DNA of 64,000 nt from an uncultured Prevotellaceae bacterium (lineage in GTDB: Bacteria > Bacteroidota > Bacteroidia > Bacteroidales > Muribaculaceae): contig ONKD01000008.1 of assembly GCA_900318345.1 (NCBI GenBank), positions 62,001 to 126,000 of the forward strand, given 5' to 3'. A program made the translations under genes and the position numbers. Shown piece after piece: positions 1 to 64,000 of this stretch (positions are counted from its first letter, which is position 1; each line of letters opens with the position of its first letter). The notes beneath the pieces were generated by a model. That model was not told the DNA's origin. It did no database searches and worked only from the letters and a program-made list of their open reading frames with translations.

Positions 1-1044
1 TACATGATCACGATGGTGACCGAGGGGCGTCGCCAGCTATTCGGACAGGTCGTGGGTAGGAGCGATGCTCCCAAAGGTAGTCCTGACATGCCCCGTGTTG
101 TCCTATCTGAGTTGGGGCGGCGGGTTGCTGATGAGTGGCATGCTACCTCATTGCACCATCCTGAAATAGAGGTGATTGCCCTACAGATGATGCCCGACCA
201 CCTCCACGGCATTCTCTTTGTGAAAAAAAAGATTGAGAAGCCGCTTGGAATTGCACTAAGAGGCTTCAAGCAGAGCTGCAACCGCCACTACCGCGAGTTG
301 GTGCTGGGGCAAGCGTCTGCCTCGTCTGTCCCGTATGTTGCGTTGGCAACGCAACAAACAGAACCATCGACGCAACAAACAGAACCATCGACGCAACAAA
401 CAGAACCACAGACGCGGCAAACAGAACCATCGACGCAACAAACAAGGCCTAAAAAGGACAGAAGGGGAGAGGACCGCTCCCACGGGCTGCTGTTTTCCCG
501 CGGCTATAACGACAAACTTCTGCTACGCTCGGGCCAACTGGAAATCTGGAAACGCTATTTGGCAGACAACCCTCGCCGTCTTCTCATGAAACGAGAGCAC
601 CCTGACCTGTTCCGTGTCCAACGCAACCTAGAGGTTGCCGGCATAACCTTCTCGGCTATAGGCAACCGCTTCTTGCTAGACCGTCCTGTACTACTGCAAG
701 TGCAATGCTCTCGTCGTCTTACCGAAACGGAAATTGAAACAAAAATCAAAGAGTACCTTACCGCAGCTAGGCAGGGTGCGGTACTGGTTTCGCCCGCCAT
801 TTCACCAGGCGAGAAAAAGGTTATGCGAGCCGCATTTGATGAGGGGCTGCCACTGGTTTACTTGCAGGAGAATGGCTTTACCGATCTTGCGAAGCCAGCA
901 GGCTCCCGCATGGAAGCCTGTGCACGGGGGCAACTGCTCATTCTTGCGCCCTGGAATCATCACAACGAACAAGCGACCATCAGCCGGGACCAATGTCTCA
1001 AACTCAACGAACTTGCCCACCTCGTTTGTACGGGCAACAACTAA
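1..1044 (+). CDS. RAYT/IS200-like HUH transposase with DprA/SLOG-like C-terminal domain (5' partial)
   Basis: The reading frame is already open at base 1. The first visible ATG is at 4, but the N-terminal residues (ITMVTEGRRQLFG) look like the middle of the first beta strand of the Y1 transposase fold, so the true start is probably upstream. The HUH motif is H-L-H in MPDHLHGILFV (residues 66-68). Candidate catalytic tyrosines lie in CNRHYRE (Y96) and in GYNDKLLLRSG. RYLADNPRRLLM matches the YixxNP block of REP-associated tyrosine transposases. A repeated TQQTEPS linker separates these parts. From about residue 200 the protein has a further Rossmann-like region (LVSPAISPGEKKVMRAAF, then LLILAPW) that recalls DprA/SLOG domains. 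Such enzymes cut single-stranded DNA at hairpins. No flanking ends of an insertion sequence are visible, so it may be a domesticated single-copy enzyme. Confidence 0.75.
   Translation, partial: YMITMVTEGRRQLFGQVVGRSDAPKGSPDMPRVVLSELGRRVADEWHATSLHHPEIEVIALQMMPDHLHGILFVKKKIEKPLGIALRGFKQSCNRHYRELVLGQASASSVPYVALATQQTEPSTQQTEPSTQQTEPQTRQTEPSTQQTRPKKDRRGEDRSHGLLFSRGYNDKLLLRSGQLEIWKRYLADNPRRLLMKREHPDLFRVQRNLEVAGITFSAIGNRFLLDRPVLLQVQCSRRLTETEIETKIKEYLTAARQGAVLVSPAISPGEKKVMRAAFDEGLPLVYLQENGFTDLAKPAGSRMEACARGQLLILAPWNHHNEQATISRDQCLKLNELAHLVCTGNN
349..451 (+). repeat. 21-bp in-frame tandem repeat, five units
   Basis: Five consecutive 21-base units begin with ACGCAACAAACAGAACC or a close variant. Units start at 349, 370, 391, 412 and 433; the last is incomplete. 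Each encodes TQQTEPS or TRQTEPS and keeps the frame of the transposase-like gene, lengthening the linker between its HUH part and the rest. Units 1 and 2 are identical, so copy number may vary. Confidence 0.9.
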
Positions 1045-1050
1045 GGTCTA

Positions 1051-1758
1051 CTAGTTGTTGCGGAGGATGTTGATGAGGTCGGCGACGCCTTGGGTGGCGG
1101 GCTTTGGGATGACGGTCACCCAGTTGGGGACGGCGGCTGGCTTGGGGTCGATGTAGTAGATGGGCACCCCACGCTTGACATACTGGATGAGCGCTGCGGC
1201 GGGATAGACGACCAGCGAGGTGCCGATGACGACAAAGATGTCCGCGTCATGGGCGAGCTGGGCGGCGGCTTCCATATTGGGCACGGCCTCGCCAAAGAAC
1301 ACGATGTGGGGACGCACGGGGTCGCCATAGGGGTCGCGCGTGTCCACACTGGTCTCAATGCCCTTGTCGGTCAACTGGTCGCAAGGCAGAGTGTACTCGC
1401 GCTCCTCTCGACGCAGCGAACGCACCTTCATCAACTCGCCGTGCAGGTGCAGCACGTTGGTGCTGCCGGCGCGCTCGTGCAGGTCATCGACATTCTGGGT
1501 GATGACCCTCACGTCAAAGTCCTTCTCCAGCTCAACAAGTCCCAAATGGGCGGCATTGGGGCTGGCGTCTAACAGCTTCTTGCGCAGCATGTTGTAGAAG
1601 TTATGAATCAGAGCAGGGTCGCGCAGAAAGCCCTCGTGGCTTGCCACGTCCATCACGGGATAATTTTCCCACAATCCATCGGCATCGCGGAAGGTCTTGA
1701 TGCCGCTCTCGGCGCTGATGCCGGCGCCTGTCGAGATCACTAATTTCTTCTTGCTCAT
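1051..1758 (-). CDS. Sirtuin (NAD-dependent protein deacylase, CobB-like)
   Basis: A 235-residue Sir2-family enzyme, expected to remove acyl groups from protein lysines using NAD in the cytoplasm. The Rossmann NAD site is TGAGISAESG followed by KTFRDADGLWE. The NAD-ribose motif is QNVDDLHERAG, and HLHGEL holds the catalytic histidine. VIGTSLVVYPAA is the later NAD-contacting loop. The start at 1758 (MSKKKLVIS) is preferred over an upstream ATG at 1833 because a promoter box lies at 1796-1803; an ATG at 1764 is also possible. The four zinc-binding cysteines of classical sirtuins are absent: there is one cysteine in the whole protein. FYNMLRKKL sits where CobB has its acyl-specificity Y-x-x-R, but the arginine is one place later, so substrate preference cannot be assigned. 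Confidence 0.9.
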   Translation of the reverse strand: MSKKKLVISTGAGISAESGIKTFRDADGLWENYPVMDVASHEGFLRDPALIHNFYNMLRKKLLDASPNAAHLGLVELEKDFDVRVITQNVDDLHERAGSTNVLHLHGELMKVRSLRREEREYTLPCDQLTDKGIETSVDTRDPYGDPVRPHIVFFGEAVPNMEAAAQLAHDADIFVVIGTSLVVYPAAALIQYVKRGVPIYYIDPKPAAVPNWVTVIPKPATQGVADLINILRNN

Positions 1759-1795
1759 AGTCATTGTCGTTTGGAAAATTGATAGAATGTGAAAG

Positions 1796-1803
1796 CAAAA
1801 ATA
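1796..1803 (-). promoter_or_regulatory. -7 promoter box of the sirtuin gene
   Basis: CAAAAATA on the plus strand reads TATTTTTG on the minus strand, matching the Bacteroidetes TAnnTTTG box. It lies 37 bases before the chosen sirtuin start and back to back with the FKBP promoter at 1847. Confidence 0.6.
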
Positions 1804-1846
1804 GTAAAATTTTCCCAAAAACATACACCCCAATCACATAAATCAC

Positions 1847-1854
1847 TATCTTTG
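1847..1854 (+). promoter_or_regulatory. -7 promoter box of the FKBP gene cluster
   Basis: TATCTTTG matches TAnnTTTG exactly and lies 32 bases before the first FKBP start codon. No convincing -33 TTTG is seen. Confidence 0.65.
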
Positions 1855-1886
1855 CACCGTTTTTTACAAAAAAGAAAGAATATTCA

Positions 1887-2474
1887 ATGGATAAACTGAG
1901 TTATGCATTAGGCTTGAGCATGGGTGGAAATCTCATTGGCTCAGGAATCAGTAAACTGGAAATCAACGACTTTGCCGATGGCTTGAGGGCCATCTATGAG
2001 AAAGCCGAGCAAAAAATGACCTTTGACGAGGCCAAGCAAATCGTCACCGACTTTTTCACCGACTTACAGAATCAGATGGCTGGCGATAACGAGCGCCTGG
2101 GCCGCGAGTATCTGGAGAAGAACAAGAGCGCTGAGGGCGTCAAGGTGACTGCCAGCGGCTTGCAGTATCAGGTTGTGAAAGAGGGTGATGGCGCACAGCC
2201 TGGTCCCAACGATGTTGTGACCGTTCACTACACCGGCCGCCTGATTGACGGTACCGTGTTTGACAGCAGCGTTGAGCGCGGCGAGCCCGCCACCTTTGCT
2301 GTGGGTCAGGTGATTCCCGGTTGGGTCGAGGGTTTGCAGCTCATGCGCGAGGGTGCGGCCTACAGGTTGTTCATCCCCAGCGAGCTGGCCTATGGTCCTC
2401 ACGGCACTGGTCCCATCCAGCCCAACTCCACGCTCATCTTTGACGTGCAGCTCATCAAGGTAGAGAAGAAGTAA
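1887..2474 (+). CDS. FKBP-type peptidyl-prolyl cis-trans isomerase, apparently cytoplasmic
   Basis: A 195-residue protein that should catalyse cis-trans isomerisation of prolyl bonds. The N-terminal 75 residues form the helical FkpA/Mip-type dimerisation region (MDKLSYALGLSMGGNLI, then an amphipathic helix). The C-terminal 110 residues are an FKBP domain with VHYTGRLIDGTVFDSS, VIPGWVEGLQLM and IPSELAYG, which carry the usual active-site aromatic and acidic residues. No signal peptide is visible, unlike the two genes that follow. It is first of three consecutive FKBP genes with gaps of 46 and 51 bases. Its FKBP domain is nearly identical over short DNA stretches to that of the second gene. Confidence 0.93.
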   Translation: MDKLSYALGLSMGGNLIGSGISKLEINDFADGLRAIYEKAEQKMTFDEAKQIVTDFFTDLQNQMAGDNERLGREYLEKNKSAEGVKVTASGLQYQVVKEGDGAQPGPNDVVTVHYTGRLIDGTVFDSSVERGEPATFAVGQVIPGWVEGLQLMREGAAYRLFIPSELAYGPHGTGPIQPNSTLIFDVQLIKVEKK

Positions 2475-2520
2475 TCATTTTATTCAATTCCAACTATAAA
2501 CACGTTTTTTTATTGACACA

Positions 2521-3045
2521 ATGAAAAAGGTATTGGTAATCGCTATGGCAGCCTTGTCCATCATGGGCATGACCAGCTGCAGTGGCAACAGCACCTCGAG
2601 CGAGGAGACCACCGATATGGTCACCAGCGCCGACAGCGTTGAGATTAAGGACAATTTGACCTTGGGTCGCGAATTCCTGGCCGAGAACGCCAAGAACGAC
2701 AGCGTTGTCCAAACCGAGAGCGGCCTGCAATACATGGTATTGAAAGAGGGCACAGGCATTAAGCCCGCTGCCACCGACACGGTTACGGTTCACTATACCG
2801 GCAAGCTGCTTGACGGCACGGTGTTTGACAGCAGCGTTGAGCGCGGCGAGCCCGCCTCATTCCCTCTGGACAAGGTGATTCCCGGTTGGACCGAGGGCTT
2901 GCAGCTCATGAGCGAGGGTTCGCAGTACAGGCTGTTCATCCCCAGCGAGCTGGCCTATGGCTCTAAGGGCGCTGGCGACAAGATTCTGCCTAACGCTACG
3001 CTCATCTTTGACGTGTGGCTCATCAAGGTAGATAAGCAGAAGTAA
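2521..3045 (+). CDS. FKBP-type peptidyl-prolyl isomerase, lipoprotein
   Basis: A 174-residue protein with a lipoprotein signal ending MGMTSC; the lipidated cysteine would be residue 20. It is followed by a Ser/Glu/Asp-rich stretch (SGNSTSSEETTD) of the kind that sends Bacteroidetes lipoproteins across the outer membrane. The FKBP domain (about residues 65-172) has VHYTGKLLDGTVFDSS, VIPGWTEGLQLM and IPSELAYGSKG. It lacks the helical dimerisation region of its neighbours. Role inferred: envelope protein folding. It lies in a probable operon with the FKBP genes on both sides. Confidence 0.92.
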   Translation: MKKVLVIAMAALSIMGMTSCSGNSTSSEETTDMVTSADSVEIKDNLTLGREFLAENAKNDSVVQTESGLQYMVLKEGTGIKPAATDTVTVHYTGKLLDGTVFDSSVERGEPASFPLDKVIPGWTEGLQLMSEGSQYRLFIPSELAYGSKGAGDKILPNATLIFDVWLIKVDKQK

Positions 3046-3096
3046 ATCAATTTTTAAATAACATTCAATTCAAAAAAAAATTTCAGTTTTATTATT

Positions 3097-3972
3097 ATGA
3101 AGAAGATTTTAGCATTTGCAATGGCAGGTATGCTCACGATGGGTTTCGTGGGTTGCAACAGCAAGACTGGTGGCACTAGCGACGCTATGGATTCGCTCAG
3201 TATCGCTTTTGGTGACCTCTATGGTGCCGGTATGGGCCAGCAGTTACGCAGCATGGACTCTACCATCAACATGGAGCAGGCCCTCAAGGGTATGGAGTAC
3301 ATCGCCAACGCTGACACCAGCAAGGCATTCATGCAGGGCCTCCAGATGGGTATGCAGATCGCTCAGCTCTATGCTGGCATCGAGCAGCAGTGCGGTATGC
3401 CCATCAACAAGAGCTTGTTCATGCAGCACCTGCGTGAAGGTCTGACCAAGCCCACCCCCATGGGTCAGGAAGACATGATGGCTCTCCAGAGCAAGATTGA
3501 GCCCCTGCTCAACAGGGCTATGGAACAGTCACCCAAGGCTATCGTCAACAAGAAGGCTGGCAAGGAGTACATGGCTAAGCTGAAAAGCAACAAGGACTAC
3601 ACCTTTACCAAGAGCGGTATCGCCTACAAGGTGATCGCAGCTGGTGAGGGTAAGAACTTCAGCGACAGCGACGTTGTGAAGGTGAACTACGTTGGCCGTC
3701 ACTTGAACGACAGCGTATTTGACAAGAGCGGCGATCAGCCCGTTCCCTTCAACCTGAAGCAAGTCATCCCCGGCTTCGCCGAGATGATCCAGCTCATGAA
3801 GCCCGGTAGCAAGGTAACCGTTGTTATCCCCGGTGAGCTCGCTTATGGTCCCCAGGGTAACCGCGGCATCGAGCCCAACGAGACTCTGATTTTTGACATC
3901 GAGACCGTTGGTGTACAGGATCCCAGCGAGCAGCCCGCTCGTCCCCAGATGCCCCGTCCCAATATGAAGTAA
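3097..3972 (+). CDS. FKBP-type peptidyl-prolyl isomerase with N-terminal helical domain, lipoprotein
   Basis: A 291-residue protein with a lipoprotein signal ending in MGFVGC. Residues about 30-160 are helical and match the FkpA N-terminal dimerisation type (DSLSIAFGDLYGAGMGQQL; a Met/Gln-rich middle). The FKBP domain (about 165-275) keeps VNYVGRHLNDSVFDKSGD, VIPGFAEMIQLMKPG and IPGELAYGPQG. It ends in a Pro/Arg-rich tail (QPARPQMPRPNMK). Probably a periplasmic or surface chaperone. It is the last gene of the cluster and is followed by a strong terminator at 3994. Confidence 0.92.
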   Translation: MKKILAFAMAGMLTMGFVGCNSKTGGTSDAMDSLSIAFGDLYGAGMGQQLRSMDSTINMEQALKGMEYIANADTSKAFMQGLQMGMQIAQLYAGIEQQCGMPINKSLFMQHLREGLTKPTPMGQEDMMALQSKIEPLLNRAMEQSPKAIVNKKAGKEYMAKLKSNKDYTFTKSGIAYKVIAAGEGKNFSDSDVVKVNYVGRHLNDSVFDKSGDQPVPFNLKQVIPGFAEMIQLMKPGSKVTVVIPGELAYGPQGNRGIEPNETLIFDIETVGVQDPSEQPARPQMPRPNMK

Positions 3973-3993
3973 GACATAACAGCCCAACACAAG

Positions 3994-4030
3994 AGCCGCC
4001 CGAGCCATCATTTGGCCCGGGCGGCTTTTT
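3994..4030 (+). terminator. Rho-independent terminator after the FKBP cluster
   Basis: AGCCGCCCG (3994-4002) pairs perfectly with CGGGCGGCT (4018-4026). The 15-base spacer between the arms contains a CC/GG pair that could extend the stem, and five T follow the stem directly. Confidence 0.9.
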
Positions 4031-4073
4031 ATCGTCTAAAATTACAGGAAAAGAACCGTCCCTTTGATGTGAT

Positions 4074-4766
4074 TTATAGCCATAGGGTGAAGTCCTCGCG
4101 CTGGAGCTTGGGGCTGGGGTTGAGGATAGCGGTTTTGCCGTTGGTGTAGGTCTGGCCCGTTGTCATGTGGCTACAGCACGAGTCAAACAGGCGCCACATC
4201 GCCTCGTCATGGTTCAGGCGGCGCAGCACGAGTACCGTTTCCGCGTCAAGCAGTCGATGCAGCAGTGCCTCGTCAATGGGGACGTTGACCAGCGCCAAGC
4301 TGGTTCCATCGGCCTGCAGGAAGTCGTCCACTGCCACTCGAGCGTCGTCATAGCAGTCCACGCGCTCCAGTTGTGATTGCAGCACCTTGACGGCAAGGGC
4401 TTTTTGCTCGATTTGCGGGTCAAACAGGTAAAGGCGGCTCTCGCGGCTCACCGCGAGCATGGAGACGCTCTCCACGCCCGTTGCGGCTCCCGCCTGCAGG
4501 ATGCGGCGCGGGTTGAAGAAGTTGGTCACGCGGAACAGTAACCTCGCATCACGCTCGCCCAGCAAGTCCAAGTCATGGCGCTGGCGGCGCGTGGTGTTTG
4601 CCTTGATGGTATTGACCAGTTGACCGATGCCGCTATAGGCATAGTAAGGCTTGGGCTGGCGCAACACCGTCCTCACAAAGTTGAATGCGAACGGCGAATG
4701 GATGCCAAAGCCGCCACTGCGGTGGTGGCGGCTCCAGGCGGTAAGGTATCTTTTCCAGGTTCTCAA
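4074..4766 (-). CDS. Class I SAM-dependent methyltransferase-like protein
   Basis: A 230-residue protein of a family common in Bacteroidales, recognised by the N-terminal GGFGIHSPFAFNFV block and YYAY further on. The middle resembles a Rossmann methyltransferase: ILQAGAATGVESVSMLAV in the place of the glycine-rich SAM motif, then LYLFDP with an acidic residue ending beta 2. The GxGxG pattern is degenerate and no substrate can be named. Its start lies 2 bases after the stop of the upstream yfhO-family gene, so the two are probably co-transcribed. Activity is inferred from fold resemblance only. Confidence 0.6.
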   Translation of the reverse strand: MRTWKRYLTAWSRHHRSGGFGIHSPFAFNFVRTVLRQPKPYYAYSGIGQLVNTIKANTTRRQRHDLDLLGERDARLLFRVTNFFNPRRILQAGAATGVESVSMLAVSRESRLYLFDPQIEQKALAVKVLQSQLERVDCYDDARVAVDDFLQADGTSLALVNVPIDEALLHRLLDAETVLVLRRLNHDEAMWRLFDSCCSHMTTGQTYTNGKTAILNPSPKLQREDFTLWL

Positions 4767-4768
4767 GT

Positions 4769-7303
4769 TTATTGGCCCTGATCGATGGTCTTGCTTGCTT
4801 TCTTGAAGAACTTGTCGCCAAACAGGGCGTAGTTCAACGCCAGCAGCAGCAACAGGTAGATGATAACCACGGCGATGGTGGCACAGGTCTGGGTCTTGTT
4901 GACCTCGTCGGGAGCATACTTGAAGTCAATCTCATGGTCTCCGGCGGGCAGTTGCAGGGCGCGAAGCACATAGTTCACGCGGCCCATCTCGACGGGCTTG
5001 CCATCGACGGTGACCTTCCATCCCCAGGGGAAATACACCTCGCTGAAGACGGACAGGCCGCCATTGGCGCTATGGCTCTTGTATGTCAGATGGTTGGGGG
5101 CGTAGCTGGTCTCGTATATGGTGTCGCCGGGCTGTGTGGCCTTAGCGTCGCCCAGTTGCTGCTTGAACTTGGCATCGGCCACGGCAGTGGTGGCGGGATT
5201 GAAGTCGTTCAGGAACGCCATCTCCTGGTCGGCGTTGTCGACATAGGTGAGCGTGTCAACAAACCAGGCATTGCCCAGAGCGTCAGGGTTGCGCTGCACC
5301 GATTGGTCATCGACGATGACATAGCGGGTGTTGAGCATGTTGAGCACCTGGATGTTGTTCTTGGCAATCTGGTTGTTGATCAGGTCGTTGTAGCGCGACA
5401 GCTTGGCGGCATGGTATCCGCCCACGGTCTTGTGGAAATAACTGGGCATGGCCTCGCCAAAGTGCTGCACATCCATCACGCGGTAATTCATGTCCTTGTC
5501 CTGCAGGATTTGGGTATCGGCGGGACGCGGGGAGAAGTTCTGCTCGGGCAGGTCATAGTGTGACGTGAAGGAGTCGCTGTCGATGTAGCGCTTGTTGACG
5601 GTGTACATGTCCACCAGTACGATGCCGGCGAGGATGAGTACGGTGGCCAGCTCGTTAAGTTTACCCTTGAGGTAAACGAAGATCACGCCGAAGCCGAGCA
5701 AGAGCACGATCAGGCTGCGCCAAGCGTCACCACTTACCAGCCAGCCACGTACGGCGGCGATGGCGGCATCCACATTGGGATACTGCTGGATTTGACCAGT
5801 AGCGACCAGCTGCTCATGCTCCATGGCTGAGAAGTGGCCGAAGATGTTGGGCACGAGGGCCGTAATCAGGCACATCAGCGCACACGCGCCAAACGACACG
5901 ATCAGCGCCACCTTGTGCTTGCGCCAGCCGTCGGGCTCTTTGAGCAACTCGCGTAGGCCCAGCACCGCCAGGATGGGCATGGCAATCTCGGCGATGACGA
6001 GGATGGATGCTACCGTGCGGAACTTGTTGTACATGGGGAAGTGGTCAATCATCCAGTCGGTGAGCCACATCATGTTGTGACCCCACGAGAGCAGGATGCT
6101 GATGATGGTGACGATGAGCAGCGCCCACTTCACCGGCCCCTTGACGATGAGGCAGCCCAGCAGGAACAGGGCACAGATGAGTGCGCCCACATAGACGGGG
6201 CCGTTGGTCATGGGCTGATCGCCGAAGTATTGCGGGAACTGACTCAGGATCTGGTACTCCTGCTGGCTCATCTTGCCGGTGTTGGCCATTTTCAGAGCCT
6301 TGTCGGTATCGCTCAGCGAGAGCATCGTGTTGTCGCCGTGCTCGGGCTTGATGGTAGCGCCACCCTTCACGTTGGGGATGAGCAGGGTGAACGTCTCGCC
6401 CTTGCCATAGCTCCACTGGGTGATATAGTCCTTGTCCAGGCCACCCTTGGTGGGCTTGGCGTTGGCTGCCTCTTCGCCCGTGGGCGTGAGCTCGCTGTGG
6501 CCGCCACGAATGGTCTCCTGGGTGTATTTATAGGTCAGGAACAGGTTGGGCGAGTTGGCTGCAAGCGCGAGCAGCGCTGCCACGGCCAGGCATGCGGTGG
6601 CGATGCACCAGCGGCCCACCTGCTTCTCGATGATGGCCTTGACCAGATAGGCGATGACCAGTGCCACGATGATGAACATCGAGTAATAGGTCATCTGCAC
6701 GTGGTTGCTGGCCAGCTGCAAGGCGGCAAAGAACGCTGCCACGGCCATACCGCCCAGGTACTTGCCACGGTAGCACCACACGATGCCGGCAAGGGTGGGG
6801 GGAATGTAGGCGAGCACCATGAGCTTCCAGATGTGGCCAGCGCCCATGAGAATGAAAAAGTAGCTCGAGAACGCGTAGCCGATAGCGCCCAGCACGGCAT
6901 AGTACCACTTGACCTTAAAGGATAGCATGAGCAGGAAGAAGCCCAGCATGAGGACGAAAATCCAGCTCACAGGCGTCGGGAAATAAAGGCGGTAGAGCGC
7001 CGAGGCAGGCGTGAGCATCGTCGTGCCCTTGTAGGACGGGGCGATTTGGAACGTGGGCATGCCGCCAAACAGGGCGTCGGTCCACAGTGGCTTCTCGCCG
7101 GTCTGAGCTTCATAGGTGTTGATCTCCTGACTGTTGGCGATACCCTGCATGATGTCGTTCTGCTGCAGCACGTCGCCGTTCATGTCATTGGGATAGAAAT
7201 AAATCCACGAGATGGCAGCAAATACCAGCACTGCAATCGCGAAGTGGATCACGTCGGCCAGCGACAGCGACCCGATCAGTTTCTTCTCTAATTTACTTTT
7301 CAT
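4769..7303 (-). CDS. YfhO family integral membrane protein
   Basis: An 844-residue polytopic membrane protein. The N-terminus has a membrane segment (VIHFAIAVLVFAAISWIYFY) followed by an extracytoplasmic loop. About ten more hydrophobic segments run to residue 600, then comes a soluble region of about 200 residues (FPWGWKVTVDGKPVEMG) and a last membrane helix (IAVVIIYLLLLLALNYALF). This order is typical of the YfhO family, thought to act in glycosyl transfer onto cell-wall or surface polymers; in Bacteroidetes the substrate is unknown. The promoter box at 7342 suggests it heads a two-gene unit with the methyltransferase-like gene. Confidence 0.85.
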   Translation of the reverse strand: MKSKLEKKLIGSLSLADVIHFAIAVLVFAAISWIYFYPNDMNGDVLQQNDIMQGIANSQEINTYEAQTGEKPLWTDALFGGMPTFQIAPSYKGTTMLTPASALYRLYFPTPVSWIFVLMLGFFLLMLSFKVKWYYAVLGAIGYAFSSYFFILMGAGHIWKLMVLAYIPPTLAGIVWCYRGKYLGGMAVAAFFAALQLASNHVQMTYYSMFIIVALVIAYLVKAIIEKQVGRWCIATACLAVAALLALAANSPNLFLTYKYTQETIRGGHSELTPTGEEAANAKPTKGGLDKDYITQWSYGKGETFTLLIPNVKGGATIKPEHGDNTMLSLSDTDKALKMANTGKMSQQEYQILSQFPQYFGDQPMTNGPVYVGALICALFLLGCLIVKGPVKWALLIVTIISILLSWGHNMMWLTDWMIDHFPMYNKFRTVASILVIAEIAMPILAVLGLRELLKEPDGWRKHKVALIVSFGACALMCLITALVPNIFGHFSAMEHEQLVATGQIQQYPNVDAAIAAVRGWLVSGDAWRSLIVLLLGFGVIFVYLKGKLNELATVLILAGIVLVDMYTVNKRYIDSDSFTSHYDLPEQNFSPRPADTQILQDKDMNYRVMDVQHFGEAMPSYFHKTVGGYHAAKLSRYNDLINNQIAKNNIQVLNMLNTRYVIVDDQSVQRNPDALGNAWFVDTLTYVDNADQEMAFLNDFNPATTAVADAKFKQQLGDAKATQPGDTIYETSYAPNHLTYKSHSANGGLSVFSEVYFPWGWKVTVDGKPVEMGRVNYVLRALQLPAGDHEIDFKYAPDEVNKTQTCATIAVVIIYLLLLLALNYALFGDKFFKKASKTIDQGQ

Positions 7304-7341
7304 TATCTAGTAGTTAATTGGTTTTCGGTTGTTACAACCTG

Positions 7342-7349
7342 CAAAGGTA
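7342..7349 (-). promoter_or_regulatory. -7 promoter box of the yfhO-family gene
   Basis: CAAAGGTA on the plus strand is TACCTTTG on the minus strand, 38 bases before the start codon. A second identical box lies at 7418-7425 and could be an upstream promoter. Confidence 0.55.
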
Positions 7350-7466
7350 GTGAAAGCCGAGCGGAAATCAAAATAAATTATGATTTTCCCAAGACGCAGC
7401 CTACTTTCGCCGCAAGGCAAAGGTAATATTTTTTTAGGTAATAGAAAAAACTACTTGGCTTTAGCC

Positions 7467-7549
7467 TTTTTGTCATTGACACACCAACAATGGTAACTCA
7501 CCTGGATTACACAAGGCTTTTGTTGTGTGACCCAGGTGAGAAATGACAA
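7467..7549 (-). terminator. Long hairpin downstream of the BspA-like gene
   Basis: CTCACCTGG (7497-7505) pairs with CCAGGTGAG (7532-7540), extended inside by ACACAA/TTGTGT and outside by TGTCATT (7471-7477) with AATGACA (7543-7549). The structure follows the BspA-like gene on the minus strand. The T-run is weak, so its role as a terminator is probable rather than certain. Confidence 0.55.
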
Positions 7550-7577
7550 TTTTTGACTGATTGTGAGTCTAGCCGTG

Positions 7578-10325
7578 CTAATCCTGCGGGATGCGTACAG
7601 CGCGAACAGTATTCCCGACATTCCGACCGACGCCGTAAGTATAGTACATGCCAAAGTCAATCCCGTTGGCAAACAGATAGTTGGCACAGACAGGGTACCC
7701 AGTGCTGACTGTGCGCGTCCAATAGCAGCTATAATATGAGTTCACAATGGGAGACGAATCTCTTGAGCGGTAATCAGCGCCAGGCAAGAACATGGTATTG
7801 CCATTAGGACCAATAAACAACCAACCGTTCAAGCCATTCATCGACGACCTCTGTAAAGTGCATTGAGTGACAAGTTCTTCAATCTGAAGTCGTGACGGCA
7901 TTTGCCACGCCGGGCCCCAGTTCACATATGCGGCATCATCCTCAAGATCCAGCTCTGTCTTGTTGTCAACAGTACCATATGTGCTATACGTGCAGTACTT
8001 CGTCAGTGTGTCACTGCTGCCATTGCACCACTTGTAGGTGTTCCAGTCATAATAATCTTTGGGCTCAGTCTCACCCCAGGCGAAGTAGTCACCATATTCC
8101 TCGGGGCTGCTGGCGCCGATGTTGCACGTCGCCCACAGCGTGCCGCTGGGCAGACCCAGGTCAACCCACTCGTGCTCATCGGGTGAAGGGCCTCCACCGC
8201 CCATGATGATGTGAAGAATGGCGTTGAGGTCGGCGATGTTAATCTCGCCATCATCGTTCACATCGGCAGCATGGAAATCACCGTTTCCACCCAGGATGAT
8301 ATCGACGACGGCATTCACGTCGGCGATATTCACCTCGCCGTCATGGTTCACGTCGCCAGTCAAGCCCGTCTCAGGCTCCATCTCCACAATCTGCCCGAAA
8401 TAGGGATACCAACGACTGTCGGCTTGATAGGCATCAACCGTCCCCTGCGGCACATGAAGCGTGCGGTTGGAATAGTCACAGACTTCCCCATGATACAAAG
8501 CCAAACCAAATGCATATCCAGAGATTGAGACATCAGTAAAGTCTGTTAGGTAGGAATAAAAATCCGTCAAACCATAACAACCTGAAAACACTGCGTAGCC
8601 TATGGAAGTGAGAGAGTTGGGAATAGTCACACTCGTCAAGCCAGTACAGGAGATAAACGCCCAGTCGCCAATCGTTGTGACCGAGTTGGACATCGACAAA
8701 TACGTCATGCCACGACATCTCGAGAATGCATTATTACCTATAGAAGTGACAGAATTGGGGAATGCCATGCCCGTAAGGCCGCCACAGCCTTCAAATGCTC
8801 TTATTCCGATGGAGGTGACAGAGTTAGGAATGGTCAGAGTCGTTAGTGCGCTACAACCATTAAACGCCATTTCACCGATGGAAGTGACAGTGTTGGGGAT
8901 AATCGTATTCTGACAGCCAGTGATCAGTGTGTTACTTGCCTTCTCAATAATAGCATTACAATCGTCCCGGGAATCATACTTCGGATTATTATTTTCTACC
9001 GTTATGCTCACCAGAGCATCGCATGCCAAGAATGGATTCTTGCCAATAGTGATGACAGAACTGGGTATAGTCAAAGCGGTTAATCCGCCACATCTAGCAA
9101 ACGCCCCGTCGGCGATGGAAGTAACAGAGTTGGGAAAGGTCACGCTGGTCAGACTGACACAGTCTGAAAACGCATATCTACCGATGGACTTGACAGAATT
9201 GCCAATAGTCAGGCTCGTGAGACTGCTGCAATCACTGAAAGCACCATCGCCAATTGAGGTGACAGAGTTGGGAATAGTCACGCTGGTCAGACCGCTACAA
9301 CCATAAAACACACCGTACTTAATGGTGGTCATAGAACTGGGAATAGTCACGCTTGTGAGACCGCTACAACCACGAAACGCGCTCTCCCCGATGGAGGTGA
9401 CAGAGTTGGGAATGGTTACTGCAACAAGACCGCTACAACCATCAAACGCGCTCTCCCCGATGGAGGTGACAGAGTTGGGGATGGTTACGCCAGTCAGGCC
9501 GCTACAGCCCGAAAACGCATCATCACCGATAGAAGTAACAGAATTGGGGATCATTGTATTCTGACAGCCTAATATCAGCTTATTGCTTGCCGTTATGATG
9601 AGAGCATTACAATTGCCTCGGGAATCATACCTTGGGTTACCACCTTCTACCGTTATGCTCTCCAGAGCACTACAGCCTGCAAGTGCTCTCGCTCCAATGA
9701 CGGCAATTGATTTGGGGATGGTGACGCTCGTCATACCGCTACATTTATAAAACATTCCCTCAGGAATGTCAGTGACGGAATTGGAAATAGTCACGCCAGT
9801 CAGACCGCAACAGAAAGCAAAAGCATAGCTTCCGATCGTGGTGACAGAATTGGGGAGGACAACGTTCTTCAGACTATCACATGCATAAAATGCTTTGGAG
9901 CCTATGGTTATGACCTTGTTACCAATAGTCAAGTCCGACAAACCTGTGCAGTCCATAAATGCCAGATCACCTATAGAGGTAACGGAACTGCCGATTGTCG
10001 CACTCATCAGAGCACTACAGCCTGCAAACGCAGAAGGGCCGATGGTTACAACCTCGTTGCCAATAGTCACGCTCGTCAGACTTTTACACCCAAAAAACGC
10101 CGAGCCGCTGATGGCAGTGACCGTATAGGTCACACCATCATAAGTGACAGTCTCAGGAATTGCGACATCACCTGAATAACTTTCGTAACCGTTTCCCTTG
10201 GTCACGCTGGCTTCGTTGCCGTTGATGTTGTAGTAGATGCCGTCTACCATAAAGTCAAAGGCGGCTGCACTGGCCGGCAACAGCAATGCCAACAGCAAAA
10301 GTGTTGTTTTGATTAAGCTTTTCAT
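7578..10325 (-). CDS. BspA-like leucine-rich-repeat surface protein with dockerin pair and FISUMP-type C-terminus
   Basis: A 915-residue secreted protein. Residues 1-22 are a signal peptide (MKSLIKTTLLLLALLLPASA). Residues about 30-615 are tandem 23-residue leucine-rich repeats of the BspA/Treponema type (GCSGLTSVTIPNSVTSIGD), about two dozen in all. Residues about 656-707 hold two dockerin-type calcium loops (DVNHDGEVNIADVN and DVNDDGEINIADLN). From about 718 the protein continues as a Fibrobacter succinogenes major paralogous-type domain (WVDLGLPSGTLWATCN, GDYFAWGET) to the end. BspA proteins commonly bind host or bacterial surfaces; here that is inferred. No T9SS sorting domain is evident. 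It appears monocistronic with its own promoters. Confidence 0.85.
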   Translation of the reverse strand: MKSLIKTTLLLLALLLPASAAAFDFMVDGIYYNINGNEASVTKGNGYESYSGDVAIPETVTYDGVTYTVTAISGSAFFGCKSLTSVTIGNEVVTIGPSAFAGCSALMSATIGSSVTSIGDLAFMDCTGLSDLTIGNKVITIGSKAFYACDSLKNVVLPNSVTTIGSYAFAFCCGLTGVTISNSVTDIPEGMFYKCSGMTSVTIPKSIAVIGARALAGCSALESITVEGGNPRYDSRGNCNALIITASNKLILGCQNTMIPNSVTSIGDDAFSGCSGLTGVTIPNSVTSIGESAFDGCSGLVAVTIPNSVTSIGESAFRGCSGLTSVTIPSSMTTIKYGVFYGCSGLTSVTIPNSVTSIGDGAFSDCSSLTSLTIGNSVKSIGRYAFSDCVSLTSVTFPNSVTSIADGAFARCGGLTALTIPSSVITIGKNPFLACDALVSITVENNNPKYDSRDDCNAIIEKASNTLITGCQNTIIPNTVTSIGEMAFNGCSALTTLTIPNSVTSIGIRAFEGCGGLTGMAFPNSVTSIGNNAFSRCRGMTYLSMSNSVTTIGDWAFISCTGLTSVTIPNSLTSIGYAVFSGCYGLTDFYSYLTDFTDVSISGYAFGLALYHGEVCDYSNRTLHVPQGTVDAYQADSRWYPYFGQIVEMEPETGLTGDVNHDGEVNIADVNAVVDIILGGNGDFHAADVNDDGEINIADLNAILHIIMGGGGPSPDEHEWVDLGLPSGTLWATCNIGASSPEEYGDYFAWGETEPKDYYDWNTYKWCNGSSDTLTKYCTYSTYGTVDNKTELDLEDDAAYVNWGPAWQMPSRLQIEELVTQCTLQRSSMNGLNGWLFIGPNGNTMFLPGADYRSRDSSPIVNSYYSCYWTRTVSTGYPVCANYLFANGIDFGMYYTYGVGRNVGNTVRAVRIPQD
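8590..10130 (-). repeat. 69-bp coding repeats (leucine-rich repeats)
   Basis: The BspA-like gene consists here of about two dozen diverged 69-base units, each encoding one 23-residue leucine-rich repeat. Short identical DNA stretches recur across units (for example GAGGTGACAGAGTTGGG, exact at 9397 and 9463), which gives material for copy-number change by recombination. Confidence 0.8.
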
Positions 10326-10363
10326 TTTCCTTTATAGTTTTCTATTGTTGTTAATATTTGCCG

Positions 10364-10371
10364 CAAAAATA
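10364..10371 (-). promoter_or_regulatory. Possible proximal -7 box of the BspA-like gene
   Basis: CAAAAATA reads TATTTTTG on the minus strand, 38 bases upstream of the BspA-like start. The -33 element is weak (TTGTT only). Confidence 0.45.
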
Positions 10372-10513
10372 TGTAAAATAATGCTGGTAAACAAGTATTT
10401 CAAAAGCATATTTCACATTATATTGTATTGGCGTTACGGTTTGAGATGTTCCGAGTTCGTCTGGAAGCCAAGGTTGCTGCGAGACTAGAGAACCAACAAA
10501 CAAATCGCGCTGA

Positions 10514-10521
10514 CAAAGATA
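10514..10521 (-). promoter_or_regulatory. Possible distal promoter of the BspA-like gene
   Basis: CAAAGATA gives TATCTTTG on the minus strand, with TTTG (10540-10543) 18 bases upstream as a -33 element. A transcript from here would have a leader of about 180 bases before the BspA-like start. No gene is seen between 10326 and 10690. Confidence 0.45.
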
Positions 10522-10692
10522 GTGGCAGAACACAGCCCCCAAAAGGGAAAATCAAATTATTTTGCCCAAAGCGCTGGATAATCCTGAAAATCGTCTAATT
10601 TTTTTACACTTCTCAAAAAAGTCTCCTAAAAACGCTAGAAATAACTGTGGCAATAATAGAATCTTGTCATTGACGGCCTGGATGGGGCGGGT

Positions 10693-10700
10693 TACCTTTG
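10693..10700 (+). promoter_or_regulatory. Promoter with no obvious gene (small ORF or small RNA)
   Basis: TACCTTTG matches the -7 box exactly, with TTGAC at 10670-10674 and a spacing of 20 bases from its TTG. It drives the plus strand into the spacer between the BspA-like gene and cdd, where no conventional gene follows. Confidence 0.5.
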
Positions 10701-10708
10701 TGTCGGGA

Positions 10709-10813
10709 ATGGGGGCGGAATTGCTTTTAGGATTTGTTAACAAACGCGCACGCCTATATGTCGTTTGTGGGCTGAATGGCCTAGTATTGATAATGAGGCG
10801 GTTAAGAAAATGA
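10709..10813 (+). CDS. Possible 34-residue basic hydrophobic peptide
   Basis: An ATG 8 bases after a good promoter box opens a 34-codon frame ending at the base of the hairpin at 10811. The peptide is hydrophobic with scattered Arg/Lys (MGAELLLGFV at the start, LIMRRLRK at the end). It has no recognised relatives known to me. Size, charge and position recall small membrane-active peptides, but an untranslated small RNA is equally possible: ACAAACG (10740-10746) can pair with CGTTTGT (10762-10768). Confidence 0.2.
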   Translation: MGAELLLGFVNKRARLYVVCGLNGLVLIMRRLRK

Positions 10814-10859
10814 ACCCGCAAACTCTCCGTTGCTTTTTAGCGGAAAGTGTGCGGGCTCG
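10811..10859 (-). terminator. Terminator hairpin after cdd
   Basis: AACCCGCA (10812-10819) pairs with TGCGGGCT near the right end, with a mostly paired inner part (CTCCGTTGC against GCGGAAAG). On the minus strand the stem is followed by TTCATTTTCTTAA. It lies just downstream of cdd. Confidence 0.6.
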
Positions 10860-10879
10860 ATGAGTCAACTTGATAAGGG

Positions 10880-11344
10880 TCAGAACTCGGTAAACGACAG
10901 GGGCATGGTGTCCTTGAAGCTGTCGAGGATGTAGATTTTCTCCTTGCCGGCGAGGATGAGCTCGATGGGATGGCCGTTTTTCTCAAACTCGAGGAAGGCT
11001 TGGCGGCACACGCCGCAGGGGGCCGTGGGCTCCTCGACAAACTCGCCTCGGGTGAAAGAAGTTATGGCGACGGTCTTGACGGGCACGCCCGGGAAATTGG
11101 CGCCAGCCGAGTAGAGCGCGGCTCGCTCGCCGCAGATGCCGGCAAAGGCCGCATTCTCCTGATTAGCACCGATAAACACCTCGCCGTTATCGAGCATCAA
11201 TGCGGCTCCAACCTTGAAGTTACTATATGGAGAATAGGAGTGTGAAGTGGCCTCGCGAGCAAGGTCAACTAATTTTTTTTGCTCCTCGGTGAGTTCATTA
11301 TAAGAATAAACCCTTACCTTTGTGGTGATTTTCTTTTCGGTCAT
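10880..11344 (-). CDS. cdd: Cytidine deaminase
   Basis: A 154-residue enzyme of pyrimidine salvage that converts cytidine and deoxycytidine to uridine and deoxyuridine. Zinc-site and catalytic motifs are present: CGERAALYSAGA (Cys and the proton-shuttling Glu) and PCGVCRQ. SHSYSPYSNFKVGAAL is the family's N-terminal block, and length fits the homotetrameric class. The start at 11344 (MTEKKITTKV) is favoured over an upstream ATG at 11407 because of a promoter box at 11374-11381 and because the extra residues have no family match. It is divergent from the glucosaminidase gene, and the first codons of the two are only about ten bases apart. Confidence 0.93.
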   Translation of the reverse strand: MTEKKITTKVRVYSYNELTEEQKKLVDLAREATSHSYSPYSNFKVGAALMLDNGEVFIGANQENAAFAGICGERAALYSAGANFPGVPVKTVAITSFTRGEFVEEPTAPCGVCRQAFLEFEKNGHPIELILAGKEKIYILDSFKDTMPLSFTEF

Positions 11345-11353
11345 AACGAAATT

Positions 11354-12079
11354 ATGAGTTTGAACTTTGAACGCAAAATTATAGATTTTTTCCCGAAAAA
11401 CAAGCAAATCTTACATTTTTGCTTGATTTTTATGGTGTTTTGTGCCTTTTCGGCCGCTTCTCAGTCTCGCCAAGAGCAATATTTGGATTACATTGAGCGC
11501 TACAAGCAGGTGGCGCTGGAGCAGGAACGCGAGTTTGGCGTTCCGGCGAGCATCACCCTGGCTCAGGGCATCCTGGAGAGCAGCGTGGGACAAAGCAAGA
11601 TGGCCCGCGAGGCGAACAACCACTTTGGCATCAAGGCCTATAACTGGCAGGGCGAGGTGTATGGCCAGGGTGGGGTGGGCTACCGCAAGTATGCCGAGCC
11701 CGAGGACTCTTATCTTGACCACACGCGTGTCCTGCTGGCCTCGCGCTACAGTGTGCTCTATGAGCTCGAGGTGACCGACTACCGCAGTTGGGCCCAGGGC
11801 TTGCGCGACTGCGGCTATGCCGAGGACGTCAATTATCCGTCAAAGCTCATCAACATCATTGAGCAATATGAATTGTATGCACTGAATGGCGGCAAACGCC
11901 TTGACGGGCGTCCCACTGAGCAGATCGAGGAGGAGAGCGAGAACACGGGCAGCTCGCGCTGGTATCACCGCAAGCGCCGTCACAGGCAAGAACAGCAACA
12001 GGAACAGAGCGTCGAGCATCAGGAGACGTTCACACCGTTGCAGCAGGGCCGTGTCGCAGCCAGCGCCGATAATGATTAG
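11354..12079 (+). CDS. Secreted glucosaminidase (GH73-type) domain protein
   Basis: A 241-residue protein expected to cleave the glycan strands of peptidoglycan. A hydrophobic export segment (ILHFCLIFMVFCAFSAASQS) ends near residue 36. The glucosaminidase domain follows: PASITLAQGILESSVGQSKM contains the likely catalytic Glu, then NNHFGIKA and YRKYAEPEDSYLDH. The last 45 residues are Gln/Arg/Glu-rich and low in complexity; no LysM repeat is seen. The start at 11354 gives a long positively charged n-region. The alternative ATG at 11432 would leave a signal peptide that is too short, though a near-consensus promoter box (CATTTTTG, 11414) lies between them. Confidence 0.85.
   Translation: MSLNFERKIIDFFPKNKQILHFCLIFMVFCAFSAASQSRQEQYLDYIERYKQVALEQEREFGVPASITLAQGILESSVGQSKMAREANNHFGIKAYNWQGEVYGQGGVGYRKYAEPEDSYLDHTRVLLASRYSVLYELEVTDYRSWAQGLRDCGYAEDVNYPSKLINIIEQYELYALNGGKRLDGRPTEQIEEESENTGSSRWYHRKRRHRQEQQQEQSVEHQETFTPLQQGRVAASADND
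11374..11381 (-). promoter_or_regulatory. -7 promoter box of cdd
   Basis: CAAAATTA is TAATTTTG on the minus strand, 29 bases upstream of the cdd start. It lies inside the first codons assigned to the divergent glucosaminidase gene. Confidence 0.5.
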
Positions 12080-12147
12080 GTTTTTAGTCGCTAGTCGGGA
12101 TTCAGTGAAAAACAATAATAATTCTTGTTTTTTCTCTCGGCTTGCAC

Positions 12148-12155
12148 TATCTTTG
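12148..12155 (+). promoter_or_regulatory. Promoter of kbl
   Basis: TATCTTTG, with TTG at 12125-12127 about 20 bases upstream. The start codon of kbl follows 54 bases after the box. Confidence 0.65.
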
Positions 12156-12209
12156 CAGGCAATATAGAATATACTATTAATGTCAAACCTTTTAATATAG
12201 TTTTTTATC

Positions 12210-13400
12210 ATGTTCGGAAAATTCCAAGAACACCTCCAGAAGGAGCTTGCCGACATCCAGGCTGCCGGTTTGTACAAGAATGAACGCATCATCACCACCC
12301 CGCAACGCGCCGACATCAAGGTGAAGCCCAACGACGAGGTGCTGAACTTCTGTGCCAACAACTATCTGGGTCTGAGCGACAACAGCCGCTTGATCAAGGC
12401 CGCTACCGAGACCATGTCCCACCACGGCTATGGTATGTCATCGGTTCGCTTCATCTGCGGTACCAGCGATATCCACAAGGAACTGGAGGCTGCCATCGCC
12501 GACTATTTCCACACCGAGGACGCTATCCTCTACGGCTCATGCTTTGACGCCAACGGCGGTTTGTTTGAGGCCCTGTTGACCGAGGAGGACGCCATCATCA
12601 GCGACTCGCTGAACCATGCCTCAATCATCGACGGCGTGCGCCTGTGCAAGGCAAAACGCTACCGCTATGCTAACGCCGACATGGGCGAGCTCGAGGAGTG
12701 CCTCAAGCAGGCCCAGGAGCAGCGCTTCCGCATCATCGCAACGGACGGCGTCTTCTCGATGGACGGCAATGTGGCTCCCATGGACAAGATCTGTGACCTG
12801 GCCGAGAAATATGACGCCATGGTCATGGTCGATGAGTCACACTCGGCAGGTGTCGTTGGCCCGACTGGCCACGGTGTAGCCGAGCAGTACAACATCTACG
12901 GCCGTATCGACGTCTTCACCGGCACGCTGGGCAAGGCCTTCGGCGGTGCTATGGGCGGTTTCACCACCGGTCGCAAGGAGATCATCGACATGCTGCGTCA
13001 GCGCTCACGTCCTTACCTGTTCAGCAACAGTATCGCTCCCGGCATCGTGGGTGCCAGCATCGAGATGTTCAAGATGCTCAAGGAGAGCAACGCCCTGCAC
13101 GACAAGTTGGTCGACAACGTGAACTACTTCCGTGACAAGATGATCGCTGCCGGCTTTGACATCAAGCCGACTCAGAGCGCTATCTGCGCCGTGATGCTCT
13201 ACGACGCCAAGTTGTCGCAGGACTTCGCTGCCGAACTGCAGAAGGAAGGCATCTACGTTACCGGTTTCTACTATCCCGTTGTGCCCAAGGGCCAGGCCCG
13301 CATCCGTGTGCAGGTATCGGCCGGTCACGAGCGTGAGCACCTCGACAAGTGCATCAACGCCTTCATCAAGATCGGCAAGCAGATGGGAATCATCAAGTAA
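12210..13400 (+). CDS. kbl: Glycine C-acetyltransferase (2-amino-3-ketobutyrate CoA ligase)
   Basis: A 396-residue PLP enzyme of the alpha-oxoamine synthase family, the usual size. It converts 2-amino-3-oxobutyrate plus CoA to glycine and acetyl-CoA in threonine breakdown. Diagnostic blocks are NFCANNYLGLSDN, GYGMSSVRFICGT, DESHSAGVVGPTGHG and GTLGKAFGGAMGG, the last carrying the PLP lysine. No threonine dehydrogenase gene is adjacent. The gene has its own promoter and a strong terminator at 13509, so it is probably transcribed alone. Confidence 0.95.
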   Translation: MFGKFQEHLQKELADIQAAGLYKNERIITTPQRADIKVKPNDEVLNFCANNYLGLSDNSRLIKAATETMSHHGYGMSSVRFICGTSDIHKELEAAIADYFHTEDAILYGSCFDANGGLFEALLTEEDAIISDSLNHASIIDGVRLCKAKRYRYANADMGELEECLKQAQEQRFRIIATDGVFSMDGNVAPMDKICDLAEKYDAMVMVDESHSAGVVGPTGHGVAEQYNIYGRIDVFTGTLGKAFGGAMGGFTTGRKEIIDMLRQRSRPYLFSNSIAPGIVGASIEMFKMLKESNALHDKLVDNVNYFRDKMIAAGFDIKPTQSAICAVMLYDAKLSQDFAAELQKEGIYVTGFYYPVVPKGQARIRVQVSAGHEREHLDKCINAFIKIGKQMGIIK

Positions 13401-13442
13401 GTTAGAAGTGAGGAGTTAGAAGTGAGGAGTTTGGAGTTGGCG
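13401..13442 (+). repeat. Short tandem repeat after kbl
   Basis: GTTAGAAGTGAGGA occurs twice in tandem (13401 and 13415), followed by GTTTGGAGTTGG. Its reverse complement resembles the CTCCTAA heptamers at 40531-40640. Confidence 0.7.
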
Positions 13443-13508
13443 GAGGCCAACTTGAAACTAAAGACAATACTAACAATCAGTTTAACACCCAGAGAAAAAA
13501 CCTCATGT

Positions 13509-13550
13509 TGACGGTCGCAGGTGCATTCACCCGCGACCGTCACTTTTTTT
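13509..13550 (+). terminator. Rho-independent terminator after kbl
   Basis: TGACGGTCGC (13509-13518) pairs perfectly with GCGACCGTCA (13533-13542) and is followed by C and seven T. Confidence 0.92.
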
Positions 13551-13606
13551 GCTGCCTCCCGACTATAGTCACTATAGATACTATCGTGGCTATATGGTTT
13601 CTTTCT

Positions 13607-16107
13607 CTACAGGCGGGATTTCTCGTCGTTGCCGGCGCCGGTGCCCTTGTACTTGCTGCGGGTGACGTTGAAGTTGTAGGTCACGGTCAGGCCGATGGTA
13701 CGGTCAAAGTTGTAGCAATCCTTGGTGATATTGGTGCCGATGCCATAGGTGGTCCATCGTTCCTGGCTCGTCTTGAAGATGTCGTCGGCATAGAGATTGA
13801 CCAGCAGCGCCTTGTTGAAGAAGGATTTGTTGATACGCGCCCCAACCGTCCAATAGTGCTTGACGCTCTGGAACTCGTCATCGGCATCACTTGCGACACG
13901 CACGCCCACCACTGCTGTCCAGGAATGGCCCAAGACAAAGGTGTTCCTCAGTTCAAACCGCCACAACGGCCTGTGATGGGTCAATCGTGAACCGTATTGC
14001 TCGGCATCAAAGAAGACCTTGTTGAAAGACAGCGTCAACGTGGGGCGATAGACACCGAAGCGCGGTGCAGCCACCAGCGAGGCAAACAAGCGCTGGGCAT
14101 CGCCATAGTTGCGGGTACACAGCAAGATATAGCGCTTGTCAGGCTCCAGCACAGGCACCCAACACATGGTGCTCTGGCTGTAGGTGTAGCGCACCTGCAG
14201 ACTCAGCCACGAGTAGATAGCCGACAACTCCAAGCGGTGGTTCAGCTGCGGTCGTAACAGCGGATTGCCGCCCTCGTAGGTGTAACGGTTATCGTACTGG
14301 ATGAAATTGCGCAGCTGGAAATAGCTGGGGCGGTTGATGCGGCGGCTATAATTCAGTTGCCAGTTCCACTTGTCTTTCTTCCAAGCGACGGAGGCGTTGG
14401 GGAACCAGTCATTATAGGTGCGGCTGGGTTCCTCTTCACGGATGCCTGACGAATAGTAGTCAGAGTTGATGTGCTCAAAGCGCAGTCCGGCGCCGAAGGT
14501 GAAATTGCCCAGGGTGAAGTCATACTCGGCAAAGCCCGCACTGTTGTTCTCGCGGATGCGCGTGTCGGATGACAAATGGGACTGATCGTCGTTGGAATAG
14601 GTGCCGTCGGTACGGGTAAAGGTCAACTCAGTGCCGATGCTGGCGGTACCTTTCCACAGGGGGTGACTCAGGATGAGTTTGGCGGCGGTCATCTGGTTAC
14701 ACTGGCGACTCTGGGTGAGCACATGGCGGTCATCAAGTTCATCGCTTAATTCAGTGCGTTCATCAGTATTGCGTTCATTGCGACGATACCACGTGCCGTT
14801 GAAGTCAATCGACAGCTGGTCCACCTTGCCCACATAATACATATTGACATCGTGCAACGGATTTTGTTTACGATTGACGAGGGCATCATGCCATACGCTG
14901 CCCTCAAGCACACCGTTGTTCCATATTTGTTGCTCACCGATAACACTGCCATTCTTGATATTGACCCCGCTCAAGGTATAAGAGGCACCCAGCGAATGGT
15001 TGTCGTTGATATCGTAATTGAAGCCTACTTGCTCATAATGCGACTTGCTGCGGAATTTGGTGTCGCCCGTCTGATCGACATGTACCGTGCCATCCTCCAA
15101 GAACAAGTCATTATTGATGTCATTATCCTCGCCCATCCATGCGCTGCGCCAGTAGCCCTCGGCAAACAGTTCCAGGCCGTGGGTGCGGTATTTCACGTTA
15201 ATGTCCTGATATCCGCCCCACTCGTGGTTGTTGCGCACGTTGGTAATGGTGCTGATACTAAAACCGTCGCCCTGAGGCTTGACCGTGTAGATGCGGATGA
15301 CCGACGACACATTCTTTTTGTATCGCGCACCTGGGCTCGTAATCACGTCGATAGACTTGATGTCGCCCGACTTGAGGCGCGACAACTCGGTATTGCTCTG
15401 AATCGGGCGGTTATTGATATAGATGAGCGGCGTGCCGCTGCCAAAGATGCTCACTTGGCCGTCGCCCTTGACATCGTGCCAGCAACGTTGGCCGTCATGC
15501 CACCAGTGGTCATCTGGTACTGGGGACGTTCGCCCTTGACGGTGACGCTGCCGAGGGCGTATTGGTCGGGCTGCATTTTGATGGTGCCCAGGTGAGGGGT
15601 TTTGCAGTGGCGATAGACGGGGCGGTAGCCCACGTAGGTGATGCGGGCGAGGACGCCGCTTTGGTTACAGGGGATGACAAACAGGCCGCTCTCGTTGGTC
15701 ACGCCGCCGGTGATGAGGGAGGAGTCGCGCGGCGAGAGCAGGGCGACGTTGGCGTAGGGCAACGGCTGGCCCGTCTCGTCGAGGACGGTGCCCTTGTAGC
15801 GCGTGGAGGCCTTCTGCGGGCACTCGACGGCAATTTCCTTGCCTTGCACAGTCATCTTGATGGGATAGAAGCCGATCAGTTGCTGGATGGCATCGGGCAC
15901 CGACATGTTCTTGACCGAAGTCGTCACCCTGAAGTCCTCCAACTCATTATACAGGAAACTGATGTTGTATTCCTTACCCCACTCGTTGAGCCACTTGAGC
16001 GCTTCGCTCATCGACACGTCATTGAACGTCCGCGTCACCCGCTGCCCAAAGACGGGAGAAAACAAAGATAGAACTGATAGAAAGAATAACGTATATAATC
16101 GATTCAT
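13607..16107 (-). pseudogene. STN-domain TonB-dependent outer-membrane receptor, frame-broken in the plug
   Basis: Two frames together make up one receptor. The 5' part (16107-15451) encodes a signal peptide, STN domain, carboxypeptidase-regulatory-like beta domain and TonB-box region. It runs to VTVKGERPQYQMTTGGMTANVAGTM and stops. The 3' part (15454-13607) resumes at SIFGSGTPLIYINNRPIQ and encodes the rest of the plug and a 14-stranded-type barrel. Read in the downstream frame, the bases before the junction give HDVKGDGQ, which fits the conserved plug. About 20 residues found in the intact neighbour (the stretch around ALTRIPGV) are missing, so a deletion not divisible by three is likely. 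The stop of the first part and a GTG opening the second overlap as GTGA. Probably inactive, unless the two halves are translated separately. Confidence 0.75.
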
Positions 16108-16165
16108 GCTTTTTTATCTGAGTTTTTATTATGGTGACAAATAGCGTTTGAGCAACACCCATCTT

Positions 16166-16197
16166 CCACCCTCTCGCTGTCGCTGGTGAGAGGGTGG
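16166..16197. other. Intergenic hairpin between the two receptor genes
   Basis: CCACCCTCTC (16166-16175) pairs perfectly with GAGAGGGTGG (16188-16197) around a 12-base loop. No T-run follows on the minus strand. It may weaken read-through from the intact receptor into the broken one. Confidence 0.6.
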
Positions 16198-16251
16198 ATT
16201 GCATTGGGTGATATGTTGAAGCTATTTCTTGCATTGAGTGTGGCGCGTGGC

Positions 16252-18768
16252 TCAATATCCCATGCGCGAAGTGTCAACGGCCTTGGTCTTCTTCTCCTTG
16301 AAGTTACCGATACGGTAGATGACGGTTAACGAGTAGCTGGTGTAGGGCATCCACAGGCGCATGGCATAGTCCTGATTGGCTATACGGGAATATGTCTTGA
16401 TGTGAGCATTTAGGATGTTGTCGCCTTGGGCAACAAGACTCCACTTACCGTTGCCAGAGGTATAACGGAGTGTCGCATTGAGCCGCAGCAGCGGATCGAT
16501 GTCATAGACTCCTTGGATGGCCTTCGTCTGGAAAAACGGATTGAGGATAAACTGAATATTGTGCCGCGAAGACAGTTTAGCAGCAACCATTCCACCCAAT
16601 ATTCCCGAAAGGAAGGTGCGGTCAATAGGCGGGTCAAAGAAACTGTCCGTTTTATCGTGGCGATAGAGGGCTGTAGCCATCACATTGCCGTTGAGCCAGT
16701 CACCAACACGAAATTGCGCCGAGGCTTGCAAGCCGATGTAGTTGGAATAGTCAAAATTGGTCTCCTTCATCACAACGGCCATGCGGTCTGATGGCTGATA
16801 GGCCATCTGCACGAAATAGTCGGGCTCTAGCATGGCGAAGGCCGAGAAAGTGTATTTGTGGTTGAATTGCCACATCAAGTTGAAGTCATATTTTGACATC
16901 GGTTTCAGATCGGGATTTCCCCATATCTCGCTGTAGGCCGATGCGTAGTAGATGCTGCTCATCGTGCTCCAATAGCTGGGATAGATGGCCTGACTACTGA
17001 TGCCAAAGTTGAGCATGTTCTTGTCATTGATATTCCACATGGCATTGAACTGCGGATAAATGCGCCACTCGTTCCATTTGGTGGCGTGATACTGCTCGGC
17101 AGTCACCGATGTTTCAAGGTTCAACGACTGGCCAATTTGTTTGCTCACTCCCACATAGCCATTCATGATGCGCTCGTCGTAGTCCACGTGTGAGGTGGCA
17201 TCGGGCAGGGGTTGATGCTGCGTGTCGAGCGTGGTCTGATAGCTGTTGTTGTTAGTGAACTGCACTTTGCCGCCATAACTCAGTTCCCAACCTTTCGGTA
17301 AGGTGTGAGTTTGGTCTGCTGTAAAGAGCCATTTGCTCACCTTCTGACGGCTATCGACATAGAGGTTGCGGCTGATGTCATACAACTCGCCGTCAAGGTT
17401 CTGTGTCCGGGGTTCCTGATAGTTGGTATAGGAAATACCGAGTTGCAGGCCGAACGGAGCCGAATAACAGGCATCAACGTTGTGCAGATACTCGTGTTGA
17501 CGGGAGTGTTGTGCGGATTGCGCCGTGCCTGTCGTGGTGTTGGAGGAACGGGTGGAACTCCATTGCCCCGTGTAGGCCAGGCTCAGGCGATGATTGTCCG
17601 CGATAGCATAGTCTATACCAATGCGATAATCATGGCTCAGGCCATCGCTGCGGTTGCGGGTTTTGTCACTGTAGTACACACGTTGACCATTGAGAGGATG
17701 GTTGGCCTCATGCTCCACCTGTCCATAGCCCGTGCCATCGGTGAACTTGTAAGACGCGTCTATGCCCAACTTTCCATGATTATAGATGATGCTGCCGCCC
17801 GCAAAGCCTGTGCCATATTTGCTCTGCTGCCAACCGCCCTTCAGTTGTCCAGAAAATTGGTTTGTGCCAGCGAAATCTTTCGTTACAATGTTGATAGCCA
17901 TCCCGCGCACATGGTACCTGGCTGGAGCCGACGGCATCACCTCGGCTTTGGACAGTTGTGCGGCAGGCATCTGCTTCAACCGCTCCACCACCTGTTCGGC
18001 ACTTAGCGTTGTTGGCTTGCCGTTGATGATGAGTGTTGCCGATTGCCCTGCAAAGGACAGTCCGTCGCCGCCGTCCGTCACACCCGGAATGCGAGTCAAG
18101 GCTTCGTAGGCATCATCGGCTGGCAGAATATCCAACAATTGCGGCATGTTGTATGTCAAGTGTCCGTTTTCAGCCTTAACTATCGGCCGTTCCCCCTTGA
18201 CGGTGACACTGCCAAGGGTGTATTGGTCGGGTTGCATTTTGATGGTGCCCAGGTGAGGGGTTTTGCAGTGGCGATAGACGGGGCGGTAGCCCACGTAGGT
18301 GATGCGGGCCAGCACGCCGCTTTGGTCACAGGGGATGACAAAGAGGCCGCTCTCGTTGGTCACGCCGCCGGTGATGAGGGAGGAGTCGCGCGGCGAGAGC
18401 AGGGCGACGTTGGCATAGGGCAACGGCTGGCCCGTCTCGTCAAGGACGGTGCCCTTGAGGCGCGTGGAGGCCTTCTGCGGGCACTCGACGGCAATTTCTT
18501 TGCCCTGCACGGTCATCTTGATGGGATAGAAACCGATCATCTGCTGGATGGCATCGGGCACCGACTTGTTCTTAACCGACGTCGTCACCCTGAAGTCCTC
18601 CAACTCATTATAGAGAAAACTGATGTTGTATTCCCCGTTCAGTTCGTTGATCCACTTGAGCGCCTCGCTCATCGACACGTCATTGAACGTCCGCGTCACC
18701 CGCTGCCCAAAGGCAACCGTGGCGATGCACAGGCATGCCACGATAAATATCATACGTCTTGCCATCAT
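16252..18768 (-). CDS. TonB-dependent outer-membrane receptor with N-terminal STN signalling domain
   Basis: An 838-residue outer-membrane receptor. After a signal peptide, an STN domain (about 20-100, starting VTRTFNDVSMSEALKW) would contact the anti-sigma protein. A carboxypeptidase-regulatory-like beta domain (about 105-190, GTVLDETGQPLPYANVALLS) follows. The plug (about 195-300) contains ADDAYEALTRIPGV and ATLIINGKP, and the rest is a beta barrel. Ligand unknown; no SusD partner is present, so it is not a typical Sus pair. Its ATG overlaps the stop of the anti-sigma gene (ATGA), which indicates translational coupling. Residues about 20-198 are almost identical to the broken receptor downstream, and identity stops abruptly after VTVKGERP. 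Confidence 0.85.
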   Translation of the reverse strand: MMARRMIFIVACLCIATVAFGQRVTRTFNDVSMSEALKWINELNGEYNISFLYNELEDFRVTTSVKNKSVPDAIQQMIGFYPIKMTVQGKEIAVECPQKASTRLKGTVLDETGQPLPYANVALLSPRDSSLITGGVTNESGLFVIPCDQSGVLARITYVGYRPVYRHCKTPHLGTIKMQPDQYTLGSVTVKGERPIVKAENGHLTYNMPQLLDILPADDAYEALTRIPGVTDGGDGLSFAGQSATLIINGKPTTLSAEQVVERLKQMPAAQLSKAEVMPSAPARYHVRGMAINIVTKDFAGTNQFSGQLKGGWQQSKYGTGFAGGSIIYNHGKLGIDASYKFTDGTGYGQVEHEANHPLNGQRVYYSDKTRNRSDGLSHDYRIGIDYAIADNHRLSLAYTGQWSSTRSSNTTTGTAQSAQHSRQHEYLHNVDACYSAPFGLQLGISYTNYQEPRTQNLDGELYDISRNLYVDSRQKVSKWLFTADQTHTLPKGWELSYGGKVQFTNNNSYQTTLDTQHQPLPDATSHVDYDERIMNGYVGVSKQIGQSLNLETSVTAEQYHATKWNEWRIYPQFNAMWNINDKNMLNFGISSQAIYPSYWSTMSSIYYASAYSEIWGNPDLKPMSKYDFNLMWQFNHKYTFSAFAMLEPDYFVQMAYQPSDRMAVVMKETNFDYSNYIGLQASAQFRVGDWLNGNVMATALYRHDKTDSFFDPPIDRTFLSGILGGMVAAKLSSRHNIQFILNPFFQTKAIQGVYDIDPLLRLNATLRYTSGNGKWSLVAQGDNILNAHIKTYSRIANQDYAMRLWMPYTSYSLTVIYRIGNFKEKKTKAVDTSRMGY

Positions 18769-19388
18769 TCCACCACGATTGCATTGCCCTCCTTACTGAT
18801 ATTCACACTCTCGAACAGGTTGAGGCGCTCCAGCGCGGCATCCAGGTCCTCATCGGGCTGCCACACGAAGTAGAAGCGCAGCGCGCGGGCGTCCTCGTTG
18901 CGGAACTCGACCTGCATGCTATAGTGGGGCGCAATCTTTTCCAGCATCTGGTCAAGCGGCTGGTTGTCGAATACGACGGGCTCAGTCACAACTGTTGCTG
19001 TGTCGGCCACGCCAAGGCGAGGCCCTACGGTCGATTCGGGCCGCGGCTCGGGGGTGACAGTCTCGGTGGATTCTTTGGCTTGACCATTGACGCTGTGACT
19101 CACGGCATGGATGGCGGCATAGGTGAAGGCCGAGAGCATAATCACGCCAAGGAAGATGGCGGCGACCTTGAGCCAGCGGCGGTTGTTCATCGGAGTAAAA
19201 TGCGCTTGTTCGAAGCGTTGCCACTCGGCATCGACATCGGGCTCGGGAATATCGGTCATCGCGCGCTTGGCGGTGACGAGTTGCTCCTGCATTTCGTCAT
19301 CAAGCATGGCGGCCAACTGCTCATCGGTGTAATTCTCGGGATGCTCGTGCATGTCGAGCAAGAGACGGATTTTATCGTTCTGTTCCAT
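18765..19388 (-). CDS. Short FecR-like anti-sigma factor
   Basis: A 207-residue protein with an N-terminal acidic cytoplasmic part, one membrane helix (about 73-92, LKVAAIFLGVIMLSAFTYAA), and a periplasmic end matching the FecR C-terminal (DUF4974/STN-like) domain: VFDNQPLDQMLEKIAPHYS and LDAALERLNLFESVNI. Expected role: it holds the ECF sigma factor at the membrane until the receptor's STN domain signals. It is shorter than usual FecR proteins of about 300 residues or more because the central FecR domain is lacking; only a Pro/Glu-rich linker joins helix and C-terminus. It lies between sigma and receptor genes with tiny spacings. Confidence 0.75.
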   Translation of the reverse strand: MEQNDKIRLLLDMHEHPENYTDEQLAAMLDDEMQEQLVTAKRAMTDIPEPDVDAEWQRFEQAHFTPMNNRRWLKVAAIFLGVIMLSAFTYAAIHAVSHSVNGQAKESTETVTPEPRPESTVGPRLGVADTATVVTEPVVFDNQPLDQMLEKIAPHYSMQVEFRNEDARALRFYFVWQPDEDLDAALERLNLFESVNISKEGNAIVVE

Positions 19389-19393
19389 AACGT

Positions 19394-19891
19394 CTATTGT
19401 TTTGAGTTGTTGAAATAGGCATTGATTTTCGCCAGTGACTGTGACAAGTGGTGATGGACCGTCACGCGGCTCACGCCCACGGCATCGGCGACCTGCTGAC
19501 AGGTCATGTCCTGCAGGTAGCGAAGGGTGAAGATGTGACGCGTTATCGGCGGCAATTGAGTGTTAATGTAATCACGCAATTCGGCAAGCGTTATTGAGTC
19601 GTCGGGGCCATCGTCAAGCGGTTCGGATTTTGTCGAATAGAGCCTGATGAAGCGCTCCCGCATGTGCTTGTGGCGGATCACATTGATACAACTGTTGCGC
19701 ACGCACGTCAGCAGGAAACCCTGAGCGTTGTCGCTGCGTATGGCCAGGCCGCCACCGAGCAGAGAGGCGAAAACGTCGCTCACGACATCCCGCGCCTCGT
19801 CCTCATCATACAGGAGCGACATTGCCAGACGGAACATCGCTGCGTAGTGCGTCTTGAACAGTATTTCCAATTCACTTTTTGTCATAGTCAT
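19394..19891 (-). CDS. ECF-type RNA polymerase sigma factor
   Basis: A 165-residue sigma-70 family factor. Region 2 is LFKTHYAAMFRLAMSLL plus DEDEARDVVSDVFASLL. Region 4 is a helix-turn-helix near the end (MTCQQVADAVGVSRVTVHHH). It starts a sigma / anti-sigma / receptor / receptor gene order on the minus strand, the usual trans-envelope signalling arrangement in Bacteroidetes. It presumably drives expression of this locus and perhaps others. No TAnnTTTG box is seen directly upstream; its own target sequence may lie there. Confidence 0.92.
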   Translation of the reverse strand: MTMTKSELEILFKTHYAAMFRLAMSLLYDEDEARDVVSDVFASLLGGGLAIRSDNAQGFLLTCVRNSCINVIRHKHMRERFIRLYSTKSEPLDDGPDDSITLAELRDYINTQLPPITRHIFTLRYLQDMTCQQVADAVGVSRVTVHHHLSQSLAKINAYFNNSKQ

Positions 19892-19960
19892 GGGTCAATT
19901 ACACTTGATAGACGTTTCAGGTCAAAGAAATGTAAACCCTTTTCTATATTTTTTTGAAAT

Positions 19961-20000
19961 AAAAAGCGGCCGCGGGTAGATTGTGCCACCTGCGGCCGCT
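19961..20000 (-). terminator. Rho-independent terminator after the CotH pair
   Basis: AGCGGCCGC (19965-19973) pairs with GCGGCCGCT (19992-20000). On the minus strand the stem is followed by TTTTTATTTC. It ends the transcript of the gene at 20025. Confidence 0.88.
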
Positions 20001-20024
20001 ATGGTTATGCATGGGTTTTAGAGG

Positions 20025-21962
20025 TTATTGAAGCGGTGCGATGGAGGCAGCCTTGACGGTGAAGAAGTTGTTGCCGTCGGATTTTAACAGGTTATACTCG
20101 CTGTGGTTGCCCCACGAGGCGGGCTTGTCCTCGATGGAGGTGTCCTCGCCCGTGTCGTTGTCGATGTAGGGGGCAATCTTGTTGTGCCAGGCGCGGATGC
20201 GCGCTTGTGCCGTCTGTCGATCCATCATAGCATTGCCAGTGGTGACCAGGAACTTGAGGTGATTGATATAGATAGCTCTAAAATCATCAAACGCCAATAT
20301 CCTGGATATGAGTCTGTTGCTGCTAACGCCCCAATTGAGCGGGTCATGCCGCCCGGCATCTTCCTGGTTGCCGCAGCGCAGGCTGGTGCCCAGCGTGTTG
20401 TCGTAGTCGTAGGGGATGAAGTAGAACTTGTAGTCGTGCAGATGCCTGCTGTTAAAGTACAAGTAGTAGTTGTTGGCATTGTTCCAGTAGTCGTCCCACA
20501 TGCCCACGGCAACGTTAACGGCATAGGTCTTAAGCAGCAGGTCCACGTCAGTAACCTGTTGTATCCACGTGTAGAATTTGGTGTCGCTCAGTCCGTTAAT
20601 CAAGTTCATGAAATTCTGGAGCTGCACCTTGGCGCTGTCAAATTCCTCGGTCCGCGTCTCGAGCGTGTAGGCGTGGCGGTCATCGGTGTCATCGTCATAC
20701 CAGATGTCGCCATTGGGGTTGTTAAGGCCCGAGGCTCCGTTGCGGCATTTCCACAAGTAACCGTCGCTAGACCCGAAACGGCTCTTGCGGTCCTTGAGGT
20801 AGCGTTTGTCGATGGGCTCCAATAGCTCATACACACCATAATAAGCCTCCTTGCTGTCGCCCTCGACATGCAGCCACAGGCGGCAATAGTTGTCGCGGAT
20901 AGCCGTCCACACGCCTGCGCGGCGGAACAGTTCGTAGCAGAACATCTCGCGGACATACATCGGGTCGTCCTTGAACCACTTGAGGTGAAGTTTGCGCACG
21001 CCTTGAATCGTGTGGGCATCATCATCGACATATTTGCGCAAGTTGACTCCGAAGTGGGCATGATGCCAGTCGGTGTTTCCCGCTTGGTGGGTCTCGCCGT
21101 ACCATCCCTCGGGGCGGCGGCGCGAGGTGTTGCCCTTGAGGCGAATGCCGATGCTGTCGATGACCGTGGTCTCTCCATCCTTGACAAACGAGATGCTGCC
21201 CATGACATACTGGGTGGTGTAGGCATTGGCGTCATAGAGCGCCAGCAGCCTGTTCCACTCGCTGAGACTCACGTTGAGATGAACTTCTGGCAATGCCTCA
21301 TCGTCCCAGACATAATCATAGCCCTCCTTGACAGGAACGGGGAAATCACCTCCCAAGAGGTAGTCGATGAGCACGTTCACATCCATGATAGTGACTTCGC
21401 CGTCATGGCTGACGTCAGCCCGTTTTTGGGTATCATAGTTGGCCCATGTGCCCAGTAGGATGTCGATGAGGGTGTTGACGTCTGAGATGTTGATCTCGCC
21501 GTCACCATTGACGTCGCCCACTTCCAGCGCGTTGGGGTCGGGCAGTTCAGGCTCGTGATACTCGTCGATGCGGAAGGTGAGGTTGTTCAGATTAAACGTG
21601 AACGTGTAGTCTTGACCGTTGCCGGTGAACTTGTAAGAGTGGTTGTTGTTGCTCTTTTGTGTCCGGTAGTCGGTGCTCAATTCGACGGTTGAACTATTAT
21701 TTCCAGTGGGACCATAGCGGTGATTGGCGTTGAAGGCAGTCCAGTCGCTCGTGAGCCCGTCGGCAAAGACGAACCACACCGATCCGTTGATGTTGGCCGT
21801 GAGGGTATAAACCCCGTTGCCGTCATCGGTCATCTCAATGCCACTGGCAGGATTCCAGTTGCCGAAAGGTGTGTTGCCCACAATATAAATGGACGCTTGT
21901 GCTGGCAAAGAGGCCAGCACAAACGCCATCATCGTCAATACAAGATAGAAATACTTGTACAT
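20025..21962 (-). CDS. Secreted CotH-kinase-family protein with N-terminal beta domain and dockerin pair
   Basis: A 645-residue exported protein. After a signal peptide (to about 23), residues 24-135 form a small beta domain of the kind found in starch-binding SusE/SusF-like proteins (IYIVGNTPFGNWNP). Residues about 144-207 carry two dockerin-type calcium loops (DVNGDGEINISDVN and DVSHDGEVTIMDVN). The remainder is a CotH domain: IRLKGNTSR, KLHLKWFKDDPMYVREMF, YYGVYELLEPIDKRYLKDR and FIPYDYDNTLG, where the aspartates would bind metal and nucleotide. Bacillus CotH phosphorylates spore-coat proteins; substrates here are unknown. It forms a tandem pair with the next gene, 31 bases away. Confidence 0.82.
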   Translation of the reverse strand: MYKYFYLVLTMMAFVLASLPAQASIYIVGNTPFGNWNPASGIEMTDDGNGVYTLTANINGSVWFVFADGLTSDWTAFNANHRYGPTGNNSSTVELSTDYRTQKSNNNHSYKFTGNGQDYTFTFNLNNLTFRIDEYHEPELPDPNALEVGDVNGDGEINISDVNTLIDILLGTWANYDTQKRADVSHDGEVTIMDVNVLIDYLLGGDFPVPVKEGYDYVWDDEALPEVHLNVSLSEWNRLLALYDANAYTTQYVMGSISFVKDGETTVIDSIGIRLKGNTSRRRPEGWYGETHQAGNTDWHHAHFGVNLRKYVDDDAHTIQGVRKLHLKWFKDDPMYVREMFCYELFRRAGVWTAIRDNYCRLWLHVEGDSKEAYYGVYELLEPIDKRYLKDRKSRFGSSDGYLWKCRNGASGLNNPNGDIWYDDDTDDRHAYTLETRTEEFDSAKVQLQNFMNLINGLSDTKFYTWIQQVTDVDLLLKTYAVNVAVGMWDDYWNNANNYYLYFNSRHLHDYKFYFIPYDYDNTLGTSLRCGNQEDAGRHDPLNWGVSSNRLISRILAFDDFRAIYINHLKFLVTTGNAMMDRQTAQARIRAWHNKIAPYIDNDTGEDTSIEDKPASWGNHSEYNLLKSDGNNFFTVKAASIAPLQ

Positions 21963-21993
21963 CTTGAATTATGGTTATCAGTTAACCTGACGG

Positions 21994-23658
21994 TTATTTT
22001 GAAGTCTCCCTCAACTTGTTGATGGACAAAGCCTTGGCGTTGAAGAAGTTGTTGAAGTCGTTACCCATCAGGTTGTATTCAGGATGGATGCCGAAAGCCG
22101 AGGGCTTGTCCTCGATGGTCATCTCCCTGCCAGTGTCATTGCTGACGTAGGGCCCGATGCGGTTATACCAGCCATTGATGCGCGCTTGGGCCGACTCACG
22201 ATCCATGAGAGCATATTGCTCATCGACCGCCTCGAGAAGATATTTCACATAGATAGCCTTGAAATCCTCAAATTGAATAATCCTGTAAATGAGGGGATTA
22301 CTTGGTAGACCCCAGTTAAGCGGATCTTGTCGGCCAGCGTCGTTTTGAGCTCCTGCAATTGTGCTAGTGCCCAGCGTGCTGTCGTAGTCGTAAGGGATAA
22401 AGAAGAACTTGTAATCATCCAACCCCTTGCCGCTAAAGTACATGTAGTAGTTGTTAGCGTGGTTCCAGTAGTCATCCCAACTGCCCACAGCCACGTTGAT
22501 GGCATAGGTGTGCAGTAGCAGGTCGACATCGGTGACCTGTTGGATCCATACATAGAACTCCTCGTCGTTCAGATTGGTGAGCTTGTTCATGAAGTCAATG
22601 AGCTGTACCTTGGCGGTGTCAAACTCCTCGGTCTGGGTCTTGAGTGTGTAGGAGTGGCGGTCGTCTGTATCATCGTCATACCAGATGTCTCCGTCGGGGT
22701 TGGTAAGGCTGGTATTACTCTTGCATTTCCACAAGTAGCCGTTGCTGGAGTCGAACTTATCCTTGCGATCCTTGAGATAACGCTTGTCGATGGGCTCTAA
22801 AAGCTGATAAACGCCCAAATAAACCTCATTGTCATCACCCTCGATATAAATCCACACGCGGCAAAAGATGTCTCTAATCGCTGTCCAGATGCCAGCTCTG
22901 GTGAATAGATTGTAGCTGAAGATTTCCCTCACATAGCTCGGGTCGATTCTGCCGCTCCTGAGGTGGAGTTTGCGTATGCCGCTGATGGTATGTGCATCAT
23001 CATCGACATATTTGCGCAGGTTGACACCATAGCTGATGCGTCGCCAGATATTTGTGTTGGTCTGATGAGGCACGCCATACTGGTTGCCTTCAGGACGGTC
23101 GCGCGAGGTGTTGCCCTTGATCCTAAGTCCGACGCTGTCAACTCTTGTGGTGTCACCCTCCTTGATGAAGGTGATGTTTGCCATGACATACTGGGTCGTG
23201 TATATGTTAGCGTCATAAAGCTCGAGCAGCCTGTTCCACTCAGCAAGGCTCACGTCCAAGTGAATCTCGGGAATGACCTGGTCATCCCACACATAGTCGT
23301 AGCTTTCTTTTACCGGATGAGGCAATTCGCCGCCCAACAGGTAATCGATAAGTATAGACACGTCACTGATGGTTAGCGAGCCATCCTGGTTGACATCGGC
23401 CCAGCGCCTGGTGTCATAGGTGGCAAACTTGCCGAGCAGGATGTCGATCATCAGGGTTACATCTGCGATGGTGATATGGCCGTCGGCATTGGCATCGCCA
23501 ATCTGAATGCTGAAAGGATCCACTGCCTTGGTGGGCGTTTGGTGCTGGCCCACGGTAGTGAAAAATTCAGGTCCAAATTCATACATGAAATCTTGGGCCT
23601 GGGCTGGCATGGCGGCCAGTGCCATCAATGTAACAAAGAAATATAAAACATTTTTCAT
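21994..23658 (-). CDS. Secreted CotH-kinase-family protein with dockerin pair
   Basis: A 554-residue paralogue of the gene downstream. A signal peptide is followed directly by two dockerin-type loops (about 49-109, DANADGHITIADVT and DVNQDGSLTISDVS). The CotH domain follows, with LRIKGNTSRDRPEG, KLHLRSGRIDPSYVREIF, VYLGVYQLLEPIDKRYLKDR and FIPYDYDSTLG. It lacks the SusE-like beta domain of its neighbour. It lies 28 bases after the carbonic anhydrase stop on the same strand, so it could share a transcript beginning at the aminopeptidase gene. Function in the cell is not known. Confidence 0.82.
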   Translation of the reverse strand: MKNVLYFFVTLMALAAMPAQAQDFMYEFGPEFFTTVGQHQTPTKAVDPFSIQIGDANADGHITIADVTLMIDILLGKFATYDTRRWADVNQDGSLTISDVSILIDYLLGGELPHPVKESYDYVWDDQVIPEIHLDVSLAEWNRLLELYDANIYTTQYVMANITFIKEGDTTRVDSVGLRIKGNTSRDRPEGNQYGVPHQTNTNIWRRISYGVNLRKYVDDDAHTISGIRKLHLRSGRIDPSYVREIFSYNLFTRAGIWTAIRDIFCRVWIYIEGDDNEVYLGVYQLLEPIDKRYLKDRKDKFDSSNGYLWKCKSNTSLTNPDGDIWYDDDTDDRHSYTLKTQTEEFDTAKVQLIDFMNKLTNLNDEEFYVWIQQVTDVDLLLHTYAINVAVGSWDDYWNHANNYYMYFSGKGLDDYKFFFIPYDYDSTLGTSTIAGAQNDAGRQDPLNWGLPSNPLIYRIIQFEDFKAIYVKYLLEAVDEQYALMDRESAQARINGWYNRIGPYVSNDTGREMTIEDKPSAFGIHPEYNLMGNDFNNFFNAKALSINKLRETSK

Positions 23659-23686
23659 ATTAAGTTGGATTATTAAATGGTTTGGA

Positions 23687-24211
23687 TTATTCTTCGTCCT
23701 GGTTGTACCAAGTGGAGTACATCAGGTAGTTCTTGGCGATTTTCACGTTGATTTCGCTGGCCTGTGAGGGGTCAACCATCTTTTTGAACTTGGCCGGACT
23801 GCCTGCCCACAACTCATGGGGACCCACCTTGGTGCCGCCCAGCACGACACTGCCGGCGGCAATGATGGCGCCCTCGCCAATCTCGGCGTGGTCAAGAATG
23901 ATGCTGCCCATGCCGATGAGTGCCATGTCACCGATTTTGGCGCCATGGACGACAACATTGTGGCCAATCGACACGTCGTTGCCAATCTCGGTGACCGATT
24001 TCTCATACAGGGTGTGTATCACACTGTTGTCCTGGATGTTGACGCGGTTGCCAATGGTGATGGTGTTGACGTCACCACGCAAGACTGCGTTGAACCAGAT
24101 GCTGCAATCGTTTCCCATGGTGACATCGCCCACAACGACGGCACTGTCGGCTAGGAAGCAATTCTCACCGATTTTGGGGTCAAAACCCCTTACCTTCTTA
24201 ATGATAGCCAT
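23687..24211 (-). CDS. Gamma-class carbonic anhydrase family protein
   Basis: A 174-residue left-handed beta-helix protein built from hexapeptide repeats (IGNRVNIQDNSVIH, IGNDVSIGHNVVVH, IGDMALIGMGS, IGEGAIIAAGS). Three histidines of the type that bind zinc or iron at trimer interfaces are present: in NSVIH, GHNVVVH and the same turn region. RGDVNTITIG holds the conserved Arg/Asp. The family includes YrdA and PaaY; carbonic anhydrase activity is not established for many members, so the call is to family. It sits between pepP and the CotH pair on the same strand. Confidence 0.88.
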   Translation of the reverse strand: MAIIKKVRGFDPKIGENCFLADSAVVVGDVTMGNDCSIWFNAVLRGDVNTITIGNRVNIQDNSVIHTLYEKSVTEIGNDVSIGHNVVVHGAKIGDMALIGMGSIILDHAEIGEGAIIAAGSVVLGGTKVGPHELWAGSPAKFKKMVDPSQASEINVKIAKNYLMYSTWYNQDEE

Positions 24212-24251
24212 ATTCTTTAGTCTTTAAGTCTCTAGTCGTTAGTTATTGATT

Positions 24252-26033
24252 TTATAATTCTTTAGTTTTAGCGGCGAGCCAAGCGGCATCGTCGGCACCG
24301 AGCAGCGGGGTGACGCGCTCGCGCACCATGCGGTGGTAGTCGTTGATTTGAGCTACTTCCTCGGGTGTGAGCATAGCGCGGTCGATGAGCTGCGTGTCAT
24401 AGGGGAAGAGCGTCAGCGGCTCAAAGGTGAGAAAATCGCCGAACTCCTCGGTTTGCTCGGCCTGGGTGACAAGCAGCAGGTTCTCGGTGCGGATGCCATA
24501 TTCGCCCGTCTTGTACAGACCAGGCTCGTTGCTCAGGATCATGCCGGGAGCCAACTTGACGTCAACCAGGTTGGTGCGGATGCTTTGCGGTCCCTCGTGG
24601 CAACCCAGGAAGTGACCCACACCGTGACCAGTGCCGTGACCATAGGTCATGGCCTCCTGCCACAACGGCAGACGTGCGAGCACGTCGAGCTGGCAGCCCG
24701 TGGTGCCCACGGGGAACTTGGCGCGTTGCAGGGCGAGGTGTCCCTTGAGGACAAGCGTGAAGTCGTGCTTTTCCTGTGGCGTGGGGTTGCCCAGGGTGAT
24801 GGTGCGAGTGATATCAGTGGTGCCGTCAAGGTACTGGGCGCCGCTGTCAACCAGCAGGATGCCCTCGCCGTGCAATGTCGATGCGCTCTCGGGCGTGGCC
24901 TCATAGTGGACGATGGCACCATGCTCCTTGTAGCCGCAAATCATGGCGAAACTGTCCTCACGGTACAGTTCCTGTTGGGCACGGAATTCCTGCCCCTTGG
25001 TCCACACGTCCACCTCGTTGATGGTGCCAGTGGGTGCCATCTGCTCAATCCAGCGGAACAAGCTCACCAGTGCAGCACCATCGCGCTCCATGGCGTGGCG
25101 GAAGCCCTCGACCTGAACATCATTCTTGACACACTTGAGGTCGGTGATGGGCGAGCGGAAATAAACTTTAGCGCACTGCAGGGCATTGGCCAGAGTGTCG
25201 CTCACGCGGTTGGGATCGATGAGGACGACCTCGTGCTCGTTGACGCGCTCAAGGAAGTGGATTACGTCGTCATAGTCGCGCACCTTGATATCACAGGCCT
25301 TGAAGTGCTGGCGCACCTCGTCGGTGACCTTGTTCTCGTCAATAAAGATGACTTTAGTGCTGCGTGAGATGTAAGCAAAGGCGATGGCGACGGGAGTGAA
25401 CGCGATGTCGTTGCCGCGCAGGTTGAACAACCAGGCGATGTCATCGAGTGCGGTGACCAGCATAGCGGTTGCATCGTTGCGTTCAAGCACATTGAGCAAA
25501 CGCTCAATCTTGTCGCTGGCTTCTTCGCCCGCATATTTCACATCGTGGATAAAGGCTGGTTCGCTGGGTCGTGCGGGACGGTCGGTCCAGATGCGGTCGG
25601 CGGGATAAAACTCGGTGGCGAGCATAAAGCCGTTCTCGCCACAGAAGCGCTCCAATAGATTAGCCTCCTGGGCGTTGTACAGGCGCCCGTCGATGGCGAT
25701 GACCGAGTCTTCCTCGAGGTTGTCGCGCAGCCACTCGTGGATGGTGGGGTCGTTGCCCATATTCTCTTTCATCATCACGAAACCACTGTCAGCCAGTTCG
25801 ATGTCGGCTTGCAGGAAGTAGCGTGAGTCGGTCCACAGGGCAGCCTGGTCGAGGGTCACAACGGCCGTGCCGTTGCTGCCGGTGAAACCGCTCACCCAGT
25901 CGCGGAATTTCCAATGGTCACAGATGTATTCACTCTGGTGCGGATCGGTGCCCGGGATGATGACGGCATCGACATTCACGCGGCGCATTTCGTCGCGCAG
26001 CGCCTCAAGGTGCGGAAAAGTCTCTTTACTCAT
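24252..26033 (-). CDS. pepP: Xaa-Pro aminopeptidase (M24B family)
   Basis: A 593-residue cytoplasmic metallopeptidase that removes N-terminal residues before proline. Two creatinase-like N-terminal domains (about 1-310, IIPGTDPHQSEYICDHW and ALWTDSRYFLQADIEL) are followed by the pita-bread catalytic domain. Metal ligands are recognisable in VDSGAQYLDGTTDITRT (two Asp), GHGTGHGVGHFLGCHEGP (His), LSNEPGLYK (Glu) and GIRTENLLLV (Glu). The length, about 600, matches the long eukaryote-like aminopeptidase P class. A promoter box lies 44 bases upstream. Confidence 0.93.
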   Translation of the reverse strand: MSKETFPHLEALRDEMRRVNVDAVIIPGTDPHQSEYICDHWKFRDWVSGFTGSNGTAVVTLDQAALWTDSRYFLQADIELADSGFVMMKENMGNDPTIHEWLRDNLEEDSVIAIDGRLYNAQEANLLERFCGENGFMLATEFYPADRIWTDRPARPSEPAFIHDVKYAGEEASDKIERLLNVLERNDATAMLVTALDDIAWLFNLRGNDIAFTPVAIAFAYISRSTKVIFIDENKVTDEVRQHFKACDIKVRDYDDVIHFLERVNEHEVVLIDPNRVSDTLANALQCAKVYFRSPITDLKCVKNDVQVEGFRHAMERDGAALVSLFRWIEQMAPTGTINEVDVWTKGQEFRAQQELYREDSFAMICGYKEHGAIVHYEATPESASTLHGEGILLVDSGAQYLDGTTDITRTITLGNPTPQEKHDFTLVLKGHLALQRAKFPVGTTGCQLDVLARLPLWQEAMTYGHGTGHGVGHFLGCHEGPQSIRTNLVDVKLAPGMILSNEPGLYKTGEYGIRTENLLLVTQAEQTEEFGDFLTFEPLTLFPYDTQLIDRAMLTPEEVAQINDYHRMVRERVTPLLGADDAAWLAAKTKEL

Positions 26034-26077
26034 AAATGGTTATCTTTAGTTTTGTTGGTTCGTGGATTACTGACCTG

Positions 26078-26085
26078 CAAAGTTA
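26078..26085 (-). promoter_or_regulatory. -7 promoter box of pepP
   Basis: CAAAGTTA is TAACTTTG on the minus strand, 44 bases before the start codon of the aminopeptidase gene. Confidence 0.6.
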
Positions 26086-26098
26086 CAATTTTTTAATA

Positions 26099-26148
26099 CA
26101 AAAAAACATCACACTGCCTTGATTTTTTGACGTTCAAGACAGTGTGAT
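26099..26148 (-). terminator. Rho-independent terminator after the alkaline phosphatase gene
   Basis: ATCACACTG (26108-26116) pairs with CAGTGTGAT (26140-26148), extended by CTTGA/TCAAG beyond a mismatch. On the minus strand it is followed by GTTTTTTTG. Confidence 0.88.
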
Positions 26149-26165
26149 GGAATAATCGTCTTTTT

Positions 26166-27626
26166 TTACTCGAAGATGGGGGTGCCGATGCAGGCGTTGG
26201 GGGCCTGGATGTGGAGCATGGCGCAGACGGTGGCGGCGATGTCGGTCATGTGGGTGAGGCGTGAGGTCTCGCCGGGGGTGATGTGCCATCCCATGAAGAT
26301 GAGCGGAATATGGGAGTCGCTCTGACTCCATGTGCCGTGGTTGGAGCCGGCCCACTCGGGCTTGCCGGCATAGACGCCCGTGCGTGGCACGATGTATATC
26401 TCGCCGCTGCGACCGGGGAAATAGCCCAGCTTGATGCGTTCCTTGAGGATGGTGGGGATAGGATAAGAATCGAGGTGGGCAACGTCGAGGGCCCACTGGA
26501 TTTCCTCGGGTTCCTCCAGCGCAGCACATGCGGCACTCATCACTTGGTCATAGTCAAGTCTATTGGCTTTGATGACCTCGTGGTTGAGGTAGAAAGTGTA
26601 CTCCATCTCGGCCTTTAGCAGGCTGTCGACACCAAACTGTTGTTTGAGCAGTTTATTGGCCGCGATGAGAGCGTCGGGGTTGTGCCAGCAACCGCTGGGC
26701 AATCCGTGGTCGGTCATTGTGGGATAGCTCCATGTGCCGCCGTGGTCGGCGCTAAGGAAGAGCAGGTAGTTGTCGCGCCCGATGCGTTGGTCGAGCACCT
26801 CGATGAAATGGGCCAGTTCCTTGTCCAACTGCCAGTAAATAGAGTCCACCTTGGGCGAGTGCACACCATAATAGTGGGCACACATGTCGGTGTTGGAAAC
26901 GCTGATGGCGAGCATGTCCGTCACCTCACCCTGGCCCAGGTGCTCGTTGATGAGCGCCTGCTCGGCGAGCGCAAAGGTGAGCGTGGTGCCTGTGGGCAGG
27001 TTATAGATGTCGCTAGCGAGCTCGTTGCGATGGCCCTTGTTGAAATCGGCAACCCATTTGGGGAGTTTATTCATATAATAGGTGCTGGTGACGAATGACT
27101 TGCTGCTACCGTCATACCAATAGGCGCCGACGGGATGATGGCCCGCTGGAAGGACTGCAGCGCGGTCCTTGAGGGCGACACCCACGGTACGGCTCTTGAA
27201 GTTGGTGGCCAGTTGCAGTTGGTCGGCAATGGTGGTGGTGATGAGGTTGCGTGGTGACTTGCCACGGGTCTTCTCATTACCGCCCACACCGCGCTCAGAG
27301 TCGTCTTGGACGCTTGTCACGTTCTTACCATCGAGCATGAAATTGTTGCCGGCGATGCCATGAAAGGCGGGTGTAGTGCCCGTGTAGATGCTGGAGTGTC
27401 CTATAGCGGTCACCGTGGGCACATAATCGATGATGGTATTGTTGCAGGAGTAACCATCGTTGAGCAACGTCTTTAAACCGCCCTCGCCCCAAGTGTAGGT
27501 GTGAAGGTAGTCCCATCTCATCTGGTCAACGACAATGCCCACGACTAGTTTGGGCCTGGCGGGTTGAGCCACAGCACTCATGGCTATCATGAGCGTGGTC
27601 ATTAACAAGAAAACAGTCTTTTTCAT
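26166..27626 (-). CDS. Exported alkaline phosphatase/phosphodiesterase (PafA-like)
   Basis: A 486-residue protein with a signal peptide (MKKTVFLLMTTLMIAMSAVA) and an alkaline-phosphatase-superfamily domain. IVVDQMRWDYL carries a metal-binding Asp (34). PTVTAIGHSSIYTG carries the likely nucleophile Thr73. AGNNFM, TDMCAHYYGVHSP and SADHGGTW supply the active-site Asn and further metal ligands. This pattern fits Ca/Zn phosphatases such as Flavobacterium PafA, which release phosphate from monoesters in the periplasm. It lies 50 bases after murF on the same strand and ends at a terminator, suggesting a murF-phosphatase transcript. Confidence 0.88.
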   Translation of the reverse strand: MKKTVFLLMTTLMIAMSAVAQPARPKLVVGIVVDQMRWDYLHTYTWGEGGLKTLLNDGYSCNNTIIDYVPTVTAIGHSSIYTGTTPAFHGIAGNNFMLDGKNVTSVQDDSERGVGGNEKTRGKSPRNLITTTIADQLQLATNFKSRTVGVALKDRAAVLPAGHHPVGAYWYDGSSKSFVTSTYYMNKLPKWVADFNKGHRNELASDIYNLPTGTTLTFALAEQALINEHLGQGEVTDMLAISVSNTDMCAHYYGVHSPKVDSIYWQLDKELAHFIEVLDQRIGRDNYLLFLSADHGGTWSYPTMTDHGLPSGCWHNPDALIAANKLLKQQFGVDSLLKAEMEYTFYLNHEVIKANRLDYDQVMSAACAALEEPEEIQWALDVAHLDSYPIPTILKERIKLGYFPGRSGEIYIVPRTGVYAGKPEWAGSNHGTWSQSDSHIPLIFMGWHITPGETSRLTHMTDIAATVCAMLHIQAPNACIGTPIFE

Positions 27627-27676
27627 CGTTTTGGTTATTTTTGGTTATTGTTTTATTCTAGTTGTTGGCCGGCTTA

Positions 27677-28990
27677 TTACAGCAGCTCGGGAAGTTGGAA
27701 CAGGCGGTTGCCATTGGAGCCCTTGATGAGGATGTAGTAGCCTTCAGGCCGATTGGCGGTAATGGCGGCTTTGACCTGCTCTACATCGGCAAACTTGCGG
27801 TAGGGGCAGTCGATGTCGTCAAACTCGTTGCCCACCAGCCACACCTGGTCAAAGGGGCACTGCTTCAATTTCTCGACCATGCGGATGTGCTCCTCGCGAC
27901 TGCTGTCGCCCAACTCGCGCATTTCGCCCAGGATGGCCATCTTGGGGGCCACCTGCATGACGCTGAAGTTGTCGAGAGCGGCAGCCATCGAGGTGGGGTT
28001 GGCATTATAGGCATCCACAATGAGGTGGTTGTGGGCTGTGTTGGTGAGTTGCGAGCGGTTGTTAGACGGCACATAGCTCTCGACGGCATGGCAAATCTGC
28101 TCAGCCGTTACGCCAAAGTGCAGTCCCACGGTCACCGCTGCCAACACGTTGTCGAGGTTGTAGCTGCCGATGAGGTGGGTCGTCACTTCGTGCCAATCAC
28201 CGTCATGTTCCCTCCACTGCAGGCGCAGGAACGGGTCGCAGGCGATAATCTGGCCAAAGACACAGGCTTCACCCTTGCGCTCGTCGCAGGTGTAGCGCTC
28301 GGCCTTGACGTGACTGGGCAAGATGCCCATCAGGTGTTCGTTGTCGGCGTTGATGAAGATAATGCTGCCCTTGCGGCTGGCGAGGTTGTCATATAGTTCG
28401 CCCTTGGTGTGAATGACGCCCTCCAGCGAACCAAATCCCAGCAAGTGGGCCTTGCCCACATTAGTAATAAGGCCGCAGGTGGGCTCGGCAGTCTCGGCGA
28501 GTGTCTTGATGTCACCTGGATGGCTGGCGCCCATCTCAACGACGGCGATCTCATGCTCGGGAGCGAGGCGCAACAGCGTCTTGGGCACACCCACATCGTT
28601 GTTGAAGTTCCCCTCGGTGGCCATCACATTATATTTCTCGGCAAGGACGGCACGCACCAGTTCCTTGGTCGTCGTCTTGCCGTTAGTGCCGGTGATGCCG
28701 ATGACAGGGATGTCAAACTGGCGTCGGTGTTCCCGGGCCAGGTCCTTGAAGGCCTGCAAGGCATTGGGGACAAGCATCATGGGCTTGTCGCCATGGTGGT
28801 TGTTATATACTTGCTCGTCGTCGACCACGGCCAGGGCGCAGCCCTTGTCGAGCGCCTGGGCTGCAAATTGGTTGCCGTCAAATGATTCGCCTTTCAGGGC
28901 GATGAAGATGCTGCCCTCGGGGCAGTCGCGGCTGTCGGTGGTGACGACAGGGTGTTGCTGGTAGAAAGCGTAAAGTTCCTTGATATCCAT
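27677..28990 (-). CDS. murF: UDP-N-acetylmuramoyl-tripeptide--D-alanyl-D-alanine ligase
   Basis: A 437-residue Mur ligase. It adds D-Ala-D-Ala to the UDP-MurNAc-tripeptide, the last cytoplasmic step of the peptidoglycan precursor. The N-terminal substrate domain has VTTDSRDCPEGSIFIALKG. The ATP site is GTNGKTT (about 101-107). EMGASHPGD and NVGKAHLLGFGS are typical of MurF, and DAYNANPTSM is the diagnostic C-terminal-domain motif. The start at 28990 (MDIKELYAFY) is chosen over an ATG at 29020, which lies on the far side of the promoter box. It is divergent from ddl, which makes the D-Ala-D-Ala it uses. Confidence 0.95.
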   Translation of the reverse strand: MDIKELYAFYQQHPVVTTDSRDCPEGSIFIALKGESFDGNQFAAQALDKGCALAVVDDEQVYNNHHGDKPMMLVPNALQAFKDLAREHRRQFDIPVIGITGTNGKTTTKELVRAVLAEKYNVMATEGNFNNDVGVPKTLLRLAPEHEIAVVEMGASHPGDIKTLAETAEPTCGLITNVGKAHLLGFGSLEGVIHTKGELYDNLASRKGSIIFINADNEHLMGILPSHVKAERYTCDERKGEACVFGQIIACDPFLRLQWREHDGDWHEVTTHLIGSYNLDNVLAAVTVGLHFGVTAEQICHAVESYVPSNNRSQLTNTAHNHLIVDAYNANPTSMAAALDNFSVMQVAPKMAILGEMRELGDSSREEHIRMVEKLKQCPFDQVWLVGNEFDDIDCPYRKFADVEQVKAAITANRPEGYYILIKGSNGNRLFQLPELL

Positions 28991-29009
28991 ATTGATTGAG
29001 ATTTTGCCA

Positions 29010-29048
29010 CAAAAGTACATAAAAAATCCACGATTTTATGTACTTTTG
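29010..29048. promoter_or_regulatory. Palindromic divergent promoter of murF and ddl
   Basis: CAAAAGTACATAAAA (29010-29024) and TTTTATGTACTTTTG (29034-29048) are perfect inverted repeats 9 bases apart. Each outer end is itself a -7 box: TACTTTTG on the minus strand for murF and TACTTTTG on the plus strand for ddl. The start codons lie 19 and 42 bases beyond the ends. Confidence 0.8.
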
Positions 29049-29090
29049 CCCCCGATTTTTGGGCTGTGCCCAATATAAACTTAAAAGACA

Positions 29091-30092
29091 ATGAACTCAC
29101 AGAGAAAAACAATAGCCATCGTGTGTGGTGGCGACTCATCAGAGCACGAGGTTTCCTTGCGCTCAGCACAGGGTATTTACGGCGCTATTGACCATGACCG
29201 TTACAACGTGTTTATCGCAGTGGTGCGTTTTCAGGACTGGCATGTGAATCTGCCCGAGGGAGGAACCGCCCCCATCGACCGCAACGACTTCTCGTTTATG
29301 TATCAGGGCGAGAAAGTGCGTTTTGACTATGCTTACATCACCATCCACGGCACCCCTGGTGAGAATGGTATCCTGCAAGGCTACTTTGACCTCATCAACC
29401 TGCCTTACTCGACCTGCAACGTGCTGGTCGAGGCGTTGACATTCCACAAGTTTGCGTTGAACAACTATCTGAAGGCCTTCGGGTGCTCGGTGCCCGATAG
29501 CATACAGGTGCGTCGCGGTGTGCCTCACGGCTGGACTGCCGAGAAGGTTAAAGATTATCTGGGCATGCCCTGTTTTGTTAAACCCACAGCCGATGGCTCG
29601 AGTTTTGGTGTGACCAAGGTGAAGAGTTGTGACCAGTTGGACGAGGCCATGGAGTTTGCCTTCAAGCAGTGTGACAACGTGATGATAGAGCGTTTCCTCG
29701 ACGGTACTGAGGTCACCGTGGGCTGCTACAAGACCCGCGACAAGTCGGTCGTATTCCCCGTGACCGAGGTGGTGACCGACAACGAGTTCTTTGACTATGA
29801 TGCCAAGTATAACGGCCAGGTCGATGAGATCACGCCGGCCCGCATCAGCGATGAGTTGACCGCCGCGCTGCAAGAGGAGACGTCGCGCATCTATGACATC
29901 CTGCACTGCAACGGCATTATCCGCATCGACTACATCATCACCAAGAATCCCGATGGCAGTGACCACATCAACCTGCTGGAAATTAACACGACGCCTGGCA
30001 TGACGGTCACCAGCTTCATCCCGCAACAAGTGCGCGCCGCTGGCCTCGACCTGAAAGATGTGCTAACCGACATCATCGAGAATCAGTTTTAA
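29091..30092 (+). CDS. ddl: D-alanine--D-alanine ligase
   Basis: A 333-residue ATP-grasp enzyme that joins two D-alanines for peptidoglycan synthesis. GGDSSEHEVSLRSAQGIY is the family N-terminus with the substrate-binding Glu. HGTPGENGILQGYFDL, KPTADGSSFGVTKVK and LLEINTTPGMT (metal-binding Glu/Asn and the C-terminal signature) are all intact. It is transcribed away from murF out of a shared palindromic promoter and is closed by a perfect terminator hairpin. Confidence 0.96.
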   Translation: MNSQRKTIAIVCGGDSSEHEVSLRSAQGIYGAIDHDRYNVFIAVVRFQDWHVNLPEGGTAPIDRNDFSFMYQGEKVRFDYAYITIHGTPGENGILQGYFDLINLPYSTCNVLVEALTFHKFALNNYLKAFGCSVPDSIQVRRGVPHGWTAEKVKDYLGMPCFVKPTADGSSFGVTKVKSCDQLDEAMEFAFKQCDNVMIERFLDGTEVTVGCYKTRDKSVVFPVTEVVTDNEFFDYDAKYNGQVDEITPARISDELTAALQEETSRIYDILHCNGIIRIDYIITKNPDGSDHINLLEINTTPGMTVTSFIPQQVRAAGLDLKDVLTDIIENQF

Positions 30093-30094
30093 AA

Positions 30095-30126
30095 CAAAAA
30101 ATGAGAGACATGTCTCTCATTTTTTG
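30095..30126. terminator. Perfect palindromic terminator after ddl
   Basis: CAAAAAATGAGAGACA and its exact reverse complement meet with no loop, giving a 32-base palindrome. A-rich and T-rich ends make it able to stop transcription from both sides. Confidence 0.85.
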
Positions 30127-30128
30127 TT

Positions 30129-30192
30129 GATTAGTGATTAGTGATTAGTGATTAGTGATTAGTGATTAGTGATTAGTGTTAGCGATTAGTGA
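30129..30192 (+). repeat. GATTAGT heptamer array (left flank)
   Basis: About seven head-to-tail copies of GATTAGT run from 30129 to 30178, then one degenerate unit reaches the stop of the four-helix-bundle gene. The same heptamer occurs in inverted orientation on the other side of that gene. Confidence 0.9.
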
Positions 30193-30554
30193 GGCAGTAA
30201 TGCGACCTTGCTTGAACGCAAACCGCTAATCAATTTTGATGTGTTGAAAATGAGGGGCTTAATTCCCCTAAAATCTTCATCTGAAATATAACCGAGATCA
30301 AGAGCTAGTTGCAGTTGGCAATAAACCTCCATTACAGATCCATAAGCTATTTCAAGGAAATGGATTTGTTCCTTAATGGCTATCCTACCATTGCCTTCAG
30401 CAATATTAGATGGAACAGAAATCGCTGCGCGTCGCAACTGATCACAAAGTGCATATCGTTCCTCATTAGGGAATTTCTTGAGAAGTTGATATACTGCCAC
30501 GACCATCTTCCTTGACTCTTGCCAAGCATTTAATTTCTCAAATTGATATTCCAT
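30186..30554 (-). CDS. Four-helix-bundle protein (23S rRNA intervening-sequence type)
   Basis: A 122-residue all-helical protein of the four-helix-bundle family first found in 23S rRNA intervening sequences. Signature blocks are YQFEKLNAWQESRKMVVAVY, LCDQLRRAAISVPSNIAEG and FLEIAYGSVMEVYCQL. The biochemical role of the family is unknown. The start at 30554 (MEYQFEKL) is chosen over 30581, whose extra residues are atypical. The gene is clearly richer in A+T than its neighbours and lies between inverted arrays of GATTAGT, after the maltodextrin operon. Together this suggests it arrived as a small cassette. Confidence 0.85.
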   Translation of the reverse strand: MEYQFEKLNAWQESRKMVVAVYQLLKKFPNEERYALCDQLRRAAISVPSNIAEGNGRIAIKEQIHFLEIAYGSVMEVYCQLQLALDLGYISDEDFRGIKPLIFNTSKLISGLRSSKVALLPH

Positions 30555-30572
30555 CTGAAGAAGTAATATTTC

Positions 30573-30602
30573 TCTAATCACTAATCTCTAATCACTAATC
30601 AC
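30573..30602 (-). repeat. Inverted GATTAGT heptamer array (right flank)
   Basis: Four copies of ACTAATC or CTCTAATC stand in tandem, the reverse complement of the array at 30129-30192. Gene plus arrays therefore form an inverted-repeat-bounded unit of about 470 bases. Confidence 0.85.
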
Positions 30603-30611
30603 ACGTAAGTG

Positions 30612-32531
30612 TTAGTTGTGGAGGATGAGGGCGCTTTGGGCGGGGATGGTGACCTTGCCGCCCTTGACAGTGGCCAAGCCGTTGGTGTTGCACTTGATGT
30701 TGCGGCACACGACGGTGTAGGAGCCCTCGGGGATGTCGATGGTGCGGGCGCGCTTGTTGGCGTTGAGCGCCACGTAGATGTCGCCCCACTGTTCACCGGG
30801 CACACCACGGCCGTTGATGTGGTAGGCCACGAGGCAATTCTCGGTGGGCAGGAAGTCGAGGTTGCTGCGCACCAGGTCAGCATCACCCATGTGGAAGGCG
30901 GGATGTGCCTTTCGCAGGGCAATCAAATTCTTGTAATACTCCATTACTTGAGGATAGCGCTCCAAATTGTCCCAATCCAGGTGGTTGATGCTGTCGGGGC
31001 TCTCATAACTGTTGTGAACCCCCTTCTTGTCACGCAACATCTCCTCGCCACTGAGCAGGAACGGCACACCCTGTGAGGTGAGCACGGCGGTCTGTGCCAG
31101 CAGGTCGAGGCGGATGAGCTCGTCGGGAGTGATGCCCTTGACGCTGGCTTTCAAGCGGTCCACGAGGCACATGTCGTCGTGGCAGCTCACGTAGGCAATC
31201 ATCTGGGTGGGCTCGCTGGCATAAGGCGCCTTGCTGTAGTTCACCTTGCTGTAGTCCACACCCGGGTGCTTGATGGCTCCCACAATGCCAAACTTGATGC
31301 TCTCCTCGTTGCCCTTGACGCCACCCAGGAAGGCAGCCTTGCTGTTGCTGTCCCACGGGCCGCGCAGCGCGTCGCGCATCTCGTCGCTAAAGGCGGCGAT
31401 GCCCGGCATCTTGTTGATGTTGGCCTTCATGGCCAGCTCTCCCGTGTAGGCACAGCTGCCGGCACTCCAGCCCTCGCCATAGATAAAGATGTCTTGAGGA
31501 ACGGCTGCACGGATGGCGTTCATCGTCTCGATGTCATGCACGCCCATCAGGTCGAAGCGGAAGCCGTCGATGTGATACTCATCGACCCAATATTTCACGC
31601 TCTCGATCATGAACTGGCGCATACCCTCGCGCTCGCTAGCCGTCTCGTTGCCGCAACCGCTGCCGTTGCTGTAAGTGCCGTCGGCATTCTTGCGGTAGAA
31701 GTAGTCGGGACACGTGCGCTGGAAGTTGCTGCCGTCGATGTTCCAGGTGTGGTTATACACCACGTCGAGGATGACCTTGATGCCGGCCTTGTGGAGCGCC
31801 TGGACCATCTGCTTAAACTCGTTGATGCGCACCTCGGGTTTGTAAGGGTCGGTGGAATAGCCGCCCTCGGGCACGTTGTAGTTCACGGGGTCATAGCCCC
31901 AGTTGTACTGCGGCTCGCCCAGTCGAGTCTCATCGACCGAGGCGTAATCAAACGACGGCAGAATGTGCACCGCGTTCACGCCCAACGCCTTCAGGTGACT
32001 GATGGCGCGAGGCTCGGTCAAGGCAAGGAATTTACCCTTGTAGGTAAAGCCGCCTGACTCGTCGATGGAGAAGTCGCGGTGGTGCATCTCATAGAGGATG
32101 AGATCCTTGGCGGCAATGTTGGGACGCTTGTCGGTGTTCCAGCCTTGGGGATTGGTCTCGTTCATGTCAACGATGGCGCCGCGCTTGCCGTTCACACCCA
32201 CGGCGGTTGCCCAGATACCCGGGCTCTCGCCACGGAACTTGCCATTGTACTTCACGTCAAAGGTGTAGAACTTGCCCTTCAAGTCGCCCTTGACATCGGC
32301 ATGCCATAACGCACTACCTTGCTGGGTGCGCTTCATGTTGATGGTCTTGACGGCCTTGCCGCCAATGCCCTCCTTGTAGAGGCGCAATTTGACCTGCTGG
32401 GCGTCAGCGTTGGTCTCCACTGTGAACTCACTCGCGGCTGGGGTGTATTTCACCCCAGTGCGAGCGTTGAGGGTTTGCCCTGCGAGTACTGCCATGACTA
32501 GCGCCATCAGTAATGCTGTGAATCGTTTCAT
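30612..32531 (-). CDS. pulA: Type I pullulanase (GH13), secreted
   Basis: A 639-residue alpha-1,6-debranching enzyme with an N-terminal signal peptide ending near QTLNA. An N-terminal beta domain (about 25-130) precedes the GH13 barrel. The pullulanase signature YNWGYDP is present. The catalytic residues are in DGFRFDLMG (nucleophile Asp), FIYGEGW (acid/base Glu) and VSCHDDMCL (transition-state Asp). It should release linear maltodextrins from branched starch or glycogen. Its ATG overlaps the malQ stop by one base (TAATG), so translation is probably coupled. Confidence 0.9.
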   Translation of the reverse strand: MKRFTALLMALVMAVLAGQTLNARTGVKYTPAASEFTVETNADAQQVKLRLYKEGIGGKAVKTINMKRTQQGSALWHADVKGDLKGKFYTFDVKYNGKFRGESPGIWATAVGVNGKRGAIVDMNETNPQGWNTDKRPNIAAKDLILYEMHHRDFSIDESGGFTYKGKFLALTEPRAISHLKALGVNAVHILPSFDYASVDETRLGEPQYNWGYDPVNYNVPEGGYSTDPYKPEVRINEFKQMVQALHKAGIKVILDVVYNHTWNIDGSNFQRTCPDYFYRKNADGTYSNGSGCGNETASEREGMRQFMIESVKYWVDEYHIDGFRFDLMGVHDIETMNAIRAAVPQDIFIYGEGWSAGSCAYTGELAMKANINKMPGIAAFSDEMRDALRGPWDSNSKAAFLGGVKGNEESIKFGIVGAIKHPGVDYSKVNYSKAPYASEPTQMIAYVSCHDDMCLVDRLKASVKGITPDELIRLDLLAQTAVLTSQGVPFLLSGEEMLRDKKGVHNSYESPDSINHLDWDNLERYPQVMEYYKNLIALRKAHPAFHMGDADLVRSNLDFLPTENCLVAYHINGRGVPGEQWGDIYVALNANKRARTIDIPEGSYTVVCRNIKCNTNGLATVKGGKVTIPAQSALILHN

Positions 32532-35212
32532 TATCGTCCGCTTTGAGAGATCAATTCTTTCATGCGGCCGTTGAACTCGTCGGCCTTCATCAGCTGCTCG
32601 ATGGTCATGTGCATGCGGTAGCGCCAGTAGTGGCGGGGATTGGCTGGGATATTGATGCGCTCGGCATCGGCATCGGCCAGACGCAATTTCTCATCGATGG
32701 CAAGCCAGTCCTGCAACGAGAGCAGGCACAGCATCGACGGGCAGTTGAGGTGGGCGCGCACGATGTCATCGGCAAGCCAACCGGGCAACGGATGAGGAGC
32801 GGCATCACCACGCCACAGGGCCGAGTTGTAGTACTCCTGGGTGCGGTCCCAGTCCTCGTCCCACCACTGCCTCATCGTGGGCATATCGTGGGTCGAGATG
32901 GTGGCCACGCTGCGGTAGGGATTAATGTTGAGGTTGCCAAACTTGATGTGGTTGTCCTTGGGCATCGACTGGATTTCGAGGCTCAAGATGCGCAACTCGT
33001 TCATTACCCATGCCACGCAGTCGGGCACCATGCCCAAGTCCTCGGCGCACACGAGCATGCGGGTAGCTTGCACCAGTTTGGGCAGCTTCTTCATCGCCTC
33101 GTGGTACCAGAAGTCGTTGTTGCGGTGGTAGAAATACTCGTTGTATAGCTTGTTGAAGGCGGCCTTGTCATTATCGTAGAGCGCCTCATACACAAAGTCG
33201 AACTGCACCGAGATGCGCGGGTGGTATAGGGCGGGATTCTTGCGGTCGCGCACGAAGAGCACGTCGCTGATGAGGGCATATAACCCGTCGCGGATCCACA
33301 CGTCATCCTCGCTGTCCTTGCCGCGGAAGGCGGCTTCCACCTTGCGCTGGGTGTCATACTCGGGCTTCATGCGATAGATGTCGTCATGCACGCGCTCGAC
33401 ATATTTCTCACGCACGGTGTCGGCCCACTTGCCGAAGACGCGGTCCAGCACCCAGTCGGCGATGAAGGGCTGAGTCATCAGTTCCTCCTGGAAATTCAAG
33501 CCGTAGCTGCGGATTTCCTGGGCACTCATGCCCTGTGATGGCGAGAACTGTCCCAGCAGGCCGTGAACGGCATTGATGGGGATTTCCCAGATGCGGAAGA
33601 AGCCCAGCACGTGGTCGATGCGGTAAGCGTCGAAGTACTGCGCCATCTTGCGGAAACGCTTTACCCACCACTGGCAGCCGTCGGCAAGCATCACGTCCCA
33701 GTTATAGGTCGGGAAGCCCCAGTTCTGGCCGTTGGTCGAGAAGGCATCGGGTGGAGCACCCGCCTGGCCGTTAAGGTTGAAGTATTTGGGCTCTACCCAA
33801 GCCTCGACGCTGTCGCGGCTGATGCCGATGGGGATGTCACCCTTGAGGATCACGTGCTTGCTCTGGGCGTACTCGTGGGCACCGTGCATCTGCTTGTCGA
33901 GATAGAATTGTACGTAGTACCATAGGCTCGCCTCCTTGTAGGCCTTGGTGCGGGGATTGGCCATGGCGGCGCGCTCCTCGTCATCGAGGGTGTGGTGGTC
34001 GGGCCACTGGCTGAAGGTTGCCGTGCCATACAGGTCACGGTAGTGGCTGAAGGCGGCGTAGGGTACCAGCCAGTCCTCGTTGGCAGTAAAGAAGGCCTTG
34101 AACTCGTCGCTCTTGAGCACCTGAGCGCCCTCCTGTTCAAACAGCAGCCTCATGTACTCGCGCTTGGCGTTGTTCACGCGTTCATAGTCGATTTGGGGAA
34201 GCGCGTTGAGCTCTTTGCGCAGTTTCTCAAACTCGGCAGCACGTTTCTTGTCGGCCAGTTTGGGCAGTTGGCGCAGGTCCATGTACTGTGGGTGCAGGGC
34301 ATAGATGCTGATGCTGTTGTAGGGGTAGCTGTCGCTCCAGGTGTGGGTGATGGTGGTGTCGTTGATGGGCAACACCTGCAGGGCGCGCTGTCCCGTGCTG
34401 GCCACCCAGTCGACCATGAGCTTGAGGTCGCCGAAGTCACCCACGCCGAAGCTGCCCTCGCTGCGCAGCGAGAAAATGGGCACCACTGTACCCGCCAACT
34501 TGGCAGGGTAGAGGGGGAAATAGGCCTGCTGCAGCTCATAGACGATGTGCTCGCCGTCCTTGACCACGGGCATGAGCACCGTGCGGTTATCACCCGTCTC
34601 CCAGATGACCGCCTTGCCCTTGCCGCCCATGATGATAAACTTGAACTCGATCATCGCCTTCTTGAACGCGTTGGCATCAAGCGTGATGATCCACTCATTG
34701 TGGTTGTGCTCGACCATCTTGAGCGCCTTGTCCTCGTTCCAGTCGCCCAGGGCGGGCTCGTTGCCGACGATGCCCAGTGTCTCGCCCGTGCGCAGTTGCG
34801 GTGCGCGCACCTTGAGTTGCACACAGGTGGCAAATTTTGCCTTGGTCACCGCCTGTTGCTTGCGCAGGGCCACACAGTCGGTAAATGCCGAGCTGTAGAG
34901 GTAGCTGTCGTCGGGCAGGTCGTTCCAGTGGTCATAGGTGATGTATCTTGTCGCCTTGGTGGCATTCATGTCCAGGCGGTGAGGCATAACCATCCACTCG
35001 TGGCGCACCTCCTTGCCCTCACGTTCAATGCTATAGTAGTAATCGATTTGGCCAGCCTTGGCGGGCACATCGATGTCACATTTCCATGATTTGTCGTTGG
35101 CGGGCTTCATAGCATGACGGGAAACCTTGTCAGGCGCCGCGCTGTCGATGATATTGAGTACGATGTTCTCACCGTAGACGGTGCTGTACTCTAGGTTGAA
35201 TCTTACTTTCAT
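32531..35212 (-). CDS. malQ: 4-alpha-glucanotransferase (GH77) with N-terminal starch-binding domains
   Basis: An 893-residue cytoplasmic enzyme that transfers glucan segments between maltodextrins. Two CBM20-like domains fill about residues 1-240 (the second shows GIVGNEPALGDWNEDKA). The GH77 barrel follows, with the nucleophile in DAYRIDHVLGFFRIWEIP, the acid/base Glu in AEDLGMVPDCV and the third acid in HDMPTMRQWWDE. The CBM20 architecture is typical of Bacteroidetes and plant DPE2-like enzymes. It is central in the transporter-malQ-pulA operon, 26 bases after the transporter gene. Confidence 0.92.
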   Translation of the reverse strand: MKVRFNLEYSTVYGENIVLNIIDSAAPDKVSRHAMKPANDKSWKCDIDVPAKAGQIDYYYSIEREGKEVRHEWMVMPHRLDMNATKATRYITYDHWNDLPDDSYLYSSAFTDCVALRKQQAVTKAKFATCVQLKVRAPQLRTGETLGIVGNEPALGDWNEDKALKMVEHNHNEWIITLDANAFKKAMIEFKFIIMGGKGKAVIWETGDNRTVLMPVVKDGEHIVYELQQAYFPLYPAKLAGTVVPIFSLRSEGSFGVGDFGDLKLMVDWVASTGQRALQVLPINDTTITHTWSDSYPYNSISIYALHPQYMDLRQLPKLADKKRAAEFEKLRKELNALPQIDYERVNNAKREYMRLLFEQEGAQVLKSDEFKAFFTANEDWLVPYAAFSHYRDLYGTATFSQWPDHHTLDDEERAAMANPRTKAYKEASLWYYVQFYLDKQMHGAHEYAQSKHVILKGDIPIGISRDSVEAWVEPKYFNLNGQAGAPPDAFSTNGQNWGFPTYNWDVMLADGCQWWVKRFRKMAQYFDAYRIDHVLGFFRIWEIPINAVHGLLGQFSPSQGMSAQEIRSYGLNFQEELMTQPFIADWVLDRVFGKWADTVREKYVERVHDDIYRMKPEYDTQRKVEAAFRGKDSEDDVWIRDGLYALISDVLFVRDRKNPALYHPRISVQFDFVYEALYDNDKAAFNKLYNEYFYHRNNDFWYHEAMKKLPKLVQATRMLVCAEDLGMVPDCVAWVMNELRILSLEIQSMPKDNHIKFGNLNINPYRSVATISTHDMPTMRQWWDEDWDRTQEYYNSALWRGDAAPHPLPGWLADDIVRAHLNCPSMLCLLSLQDWLAIDEKLRLADADAERINIPANPRHYWRYRMHMTIEQLMKADEFNGRMKELISQSGR

Positions 35213-35238
35213 AGTTATAAAATTATAGTTTCAGTTTT

Positions 35239-36567
35239 TTATTTGTTGCGTTTCTTGTCCTCGATGATGAACACGCAGGCGGCGCCCACGACAAGCAGGA
35301 TGCCAGCCAGCAGGAGCATGTTGCCCTGAACACTGCCCATGGAAGCCAGCAGCACACCACCTAGCGCGGCAGCGATAATCTGCGGGATGCAGATGGTGCA
35401 GTTGAACAGGCCCAGTGCGGTGCCCATGCGGCTGCTGCCCTCAAAGGCGTTGGTCACCAGTGTGAAGGGCATGGCCAGCATGGCTGCCCATGCGAAGCCG
35501 ATGAGGAAGTAGGGCACGAACAACATGTACTGGTTGTGGATAAAGGGAACCATGGCGAAGCCGATGCCACCGATGACAAGGCTCAAGGCATAAGCCACCT
35601 TGATGTTCTTGAACTGAGGCAGCACGACGGCCCACAGCACACTGCCGATGGCCTGCACGGCGAAGAGGATGCCCACCCAGTTGCCGGCCTGCTGGTAACC
35701 CTCGCTTGCGGCGTCGGTGGTGCCCCAGACGGTGTCAGCAATGGTGCCGTTGGTGTAAGTCCACATGTACATGAAGGCTGCCCAGCAGAAAAATTGTACC
35801 AAGCCCACCTCAAAGAACACCTTGATGGCGTGCTTGCGCTGAGCGGAACTCATCTCGGTGGCATTCTCGCTCTGGCCGTCGGCATTGGCGGCGGCGTTAA
35901 ACTCGGCCATCTCAGCAGGAGTGTATTCCTTCACATTGCTGATGGTGTAGATGACGCACAGGATGAGGATGGCCGCTCCCACATAGAATGACCACTTCAC
36001 GCTATCGGGCACGACACCCTCGGGGGCCACGTTGGCAATGCCGATGGCTGTGAACAGGAACGGGAAAATATAGCCCACCAACGAGCCCGCGTTGCACAGG
36101 AATGACTGGATCGAGTAGGCCTTGGCCTTCTGTTTCTCGTTGACCATGTCGCCCACCATCATCTTGAAGGGCTGCATCGCCATGTTGATGCTCGTGTCAA
36201 GGAACATGAGGGCAATCAGGCCAAAGATCATCGCGCCAGCAAGCGTCAGGCCGAAGGAGCCGGCGTTGGGCAGCAGGCACATCACAATCACTGCAGCCAG
36301 GGCACCGATGAGCAGATAGGGGATGCGGCGTCCAAAACGGCCTAGCCACGTCTTGTCACTGAAATAGCCCACTAGCGGCTGCACTACCATACCCATGAGT
36401 GGCGGCAGGATCCAAAAGTAACTTAGGTTGTGCGGGTCAGCACCCAAGGTCGCGAAGATGCGGCTGATGTTGGCACTCTGCAAGGCATAAGCGATTTGCA
36501 CGCCAAAGAATCCAAAGCTGATGTTCCACAGCTGGTTGAATTTTAAATCTGGTTTAGTCTTCAACAT
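35239..36567 (-). CDS. MFS transporter of the SLC45/GPH type, probably for maltose or maltodextrin
   Basis: A 442-residue inner-membrane protein with 12 hydrophobic segments. The start (LWNISFGFFGVQIAYALQSANISRIF is the first membrane stretch), GYFSDKTWLGRFGRRIPYLL in loop 2-3, and TSINMAMQPFKMMVGDMV match the SLC45-like sugar transporters found beside malQ in Bacteroidetes. Substrate assignment rests on the operon with malQ and pulA. It has its own promoter and a LacI-type palindrome upstream. Confidence 0.85.
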   Translation of the reverse strand: MLKTKPDLKFNQLWNISFGFFGVQIAYALQSANISRIFATLGADPHNLSYFWILPPLMGMVVQPLVGYFSDKTWLGRFGRRIPYLLIGALAAVIVMCLLPNAGSFGLTLAGAMIFGLIALMFLDTSINMAMQPFKMMVGDMVNEKQKAKAYSIQSFLCNAGSLVGYIFPFLFTAIGIANVAPEGVVPDSVKWSFYVGAAILILCVIYTISNVKEYTPAEMAEFNAAANADGQSENATEMSSAQRKHAIKVFFEVGLVQFFCWAAFMYMWTYTNGTIADTVWGTTDAASEGYQQAGNWVGILFAVQAIGSVLWAVVLPQFKNIKVAYALSLVIGGIGFAMVPFIHNQYMLFVPYFLIGFAWAAMLAMPFTLVTNAFEGSSRMGTALGLFNCTICIPQIIAAALGGVLLASMGSVQGNMLLLAGILLVVGAACVFIIEDKKRNK

Positions 36568-36625
36568 AATGATGTATTTTTAAGTGTTAAGTGATAATTT
36601 CGTCGGTAAATTGGGTTAGCACCTA

Positions 36626-36633
36626 CAAAAATA
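36626..36633 (-). promoter_or_regulatory. -7 promoter box of the maltodextrin operon
   Basis: CAAAAATA is TATTTTTG on the minus strand, 58 bases before the transporter start and 47 bases downstream (in transcription order) of the palindrome at 36681. Confidence 0.55.
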
Positions 36634-36680
36634 ACAAATATTCTCTCAAAATTATTATAAATAATGTATTTGGTGCTGAA

Positions 36681-36706
36681 AAAATCAATGCAACCGATTG
36701 CATTGA
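36681..36706. promoter_or_regulatory. LacI-family-type operator palindrome
   Basis: AATCAATGCAA (36681-36691) and TTGCATTGATT (36696-36706) are perfect inverted repeats around CCGA. The centre, TGCAACCGATTGCA, fits the CpG-centred pattern of LacI/CcpA-type operators (TGNAANCGNTTNCA). Lying upstream of the -7 box of the maltodextrin operon, it is a candidate site for a MalR-like regulator, which is not encoded in this window. Confidence 0.7.
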
Positions 36707-36756
36707 TTCTGGGGCGAGTCACAAGGCGGTGGCCAATCACATGATGGTGTTACACG

Positions 36757-36830
36757 GAGGGAACGGAAATAACGGATAAAACGGAGGGTACGGATAAAAC
36801 GGATATAATGGAGATAACGGGAGGGGGAGG
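36757..36830 (+). repeat. Degenerate ACGGA/AACGG tandem repeat
   Basis: Units of 9-12 bases with the core ACGGA (GGAACGGAAATAACGGATAAAACGG is read in overlapping pieces: GGAACGGAAATAACGG, then ATAAAACGG) recur about eight times between 36757 and 36830 in the otherwise gene-free stretch 36568-37017. No further function is seen there except the two promoters and the operator. Confidence 0.6.
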
Positions 36831-36977
36831 ATTATTAAAAGATATTATTTTAAAACAGTGACTTAGTGCCTTGACGCCTTAGCGTGAGGCGTTATCGAAT
36901 GCGTTTGGCCGAAAAGCCACTTTTTGCTGTTTGGACATTTGAGCCGATGGGAGTTTGGTAGTGTGGGAGGAAATGTG

Positions 36978-36985
36978 TACCTTTG
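36978..36985 (+). promoter_or_regulatory. Promoter of ychF
   Basis: TACCTTTG, with TTTG at 36954-36957 exactly 20 bases upstream: a full -33/-7 pair. The start codon of ychF follows 32 bases later. Confidence 0.75.
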
Positions 36986-37017
36986 CAGGCTGAAAATAAA
37001 TAAAACGATATAAAGAC

Positions 37018-38121
37018 ATGTCATTACAATGTGGAATTGTGGGCTTGCCCAACGTGGGTAAATCCACCCTGTTCAACTGCTTGTCGAATGCCAAGGCGCA
37101 GTCGGCCAACTTCCCGTTTTGCACCATCGAGCCCAATGTGGGCGTGATCACGGTGCCCGATGAGCGTCTCAATGAGCTGGCCAAACTGGTCAACCCGGCG
37201 CGCATTGTTCCCACCACGGTAGAGATCGTTGACATCGCGGGTCTCGTCAAGGGCGCGAGCCGCGGCGAGGGCCTGGGCAACAAGTTCTTGGGCAACATCC
37301 GTGAGACCGATGCCATCATCCATGTGCTGCGCTGCTTTGACGACGACAACGTGACTCACGTTGACGGCACCGTCGATCCCGTGCGTGACAAGGAGGTCAT
37401 TGACTTGGAGCTGCAGTTGCGCGACCTGGAAACCATAGAGAGCCGCATCAACCGCGTGCAAAAACAGGCCCAGACCGGTGGCGACCGTGAGGCCAAGGCA
37501 CAGTATGAGGTCTTGAAGCGCTACAAGGAAGCGCTAGAGCAAGGCCGCAGTGCCCGCACGGTTGAACTCGTCAACAAGGACGAGGAGAAAATCGCCCATG
37601 AGCTGTTCCTGCTGACCAACAAGCCGGTGCTGTATGTGTGCAACGTTGACGACAAGAGCGCCGTGAACGGCAACGCCTATGTTGACGCCGTGCGTGAGGC
37701 TGTGAAGGACGAGAACGCCCAAATCCTGGTGGTTGCCGCCCAGACCGAGAGCGAGATCGCCGAGCTGGAGGACTATGAGGAGCGCCAGATGTTCCTGAGC
37801 GAGATCGGGCTCGAGGAGAGCGGTGTGAACCGCATCATCAAGGCGGCCTATGCCCTGTTGAACCTGGAGACCTTCCTTACCGCTGGTCCCAAGGAGGTGC
37901 GCGCGTGGACTTTCCGTCGTGGCAGCAAGGCGCCGCAGTGTGCAGGTGTCATCCATAGTGATTTTGAGCGTGGTTTCATCCGTGCCGAAATCATCAAGTA
38001 TGACGACTACATCCATTATGGCAGTGAGGCTGCTGTGAAAGAGGCCGGCAAGATGCACATCGAGGGCAAGGAGTATGTGATGCAGGACGGCGACATTGTG
38101 GTGTTCCGCTTCAACGTCTAG
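37018..38121 (+). CDS. ychF: Redox-regulated ATPase YchF (Obg-family P-loop protein)
   Basis: A 367-residue cytoplasmic P-loop NTPase of near-universal distribution that associates with ribosomes and, unlike other Obg-like proteins, prefers ATP. GIVGLPNVGKSTLFNCL is the P-loop, DIAGLVKGAS is switch II, and a coiled-coil insertion covers about residues 130-190. The TGS domain is at the end (KEVRAWTFRRGSKAPQCAG, GKEYVMQDGDIVVFRF). It is followed 36 bases later by a glycosyltransferase gene on the same strand and may share its promoter. Confidence 0.96.
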   Translation: MSLQCGIVGLPNVGKSTLFNCLSNAKAQSANFPFCTIEPNVGVITVPDERLNELAKLVNPARIVPTTVEIVDIAGLVKGASRGEGLGNKFLGNIRETDAIIHVLRCFDDDNVTHVDGTVDPVRDKEVIDLELQLRDLETIESRINRVQKQAQTGGDREAKAQYEVLKRYKEALEQGRSARTVELVNKDEEKIAHELFLLTNKPVLYVCNVDDKSAVNGNAYVDAVREAVKDENAQILVVAAQTESEIAELEDYEERQMFLSEIGLEESGVNRIIKAAYALLNLETFLTAGPKEVRAWTFRRGSKAPQCAGVIHSDFERGFIRAEIIKYDDYIHYGSEAAVKEAGKMHIEGKEYVMQDGDIVVFRFNV

Positions 38122-38157
38122 TGACATCTCCATCGACAAGGGCAAGAATCATTGATA

Positions 38158-39363
38158 ATGGCTAAACGAGTACTCCTGGTCAATAAGTTCTATTATCCGC
38201 GTGGCGGCGACTGTGTGGTGGTCATCAACACCGAGCAGTTGTTGCGCGATAACGGCGTGGACGCTGAGGTATTTGCCATGGCCTACCCTGAGAACCTGCC
38301 CGCCCGTTTCCAGGACAAGTTTGCCAGTGAGGTGACCTTTAGCGGAGGCATAGGCAACCGCTTGGGTGCCCTCCGCCGCACCCTGGGCATGGACGATGTG
38401 CGCCAGCGTTTTGAGGCCGTACTCGACGAGTTCCAGCCCGATGTGGTTCACTTGCACAACATACACAGCTACCTCTCGCCCGTGGTGGGTCAGATGGCTC
38501 ATCGTCGCGGCATCCGCGTGGTGTGGACCCTGCACGATTACAAGCTGCTGTGTCCCCGATATGACTGCCTGCGTGACGGCAAGCCCTGTGAGCAGTGTGT
38601 CGCCTGCAACACGAATGGTGTCATCGAGCACCGTTGCATGAAGGGGTCGCTCCCTGCCAGCGCGGTGGCAAAGTTGGAGGCCATCAAGTGGAATCGTCGC
38701 ATCCTGGAGCAGAACACCGACCTGTTCGTCTGCCCCAGCCGGTTCATGGCCAACATGATGAAGAAGGGTGGATTTGACGACTCTAAAACGGTTGTGCTCA
38801 ACAACTTCCTTGATCCCGTCAAGCTCGAGCAATATCAAGGGTTGGACAGCGCAGCGCCGCGCGAGGACTATTACTGCTATGTGGGCAGGCTTTCGTCTGA
38901 GAAAGGTGTTGAAGACTTCTTGGCCGCTGCTGCTCGGTTGCCCTATAAACTCAAGGTCGCCGGTGGAGGCCCCTTGGAGTCCCAGCTGCGTCAGCGCTAT
39001 GCTGGCAATGACAATATCGAGTTCCTGGGCATCATCGACGCTGTCGAGGTGGCCCGCTTGCTGGCCGGGGCGCGCCTGAGCGTCGTGCCGTCGCAGTGCT
39101 ATGACAATAACCCGCTGAGCGTGGTCGAGTCACTGTGTGCCGGCACACCCGTGGCGGGTTCGTTTATCGGTGGCATTCCCGAGCTGATAGATGGCAATAA
39201 TGGTTGTACCTTCAAGGCATTTGACCAGCAGGCGATAGCCGATACTGTCACAGTCATGATGAAGCGGGAGTGGGATTACAGCAAAATTGCTGCCGATGCG
39301 CTCAAGCGCTTCAGCCCCGCCGCTCACCTGAGTGTGCTGACAAAAGAAATCTATGGTTTTTGA
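38158..39363 (+). CDS. Glycosyltransferase family 4 protein
   Basis: A 401-residue GT-B enzyme. The N-terminal domain starts VLLVNKFYYPRGGDCVV. The middle has a cysteine-rich stretch (CPRYDCLRDGKPCEQCVAC), as in related Bacteroidetes GT4 enzymes. The C-terminal nucleotide-sugar domain has YVGRLSSEKGVEDFL, and NNPLSVVESLCAGTPV carries the conserved Glu. Donor and acceptor unknown. The ATG at 38158 (MAKRVLLVNKF) is preferred over the one six bases earlier. First of three plus-strand genes (GT4, radical SAM, GT4). Confidence 0.9.
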   Translation: MAKRVLLVNKFYYPRGGDCVVVINTEQLLRDNGVDAEVFAMAYPENLPARFQDKFASEVTFSGGIGNRLGALRRTLGMDDVRQRFEAVLDEFQPDVVHLHNIHSYLSPVVGQMAHRRGIRVVWTLHDYKLLCPRYDCLRDGKPCEQCVACNTNGVIEHRCMKGSLPASAVAKLEAIKWNRRILEQNTDLFVCPSRFMANMMKKGGFDDSKTVVLNNFLDPVKLEQYQGLDSAAPREDYYCYVGRLSSEKGVEDFLAAAARLPYKLKVAGGGPLESQLRQRYAGNDNIEFLGIIDAVEVARLLAGARLSVVPSQCYDNNPLSVVESLCAGTPVAGSFIGGIPELIDGNNGCTFKAFDQQAIADTVTVMMKREWDYSKIAADALKRFSPAAHLSVLTKEIYGF

Positions 39364-39450
39364 TTACATATTTCATTTTTTTTGTCATGTTTGCACAATA
39401 TTTCACAACTCATGTAGTTTAATAGTTGTAATAGCTTATTGACGATAGCG

Positions 39451-40458
39451 ATGAAGAATGTGATTCAGGGTAGTCTGATCACGACTTTCAGGTGCAATGC
39501 GCAATGCAACATGTGCAATATCTGGAAGTTCCAGACCAACCCGAACGAAGAAATAGATGCCTCCTACTATGAGAAACTGCCCGCGGGGTTGAGAATCAAC
39601 ATCACGGGTGGCGAGCCCACGTTGCGCAAGGACATCGACAAGATTTTTGAAATTCTTTATCCCAAATCCCGACTTCTTGAGCTGAGCACCAACGGTTACA
39701 ACACTCAAAAAATCGTTGAGCTGGCCAACAAATATCCTAACATTCTCATCCGCGTGAGCGTCGAGGGTCTGCCCAAGATCAACGATGCCAAGCGCGGCAT
39801 CAAGGACGGTTTTGACCATGCCTTGCGTACCATGCTGGAATTGAAGAAGACCAAGTGCAAGAACATCGGTTTCTCGGTGGTCATCTCGCCCGATAACTAC
39901 ATGGACCTGCTGCACCTTTATGACCTGTGTGTGGCCTTGGATGTGGAATTGGGCAACTCGGCAGTCCACAACTCGTGGTACTTCCACAAGGAGGACAACC
40001 AGATTGAGAGCGAGGAGGCGTTGCGTCAACATGAGCTATTCGTCAAGGCCCTGCTCACGAGCAAGCGCCGCCACTTCAAGGACCGCTTGAAGGACTATGG
40101 CCGTGCCTACTTCAACCGCTCGATTCACCGTCGCCTGCGTGGTGACACCGACGAGTATCGTCCGCCCTGCGGCGCGTTGAGCGACTTCTTCTTCATTGAC
40201 CCATGGGGCAATGTCACCCCCTGCAACGGCAGTGGCGAGGAGTGGAAACTGGGCAACATCAAGGAAGATACCCTTGAAAACATCCTGGCCAGTGATAAAG
40301 CCAAGGCAGCGATGGAGAAAGTGCGCAACTGCAAGCGCAACTGTACCTTTATTGTCACCGAGCGTCACGACATGGTGCGTCGTCCCTGGGTGCCCATCAT
40401 GTGGATTATCAAGAACAAGTGGCGCACGTTTAAGGGTAAGGACATTTGCTGGGACTAG
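39451..40458 (+). CDS. Radical SAM protein with SPASM-type C-terminal iron-sulfur domain
   Basis: A 335-residue enzyme. FRCNAQCNMCNIW near residue 20 is the CxxxCxxC motif binding the SAM [4Fe-4S] cluster, and NITGGEPTLRKDI is the GGE motif. A SPASM-like end supplies further cysteines: PPCGALSDFFFIDPWGNVTPCNG is split as PPCGALSDF and GNVTPCNG, followed by CKRNC. SPASM enzymes modify peptides, proteins or small molecules; the substrate here is unknown. The start at 39451 (MKNVIQGSL) is the first ATG in frame. It stands between two glycosyltransferases, so a role in polysaccharide or glycoprotein building is inferred. Confidence 0.85.
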   Translation: MKNVIQGSLITTFRCNAQCNMCNIWKFQTNPNEEIDASYYEKLPAGLRINITGGEPTLRKDIDKIFEILYPKSRLLELSTNGYNTQKIVELANKYPNILIRVSVEGLPKINDAKRGIKDGFDHALRTMLELKKTKCKNIGFSVVISPDNYMDLLHLYDLCVALDVELGNSAVHNSWYFHKEDNQIESEEALRQHELFVKALLTSKRRHFKDRLKDYGRAYFNRSIHRRLRGDTDEYRPPCGALSDFFFIDPWGNVTPCNGSGEEWKLGNIKEDTLENILASDKAKAAMEKVRNCKRNCTFIVTERHDMVRRPWVPIMWIIKNKWRTFKGKDICWD

Positions 40459-40465
40459 CGCTTTT

Positions 40466-40640
40466 TAGTTAATAGTTAATAGTGAACAGTTAATAGTTGG
40501 GCATCCGCATTCAACTTTGCACTTTATCTTCAAACTCCTAACTCCTAACTCCTAACTCCTAACTTCAAACTCCTAACTTCTAACTTCTAACTTCAAACTC
40601 CTAACTCCTAACCTTTAACCTTTAACCAGTAACCTTCAAC
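40466..40640 (+). repeat. Heptamer repeat arrays between radical SAM and GT4 genes
   Basis: First a short array of AGTTAAT-type units (40466-40500), then about 14 copies of CTCCTAA, CTTCTAA, CTTCAAA or CTTTAAC in tandem (40531-40640). The unit length is 7 bases, as in the GATTAGT arrays at 30129 and 30573. The array ends 12 bases before the next start codon. Confidence 0.85.
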
Positions 40641-40652
40641 CTTTATCTTGCA

Positions 40653-41741
40653 ATGAAAACGGTAGCGGTCATCGGCACGCGTGGTTTCCCTGGCATCCAG
40701 GGCGGTGTCGAGGCTCATAGCTATCACCTGTACACCCGCATGAGCGATGTGAACGTCAGGCTGTACCGCCGCCGGGCCTATCTCACACCGCAATCCTCCC
40801 AAGCTTTTCCCAACATCGAGTATATAGACTTGCCCTCGACGCGCGTTAAGGGCTTTGAGGCTGTGTGGCACACCTTGCTGAGCGTGTTGCACATCCTTTT
40901 TCACCGCCCCGACGTGGTTCACATCCATAACATAGGGCCGGGCATGTTCGCCCCGATATTGCGCCTCTTTGGCCTGCCCGTGGTGCTGACCTATCACAGC
41001 CCTAACTATGAGCACGCCAAGTGGAGCGCTCCCGCCCGCTGGCTGTTGCGCCAATGCGAGAAATTGTCGCTGCGCTTCAGCAACCGCGTTATCTTCGTTA
41101 ACAAGTACCAGATGGAGAAGTGCGGAGCCCTCGGCAAGAGCGTCTTTGTCCCCAATGGCATCGACTCGGTGACTGCCAGTGACTCAACCTCATTTCTTGA
41201 GAAGCATGGCATCCATCAGGGCGAGTACTTGCTGGCCGTGGGAAGGCTGACGCCCGAGAAAGGCCTGCAATACCTCGTTGAGGCGGCTAACCGTCTGCCG
41301 CAGGTTACCCAGGTTGTCATCGCCGGTGCCAGCGACCATGACGACAGCTACCGCAGGCTGCTCGAACAGGTCGATACAGGACACAAAGTCGTTTTTACCG
41401 GTTTCACGACTGGCGAGGACTTGCGCCAGCTTTACAGCCATGCCCGCGCCCTGGTGCTCCCCTCGGTCAACGAGGGATTTCCCATGGTGATGCTCGAGGC
41501 CATGGCCTATGGTCTGCCCATCGTGTGCAGCGACATCCCCGGCACACGTCAGGTCGAGCTCCCCGAGCAGGACTACTTTACCATGGGCAATGTCGATTCC
41601 CTCACGGCTGCTTTGACCCGCCTATTGGCCGAGCCCACACATGAGCAGCACTACGACCTCACCCATTACAACTGGGATCACATCGCCGCACTCACCCGCC
41701 AACAATATCAACTGGCGATGTCAAGCACAGGTAATCAATAA
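40653..41741 (+). CDS. Glycosyltransferase family 4 protein (DUF1972-type N-terminus)
   Basis: A 362-residue GT-B enzyme. The start, VAVIGTRGFPGIQGGVEAHS, is the DUF1972 signature of rhamnosyl- and related transferases. The C-terminal domain has LAVGRLTPEKGLQYLVEAA and NEGFPMVMLEAMAYG (the E-x7-E pair). It probably adds a sugar to a lipid-linked exopolysaccharide repeat unit in the cytoplasm; the sugar cannot be named. Preceded by the heptamer array and followed by one of the dispersed repeat elements. Confidence 0.9.
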   Translation: MKTVAVIGTRGFPGIQGGVEAHSYHLYTRMSDVNVRLYRRRAYLTPQSSQAFPNIEYIDLPSTRVKGFEAVWHTLLSVLHILFHRPDVVHIHNIGPGMFAPILRLFGLPVVLTYHSPNYEHAKWSAPARWLLRQCEKLSLRFSNRVIFVNKYQMEKCGALGKSVFVPNGIDSVTASDSTSFLEKHGIHQGEYLLAVGRLTPEKGLQYLVEAANRLPQVTQVVIAGASDHDDSYRRLLEQVDTGHKVVFTGFTTGEDLRQLYSHARALVLPSVNEGFPMVMLEAMAYGLPIVCSDIPGTRQVELPEQDYFTMGNVDSLTAALTRLLAEPTHEQHYDLTHYNWDHIAALTRQQYQLAMSSTGNQ

Positions 41742-41765
41742 CATTCTTTTGTATTGGTAAAAAAG

Positions 41766-41849
41766 GAGGCTGTAGCAAAACAGTCGATTAAAACATTGAT
41801 CGAGCTTCGCTCGAGAAATGTAGCGACATTGCAATTATGACATAGCCTC
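41766..41849 (-). repeat. Dispersed intergenic element, copy B
   Basis: On the minus strand it reads GAGGCTATGTCATAATTGCA, then ATGTCGC, a TCGAGC-gaa-GCTCGA hairpin (41800-41814) and ATCAATGTTTT. The ends GAGGCT (41766) and AGCCTC (41849) are inverted. Modules match copies A, C and D. It lies between convergent genes, 4 bases from the CotH stop. Confidence 0.75.
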
Positions 41850-41853
41850 ATAG

Positions 41854-43365
41854 TTATCGGTCGATGGGCTTCGGGTCGGGGTCAATGTGGTCAGGGAAGC
41901 CCCACTGCGATTGCAGCCAGTCGATCTTGCTGTGAAGGTAGTATTTGAAATAGGCGGCTTCCTTATTGATATCGAAGTACTTCCACCGCTTGCAGTCGCT
42001 CAGGTATGCCTCGCGGATGCTTGCCACATGGTTGTCGATGAACGCGTCGATATCCAGCCCGTTAAAGCCCGATTCATAGAATTGGCGCCAATGCCTCCTC
42101 ACGACCAGTTGAAAATGGGGGTATTTGGCGATTTCTCCAATCCAGTGGTTGTAAAAGAAGCAAGGCTCTTGATAGATGAAATAATTGAAGTTAGTCAATT
42201 GGGGATAGTAACCCCTGCGGTGGAACGAATTGCCAAAGTCCCACACGGGCCCGAAAATCAGTTTTGTGTTCTCGCCCTTGTGCTTGTACATGTAGCAGCT
42301 GCCTGAGAAACTCTCGATTTCATCCATCATCTCGTTGACGATGTAGAAACAGGCCAGCGAGTCGATGTCGATATATTTCTCCCACTCGGTACTGATTTTA
42401 TTGCCGTTGTAGATGGCGGCATTGGTCTGGAACAGGAACTGGGTGATGTAGTCCCGTTGCTCGCTGGACAGCACCTCGGGGTAGTGATGGGTGATCAGCA
42501 TCCTGTCATACCAGTTGAGACCACCATTGCGCTCATCGATGTGGATGGCGCTGGCGTTATCGTTGTTGTCAATCTCCAGCAGCCAGCCGCCAGTGATGTT
42601 GAGAGAATCGGTCTCCTCGTCAATCTGCTCTTCGATGTTCACGCGGTCTTTGCCCTCACGGACTTTCTCGGCCAGGAAATACAGGCCGATGTATTGTCCG
42701 TTGAGCACCACCTCGACAGGCTTTTGGTCAGGCGTGTAGGCCATCCCGATGCGGCGGCTCAGCTCAAACCCCATGGTGTTCATCAGTTTAGCGTAGTGGT
42801 CGTCGGCATGAGCCAGCAGGCAGTAGTGGCGGTTACTGCTCATGCCCAGCAGGGGGTGCTTCTCATCAAGCTTGATGCGGAAGGGTTTCTTGCTCATGGT
42901 CCACGTGTAGTTGCCGCGTCCCTTGATCTGCATCCCCAGTGGTTCAAAGGGCGAGCCGAAGGACTCATAGCCCTCAAGGCCCATGTTGTCGAGCCACCAT
43001 TGGGCGTGGATGTATTCGTCCTTGCTCACGATGTCATGATAACCCTCGGTGTTGATGAACAGCACGGGCATGGTGCCCGAGTAGGAGGGCATGGGCGGCA
43101 ATTCGCTGCCCTGAATGGCAGCAATCAGCATATTCACATCGGTGATGTTGATTTCCTTGTCGCCGTTCACGTCGGTGGCATAGCTGTAGAATGAGTGATA
43201 TCGTGCCCCACTGAAGATGGAGTCCACCACTGCGTTGACGTCGGCGATGTTGACCTCCCAGTCACAGTTCACGTCACCTCGTGGGCGCAGCCCAGATTGC
43301 GCGCTAGAGTGGAAAGTTGCCATGCAGGCAATCAGCCAGATGAGTGTGGTGACGATATTTCTCAT
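41854..43365 (-). CDS. Secreted CotH-kinase-family protein with dockerin pair
   Basis: A 503-residue exported protein. The signal peptide ends near FHSSAQ. Two dockerin-type calcium loops follow (about 28-88, DVNCDWEVNIADVN and DVNGDKEINITDVN). A linker PPMPSYSGTMPVLFINTEG leads to the CotH domain: MQIKGRGNYTW, KKPFRIKLDEKHPLLGM, YIGLYFLAEKVREGKDRV and FGPVWDFGNSFHRRG, where the Asp of WDF would be the metal ligand. It differs from the CotH pair at 20025-23658 in sequence but has the same plan. Substrate unknown. The paralogue just upstream is broken. Confidence 0.82.
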   Translation of the reverse strand: MRNIVTTLIWLIACMATFHSSAQSGLRPRGDVNCDWEVNIADVNAVVDSIFSGARYHSFYSYATDVNGDKEINITDVNMLIAAIQGSELPPMPSYSGTMPVLFINTEGYHDIVSKDEYIHAQWWLDNMGLEGYESFGSPFEPLGMQIKGRGNYTWTMSKKPFRIKLDEKHPLLGMSSNRHYCLLAHADDHYAKLMNTMGFELSRRIGMAYTPDQKPVEVVLNGQYIGLYFLAEKVREGKDRVNIEEQIDEETDSLNITGGWLLEIDNNDNASAIHIDERNGGLNWYDRMLITHHYPEVLSSEQRDYITQFLFQTNAAIYNGNKISTEWEKYIDIDSLACFYIVNEMMDEIESFSGSCYMYKHKGENTKLIFGPVWDFGNSFHRRGYYPQLTNFNYFIYQEPCFFYNHWIGEIAKYPHFQLVVRRHWRQFYESGFNGLDIDAFIDNHVASIREAYLSDCKRWKYFDINKEAAYFKYYLHSKIDWLQSQWGFPDHIDPDPKPIDR

Positions 43366-43385
43366 GATGAATAATTTGTATTAGG

Positions 43386-44703
43386 TCAATCTTCAGGCTC
43401 GCCCCATTGCTCGTTGAGCCAGTTGATTTTAGCTATCAATAACGGCTTGTAGTAGTACAGGTGTTGATACTCCAAGTTGTTATCGTAAGCATATTCTGGC
43501 CATCGCTTGATTTCTGCCATGGCAGCTGGTGTAACCCGTTCTACCCAATTATCCATGTAATCGATGATGGTTTCAAGGCCGTTGTGATAGAAACTGTTCC
43601 ACTGCTGGCGAACGCATTCTTGGAAGTGAGGATACTCTACAATCTTCTTGAGCCAATGAGGTGTGAAATATTCAGCAGTATTTTCATAGATGAAACATGG
43701 CGTGGGCTCTTGGGTGCGTCCAAAAGAGCAGCCAAAGTCCCAAACGGGTCCAAAAATCAGTTTTGTGCTGTCGCCACGGTGCTTGTGAAGGTAAAGGCTG
43801 TTGGTGAACGACTCAACCTCGTCGGCTATCTCATTCACGATATAGAATGACACCATTGAGTCGATGTCAATGTAATTCTCCCATTCATTACTATCTGTTG
43901 GCATGCAGTAAATTGCGGTGTCCATATCGGCAATAAAATTCCTGATGTATTCCAGTTGTTCGGGTGATACACTATCGGGGCTATGGTAAATGATCCCCAT
44001 CCAGTTACCGTTACCCTCCTGGAAGACAAACTGGTTTTCTTCGGGATGATTGTCAATTTCGATGAGCCATCCGCCAGTGATATGGTCGGGATTGTTATCA
44101 CCGTTACTCTGTTCGATGATTTCAACACGGTCTTTACCTGCTTTGATTTTCTCGGTTAAGTAATAGAGTCCGATATACTGACCGTTGAGTACGATTTCAA
44201 CAGGCTCTATGGCGGGGGTGTAAGCAAGCCCAATGCGACGACTCAATTCAAAGCCCAAGGGTGCCGTCCACAAGTCACTGGCAAGAAGGCAAAAGTTGCG
44301 GTTCTTTTTCATTCCCAGCAGGGGCTGTTTTTCGTCCAGCTTGATGCGGAAAGGTTTTTTGTTAAGGGTCCAAGTGTAGTTGCCGCGGCCCTTGATTTGC
44401 ATGCCTAAAGGCTCCTCGGGTGACCCGATGGACTCATAGCCCTCAAGGCCCATGTTGTCGAGCCACCATTGGGCATGGATGTATTCGTCCTTGCTCACGA
44501 TGTCATGATAACCCTCGGTGTTGATGAACAGCACGGGCAGGGTGCCAGAGTAAGAAGGCATGGGCGGCAGTTGCTTGCCCAAGATGGCATCAATCACCAT
44601 GTTAATGTCGCTGCACGTCGCCACGAGGCCGCAAACCGCTCTGCGCCTGTGACAGGATGGCGCAGGTGAGGAACAGGATAGTCAGTATGTTGTTTTTCAT
44701 CAT
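43386..44703 (-). pseudogene. CotH-kinase-family gene broken by a deletion in the dockerin region
   Basis: From the ATG codons at 44703/44700 the frame encodes a signal peptide (MKNNILTILFLTCAILSQAQ) and SGLRPRGDV, then QRH and stop. A second frame running to 43386 begins with no more than CSDINMVIDAILGKQLPPMP, the second half of a dockerin loop, and continues as a full CotH domain (412 codons from a GTG at 44624). Compared with the intact neighbour, about 45 residues between the first loop's GDV and the second loop's DIN are missing and the frame is shifted. Recombination between the similar loops would explain it. Without the signal peptide in frame the product is not expected to be exported. 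Confidence 0.8.
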
Positions 44704-44794
44704 AGCTTAGGTGGTATTATGGGTTACGTTTCTAATAATAAACGTTTTATGGGTGAGTATATTGCATGTAATACACCCTTTGTGTGTTAAATAA

Positions 44795-45898
44795 CTATGA
44801 TTTCTTACTTGGGATTTCAATCATCTTGCGGGCGCAGGCCACGTTGGTCAATTCCTTGCCCTCCCTGACGCAGGCCTCGTGCATGGCGTCATAGTTGGTG
44901 ATGGCCTGGATGAGGTCGTTCTCGTCCCATCCGTCACGCACGATGCCCAAGCCGTTGGCCGCGATAAACGATGAGGTCGAGGGCACAGTGTTGGTCACGA
45001 CAGGCGTGCCGCTGGTGATGGCCTCGGCAATCGTGACCATGTTCAGGTCGTTGCTGGTATCGACTAGCAGGGCGAGCGAGCGTCTTAATGGCTCTGCCAG
45101 TCGCTCATGGCTCAAGAAGCCGTGGAAGGTGACCTTGTCGCTGATGCCTAGGCCTGCTACCTGCTGCTCCAATTCCTGCCGCTGGTCCCCCTCGCCGATG
45201 ATGTCGAGGCGGTAATTGCAATAGGGCTCCAGTGAAACGAGGCGCGCAAACTTGTCGATGATGTGGTCAACATTCTTGCGCTTGACGAGCTGCGAGACCA
45301 CAATGAAGGCGTTGTCGTGCTCATCGCTGGGGTAGAGGACGTGGGCATTGGTGCCGTGGTCCACAATCACATCGCTCACGTGACGGCTGTATCGGCGCAT
45401 GAACTGCTTGGCGGGCTCGCTGCGGGGAACAATGGTGATGCCGCGCATGAACAAGGGTACGATGGCATTGTTCCAGAACTTGGACGGCAACTTGTGCATC
45501 AAGCGCTGGTGACGGTCCATCTCCTGCCAGATGAGTAGTCGCTCGGGGCACACGCGCGCGGCGATGAGAGTAGAAATCTGGAACGACTCGCTGGCGACCA
45601 CCAGGTCATAACTGGAGGCATGGTGCTTGAGCCAAGCGCGCATCCCCCGTGGCCACGGCAACAGGCTGGGCTTGAACACCCGTGGCGCTATCGAGGGGAA
45701 ATAGACGACATCAAAGGGCAACTGCTCATCGCTGCCGGTGGGCTTGAATTCCTCAGAAGCCAGCAAGGTGACCTGGTGCCCTAGTTCAACAAAACCCCGG
45801 GCAAAGGTGCTGATCATGCAGTCACTGATGGATTCCTTGGGAACGATAACACCATGCTCGGCTGTCGATAGGATGCAGTTAATGATGAGAATCTTCAT
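44795..45898 (-). CDS. Glycosyltransferase family 4 protein
   Basis: A 367-residue GT-B enzyme. N-terminal ILIINCILSTAEHGVIVPKE is followed by an acceptor domain with a basic patch (PWPRGMRAWLKHH). The C-terminal domain has FIVVSQLVKRKNVDHII, LDIIGEGDQRQELE, VTFHGFLSHERLAEPL and MVTIAEAITSGTPVV, in which the Glu of IAEA corresponds to the conserved GT4 acid. Substrate unknown. It is divergent from the GT2 gene, each with its own promoter box. Confidence 0.88.
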   Translation of the reverse strand: MKILIINCILSTAEHGVIVPKESISDCMISTFARGFVELGHQVTLLASEEFKPTGSDEQLPFDVVYFPSIAPRVFKPSLLPWPRGMRAWLKHHASSYDLVVASESFQISTLIAARVCPERLLIWQEMDRHQRLMHKLPSKFWNNAIVPLFMRGITIVPRSEPAKQFMRRYSRHVSDVIVDHGTNAHVLYPSDEHDNAFIVVSQLVKRKNVDHIIDKFARLVSLEPYCNYRLDIIGEGDQRQELEQQVAGLGISDKVTFHGFLSHERLAEPLRRSLALLVDTSNDLNMVTIAEAITSGTPVVTNTVPSTSSFIAANGLGIVRDGWDENDLIQAITNYDAMHEACVREGKELTNVACARKMIEIPSKKS

Positions 45899-45928
45899 AC
45901 CTGTCGCAATTTGTCACTATAGCGGCGA

Positions 45929-45936
45929 CAAAATTA
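45929..45936 (-). promoter_or_regulatory. -7 promoter box of the GT4 gene at 45898
   Basis: CAAAATTA is TAATTTTG on the minus strand, 30 bases before the start codon; it is paired back to back with the box at 45950. Confidence 0.6.
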
Positions 45937-45949
45937 ACGAAAAACTTTG

Positions 45950-45957
45950 TAACTTTG
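45950..45957 (+). promoter_or_regulatory. -7 promoter box of the GT2 gene
   Basis: TAACTTTG, 22 bases before the GT2 start codon. ACAAA at 45928-45932 lies in the -33 region but does not match well. Confidence 0.6.
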
Positions 45958-45979
45958 CACAAATTAAGCGCCCTAAATT

Positions 45980-46930
45980 ATGTCATCATTGGTATCAATC
46001 ATCATTCCTGCCTATAACGCTGCGCCCTACTTGCAACGCAGCGTGGCCAGCGCATTGGCGCAAACTCACGGCGACATCGAGGTGGTGATTGTGGACGATG
46101 GCTCGACCGACGGCACGGGAGCTATTGCCGACCAGCTGGCGGAGCAGGATGAGCGCGTGAGGGTCGTGCATCAGGAGAACCGAGGGCTTGCCGAGGCGCG
46201 CCATAGTGGCGTGAAGGCCGCCAGGGCCGACTATATCGTCCACCTGGACGCTGATGACGAGTTGTTGCCCGATGCGGTGGCTTTCCTGTATGGCAAGTGC
46301 GTTGAGCATCAGTTGGACTTGGTCTATGGCTCGTTCATCAAGGTCATGGACGAGAAAACGCGCTTTGAGGTGCCTCATCCCATGGAAGGCGTGCTCACGG
46401 GTGACGAGTACCTGCACTTCCTGTTTGATCGTCGTTGCATGTGCGCCTCATGGGGCAACCTGTGCCGCCGCGAGGTGTGGAGCGATGACATTTATCCGCC
46501 GCGAGGCCAGGTCTTGCCCAGCGAGGATGTGCTCATGAACATCAGCCTGAGCGCCCATGTGGAGCGCGTCGGTTTCTATAACAAGCCGGTAGTGAAGTAT
46601 TACTATGTGCCCACGTCGTTGTCGGCCACTAACCGCCTGTCGAGTCTTGACAGCTGGGAGACGTTCTTCAGCTTGATAGAGGCCAACCTGCAGCAGCGGG
46701 GCAAGCTTGACGCGCTGGCACGCGAGGTGCTGTGCATGAAGCTCGACCGCCTCGCCTTTTATGTCCATCCGCTCGATACGAGCCGGCCCTGGGTCAATGA
46801 GGCGCTGCACGACCGTAGCCATCAGCTGCCGCGCAGATGTGCCATCCTGCAGCAGCTGTTGCGTTACCCGCGATTGTGTCACTGGTGTGTGGTCAATAAC
46901 CGCCGATTGAAGAAAATCCTCGGGCGATAA
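45980..46930 (+). CDS. Glycosyltransferase family 2 protein
   Basis: A 316-residue GT-A enzyme. It opens with VSIIIPAYNAAPYLQRSV, followed by VVIVDDGSTDGT (nucleotide-binding Asp) and VHLDADDELLPDA (metal-binding DxD). A later RPRGQVLPSEDV-like segment (PPRGQVLPSEDVLMN) carries the putative catalytic acidic residue. No C-terminal membrane helices are seen, so it is a soluble or membrane-associated transferase. Part of the exopolysaccharide region; sugar unknown. The next 295 bases hold a dispersed repeat element and no gene. Confidence 0.9.
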   Translation: MSSLVSIIIPAYNAAPYLQRSVASALAQTHGDIEVVIVDDGSTDGTGAIADQLAEQDERVRVVHQENRGLAEARHSGVKAARADYIVHLDADDELLPDAVAFLYGKCVEHQLDLVYGSFIKVMDEKTRFEVPHPMEGVLTGDEYLHFLFDRRCMCASWGNLCRREVWSDDIYPPRGQVLPSEDVLMNISLSAHVERVGFYNKPVVKYYYVPTSLSATNRLSSLDSWETFFSLIEANLQQRGKLDALAREVLCMKLDRLAFYVHPLDTSRPWVNEALHDRSHQLPRRCAILQQLLRYPRLCHWCVVNNRRLKKILGR

Positions 46931-46960
46931 TACATTAACAGGAACTTGATAGAATCTGTA

Positions 46961-47190
46961 GAGGGTGTGCCATAATTCAACGTCGCAATGTTTAACCGTG
47001 CTACGCACGGGAAATTTAAACAAATTACTTAAATAATTAATACAAAATTTGTTTTAATTTAGATAAGATTGGCTGCGTCTCAGCAAATCAAGCAAGCTTG
47101 TTTGCCTTTGACTTGCACAATCTTTCTCGGCCGTATCACCGAGTGTCTCAATGCGAACAATAAGAGCCGCAAAATTTTGCGGCTCTACTA
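46961..47190 (+). repeat. Dispersed intergenic element, copy A (fullest copy)
   Basis: A left arm GTGTGCCATAATTCAACGTC is followed 25 bases from CATAATT by a hairpin CCGTGC-tac-GCACGG (46996-47010). Then come an AT-rich core with TTAATACAAAATTTG, a hairpin with one bulged T (47083-47105), TTGCACAA, a right-arm hairpin CTCGG/CCGAG (47126-47143), and a 24-base perfect palindrome (47163-47186) with centre CGCAAAATTTTGCG. It fills the spacer between the convergent GT2 and beta-helix genes. Confidence 0.8.
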
Positions 47191-47225
47191 TGTGGGAGAT
47201 ATCTCCCTGAATATCAATAAGTCCC

Positions 47226-48926
47226 TTAATATTTCCTGAATGAGTTGGAGTTGACCTTTTGCTTGCGCACGTTGGTCATGTGCTTCATCATGTCGTCTTG
47301 GCTCTTGACGCCGCGGAACTCATTGCCCTTGACTTCCAGGTTCTCAAAGCGCATTGAGTTGGTGGTGTTGCTGGCACCATAATGGTTCATCAACCGTCCG
47401 TTGCCCGTCGAAACCGTAACCTTGTTGTTGTTGAAGATGAGCGTTCCGTTGCTGGCAAATTCCTCCAGGAAGAAGCTGTTGTGGTTGCAGTCGAAGGTGT
47501 TGTTCCTGAAATCGAGGTCCAGGCGGTCAATTTTCTTGCAATAGACGGTCGTGCGACCCTGGAAGTAGTTGTTAGCTGCTTTTAACGAGAAATGGCCGAT
47601 ACCGCCGCCCGACTCGAGGGTGATGATGCGTGCGAGCCCCTTGCACACGTTGTTGCGCAGGGTGGCCGTTCCGCCCTCCTTACCCGACCACAGCAGGTTG
47701 ATGCCATATTCCTTGCCGTCGGGCGACGCGGTGATGCGGTTGTTCACCTTGTTGCCCTCGAGCAGCACATTACCGCCGCGAATGAGTAGGAACGTGTAAC
47801 CCGTGCCGCTATAGGGGTTCATGAGGGGGTAGTTGTTTGTCATCGTGTTGTTGCTCACGACGATAGTGTCCTGCTGCTTGGTGCAATCCCACACGTCGAT
47901 GTCCATGCGGTAGAATCTCTCCCGGGAGTTCACGTTGTTGCTGATGAACTCGTTGTCATGGACAGAGAAATCGCTGTGCTTGTCAATGGGTTGGAACTGG
48001 AAATTAATGAAGCGTTTGCACAAGTCGTTGGCCACAAACTTGTTCCTTGCCAGTTCAAAGCCCCTCATGTCGCAGCAGTAGTTGCTGTCGGTCTCGGAGG
48101 TAAGCACCGAGAAGTACATGTCGTTGAACAGGCCGTCAATGAATTTGTCGTCGTGCTGATAGTAGAACTCGTTGTCGGTGACCTTGATGTTGGTGCGCCT
48201 GATGTCGCCCCTGATGTCCTTGTTGGCATCGACAGTCTTGCTGAAGAAAGCGAGGGCCTCGTCATTGCCATACTTGTAGAACTTGTTGTTGCGGATGCTG
48301 ATGTTGTGCATCTCGCCGCGCAACCACAGGTTGCCACCAGCCTTGCAGTTGTTGTAGTTGCTGATGATGCAGTCCTCGACAGTCACGTTGGAGCACACGC
48401 GCATGTCATAGTTGGTAATCACCGCATTGGACATGTAACTGTTCACGCGCTTGATGTCAACCTTGCTGGCATGATAGATTTTTACTGCATGGAAGCGTGA
48501 TTTCTCCCACCAGATGCCGTCATGCTCCTTGAGCTTGATGCCCAGGTCAGAGATGGAGACCGTGATGGGTTGTCCCAGTTTGCCGATGAAGGCCAGGAAC
48601 GCGTCGGCGCCCTTCAAGGGCTTTCGGTTGTCCTTGTTCAACACCAGCACAGTCTTGTCGGCACCCAGGCCGGTCATGACAACATTGCACTTCAGCAATA
48701 CCACGCCGTCGATGGTGTAAGTGCCGGGTTTGTCAAAATGGATGATGGCGGTGTCCTTGTACCTCAGGTTGCCAAACTTGGCGTTCAGTGCCGTGGCGAG
48801 GTCAGTATGCTTCGGTAGGGAGCTGACGTTAAAGGTGGCGTTGTTAGCTTGAACGGTCGTGCAGGTGCAGGTGACCATGAGAATGCAGCTCACAACCAGT
48901 AACTTGATGAAGGATAGATATTTCAT
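47226..48926 (-). CDS. Exported right-handed beta-helix repeat protein
   Basis: A 566-residue protein with an N-terminal export signal (IKLLVVSCILMVTCTCTTVQA; a lipoprotein is possible because of the cysteines). The body is a pectate-lyase-like parallel beta helix: many short turns of the form NVTVEDCIISNYN, ISIRNNKFYKYGND and IKVTDNEFYYQHDD. Such proteins bind or cleave polysaccharides; active-site residues cannot be assigned. It is last in the minus-strand wzx-wza-wzc-wzy-type operon, 15 bases after the polymerase-like gene. A role in trimming or modifying the exported polymer is inferred. Confidence 0.8.
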   Translation of the reverse strand: MKYLSFIKLLVVSCILMVTCTCTTVQANNATFNVSSLPKHTDLATALNAKFGNLRYKDTAIIHFDKPGTYTIDGVVLLKCNVVMTGLGADKTVLVLNKDNRKPLKGADAFLAFIGKLGQPITVSISDLGIKLKEHDGIWWEKSRFHAVKIYHASKVDIKRVNSYMSNAVITNYDMRVCSNVTVEDCIISNYNNCKAGGNLWLRGEMHNISIRNNKFYKYGNDEALAFFSKTVDANKDIRGDIRRTNIKVTDNEFYYQHDDKFIDGLFNDMYFSVLTSETDSNYCCDMRGFELARNKFVANDLCKRFINFQFQPIDKHSDFSVHDNEFISNNVNSRERFYRMDIDVWDCTKQQDTIVVSNNTMTNNYPLMNPYSGTGYTFLLIRGGNVLLEGNKVNNRITASPDGKEYGINLLWSGKEGGTATLRNNVCKGLARIITLESGGGIGHFSLKAANNYFQGRTTVYCKKIDRLDLDFRNNTFDCNHNSFFLEEFASNGTLIFNNNKVTVSTGNGRLMNHYGASNTTNSMRFENLEVKGNEFRGVKSQDDMMKHMTNVRKQKVNSNSFRKY

Positions 48927-48941
48927 AATAGTGGATTGATT

Positions 48942-50288
48942 TTATGTGGTGAGACTAACAGATCCTTGACCTTGTGACTTCTCATTGCCAGTAACGGCAT
49001 CGGGCAGCCAAAAGCCGGCGATGATGCCATACATGACGATGCAGAAGACGGGATCGCGCATCGACTCAATGTAGAAGAAGTTGATGCCGATGAGGATGAC
49101 CATGAACAGTTGCATGTTCAGGTCTCGCTTGGAGAATCCATCGGGGTGACGGATAAACAATGAGGACAGGAAAACGATAAACCACAACAGTCCCACGACA
49201 CCCAACTGCAGGTAGATGTGGATGAAGTAGGGTATTGTGCCTATCAAGTACCATTCATACTGGTCATATAGCTCGGAGTGGGCCATCTTGGTGCCGCCCT
49301 TGAAGTGACCAACACCGAAGCCCATGGGAACGTGCCCGGGGTTCTCCTCCTCAAACATGGGCAGCAGCAGGAACTTGGTCACGCGGGGAACGTCGGCCAG
49401 ACCCGACTCGGTGTTGTCCATGTTCCAGGTCGCGTCTTCCTCGGCATGCTCCAGGTCCATGAACATGTACTCGACCAGGTATTCCTCGCTGAAGATGTCG
49501 GCATTACCTGCCGTGTTGGCAAGTTCGCCCTTGTAGGTCATCTTATAGGTGGTGTAGCCCACCAGGAAGAGTATCGCCATGACAGGCGTTACCACGAGCG
49601 CTCTGACGAACATGCGCTTGTCGATAGGCATGAGCAGGATGAAATAGACCACCAGCAGCACAAAGCTGATCTTGGTCTCGTTGAAGAACGTGGGCGCGAG
49701 CAACAGCACATACTTGAAATTATTCAGGATCGAGCCCACAAAGTGGCGCGGGTTGATGCGTTTCCTCAACAGGTAGAACGAGATGAGGTAAATCATCATC
49801 GAGATGGTTCCCGAGTACCAGTTGCCCAACGAGCCGCCGCCGTGGTCGTCGGCGCCATAGACGACGAACTGGTAACCGATGCACAAGACCTGCAGCCACA
49901 GGAAAACCTCCAGGTGCCTGTCAAAGGTCTTGATGAAATGCTCGCGTCGCCGAGGTTCGTCCCAAAAGTACCTGAAAATCGGGTAGCAGAACATGGCCCC
50001 GATGAACACGCGCATGCCGTTGACGCTGAATGTGAGTGACAACTTGTTGAGAACGATACTGCTCGTGAAGCCGATGAGCAACAGTGACCCGATGAACAGG
50101 AAGTCGGCGCGATGCCTCAGGCACAGCAGTCCCAGCAGCACGAGGACAGCGTCACAGCCCAGCAGGATGTAGCTGCGCAGGGATTCCAGCCCCGGAATGA
50201 ATTCATCACAGATGAAGCCAATGGTGCCCAGCACCCAAAACACGCCAATGAGGACGCGTTCGATGAGTATGGACTTGGTAACCTGCAT
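48942..50288 (-). CDS. Polytopic membrane protein, probable Wzy/O-antigen-ligase-type polymerase
   Basis: A 448-residue protein with about 11-12 membrane segments and one long extracytoplasmic loop in the C-terminal half (around GELANTAGNADIFSEEYLVE to GHVPMGFGVGHFKGG). This plan is typical of polysaccharide polymerases and O-antigen ligases, whose sequences diverge strongly. It lies between the Wzc-type kinase (14 bases) and the beta-helix gene (15 bases) in one operon. The call rests on topology plus context. Confidence 0.7.
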   Translation of the reverse strand: MQVTKSILIERVLIGVFWVLGTIGFICDEFIPGLESLRSYILLGCDAVLVLLGLLCLRHRADFLFIGSLLLIGFTSSIVLNKLSLTFSVNGMRVFIGAMFCYPIFRYFWDEPRRREHFIKTFDRHLEVFLWLQVLCIGYQFVVYGADDHGGGSLGNWYSGTISMMIYLISFYLLRKRINPRHFVGSILNNFKYVLLLAPTFFNETKISFVLLVVYFILLMPIDKRMFVRALVVTPVMAILFLVGYTTYKMTYKGELANTAGNADIFSEEYLVEYMFMDLEHAEEDATWNMDNTESGLADVPRVTKFLLLPMFEEENPGHVPMGFGVGHFKGGTKMAHSELYDQYEWYLIGTIPYFIHIYLQLGVVGLLWFIVFLSSLFIRHPDGFSKRDLNMQLFMVILIGINFFYIESMRDPVFCIVMYGIIAGFWLPDAVTGNEKSQGQGSVSLTT

Positions 50289-50302
50289 CGCCCGTCAAGC
50301 GG

Positions 50303-52624
50303 TTAGTCGTTGTCTTTGTCCTGGCCGTAGCCATAGCCGTAACCCTGCGACATCTTGGGATTACTGTCGTTGAGCACCACAGCCACATTCTTGAGCTGGT
50401 GGCGGGCAATGGCATTGTTCATGTAGCGCACAAGGCTGCGTTTGGTGTAGTTGGAGCGTGTGACATAGACGGTCACGTTGGCATAGCGCGTCAGTGAATA
50501 GGTGTCGCTCACCATGGCGATGGGTGCCGAGTCGATAATGATGTAGTCATAGCGCTCCTTGAGCTCGTCGATGAGCTCCTGGACGCGGTTGGTCAGCAAC
50601 AGCTCCGACGGATTGGGCGGAATCGTGCCACCCACGATGATGTCAAAGTGGTCCACCTCGGGACAATGCTGGACGACATCGTCGATGGTCACGTTGGGCT
50701 TGGCAAGGAACGCGGTGACACCAGGAGCGTCGTTGATGCTGAGCATCTGAGCGAGTTTGGGACTGCGGATGTCCATGCCCACGAGTGCGACGCGCTTGTG
50801 CAGCAACGAGAATGATGAAGCCAGGTTCATGCTGACAAATGACTTGCCCTCGCCCGAGACCGAACTGGTGACAAGGATCACCTTGTCATCGTCGGTGGGC
50901 AGCATGAACTGGATGTTATTGCGCAATAGCCTGAACAACTCGACAATCGACGAGGACTTACCCTCCTTGACCACGAGTTGTGAGCGGTGGCGGTTGTGGC
51001 AAATCTCCCCCACGACAGGCGCTTTGCTGATGGACTGCAGCTCTTCCTGTGACGAGAACTTGGTGGTGAACAGTCTCTTGAGGAACAGCAGCACCAGCGG
51101 CAAGAGCAGACCAGCGACTAACGCGAGGAAATAAATCTTATACTTCGCCGGCTTGATGGGCTGGATCGAGGCGTAGGCATGGTCCACGATTTTGCCCTTG
51201 GGCGTGGTTGCCGCAAGCACGAGCGAGTTTTCCTCGCGCTTTTGCAACAGGAAGGTGTACAGGGCATTCTGGATGCTCTGCTGGCGGTATAGGTCTTGGG
51301 CCTCGCGCTCGATGGTGGGAACGCTGCCCATGTCGTTGTTCACCGAGTTGGTGCGGTTTTGTGCCTGGCTGAGCTGCATGTCAATGCCCCTGATGGAGCT
51401 GTTCACACCTTTCACGATGTTATTGTGCATGCTCTCAATCTGCTCGTCGATGCGCTTGAGGGCGAGGTTGTCGCCCTGGGCCGACTGCTCCAGCTCCTGG
51501 CGCTTGGCCAGCAGGTTGTTGTAGGCCTTGATGGAGCCCGATGCCGCACTCGAATCCACGCTGAAGGGGATATAGCTGTGCTTGTTGGCGGGATCGTTGA
51601 TGAAGTCCTTGACCATGCCCAGCAGGCGCTTGTTGGTCTCCAGCTTGATGATGGCTTGGTCGGCCAGTTCCTGCTTGGCAATGGCGCTCTTCATCTGCAT
51701 CTCCACATTGATCATGTTGTGCTTGCGCCTGAAGGCTTCGATGTCGGCTTCGCTGCCTGTCAAGCCCTTATAGATGAGGGCGAGGCGCTCGTCGATGAAG
51801 TTGGCCGTGTTGATGGCCTGCTCGTCTTTCTCCTTCTGTCCACGGTCATTATACAGGTTGATGAGCGTGTTCAAGATATCTCTACCACGGCTCTTCACCG
51901 TCTCGTTGATCGAGAGGTTGATGCCGTTAGCCTTCTTGGTGATGAGCTTGACCTTGATTTTCTTGTTCAGGCTCTGGCCGCAATACTGTGAGCCGATGAG
52001 AGAAGCCGTGATGTGGCACCCTTTCTTGGGGTTAAAGTTCTCGGTCGCCTTGATGGTGAAGGTACCATAGGTCGTCTTGAACGTGGCGGGAAGTTTCACA
52101 TCCTTGCTGTTGATGAGTTTGTCCTTGCCGCTACGGGCCTTGATGTTGGCCAGCCCTTTCTTGTTGACGTCAATCTTGAAATTGATTGATGACAGGGTGT
52201 CAAACATCTCCTCGGGGGCGATGACCTCGATGGGCGAGCTGCCGTAGTGGTCCTTAGTGGGCTTGAACCAGCCCATGTCCTCGGTGTAGCGTCGGTTGAT
52301 CTGGAGCTGCTTGGCCACCTCGGTGCACAATTCCTGGGACGAGAAGACGATCATCTCGTCCTCGACCTTGCTACCGCCACTGACGAGGTGCATGCTCTTG
52401 AGCAGGTTGGCACCCGCGCTCGAGCTGTTGTCCTCCTGTGCGACAAGCACCACCGCGTTCACCTCATAGACGCGGTTGGTTACCCTCAGGTAGTAATAGG
52501 CTAGGCAGCCACAGGCGATGATTGACAACAGGAAAAGCCACCAGTAGCGTTTGTATTTATCAAAAAGGGCACCGAAGTCAAAGGTCGGTTCATCTTGCGG
52601 GATGGTGTTGTTATGTTCTGCCAT
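50303..52624 (-). CDS. Polysaccharide co-polymerase / tyrosine autokinase (Wzc-type)
   Basis: A 773-residue inner-membrane protein governing polymer export and chain length. The first membrane helix (WLFLLSIIACGCLAYYYL) is at about 29-47, then comes a large periplasmic Wzz-like region with coiled coil (about 270-450). A second helix (IYFLALVAGLLLPLVLLFL) is at about 505. The kinase domain has Walker A SSVSGEGKSF (about 585-594), Walker A' ALVGMDIRSP (about 613-622) and Walker B YIIIDSAP (about 694-701). The C-terminus is a tyrosine cluster (SQGYGYGYGQDKDND), the autophosphorylation site in this family. It stands 9 bases after the wza-like gene. Confidence 0.92.
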   Translation of the reverse strand: MAEHNNTIPQDEPTFDFGALFDKYKRYWWLFLLSIIACGCLAYYYLRVTNRVYEVNAVVLVAQEDNSSSAGANLLKSMHLVSGGSKVEDEMIVFSSQELCTEVAKQLQINRRYTEDMGWFKPTKDHYGSSPIEVIAPEEMFDTLSSINFKIDVNKKGLANIKARSGKDKLINSKDVKLPATFKTTYGTFTIKATENFNPKKGCHITASLIGSQYCGQSLNKKIKVKLITKKANGINLSINETVKSRGRDILNTLINLYNDRGQKEKDEQAINTANFIDERLALIYKGLTGSEADIEAFRRKHNMINVEMQMKSAIAKQELADQAIIKLETNKRLLGMVKDFINDPANKHSYIPFSVDSSAASGSIKAYNNLLAKRQELEQSAQGDNLALKRIDEQIESMHNNIVKGVNSSIRGIDMQLSQAQNRTNSVNNDMGSVPTIEREAQDLYRQQSIQNALYTFLLQKREENSLVLAATTPKGKIVDHAYASIQPIKPAKYKIYFLALVAGLLLPLVLLFLKRLFTTKFSSQEELQSISKAPVVGEICHNRHRSQLVVKEGKSSSIVELFRLLRNNIQFMLPTDDDKVILVTSSVSGEGKSFVSMNLASSFSLLHKRVALVGMDIRSPKLAQMLSINDAPGVTAFLAKPNVTIDDVVQHCPEVDHFDIIVGGTIPPNPSELLLTNRVQELIDELKERYDYIIIDSAPIAMVSDTYSLTRYANVTVYVTRSNYTKRSLVRYMNNAIARHQLKNVAVVLNDSNPKMSQGYGYGYGQDKDND

Positions 52625-52633
52625 AATCGATGA

Positions 52634-53440
52634 TTATCTGGTTAATGCGATCACGAGCGATGCGATGACTGACACACTGCTCACGATGGTCGAAATGACT
52701 GAGAGTTTAAAGGCGTTGTTCTGATTGTATTTTGAGTTGGCGATGCGGATCTCGTTAGGCTCAACATAGACCACATCGTTCTGCTGCAGGTAGAAGAAAG
52801 GCGAGTTGAACACATCGCTGCTGTTCAGGTCCAGGCGGTGGAAAGTGCGCTTGCCGTCCTCGGTTCGGATGACATATACCCGGTCGCGCTTGCCAAACTC
52901 GGTCAGGTCGCCGCATTGGGTCAGGGCATCGAGCACGCTGAATTGTTGCCTGGTTGTGTGAACACGCTGGGGACTGCGCACCTCACCCATCACGTCAATG
53001 CCGAAGTTCACGATATCGACACGCACGTAGGGGTCCTTGACATTCTGAGCCACCTGGGTGGTGATTTCGTTGGCAATTTCGGCAGTGGTCTTTCCCTTGA
53101 CCATCATGCGTCCCAGCACGGGCAACATGATGTAGCCCTGGTTGTCGACGATGTAGGTCTGGGTGCGCGGTTGGGTCGTGGTGCGCAGGTTGCTGCGCGT
53201 GGCGGGATTCTCCATCGGCAGGTTGTAGGCTGCGGTGGCTTCGGGGACGACCGATGAAACCGTGATGACCAGCTCGTCATCGGGCTGGACGCGGAGCTGG
53301 TACTCCCCTTGCGGGTTGGGCAACGTGCCGTTAGTCTGTTCGCTTAGTTCCTTGAAATAGGCGAGGGCGTTGTCCTTGGAAGATTGGCATGACAACAGCG
53401 TGACCGCTGCAATCATCATTATAAGTAATCTTGATTTCAT
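52634..53440 (-). CDS. Polysaccharide export lipoprotein (Wza-type)
   Basis: A 268-residue outer-membrane lipoprotein; the signal ends LLSC with the lipidated Cys at 18. The polysaccharide-export domain starts YQLRVQPDDELVITVSS and continues YIVDNQGYIMLPVLGRMMVKG. An SLBB-like ligand region follows (VDIVNFGIDVMGEVRSPQRV). A hydrophobic segment ends the protein (VSVIASLVIALTR), as in other Bacteroidetes members. It should form the outer-membrane channel working with the downstream Wzc-type protein. Confidence 0.92.
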   Translation of the reverse strand: MKSRLLIMMIAAVTLLSCQSSKDNALAYFKELSEQTNGTLPNPQGEYQLRVQPDDELVITVSSVVPEATAAYNLPMENPATRSNLRTTTQPRTQTYIVDNQGYIMLPVLGRMMVKGKTTAEIANEITTQVAQNVKDPYVRVDIVNFGIDVMGEVRSPQRVHTTRQQFSVLDALTQCGDLTEFGKRDRVYVIRTEDGKRTFHRLDLNSSDVFNSPFFYLQQNDVVYVEPNEIRIANSKYNQNNAFKLSVISTIVSSVSVIASLVIALTR

Positions 53441-53503
53441 ATCGGTTACTGATAGGTGTATTTATTTCGTTATTATTAACTATAAAACGATGATAATGGC
53501 CAA

Positions 53504-54943
53504 TTATTTTGTGGTGGCGCTTGATTTGGTGAATTTTGACAATATGAGCTCCCTCACATCCTTGTCGCACGAGGCGATAATGCAAGCCAGAGCGAGAATC
53601 ATATAGAGCATGTTGAGCCAGATGCCCTGGGTGTGATAGAAGGGCAAAGCGCTCACCAGCATCACCGCAACGGGAACAGCGGTGAGCTTGCCTATCTTCA
53701 GGACAAAGTAGCGTCGCATGTCGTGCCAGCGGTAGATGAACAGCACCAGATAGGTGACGAGTTGGGTGACGATGACGCCATAGACCCCCAGCGGCTTGAT
53801 GAGCAGGAAATTAAGCACTACATTGATGGCTGCCGAGAGCACGATGGCTGGCAGCGTGCGCTTGGTGTCCTTGGCACACTGGTAGCCCATGTCAAAAAAG
53901 GCGGCAGCGGCAAAAATCACTGCCGACAATCCTAGCGGATAGATATAGTTGAGACTCTCGTGGTATTGTTCGGCAACCATCCAACCATAATTGACCTTGA
54001 GCAGGAACACATATCCCACGAGAATCAACCCCAGCAGCGTGATGTAACTGCTGAACATCCTGGAGAAAAAGCGGTCGCGGTCAGGACTGTTGTATTGCAG
54101 GATGGCGGTTTCCTGCCAAGCCTGATAGTAAATGACGGCCAGCGTGTAGATAATGCCCGTGAAACGTGTGGCAACAGCATAGACGCCATTGACGTCAAGC
54201 CCCAGGAAATGGGTGATGAACAGGCGGTCGCTGCTCCCCGTGAGCCACCAGCACAATGAGCCCGGTAGCAGGGGCAACGTGTAGCGCAGGATGTCGTATG
54301 CCACCTCTCGCGAGCTGATGCTCCAGCGCGTGTTGCGGGTAATCAACCTCACACGTGCCTCGACGATGATTAACGCTAGCACTCGTGCCAGGATGTTGGC
54401 CAGGAAGATACCCTTGATGCCCCAACCCAATCCAACAACAAAAAAGATGCTGAATAGGCCGATGCCCAGCGCCGACAAGATGCCCACTGTGACAAACGCG
54501 CGGTTGTTGCGCAAGCCCCTGAACACCTGGGAATAGACTTCCTGGAACGACATGGCCAGCAACATGCCTAGGGCATAACCCAAATACTGGATATTGGTGA
54601 ACAGGGCCAATGCCGCCGTGATGAGGCACGAGAGAATCGTTGTCGAGATTAGGGTGCGTGACACGAAGGTGACGATGCGCTTCCGCCGGGTGTCGTTATC
54701 ACAGTCGAGCAGGAACCTGAACGCGCCATCGCGCAACTGCAGAGTCACAAAGGGCATGAGCAACAGGCACCAGGTGAAGCACAGGTCATAGTAACCGAAA
54801 TCTGACTTGTCGACATAATGGGTATACATCGGCACCATCAAGAAGGTGATGATTTTGGAACCGATGTTGCCAATAGCATAGATGCCGATATCCTTAACAA
54901 ATTTGGATGACCGGCTGCCTGTCTTATTCTTGTTGTCACTCAT
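53504..54943 (-). CDS. Oligosaccharide flippase (Wzx/MATE-like)
   Basis: A 479-residue polytopic membrane protein with about 14 hydrophobic segments. IYAIGNIGSKIITFLMVPMY at the start, DKSDFGYYDL after the first helix and SDRLFITHFLGLDVNGVYAV in the middle are typical of polysaccharide flippases. It would move the lipid-linked repeat unit across the inner membrane. The start at 54943 (MSDNKNKTGSR) is used because an ATG at 54964 lies upstream of the promoter box; the leader would then be very short. First gene of the five-gene export operon. Confidence 0.88.
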   Translation of the reverse strand: MSDNKNKTGSRSSKFVKDIGIYAIGNIGSKIITFLMVPMYTHYVDKSDFGYYDLCFTWCLLLMPFVTLQLRDGAFRFLLDCDNDTRRKRIVTFVSRTLISTTILSCLITAALALFTNIQYLGYALGMLLAMSFQEVYSQVFRGLRNNRAFVTVGILSALGIGLFSIFFVVGLGWGIKGIFLANILARVLALIIVEARVRLITRNTRWSISSREVAYDILRYTLPLLPGSLCWWLTGSSDRLFITHFLGLDVNGVYAVATRFTGIIYTLAVIYYQAWQETAILQYNSPDRDRFFSRMFSSYITLLGLILVGYVFLLKVNYGWMVAEQYHESLNYIYPLGLSAVIFAAAAFFDMGYQCAKDTKRTLPAIVLSAAINVVLNFLLIKPLGVYGVIVTQLVTYLVLFIYRWHDMRRYFVLKIGKLTAVPVAVMLVSALPFYHTQGIWLNMLYMILALACIIASCDKDVRELILSKFTKSSATTK

Positions 54944-54953
54944 TTTTCGGCTG

Positions 54954-54961
54954 CAAAGGTA
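54954..54961 (-). promoter_or_regulatory. -7 promoter box of the polysaccharide export operon
   Basis: CAAAGGTA is TACCTTTG on the minus strand, only 10 bases before the flippase start codon, implying an almost leaderless message. Confidence 0.55.
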
Positions 54962-55074
54962 CAAAATAATTGAGTTTTTACGCTTTTTTCGTCAAATGTT
55001 TGTAATTTCGCAATTCAAACCAATGGAAATGGCGCCCAGCAGCCCTATGGGCGATTTCCAAGCGCATTGATGAG

Positions 55075-56118
55075 ATGATAAAGACGATTAACTCGTGGCG
55101 TGGCCTCATGGCGGTCGTTGTGGTATCGTTCCACAGCGGCTTGGGCTACCTGTGGAACCTCACTTACTCGGGTGTCACGTTTTTCTTCATTTCCAGTGCT
55201 TTTTTACTATCGGCCCGTCATCCTTTTGACCGGCTAACTGCCCGCGATTACAGGACTTTTGTCGTTGGTCATGCCATGCGCCTTTATCCGCTCAACTGGC
55301 TGGCGCTGGCCCTAATGATTGCCCTGGCGCTCGCTTTCCACACGACTGAGATCAACTGGTATGGGACAGCGTTGACTGCCCTGCTCGTGCAGTCGTGGTC
55401 GCCGGTGCATGAGGTGCATTATGGGCTCAATTCCGTGGCATGGTTCATGAGCGCCTTGCTGTTTTGCTATGTGGCCTATCCGTTTTTGGCCCATTGGGTG
55501 GGACATTGGCGACTGCGTTACAAGGCGTTGCTCGCGGCAGCCCTGGTACTGATCATGGGCTTAGCGCTAGTGCCAATGGATCCAGTTGGACGTGAGACGA
55601 TGTTTGTCAACCCCCTGGTCCATGTGGTCGACTTCACGGTGGGCATCCTGCTTTTCCATGTTTACAAGGTGCTCAAGGGCAGGGACCTGCGCCTCGGTTT
55701 CGGCATGGCGACGCTTGTCGAAATCTCGTTGCTGCTGTTGCTGGCGCTCACTGTCGTGGCCACGGTGAAAACCACGTGGTTCAAGCCGTGGGAGGATGAC
55801 CTGTTGTGGCTGCTGCCACAGGGCTTGATTCTCTTGGCGTTTACTCTGCTCAACGGGCAGGAGGGTGCCGTGGGTCGGGTGCTGTTGTGGCGTCCGCTGC
55901 AATGGCTGGGAAGCATCAGCTATGAGGTGTTCATGTTGCAGTTTGTGGCCTTCCACTTGTTCAATTATGTGCTATCGCCCGTCGCAGGACACTTCGGGGT
56001 CCTCATTTATGAGTACAAGACCCTGTGCGTGTGGGTGGTGCTGTTGCCGCTGGCATGGGTGGTGAACCGGTATTTCACCCGCCCGTTGGGCGCTTATTTC
56101 AAACGTAAAATCAAATAA
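55075..56118 (+). CDS. Acyltransferase family 3 membrane protein
   Basis: A 347-residue protein with about ten membrane helices. The family start is clear: INSWRGLMAVVVVSFHSG, whose His is the presumed catalytic residue, then GVTFFFISSAFLLSARHPF. The later ISYEVFMLQFVAFHLFNYVL matches the final conserved helix pair. Such enzymes move acetyl or similar groups onto surface sugars. A near-match promoter box (TAATTTCG, 55003) lies upstream. It is first of two adjacent paralogues beside the export operon, so O-acylation of that polymer is the likely job. Confidence 0.87.
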   Translation: MIKTINSWRGLMAVVVVSFHSGLGYLWNLTYSGVTFFFISSAFLLSARHPFDRLTARDYRTFVVGHAMRLYPLNWLALALMIALALAFHTTEINWYGTALTALLVQSWSPVHEVHYGLNSVAWFMSALLFCYVAYPFLAHWVGHWRLRYKALLAAALVLIMGLALVPMDPVGRETMFVNPLVHVVDFTVGILLFHVYKVLKGRDLRLGFGMATLVEISLLLLLALTVVATVKTTWFKPWEDDLLWLLPQGLILLAFTLLNGQEGAVGRVLLWRPLQWLGSISYEVFMLQFVAFHLFNYVLSPVAGHFGVLIYEYKTLCVWVVLLPLAWVVNRYFTRPLGAYFKRKIK

Positions 56119-56128
56119 TGCTTTCATC

Positions 56129-57211
56129 ATGATAAAGACGTTGAATGGCTGGCGCGCCGTTTTCGCGCTGATAATTGTGCTTTTCCATGTGGGTGTTGCC
56201 GGCTTTGAGGAGATGACCTGTGCCGGCGTGTGCTTCTTCTTCATGGTGAGCGGTTTCCTGCTCAGGCTCAAGTACCCCTTCAAGGAGCTTGACGGCGGGA
56301 GCTACAGCCGATTTGCATGGCGGCACGCGTTGAAATTATACCCCTTGCACTGGCTCGCGTTGGTGCTGTTGCTTGTGGCATTGGCGCTGGTTGGCCGATT
56401 GGTCATCAGGCCCGGAGTCTTGGCCCTGGATGTGGCGCTGTTGCAGAGTTGGTCGCTGCACCATTCGGTCTATTTCTCCTATAACCCGTTCGCGTGGTTC
56501 CTGAGCACGCTGCTGTTCTGCTACTTGTGCTATCCCTTGCTGGCGCGCTGGTTCTCGCCGCTCAAGTGGCGCGTGAAGTCCATTATCGTGTTGGCCCTGA
56601 TACTCATCGAGGCTGTGGCCCTGGCGGGTGCCGACTTCTATGTCAAAACGGCGATTTATGTCTTCCCCATAGCCCGCCTGATTGATTTCGTGCTGGGCAT
56701 GATGCTGGCCGATGGGGTGGGCGAGATCAAGAAGTTGCCGCTGTTGGGCAAGAACAAGAACGGCACCGACATCGAACTGGTTTCGCTGGCCCTGCTCTCG
56801 GTGGTCGTGTTGACCCTGCGTTCCTATCCGTCGTTGCTCCACTGGAGCGATGCCATCGTGTGGTGGCTGCCAGTAGCGGTGATTGTGGTGTCGTGCTACA
56901 TCTATGACAAGCGCGAGGGATTTATCGGCAAGATATTGGCTTCCAAGCCGCTGCAGTGGCTAGGCGACATCAGTTTTGAGATTTTCATGCTGCAATGTCT
57001 GGCGCCCTTCATCTACACTTATCTTGTTGACCCCGTGCTGTGGCACTTTGGCATTACCGAGTTTGCTAACATGGTGAGCAACGACCTGTTTGGCGTCGAT
57101 GCCAATCTGCTCTATGTTTTCGTTCTTCCCATCGTCATCCTCCTTGCCTGGGTTGTCAACCGCCTATTTACCCGCCCCATTACCCGCCTGCTCAACCGTC
57201 GTCCCGCCTGA
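56129..57211 (+). CDS. Acyltransferase family 3 membrane protein (second copy)
   Basis: A 360-residue paralogue of the preceding gene, 10 bases after its stop. It starts MIKTLNGWRAVFALIIVLFH, with the conserved Arg and His, then GVCFFFMVSGFLLRLKYPF. Further helices follow and ISFEIFMLQCLAPFIYTYLV near the end. Sequence similarity to the first copy is moderate, so it is an old duplication, possibly with different acyl group or sugar specificity. Confidence 0.87.
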   Translation: MIKTLNGWRAVFALIIVLFHVGVAGFEEMTCAGVCFFFMVSGFLLRLKYPFKELDGGSYSRFAWRHALKLYPLHWLALVLLLVALALVGRLVIRPGVLALDVALLQSWSLHHSVYFSYNPFAWFLSTLLFCYLCYPLLARWFSPLKWRVKSIIVLALILIEAVALAGADFYVKTAIYVFPIARLIDFVLGMMLADGVGEIKKLPLLGKNKNGTDIELVSLALLSVVVLTLRSYPSLLHWSDAIVWWLPVAVIVVSCYIYDKREGFIGKILASKPLQWLGDISFEIFMLQCLAPFIYTYLVDPVLWHFGITEFANMVSNDLFGVDANLLYVFVLPIVILLAWVVNRLFTRPITRLLNRRPA

Positions 57212-57239
57212 CCGATAAATTGCCTGAGCTAGGTAATCT

Positions 57240-57372
57240 GTGGCTGTGTCATAATTCATCCGCAGGAATATAAACCGCCCTGCGGGCGGGAAATTATAAC
57301 AAATTGTATATTTCGAGTGAAGCTCGATTAATGTTTCCAGACTGTAGAGACGCAAAATTTTGCGTCTCTACA
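57240..57372 (+). repeat. Dispersed intergenic element, copy C
   Basis: The left arm TGGCTGTGTCATAATTCATC is followed, 25 bases from CATAATT, by the hairpin CCGCCC-tgc-GGGCGG (57275-57289), then GGAAATTATAACAAATTG, a CGAG-tgaa-GCTCG hairpin module shared with copy B and ATTAATGTTT. The element ends in a perfect 30-base palindrome (57343-57372), whose half is TGTAGAGACGCAAAA. Confidence 0.8.
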
Positions 57373-57419
57373 TGTTCTAAATCATTGTTGGCCAGGAGAT
57401 GATTGTCAAAGTTTCTTAA

Positions 57420-57715
57420 GCGCCTCAATATCAATGCCGTTATGGCGTTTTCTCGTGAAGGGGCTTACTTTGAAGGCCGTTAGGGCTGGTCAGGGCATAG
57501 GCAGGGGTGGAGCGCAGCGGAACCCCTGTAAATGGACATCCCTATCATCAATTAGCCCCGTTAGGGGTGACAGATTGTGTGTCAATCACTTACTACCGCC
57601 CCGATGGGGCTAAGACCAATGTTATCTACTATTGCAGGGATTTCACTCGGCTTCGCCTCGTTGCGCCCCTGCCAATGCCCTGGCCGCTCCTAACGGAGCT
57701 ATATTTGTAAACATT
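57420..57715 (+). repeat. Palindrome-rich intergenic region without a convincing gene
   Basis: This stretch contains several short GC-rich palindromes (GCCCCGTTAGGGG, CCGCCCCGATGGGGC, CTCGGCTTCGCCTCG) and split complementary pairs (AGGGGTGGAGCGC, CGGAACCCCTG). I know similar intergenic sequences from other Bacteroidetes, where they are repeated. A 67-codon open frame (57507-57710) results from this structure and shows no protein-like features. Confidence 0.5.
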
Positions 57716-57780
57716 TTTTCACAGATTTAGTTAAAATTGTGTTAAAAAATGGGGGGGGTAAAAATCCACCAACAATTCAG

Positions 57781-57788
57781 TATATTTG
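57781..57788 (+). promoter_or_regulatory. -7 promoter box of the gene pair at 57861
   Basis: TATATTTG matches TAnnTTTG, 72 bases before the start codon. A run of eight G (57751-57758) lies 22 bases upstream, in the -33 region. Confidence 0.6.
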
Positions 57789-57860
57789 TACTTTTATAGA
57801 TGCAAATCACCCTTTTGACTCTAATTTATTAACATTATTAACAACTAAATCAGTTTTTTT

Positions 57861-58319
57861 ATGAAGAAATTCATTCTCAGTTTAACCCTTGTGTTTGCCT
57901 CATTGGCGGCATGGGCTGAGGCGGGTTTCTACGTTGAGGACAGTCAAGGCGTTCTTGTCGGATACGTTTTCATGGACCAGCCCGTCTGGACGTTTGAAGG
58001 CGACAACCTTGTGATCTCAACAGTAGGAGGTACAGTCCAATACCCCATGTCTGATGTGGCTAAAGTCTTCTTTGGAGATGTCACTCCAACCGGGCTCCTG
58101 GAGCTCGATGTTGACGAGATGATCCGTGTTATCCCCGATGGCGTCGAGTTGACCGGCTTTGCCGCCAACACGGTGGTCACCATCCACAACCTGCAAGGTC
58201 AACAGCTGGGCGCCTACCGCACCAGCCAGTCAGGTTCACTCACAATCAGTCTTGCCGATCGCGAGCAGGGCATCTACCTTATCCACGCAAACAAATCAAC
58301 CATTAAAATCAAGAAATGA
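57861..58319 (+). CDS. Small secreted protein with T9SS type A sorting domain
   Basis: A 152-residue protein. The signal peptide is MKKFILSLTLVFASLAAWA. Residues about 20-75 are a small beta-rich region (LVGYVFMDQPVWTFEGDNL). From about 85 to the end it is a type IX secretion C-terminal sorting domain (VVTIHNLQGQQLGAYRTSQS, then GIYLIHANKSTIKIKK). The cargo part is unusually small, and much of the protein is the sorting signal. It is followed by another secreted protein whose start overlaps or abuts its stop. T9SS genes lie 3 kb away. Function unknown. Confidence 0.7.
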   Translation: MKKFILSLTLVFASLAAWAEAGFYVEDSQGVLVGYVFMDQPVWTFEGDNLVISTVGGTVQYPMSDVAKVFFGDVTPTGLLELDVDEMIRVIPDGVELTGFAANTVVTIHNLQGQQLGAYRTSQSGSLTISLADREQGIYLIHANKSTIKIKK

Positions 58320-58321
58320 CA

Positions 58322-58852
58322 ATGAAAAAAATTATAAGTGTATTGGCTATGGCATTGCTCGTCATCGGAGCAGCACAAGCCCAGGAACAAGTGAGAAAAA
58401 TGTTCATTCACATGAATGATGGCCAAATTGTGAAAATCAAGGCCGCAAACATTCAGGAAGTAACTTTCGAGATGGATGTTGATCTTCCGGATGTCCCAAC
58501 CACCATAGATGAGGCAAAAGCCATGCTGGTCGGCTATTGGAGTGTGCTATTCCCATTCGATGATGATGAAATTGAAGGTGCTTATTTTATTATCACAGAG
58601 GATCTTAAGGTTTTAGAGTGTTACAAATTCAATGATTCTTTCCCTGATGAAGAATACGCCGGAAAGTATATAGCGAGTGATATTGGTGAGATAACTTTCC
58701 CGAATGAAGAAGATCCTACAACGTTCTATTTAGGAGAAGAATATGAAGGAACAAACTTGCATCTGAATAGTTTTTATTTCGATTCATATCCCTGTATTCG
58801 TGTTGAGCCGTTTGAGTACATTCTATTAGATTTTGGTCTAATGAAAAAATAG
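58322..58852 (+). CDS. Hypothetical secreted protein
   Basis: A 176-residue protein with a signal peptide (MKKIISVLAMALLVIGAAQA). The start at 58322, just after the upstream stop, is preferred over an ATG six bases earlier that would overlap it. After the signal, residues 21-50 resemble the usual start of T9SS cargo (VRKMFIHMNDGQIVKIKAAN). From about 62 it becomes an acidic beta-rich domain (LVGYWSVLFPFDDDEIEGAY), vaguely lipocalin-like. No sorting domain is visible at its end. The second half is richer in A+T than neighbouring genes. I do not recognise a family. Confidence 0.6.
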   Translation: MKKIISVLAMALLVIGAAQAQEQVRKMFIHMNDGQIVKIKAANIQEVTFEMDVDLPDVPTTIDEAKAMLVGYWSVLFPFDDDEIEGAYFIITEDLKVLECYKFNDSFPDEEYAGKYIASDIGEITFPNEEDPTTFYLGEEYEGTNLHLNSFYFDSYPCIRVEPFEYILLDFGLMKK

Positions 58853-58878
58853 TTTCTATTTAGAATAATAGGATACTG

Positions 58879-58926
58879 ACTCCATGGTTTTGCGGATCGA
58901 CTTGCCGCACAACCATGGAGTTTTTC
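58879..58926 (+). terminator. Rho-independent terminator after 58852
   Basis: ACTCCATGGTT (58879-58889) pairs with AACCATGGAGT (58911-58921), extended by TGCGG/CCGCA. TTTTT CTTT follows. Confidence 0.92.
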
Positions 58927-58989
58927 TTTGTTCAGCGATTTAACGTCTAGGGCTCTCGGGATGGCGCGTCACGTGCTCTTTTTACTTGA

Positions 58990-59220
58990 CTAAAAAGGTC
59001 GAAGATCTTGACAAGGCCAGCGGCCTTGTGCAGGCCTAAGGCCTGCATTTTTCCACGGACAAGCTAATTTAAAATTTTAATACAAAATTTGTTTAAATTT
59101 CCCGAAACTTGGTGGCACCTCAGCCATTGAAGTAAACTTCATGGCCTTCGGTTTGCACAAGTTTTCCCGTGCGTAAGCATGGTTTATTTCTGCGACATTG
59201 CATTTTGACACAGGCTCCCG
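58990..59220. repeat. Dispersed intergenic element, copy D
   Basis: The left part holds two abutting palindromes (ACAAGGCC-agc-GGCCTTGT, 59011-59029; TGCAGGCC-taa-GGCCTGCA, 59029-59047). The core TTAATACAAAATTTG and a bulged-T hairpin (59123-59145) align with copy A in the same direction, ending in TTGCACAA. The right arm is inverted: hairpin CCGTGC-gtaa-GCATGG (59167-59182), then the reverse complement of GCCTGTGTCAAAATGCAATG. It fills most of the 511-base gene-free stretch 58853-59363. Confidence 0.75.
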
Positions 59221-59363
59221 CGAGGGGAAAACAAACTGCACATAGCCAGCCATCGAGGGCGACTATGTGCAGTGTTCTTGTCGTGGGTTAAGACTTGTGT
59301 GGGGAATCTCTTGACTCCTTGTCCCTCATGGTGAGGATTGTCTTGAACTCACTGTGGTGTGAA

Positions 59364-60929
59364 TTACTTCACGAGGATCTTCTTGCCATTGTGGATGTAG
59401 ATGCCAGCGGGCAGGTTGTTGCCATTCATCTTCTGGCCCATGAGGTTGTAGTAAGCGCCATCAACGGGAGCTACACTGATCTCCTCAACCGAGGTCATCT
59501 TGCCAGTGGTGAAGATGCAAGACTCGGTCCACTTGCTGGGAACATCATTGTCAACAGCCTGTACCTGTACCTCATAGGTGGTCTCGGGGGTGAGGCCGGT
59601 GATGCCACAGTAGTTCTCATCCAGGTTGTATACATAGATCCACTCAGCCTCCTCAACGGGCTCGGGCAGCTGGCCAATGAGGACGTTGTCGATGTTCAGG
59701 CGGAACATGTCATAAACGTTGTAGTGGCGGATGGCTACATAACCCTCCATGCCCTCATACTCGCTCAGGTCGAAGGTGTACTGCTGGATGGGGCTGGTAG
59801 CAACGATGTCCTCAGAAATCTTCACGAAGTCGTTCAGGTCGGTGCCGGTGGTTGATACATAAACGGCAAATACCTCAGCAGCATAGCTGGGATCCTGACC
59901 AGCAGCCCAGAACGAGAAGTCCTTGTCCAGGGTTACCTTGGGTGAAATCATCCAGTCGTCGGGAGCCAATGCGCCATAGCCATTGTAGCTAGCCGAGGTA
60001 GCGCACTTGGTGTCGAACAAGCGAACGCCGTCGCCAGTCTCATAGCCCATGCTCAGGGGATCCCAGATGAACCAGCCAAAGCCATCACCGTCGGCGTCAA
60101 CCGAGGTCCATGACAATTCGGTCTCGTCCTCAAAGTCCCAGAAGTAGCCGGTTGCCTCGGGCTCCGGGGTGTAAACCCTGTAGCGCAGGTTCCAAGCGGT
60201 GCTCTCACCAGCAGTCCAGGTGATATCGGCATTGGTGATGTAGGGGATAGCTACAACATCCTCGGGAACGGGGGTCACGGGGCCATTGTCGAAGGTGTAG
60301 GTGATGTCGTCGATGTAAACCTGATACATGTCATAGCTGTTGTAGTGACGGAAGGCGAAGCAGCCCGTCTGGCCAGCATACTCGCTCAGGTCAACAGTGT
60401 ACTCGGTCCAAGTGGTGGGAGGAGTGAACATGCCTGATACCTGCACGAAGTCCTCGGCTGAGGTGGGAGTGCCGACGCACACATAAACGGCAAAGTTGTC
60501 GGGCCAGCTTGACAGGTAGTTCATTGAGAAGAATGACAACATACCACCCAGGGGCACCTCGGGTGAAATGAGCCAGTTGTCAGGATCCAATGCGCCGGCA
60601 TAATAGCTGCGTGATTTCAAGCTATAGCTGCCGGTGCCGTGTGAATAGTAGTCATCAACTTCCCAGCCATAGCCGTCGCCATCGTTGTCCAGGCTCAACC
60701 AGCCTTCAAAGTCCTCGTCCTCCTCAAAGTCCCAGAAGAGGGTTTCGGAGTCACGCGTCATAATGGCAGGAGTCAACGCACCATTAAATGCCTTGAGCGG
60801 ATTAACACGGGTCTGCTCCAGTGTGCTGCGGTCAATCTTAGCAGCGATTAACTCGGCTTTTGAGTTGAACTGAGCCATCATGGGCAATGCCATTGCGACC
60901 ATCAACAGAATGAAATAAAATTTTTTCAT
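59364..60929 (-). CDS. Secreted protein with two choice-of-anchor J domains and T9SS sorting domain
   Basis: A 521-residue exported protein. The signal peptide is MKKFYFILLMVAMALPMMAQ. Two jelly-roll choice-of-anchor J (MAM-like) domains cover about 65-215 and 270-420. Both open with FWDFEDE-type sequence (LFWDFEEDEDFEGW; GYFWDFEDETELSW) and include DNWLISP/DDWMISP and FAVYV. Fibronectin-III-like linkers lie after each (VPEDVVAIPYITNADITW; GLTPETTYEVQVQAVDND). The last 40 residues are a T9SS sorting domain (YYNLMGQKM, LPAGIYIHNGKKILVK). Probably a cell-surface protein exported by the T9SS encoded next door; ligand unknown. Confidence 0.82.
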   Translation of the reverse strand: MKKFYFILLMVAMALPMMAQFNSKAELIAAKIDRSTLEQTRVNPLKAFNGALTPAIMTRDSETLFWDFEEDEDFEGWLSLDNDGDGYGWEVDDYYSHGTGSYSLKSRSYYAGALDPDNWLISPEVPLGGMLSFFSMNYLSSWPDNFAVYVCVGTPTSAEDFVQVSGMFTPPTTWTEYTVDLSEYAGQTGCFAFRHYNSYDMYQVYIDDITYTFDNGPVTPVPEDVVAIPYITNADITWTAGESTAWNLRYRVYTPEPEATGYFWDFEDETELSWTSVDADGDGFGWFIWDPLSMGYETGDGVRLFDTKCATSASYNGYGALAPDDWMISPKVTLDKDFSFWAAGQDPSYAAEVFAVYVSTTGTDLNDFVKISEDIVATSPIQQYTFDLSEYEGMEGYVAIRHYNVYDMFRLNIDNVLIGQLPEPVEEAEWIYVYNLDENYCGITGLTPETTYEVQVQAVDNDVPSKWTESCIFTTGKMTSVEEISVAPVDGAYYNLMGQKMNGNNLPAGIYIHNGKKILVK

Positions 60930-61093
60930 AAGCTAATACAAATTAAAAGTTAAACAATAAATTTAAGTTGGTCTATAGATGTTTAATTATATTATAATAA
61001 AAAGCATTGATTTACAGCTGATTATGGTCTGTAAAACGAAAAGGCGTACCCTAATATGCTAAACATGTTACAAATTACGACAAAATTTTTGAC

Positions 61094-61135
61094 ATGTGCA
61101 AAAATTTGTCAACTAAATGTGTAAAAATCTGTCAA
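61094..61135. promoter_or_regulatory. Pair of 19-bp direct repeats in the divergent T9SS spacer
   Basis: ATGTGCAAAAATTTGTCAA (61094-61112) and ATGTGTAAAAATCTGTCAA (61117-61135) match at 17 of 19 positions with a period of 23 bases. A partly complementary GACAAAATTTTTG lies at 61079. The spacer 60930-61299 otherwise holds only a promoter box. It could be the site of a regulator of the porT-like operon or of the divergent surface protein. Confidence 0.5.
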
Positions 61136-61234
61136 TCCTTAGTTGATTGACCATTATCCATTCATCTGTTATAGCGGTCAAGGCGACTGGTGTTTGTTGG
61201 CGCGTCTTGAGGGTGCAATCCATGTTTTGTACAC

Positions 61235-61242
61235 TAGTTTTG
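61235..61242 (+). promoter_or_regulatory. -7 promoter box of the T9SS operon
   Basis: TAGTTTTG matches TAnnTTTG, 57 bases before the porT-like start. No clear -33 element at the standard spacing. Confidence 0.5.
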
Positions 61243-61299
61243 TGACAGTTTTTTGCCAATTGAGCAATATTGGGGACGAAATTGCGTTAATAAGGTTAA

Positions 61300-62046
61300 A
61301 TGGACCTGACTAAGCTGAGACATATTGCCTTGATAGCGCTGTTGCTGATGGGGTGGGCTGGTGCCCTCGCCCAGGATAATGACATGATTTTGAACCGCCC
61401 TTATGCCGATAGTAAGCCTATTCATTTCGGTTTCTCGGTGGGCATGAATTTTCAGAATCTTGCCATCACCAACAACGGCCATGTCACCGAGGACGGTGAT
61501 GAGTGGTATGCCGATGTGTCTGCTCACTCGCCGGGCTTCAGTGTGAATGTGCTTGCCGATTACCGCATCGCCGAGCACTTTAACCTGCGTGTGTCACCGG
61601 GTTTGTTCTTTGGCAACAAGGTGGTGCGCTTCCTCAATCACCAGGGTAACCCCGACTGGGTCGAGCAGAGCCATTACAAGCAGAGCCAGAACGTCAAGTC
61701 TACCTATATCGTGGTGCCTATTGACCTGAAGATGAGCGCTAAGCGTTATCACAACATGAGGCCTTACTTCACCGCTGGCGCCATGTACACCGGCGACCTG
61801 GCCAAGGACCGTAGCGAGCAGCTCAAGCTCAAGCATAGTGACGTGATGTTGACCGTGGGCATGGGATGTGACTTCTACATGCCGTTCTTCAAGTTGTGTC
61901 CCGAGATCAAGTTCTGCTTTGGCTTGAAGGATATCCTGGAAAAATCTCGTCCTGACCTGGCCGATGACCCTTATATGAACAGGTTTACCAATAGCGTGAG
62001 CAAGATAAAGAACAACATGGTAGTGGTCACCTTCTTTTTTGAATAA
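61300..62046 (+). CDS. PorT-like outer-membrane beta-barrel protein
   Basis: A 248-residue protein with a signal peptide ending near AGALA and an eight-stranded-type outer-membrane barrel. YADSKPIHFGFSVGMNFQNL is the characteristic PorT-family opening. VNVLADYRIAEHFNLRVSPGLFFGN and TYIVVPIDLKMSAKR are alternating strands, and the end (MVVVTFFFE) carries a terminal aromatic. In Porphyromonas, PorT is required for type IX secretion. This gene stands 14 bases before porP/sprF and heads the T9SS operon, which supports a true PorT role, though the family also includes unrelated barrels. Confidence 0.8.
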   Translation: MDLTKLRHIALIALLLMGWAGALAQDNDMILNRPYADSKPIHFGFSVGMNFQNLAITNNGHVTEDGDEWYADVSAHSPGFSVNVLADYRIAEHFNLRVSPGLFFGNKVVRFLNHQGNPDWVEQSHYKQSQNVKSTYIVVPIDLKMSAKRYHNMRPYFTAGAMYTGDLAKDRSEQLKLKHSDVMLTVGMGCDFYMPFFKLCPEIKFCFGLKDILEKSRPDLADDPYMNRFTNSVSKIKNNMVVVTFFFE

Positions 62047-62060
62047 TAACGTGTTGACTG

Positions 62061-63044
62061 ATGATAAAAAGGTTGCATGACATAAAACGCCTGTTGACCG
62101 CGATGGCTTTGACCGCTGTCGTGGCATTTGGCGCCATGGCCCAGGTGGATGCAGCGTTCTCGCACTCCTGGCTGGGACAGGGCTACTACAACCCGGCAGC
62201 TGCCGGTGAGTTCAATGCCATCCACTTGACACTTGGTAGCCGCATGCAGTGGGTGGACTTTAAACATGCGCCCATGTCATTTTATCTCACGGCCGATATG
62301 CCCTACAAGCTGCTGGAACAGCGATGGGGCGTTGGCGTGAAAGCCGAGTTTGAGCGCATCGGTCTGTACACCAACACGCGCATCGGCGCCCAAATAGCCT
62401 ACAAGCGCAAGCTGGGACGCAACATGACACTCAGTGTGGGTGTGCAGCCTGGCATTTTCTCCCAGACCTTCAGGGGTCATGAGATCATCACGACCAAGGA
62501 GCAGGAAATGACCCCCGACGAAGCCATCAAGAAGGAGGACGTGTCGGGTACCGTGTTTGACGCCAACGTGGGCGTGTTTTTCTCGGCTCCCCACTATTGG
62601 GTGGGCGCCTCGGTGACCCACGTGACCGCGCCTAGCATCGAGTTGAAGCAGACGCGTGAGTCGATCGATTACTATGAGTTCAATATCAGCCGCGGCTATT
62701 ATTTTATGGCCGGCGGCAATATTCCTATTAATAATACGTTATTTGAGATACAGCCCTCGGGCATGTTTGCCATGTATAAAAAGGCATGGACGGCCCAGGT
62801 GTCCACGATGTTGCGCTATAACCGCATGTTCAACATCGGTGTGGGCTATCGCTGGAAGGATGCCGTGACAGCGTTTATCGGGGTGAACCTTAAGGACGCT
62901 TACATCGGCTATGCTTATGACTACCCGGTGTCGGCCATCAGCAAGGCGACCTTCGGCAGTCACGAGGTGTTTGTCACCTATAACGTGAAGCTCGAAAACC
63001 GCGAGAAGAACAAGAACAAACAAAAAAGCGTACGCTTAATGTAA
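62061..63044 (+). CDS. porP: PorP/SprF family type IX secretion outer-membrane protein
   Basis: A 327-residue outer-membrane barrel protein. After a signal peptide (ending AMA), DAAFSHSWLGQGYYNPAAAG is the family signature, followed by MQWVDFKHAPMSFYLTADMP and GVGVKAEFERIGLYTNTRIG. PorP/SprF proteins associate with GldJ/PorK-type components or link cargo to the type IX machinery. The next gene, 4 bases later, is gldK/porK, giving the porP-porK order known from P. gingivalis. Confidence 0.92.
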   Translation: MIKRLHDIKRLLTAMALTAVVAFGAMAQVDAAFSHSWLGQGYYNPAAAGEFNAIHLTLGSRMQWVDFKHAPMSFYLTADMPYKLLEQRWGVGVKAEFERIGLYTNTRIGAQIAYKRKLGRNMTLSVGVQPGIFSQTFRGHEIITTKEQEMTPDEAIKKEDVSGTVFDANVGVFFSAPHYWVGASVTHVTAPSIELKQTRESIDYYEFNISRGYYFMAGGNIPINNTLFEIQPSGMFAMYKKAWTAQVSTMLRYNRMFNIGVGYRWKDAVTAFIGVNLKDAYIGYAYDYPVSAISKATFGSHEVFVTYNVKLENREKNKNKQKSVRLM

Positions 63045-63048
63045 AAAT

Positions 63049-64000
63049 ATGAAAAAGCTACTATTGATACTGTTGGTCGTCTTGACGACCGTGTCGTGCA
63101 GCTCAGTCCGCAAGGGAGGAACCGCCGGTGGTGAAGTGACCGGCGTGGGTGCCACTGTGTTTAACGAGACCACACCGTTTGGCATGGTGCTAGTGGATGT
63201 GGGCTCGATGCGCGAGGGTCCCAACGAGCGCGACTCGGTGTGGGGCATCGACTCGACCGCCCATGGCGTGTCGGTTGACGCCTTCTGGATGGACGAGACC
63301 GAAATCACCAATTCTAAGTACAAGCAGTTTGTTTACTGGGTGCGCGACTCGATTATCCGCGAGCGCCTCTACGCACTCGGATTTGAGGAGTTCAAGATCG
63401 AGGAGGACAAGGACGGTAACCCCGTGAAGCCGCATCTCGACTGGAGCAAGTCCATACCCTGGAAGAACCCCGGCGAGGATGAGGAACAGGCCATCGATTA
63501 CGTTTATCGCATCAATCCCATCACGGGAATCAAGGAACTTGACGCCAGCAAGTTGAACTACCGCTATGACGTCTATAACTTGACCGAGGCCGCCAAGCGC
63601 AAGCACCGCTTTGACCCCACGCGCCGCGACTATAACACCGATCACGAGGTGGACTTGACACCGCCCACCATCAGCAAGGACACCGCCTATGTTGATGACG
63701 ACGGTAATATCCATCGCGAGACCATCACGCGCCCGTTGAGCAGTGACTTTGACTTCCTCAACACCTACATTGTTAATATATACCCTGACACCACGTGCTG
63801 GGTGAACGACTTTGAGAACGCTTACAACGAGCCCTACGTGCGCATGTATTTCGCTAACGGCAATTACAACAGCTATCCTGTTGTGGGTGTGAGCTGGGAA
63901 CAGGCCACTGCATTCTGCCACTGGCGCACCGAGTTCCTGAAGAAGTCGATGGGCAGCCAGGCCATCTATGTCGAGCCTTTCCGCTTGCCCACCGAGGCCG
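63049..64000 (+). CDS. gldK: Type IX secretion lipoprotein GldK/PorK (3' partial)
   Basis: The frame is open for 317 codons and runs off the window. The lipoprotein signal is MKKLLLILLVVLTTVSC. From about residue 36 the domain resembles formylglycine-generating (sulfatase-modifying) enzymes: TPFGMVLVDVGSMREGPNE, VSVDAFWMDETEITNSKYKQ and VGVSWEQATAFCHWRTEF. This is the GldK/PorK pattern; with GldN it makes the periplasmic ring under the outer membrane. The start is 4 bases after the porP stop. gldL, gldM and gldN would be expected next, beyond the window. Confidence 0.93.
   Translation, partial: MKKLLLILLVVLTTVSCSSVRKGGTAGGEVTGVGATVFNETTPFGMVLVDVGSMREGPNERDSVWGIDSTAHGVSVDAFWMDETEITNSKYKQFVYWVRDSIIRERLYALGFEEFKIEEDKDGNPVKPHLDWSKSIPWKNPGEDEEQAIDYVYRINPITGIKELDASKLNYRYDVYNLTEAAKRKHRFDPTRRDYNTDHEVDLTPPTISKDTAYVDDDGNIHRETITRPLSSDFDFLNTYIVNIYPDTTCWVNDFENAYNEPYVRMYFANGNYNSYPVVGVSWEQATAFCHWRTEFLKKSMGSQAIYVEPFRLPTEA

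Follow-up and report, generated by a model that had tools for sequence, protein, structure and literature searches.

Intergenic repeats of an uncultured Bacteroidales bacterium as probable nested mobile elements: a MITE with IS1182-family ends and a hairpin with a putative promoter of its own

BIMEs are mosaic in build, the hairpins of IS608 carry an extrahelical T, and putative mobile promoters are promoters that have been copied to unrelated genes. Four further systems come close to the repeats analysed here. REPs measure 20-40 bp; those tagged with CGTC have stems of 8-9 bp and loops of 4-5 nt, and in the accessible text they are placed in Bacteroidetes with no linked transposase (PMC3733652). 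IS608 has a hairpin whose 5' foot bears a guide; the guide pairs with the tetranucleotide TTAC, and insertion takes place 3' of it (PMC5934647). IS1272, a member of the IS1182 family, replaces an inverted-repeat (stem-loop) target and is reported to leave no duplication (PMC5678879). The sigma-ABfr promoter consensus has TTTG near -33 and TAnnTTTG near -7 (PMC7366714).

In the window (the whole stretch of 64,000 nucleotides that was analysed), four intergenic repeats, A to D, are degraded members of a small family of transposons, a MITE, and A and D also carry a second repeat, the core hairpin. The first-pass annotation had taken all four for one family. The hairpins and motifs it named were found in place when the sequence was re-read, but reading of 60 loci revealed A and D as composite, each holding two different repeats, and thus two nested families instead of one. 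We consider it probable that both are mobile, the outer one being a MITE moved by a transposase of the IS1182 family and the inner one a promoter hairpin with its own promoter. The bit scores below refer to R1, the model of the MITE arm, or R2, the model of the core hairpin; both match their own training rows by construction.

46961-47026, plus strand: left MITE arm of copy A, with end repeat, word CAACGTCGCAATGTTTAA, hairpin CCGTGC/GCACGG at 46996-47010, and GAAATTTAAACAAATT (R1, 80 bits; read by eye)
47062-47127, plus strand: core hairpin inserted in copy A, promoter boxes lost, bulged T, AA loop (R2, 78.9 bits)
41766-41849, plus strand: copy B, a short MITE, with left end GAGGCTGTAGCAAAAC, hairpin TCGAGC/GCTCGA at 41800-41814, right end at 41833-41849, centre missing
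57240-57305, plus strand: left MITE arm of copy C, with word CATCCGCAGGAATATAAA and hairpin CCGCCC/GGGCGG at 57275-57289 (R1, 79.4 bits)
57311-57339, minus strand: what remains in copy C of a right arm of the TCGAGC type, its end repeat lacking (by eye)
59102-59167, plus strand: core hairpin inserted in copy D, promoter boxes lost, bulged T, AA loop (R2, 78.0 bits)
59159-59217, minus strand: right MITE arm of copy D, with hairpin CCGTGC/GCATGG including one G-T pair (R1, 33.1 bits)

CATAATT lies at 46971 in A and at 57250 in C, each with its hairpin 25 nt further on (46996 and 57275), as described before; the arm of D is inverted as claimed but reads TCAAAATG in place of CATAATT. B is nearly without a centre. 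With R1, copy B scores 43.7 bits on the plus and 23.0 bits on the minus strand, its ends being inverted. No right-hand arm of A or C was found at a convincing R1 score, and no left arm of D; the right remnant of C scores just 14.9 bits (E 0.85, 57301-57359). The arms outside the training set of R1 gave E values of 1.6e-6 (B) and 2e-4 (D), those inside it 8.6e-14 (A) and 1.1e-13 (C), and R2 gave 3.3e-25 and 6.7e-25 for the cores of A and D, both of which are in its training set. Between the cores of A (47083-47105) and D (59123-59145) four pairs have changed with compensation, and the single unpaired T is retained; the four changes separate two subtypes of the core and do not represent successive steps at a single site. 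The position of the core within copy A is matched by the same core in three other MITE loci (L002, L003 and L004).

Taken by themselves, the signals within the window are modest; strong evidence comes from the family, in the genome-wide matches of the pattern GGCTNTGTCANAAT (below) and in the R1 and R2 scores given above. The terminal motif has 8 matches with up to 3 mismatches against 2.9 expected, a number reached by 3 of 100 shuffles, and the cores of A and D, folded as single strands, do only modestly better than shuffles (z -2.1 and -1.8). With copy A as BLAST query (E up to 10), the own genome gave 69 matches, among them several pieces of one place and matches to the small palindrome at the right edge of A. 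The window holds nothing at the Rfam gathering score, and the view of the repeats as dispersed, mobile and structured stands; in three loci searched up to E 1, Rfam gave only chance-like matches off the elements. A literature search, with most subscription journals outside its reach, turned up no recognised description of the MITE or of the core family, which is weak evidence.

Perfect palindromes, AGAGCCGCAAAATTTTGCGGCTCT at 47163-47186 and TGTAGAGACGCAAAATTTTGCGTCTCTACA at 57343-57372, adjoin copies A and C. Similar GAGACGCAAAATTTTGCGTCTC hairpins, with T runs after them, stand before argS in L516, L521 and L523, so palindromes of this type seem to be terminators that recur or else a further repeat. 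A 17-bp inverted repeat with a T run at 58879-58921, at the end of the ORF 58316-58852, is likely a terminator.

The MITE arms follow a common plan: a constant end, GAGGSTGTGTCATAATT or less often GAGGNTGTTGCAAAAC, a word of 17-19 nt, a hairpin with a 6-bp stem and a 3-4-nt loop, and usually GAAATTNANACAAATT (85 arms). The pattern GGCTNTGTCANAAT matches the genome 43 times, its reversal not at all. Further copies, which the first-pass annotation had proposed to look for, were found in this genome with both models, and in related ones; for the arms, R1 found at least 150 in the own genome, in 98 clusters. They include 49 complete pairs, i.e. MITEs of 124-247 bp, non-coding, short and multicopy. 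Word and hairpin of an arm are linked, and seven word types were used for classing the arms. The linked set must be larger than these seven, since loci of sister species (L123, L129, L212 and L112) show arm words and hairpins that are absent from the own genome. We propose that the MITE is a mosaic in which blocks of word plus hairpin are reshuffled among copies.

Pairing of the stems persists in larger alignments, for the arms as well as for the cores. Among 46 aligned arms, the covariation score was 0.604 versus 0.169 for shuffled alignments; both partners have changed in three of the six pairs, and one pair occurs in all four Watson-Crick combinations. That pairing amounts to 100% is partly circular, as the aligned arms had been picked for six pairs, and neither the number of pairs altered on both sides nor that of additional pair types showed an excess over shuffles. 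Most MITEs (41 of 49) are best fitted by one left-type and one right-type half, 8 by two right-type halves; 13 are ambiguous. A rule of heterotypic arms was considered, as the same word occurs at both ends in none of the 49 versus 10.4 expected at random. It is not claimed here: separate left and right word pools predict just 2.1 same-word pairs in 41, and the scarcity of such pairs is largely due to the left-type and right-type halves.

What moves the MITE is suggested by its ends. The MITE end occurs in 40 of 61 genomes of the genus, the own one included, against 1 match for the reversed control. At five contig ends of the own genome, as at others in G002 and G003, the contig breaks off within a different sequence headed by the MITE end, as expected of an unassembled IS. 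In two full-length elements of sister species the MITE end, with 1-2 mismatches, stands on both sides of an element of the IS1182 family: in L153 (1306 and 3178) the transposase frame is open, and in L201 (821 and 2682) the element is interrupted and matches Pfam DDE_Tnp_1_6 and DUF772. The NCBIfam IS1182 model matched 15 of the 61 genomes, 2 of them above the cut-off; the own genome gave no match to it, and IS ends were seen there at contig ends only. One MITE of the own genome (C21:6056-6221) is missing at the corresponding position of L226 and L357, apart from an unexplained difference of about 10 bp at the junction. Neither a target duplication nor a palindromic flank was found for 43 of the 49 MITEs (4 were skipped for weak ends and 2 for a missing flank). 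Judged by common ends, size and one insertion polymorphism, the MITE appears to be a non-autonomous element of the IS1182 family, and its transposase would be of the IS1182 type, acting in trans and recognising the 17-bp ends. The IS200/IS605 origin suggested earlier does not hold for the arms, whose ends are those of a DDE family.

Solitary inverted repeats of the IS1182 end (GAGGGTGTGTCATAATT...CACCCTC) with no adjoining transposon were seen in L142, L114, L117 and L133; they could be targets, excision scars or terminators. L113 and L124 hold short elements with the same IS1182-type ends and unrelated interiors, that of L124 including a core-like hairpin.

The core hairpin is a separate family, about 70 nt long (66-84), which is also found alone without a MITE. 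It consists of a 7-bp outer stem, the loop GGCTGCGTCTC, an inner stem, an unpaired T, a second stem, the AA loop, the return strands and the loop CTCGACTTGCA; its foot carries no GTAG tag, and the two loops named are the conserved ones. In an alignment of 16 rows, changes on both sides were seen for 11 of the 16 pairs. In alignment A3, which has 63 distinct rows, was fitted to R2 and draws mostly on the best-scoring locus of each genome, the covariation score was 0.456, compared with 0.144 for shuffled and at most 0.126 for slid rows. The cells of its pairs are Watson-Crick in 938 cases, G-T in 10 (about 1%) and broken in 44. This rarity of G-T favours pairing of DNA over pairing of RNA. The T bulge is present in at least 41 of the 63 rows (GCTC 19, ACTC 11, TG 5, TC 3, AACTA 3), the AA loop in 52.

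In many free copies the 3' strand of the core reads as the promoter of Bacteroidota, TTTG-N19/20-TAnnTTTG. The -7 box, with its two free bases, finds its complement in the 5' foot, CGAANNTAG. All 37 A3 rows with TAnnTTTG have TTTG upstream, at 20 nt in 31 rows and at 19 nt in 6. For an independent test of the pairing with the free bases, copies in named public genomes were collected by a pattern that covers the core from its second stem up to the 3' end, with no constraint on the outer 5' strand or on either of the free -7 bases. The test used 117 of the 121 matches listed, 4 matches near a locus edge having been dropped. In 88 of the 117 copies the 5' strand exactly complements the two free bases, compared with a mean of 25.5 and a maximum of 39 in shuffles, a contrast that is overstated because of kinship among the copies, and with 0 to 20 at slid positions; in 29 copies the free bases are not both complemented.

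Many free core copies lie closely upstream of genes. As stated earlier, three of the four copies A to D in the window lie between convergent ORFs. Two more members of the core family in the window had been overlooked, and both precede genes:

7341-7410, minus strand: free promoter hairpin, intact-looking, start codon of the gene at 7303 (R2, 66.5 bits; a training row)
4769-7303, minus strand: gene of a YfhO-like membrane protein downstream of this hairpin (Pfam YfhO, 28.9 bits, cut-off 28.5)
12085-12156, plus strand: degenerate promoter hairpin, 3' half kept with TATCTTTG (R2, 23.9 bits, E 1.6e-5)

The former has a new -7 box, TACCTTTG, at 7342-7349 and an old one 76 nt further upstream, at 7418-7425; the latter lies 53 nt before the ATG (12210) of a gene for a protein of the aminotransferase fold. 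Throughout the own genome, 48 copies lie away from a MITE. TAnnTTTG is present in 29 of them and absent in 19, and an ORF (at least 100 codons, start within 150 nt) begins downstream of 36, versus 12 on the other side. Among the 23 copies adjoining a MITE, only 2 have TAnnTTTG, with an ORF downstream of 3 and on the other side of 2; the simple free/MITE rule misplaces at least 2 of these 23 and 1 of the 48. Named loci show the same preference (77 of 101 downstream, 22 of 101 on the other side), and the genes downstream include argS, panC, those of enolase and arginine deiminase, and the YfhO-like gene. The core copies inside MITEs have lost the promoter and are probably passengers. The free hairpin, as its sequence suggests, probably acts as a promoter in the cell.

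For two genes, the YfhO-like gene and argS, the upstream regions were compared in 30 loci each, from 60 genomes with a match. R2 matched upstream of the YfhO-like gene at 6 of 30 loci (partially in L482) and upstream of argS at 7 of 30 (partially in L518). At five of the six filled sites of the YfhO-like gene (L471, L477, L481, L484 and L491) a second TACCTTTG occurs exactly 76 nt upstream; at filled argS sites it occurs at 80 nt (L507, L517 and L523) or 84 nt (L505). The -7 box is thus doubled at 9 of 13 filled sites, and the unit, 76-84 nt long, lies 3' of a -7 box. The other four have no intact second TAnnTTTG: L482, which is partial; L518, with TACCGTTG at 76 nt; and L501, the argS locus of the own genome, and L502 of its sister G058, both without an intact left TAnnTTTG. 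Empty orthologues have TAnnTTTG within 95 nt of the ATG in 18 of 23 and 16 of 23 cases (one start was not found); one of the 16, L511, is a filled site that has decayed. Counted back from the ATG, the last -7 box is 34-41 and 29-53 nt away in filled sites, close to or within the range of empty ones (36-48 and 28-52 nt, L511 aside). Comparison of filled with empty promoters thus places the start of the unit right after an old -7 box and a new box at its end. Empty sites in relatives, whose inspection had been suggested before, thus exist for the hairpin at two genes as well as for the MITE, and one MITE occurs in two species without (L108) and with (L011) a core of 66 nt.

A -7-like motif on the left was present at 54 of the 117 named copies, versus 100 of 2280 control windows, and absent in 63; the left and right free bases are equal in 27 of the 54 (11.6 expected, maximum 22). 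In G033 the left box has TACC and that of the element TATC. Head-to-tail copies occur in 13 of 38 stretches listed. In several arrays (L224, L237, L239, L244 and L246) the inner -7 box has GTTG instead of TTTG, as if the old promoter had been switched off. By these sequence comparisons the hairpin appears to be mobile, to land on promoters and to be able to regenerate them.

R2 matches number 71 in the own genome (E up to 0.01) and occur in 56 of 61 genomes of the genus, the own one included. Outside the genus, 1 of 147 genomes across the phylum matched, weakly (at E up to 0.001 and with a smaller number of candidates scored in each genome); the genomes listed of those 147 are no closer than the same class. 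Among the public matches listed, which include Prevotella, Muribaculaceae, Rikenellaceae and Paludibacteraceae, the 80 records examined, of at least 117, all belong to Bacteroidales or to a family or genus of Bacteroidales. Matches to the promoter hairpin were also seen in the unannotated faecal virome records MT838739, MT835691, MT837172 and MT839441 and in the Phocaeicola plasmid record OY725997; carriage by phages or plasmids is a possible route of its transfer.

A mechanism can be proposed that goes beyond what was observed, namely the structure and its covariation, filled as well as empty sites, the doubling of the -7 box and the association with gene starts. Sitting immediately 3' of a -7 box (TAnnTTTGC), with promoters as its normal home, the hairpin would move as folded single-stranded DNA. 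Its 5' foot would be a guide that pairs with the left -7 box, the target, and with the right one, its own, in the manner of IS200/IS605 guides, and a Y1-type transposase would act on it in trans. The 3' end supplies the -33 TTTG, a spacer of 19-20 nt and a new -7 box, so that the downstream gene could be transcribed from the element. Head-to-tail arrays would follow from the fresh target at the end of every copy. A single hairpin with a box of about 8 nt would account for the place of insertion and the doubling of the box as well as for the covariation and the arrays. Our tentative proposal, possible rather than probable, is a promoter-homing transposable element made of a single hairpin: a DNA guide pairs with a host -7 box, the element inserts 3' of it and brings the same box at its right end, each insertion being a new promoter and the next target, with guide and target co-diversified across the genus (TAtc, TAcc, TAac, TAat). 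For the core, IS200/IS605 is thus kept as a possible mechanism only. Y1 genes are present in 55 of 61 genomes, yet no link of the hairpin to a Y1/RAYT transposase was found: 46 of 50 Y1 loci lacked an R2 match (matches in 3 of 30 and 1 of 20). A weak R2 match near tnpA of the own genome (L274, 16.6 bits) looked unrelated on reading.

The main rival to this proposal does without a transposase: the hairpin would spread by recombination or copying between promoters, and the covariation would come from template switching between the arms, i.e. quasi-palindrome correction. Besides the missing transposase link at the Y1 loci, it would accommodate the few G-T intermediates and the linker between the left box and the 5' foot, which is palindromic yet variable in sequence. 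We nevertheless find it less likely than not, since correction of the arms alone would lose the internal loops, which are unpaired and conserved in the 63 rows, and since units of 76 nt have defined ends.

Strong pairing, conserved unpaired loops and a fixed position relative to the gene start would also suit a regulatory structure, e.g. a cruciform or a sensor of supercoiling, that is inherited with its gene and whose absence means loss, and the argS copy common to the own genome and G058 could be such a case. The occurrence on unrelated genes, the arrays, the doubling of the -7 box at filled sites and the insertion of the hairpin in a MITE with no gene after it make this improbable. Very improbable is a single REP/BIME-like family that acts as RNA at gene ends, as terminator or mRNA stabiliser. 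Such a role would fit the three window copies between convergent ORFs, and the mosaic build recalls BIMEs; however, the families are separable, G-T pairs make up only about 1%, free cores lie at gene starts, and Rfam gave no match.

If the promoter-homing hairpin is real, the promoters of housekeeping genes in a dominant lineage of rumen and gut are rewritten by a mobile hairpin that keeps them working, and promoter turnover in Bacteroidota becomes directly testable. It would provide an example from nature of insertion guided by DNA to a target of more than four bases, and would call for caution in the annotation of promoters and start sites. The MITE, with its 98 arm clusters in one genome, is a good subject for studying the origin of mosaic transposon ends.

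Set against the known systems, as far as the consulted parts of their descriptions go, the MITE resembles IS1272, which has a DDE transposase, in its terminal inverted repeats of about 16-17 bp, and the lack of a target duplication in IS1272 agrees with our 43 MITEs (PMC5678879). IS1272 replaces a stem-loop target (PMC5678879), and the MITE might do the same; the 43 MITEs have no palindromic flank, and the single empty site agrees with either case. Unlike IS1272, the MITE has no gene, and its words and hairpins do not resemble the interior of an IS. The core is a dispersed palindrome with CGTC 5' of its inner stem, like the GTAG/CGTC REPs and BIMEs, but differs from REPs in its length of about 70 nt, two internal loops, bulged T, AA loop and promoter (PMC3733652); the earlier comparison with REP/BIME is thus apt for the form of the core and falls short where the transposase is concerned, with an R2 match in only 4 of 50 Y1 loci. 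With IS608 it has in common a 5' foot complementary to the preceding target and insertion 3' of that target; it departs from IS200/IS605 in being a single hairpin with no gene, a longer target and the same box at both ends (PMC5934647). It matches the Bacteroides sigma-ABfr promoter in the TTTG at -33 and the TAnnTTTG at -7; the accessible part of that source sets a near-palindromic motif, PM2, at -10/-30 and describes no hairpin of 70 nt (PMC7366714). Finally, the hairpin resembles the putative mobile promoters in its occurrence on unrelated genes, and stands apart from them as a structured unit of defined extent whose insertion point is fixed.
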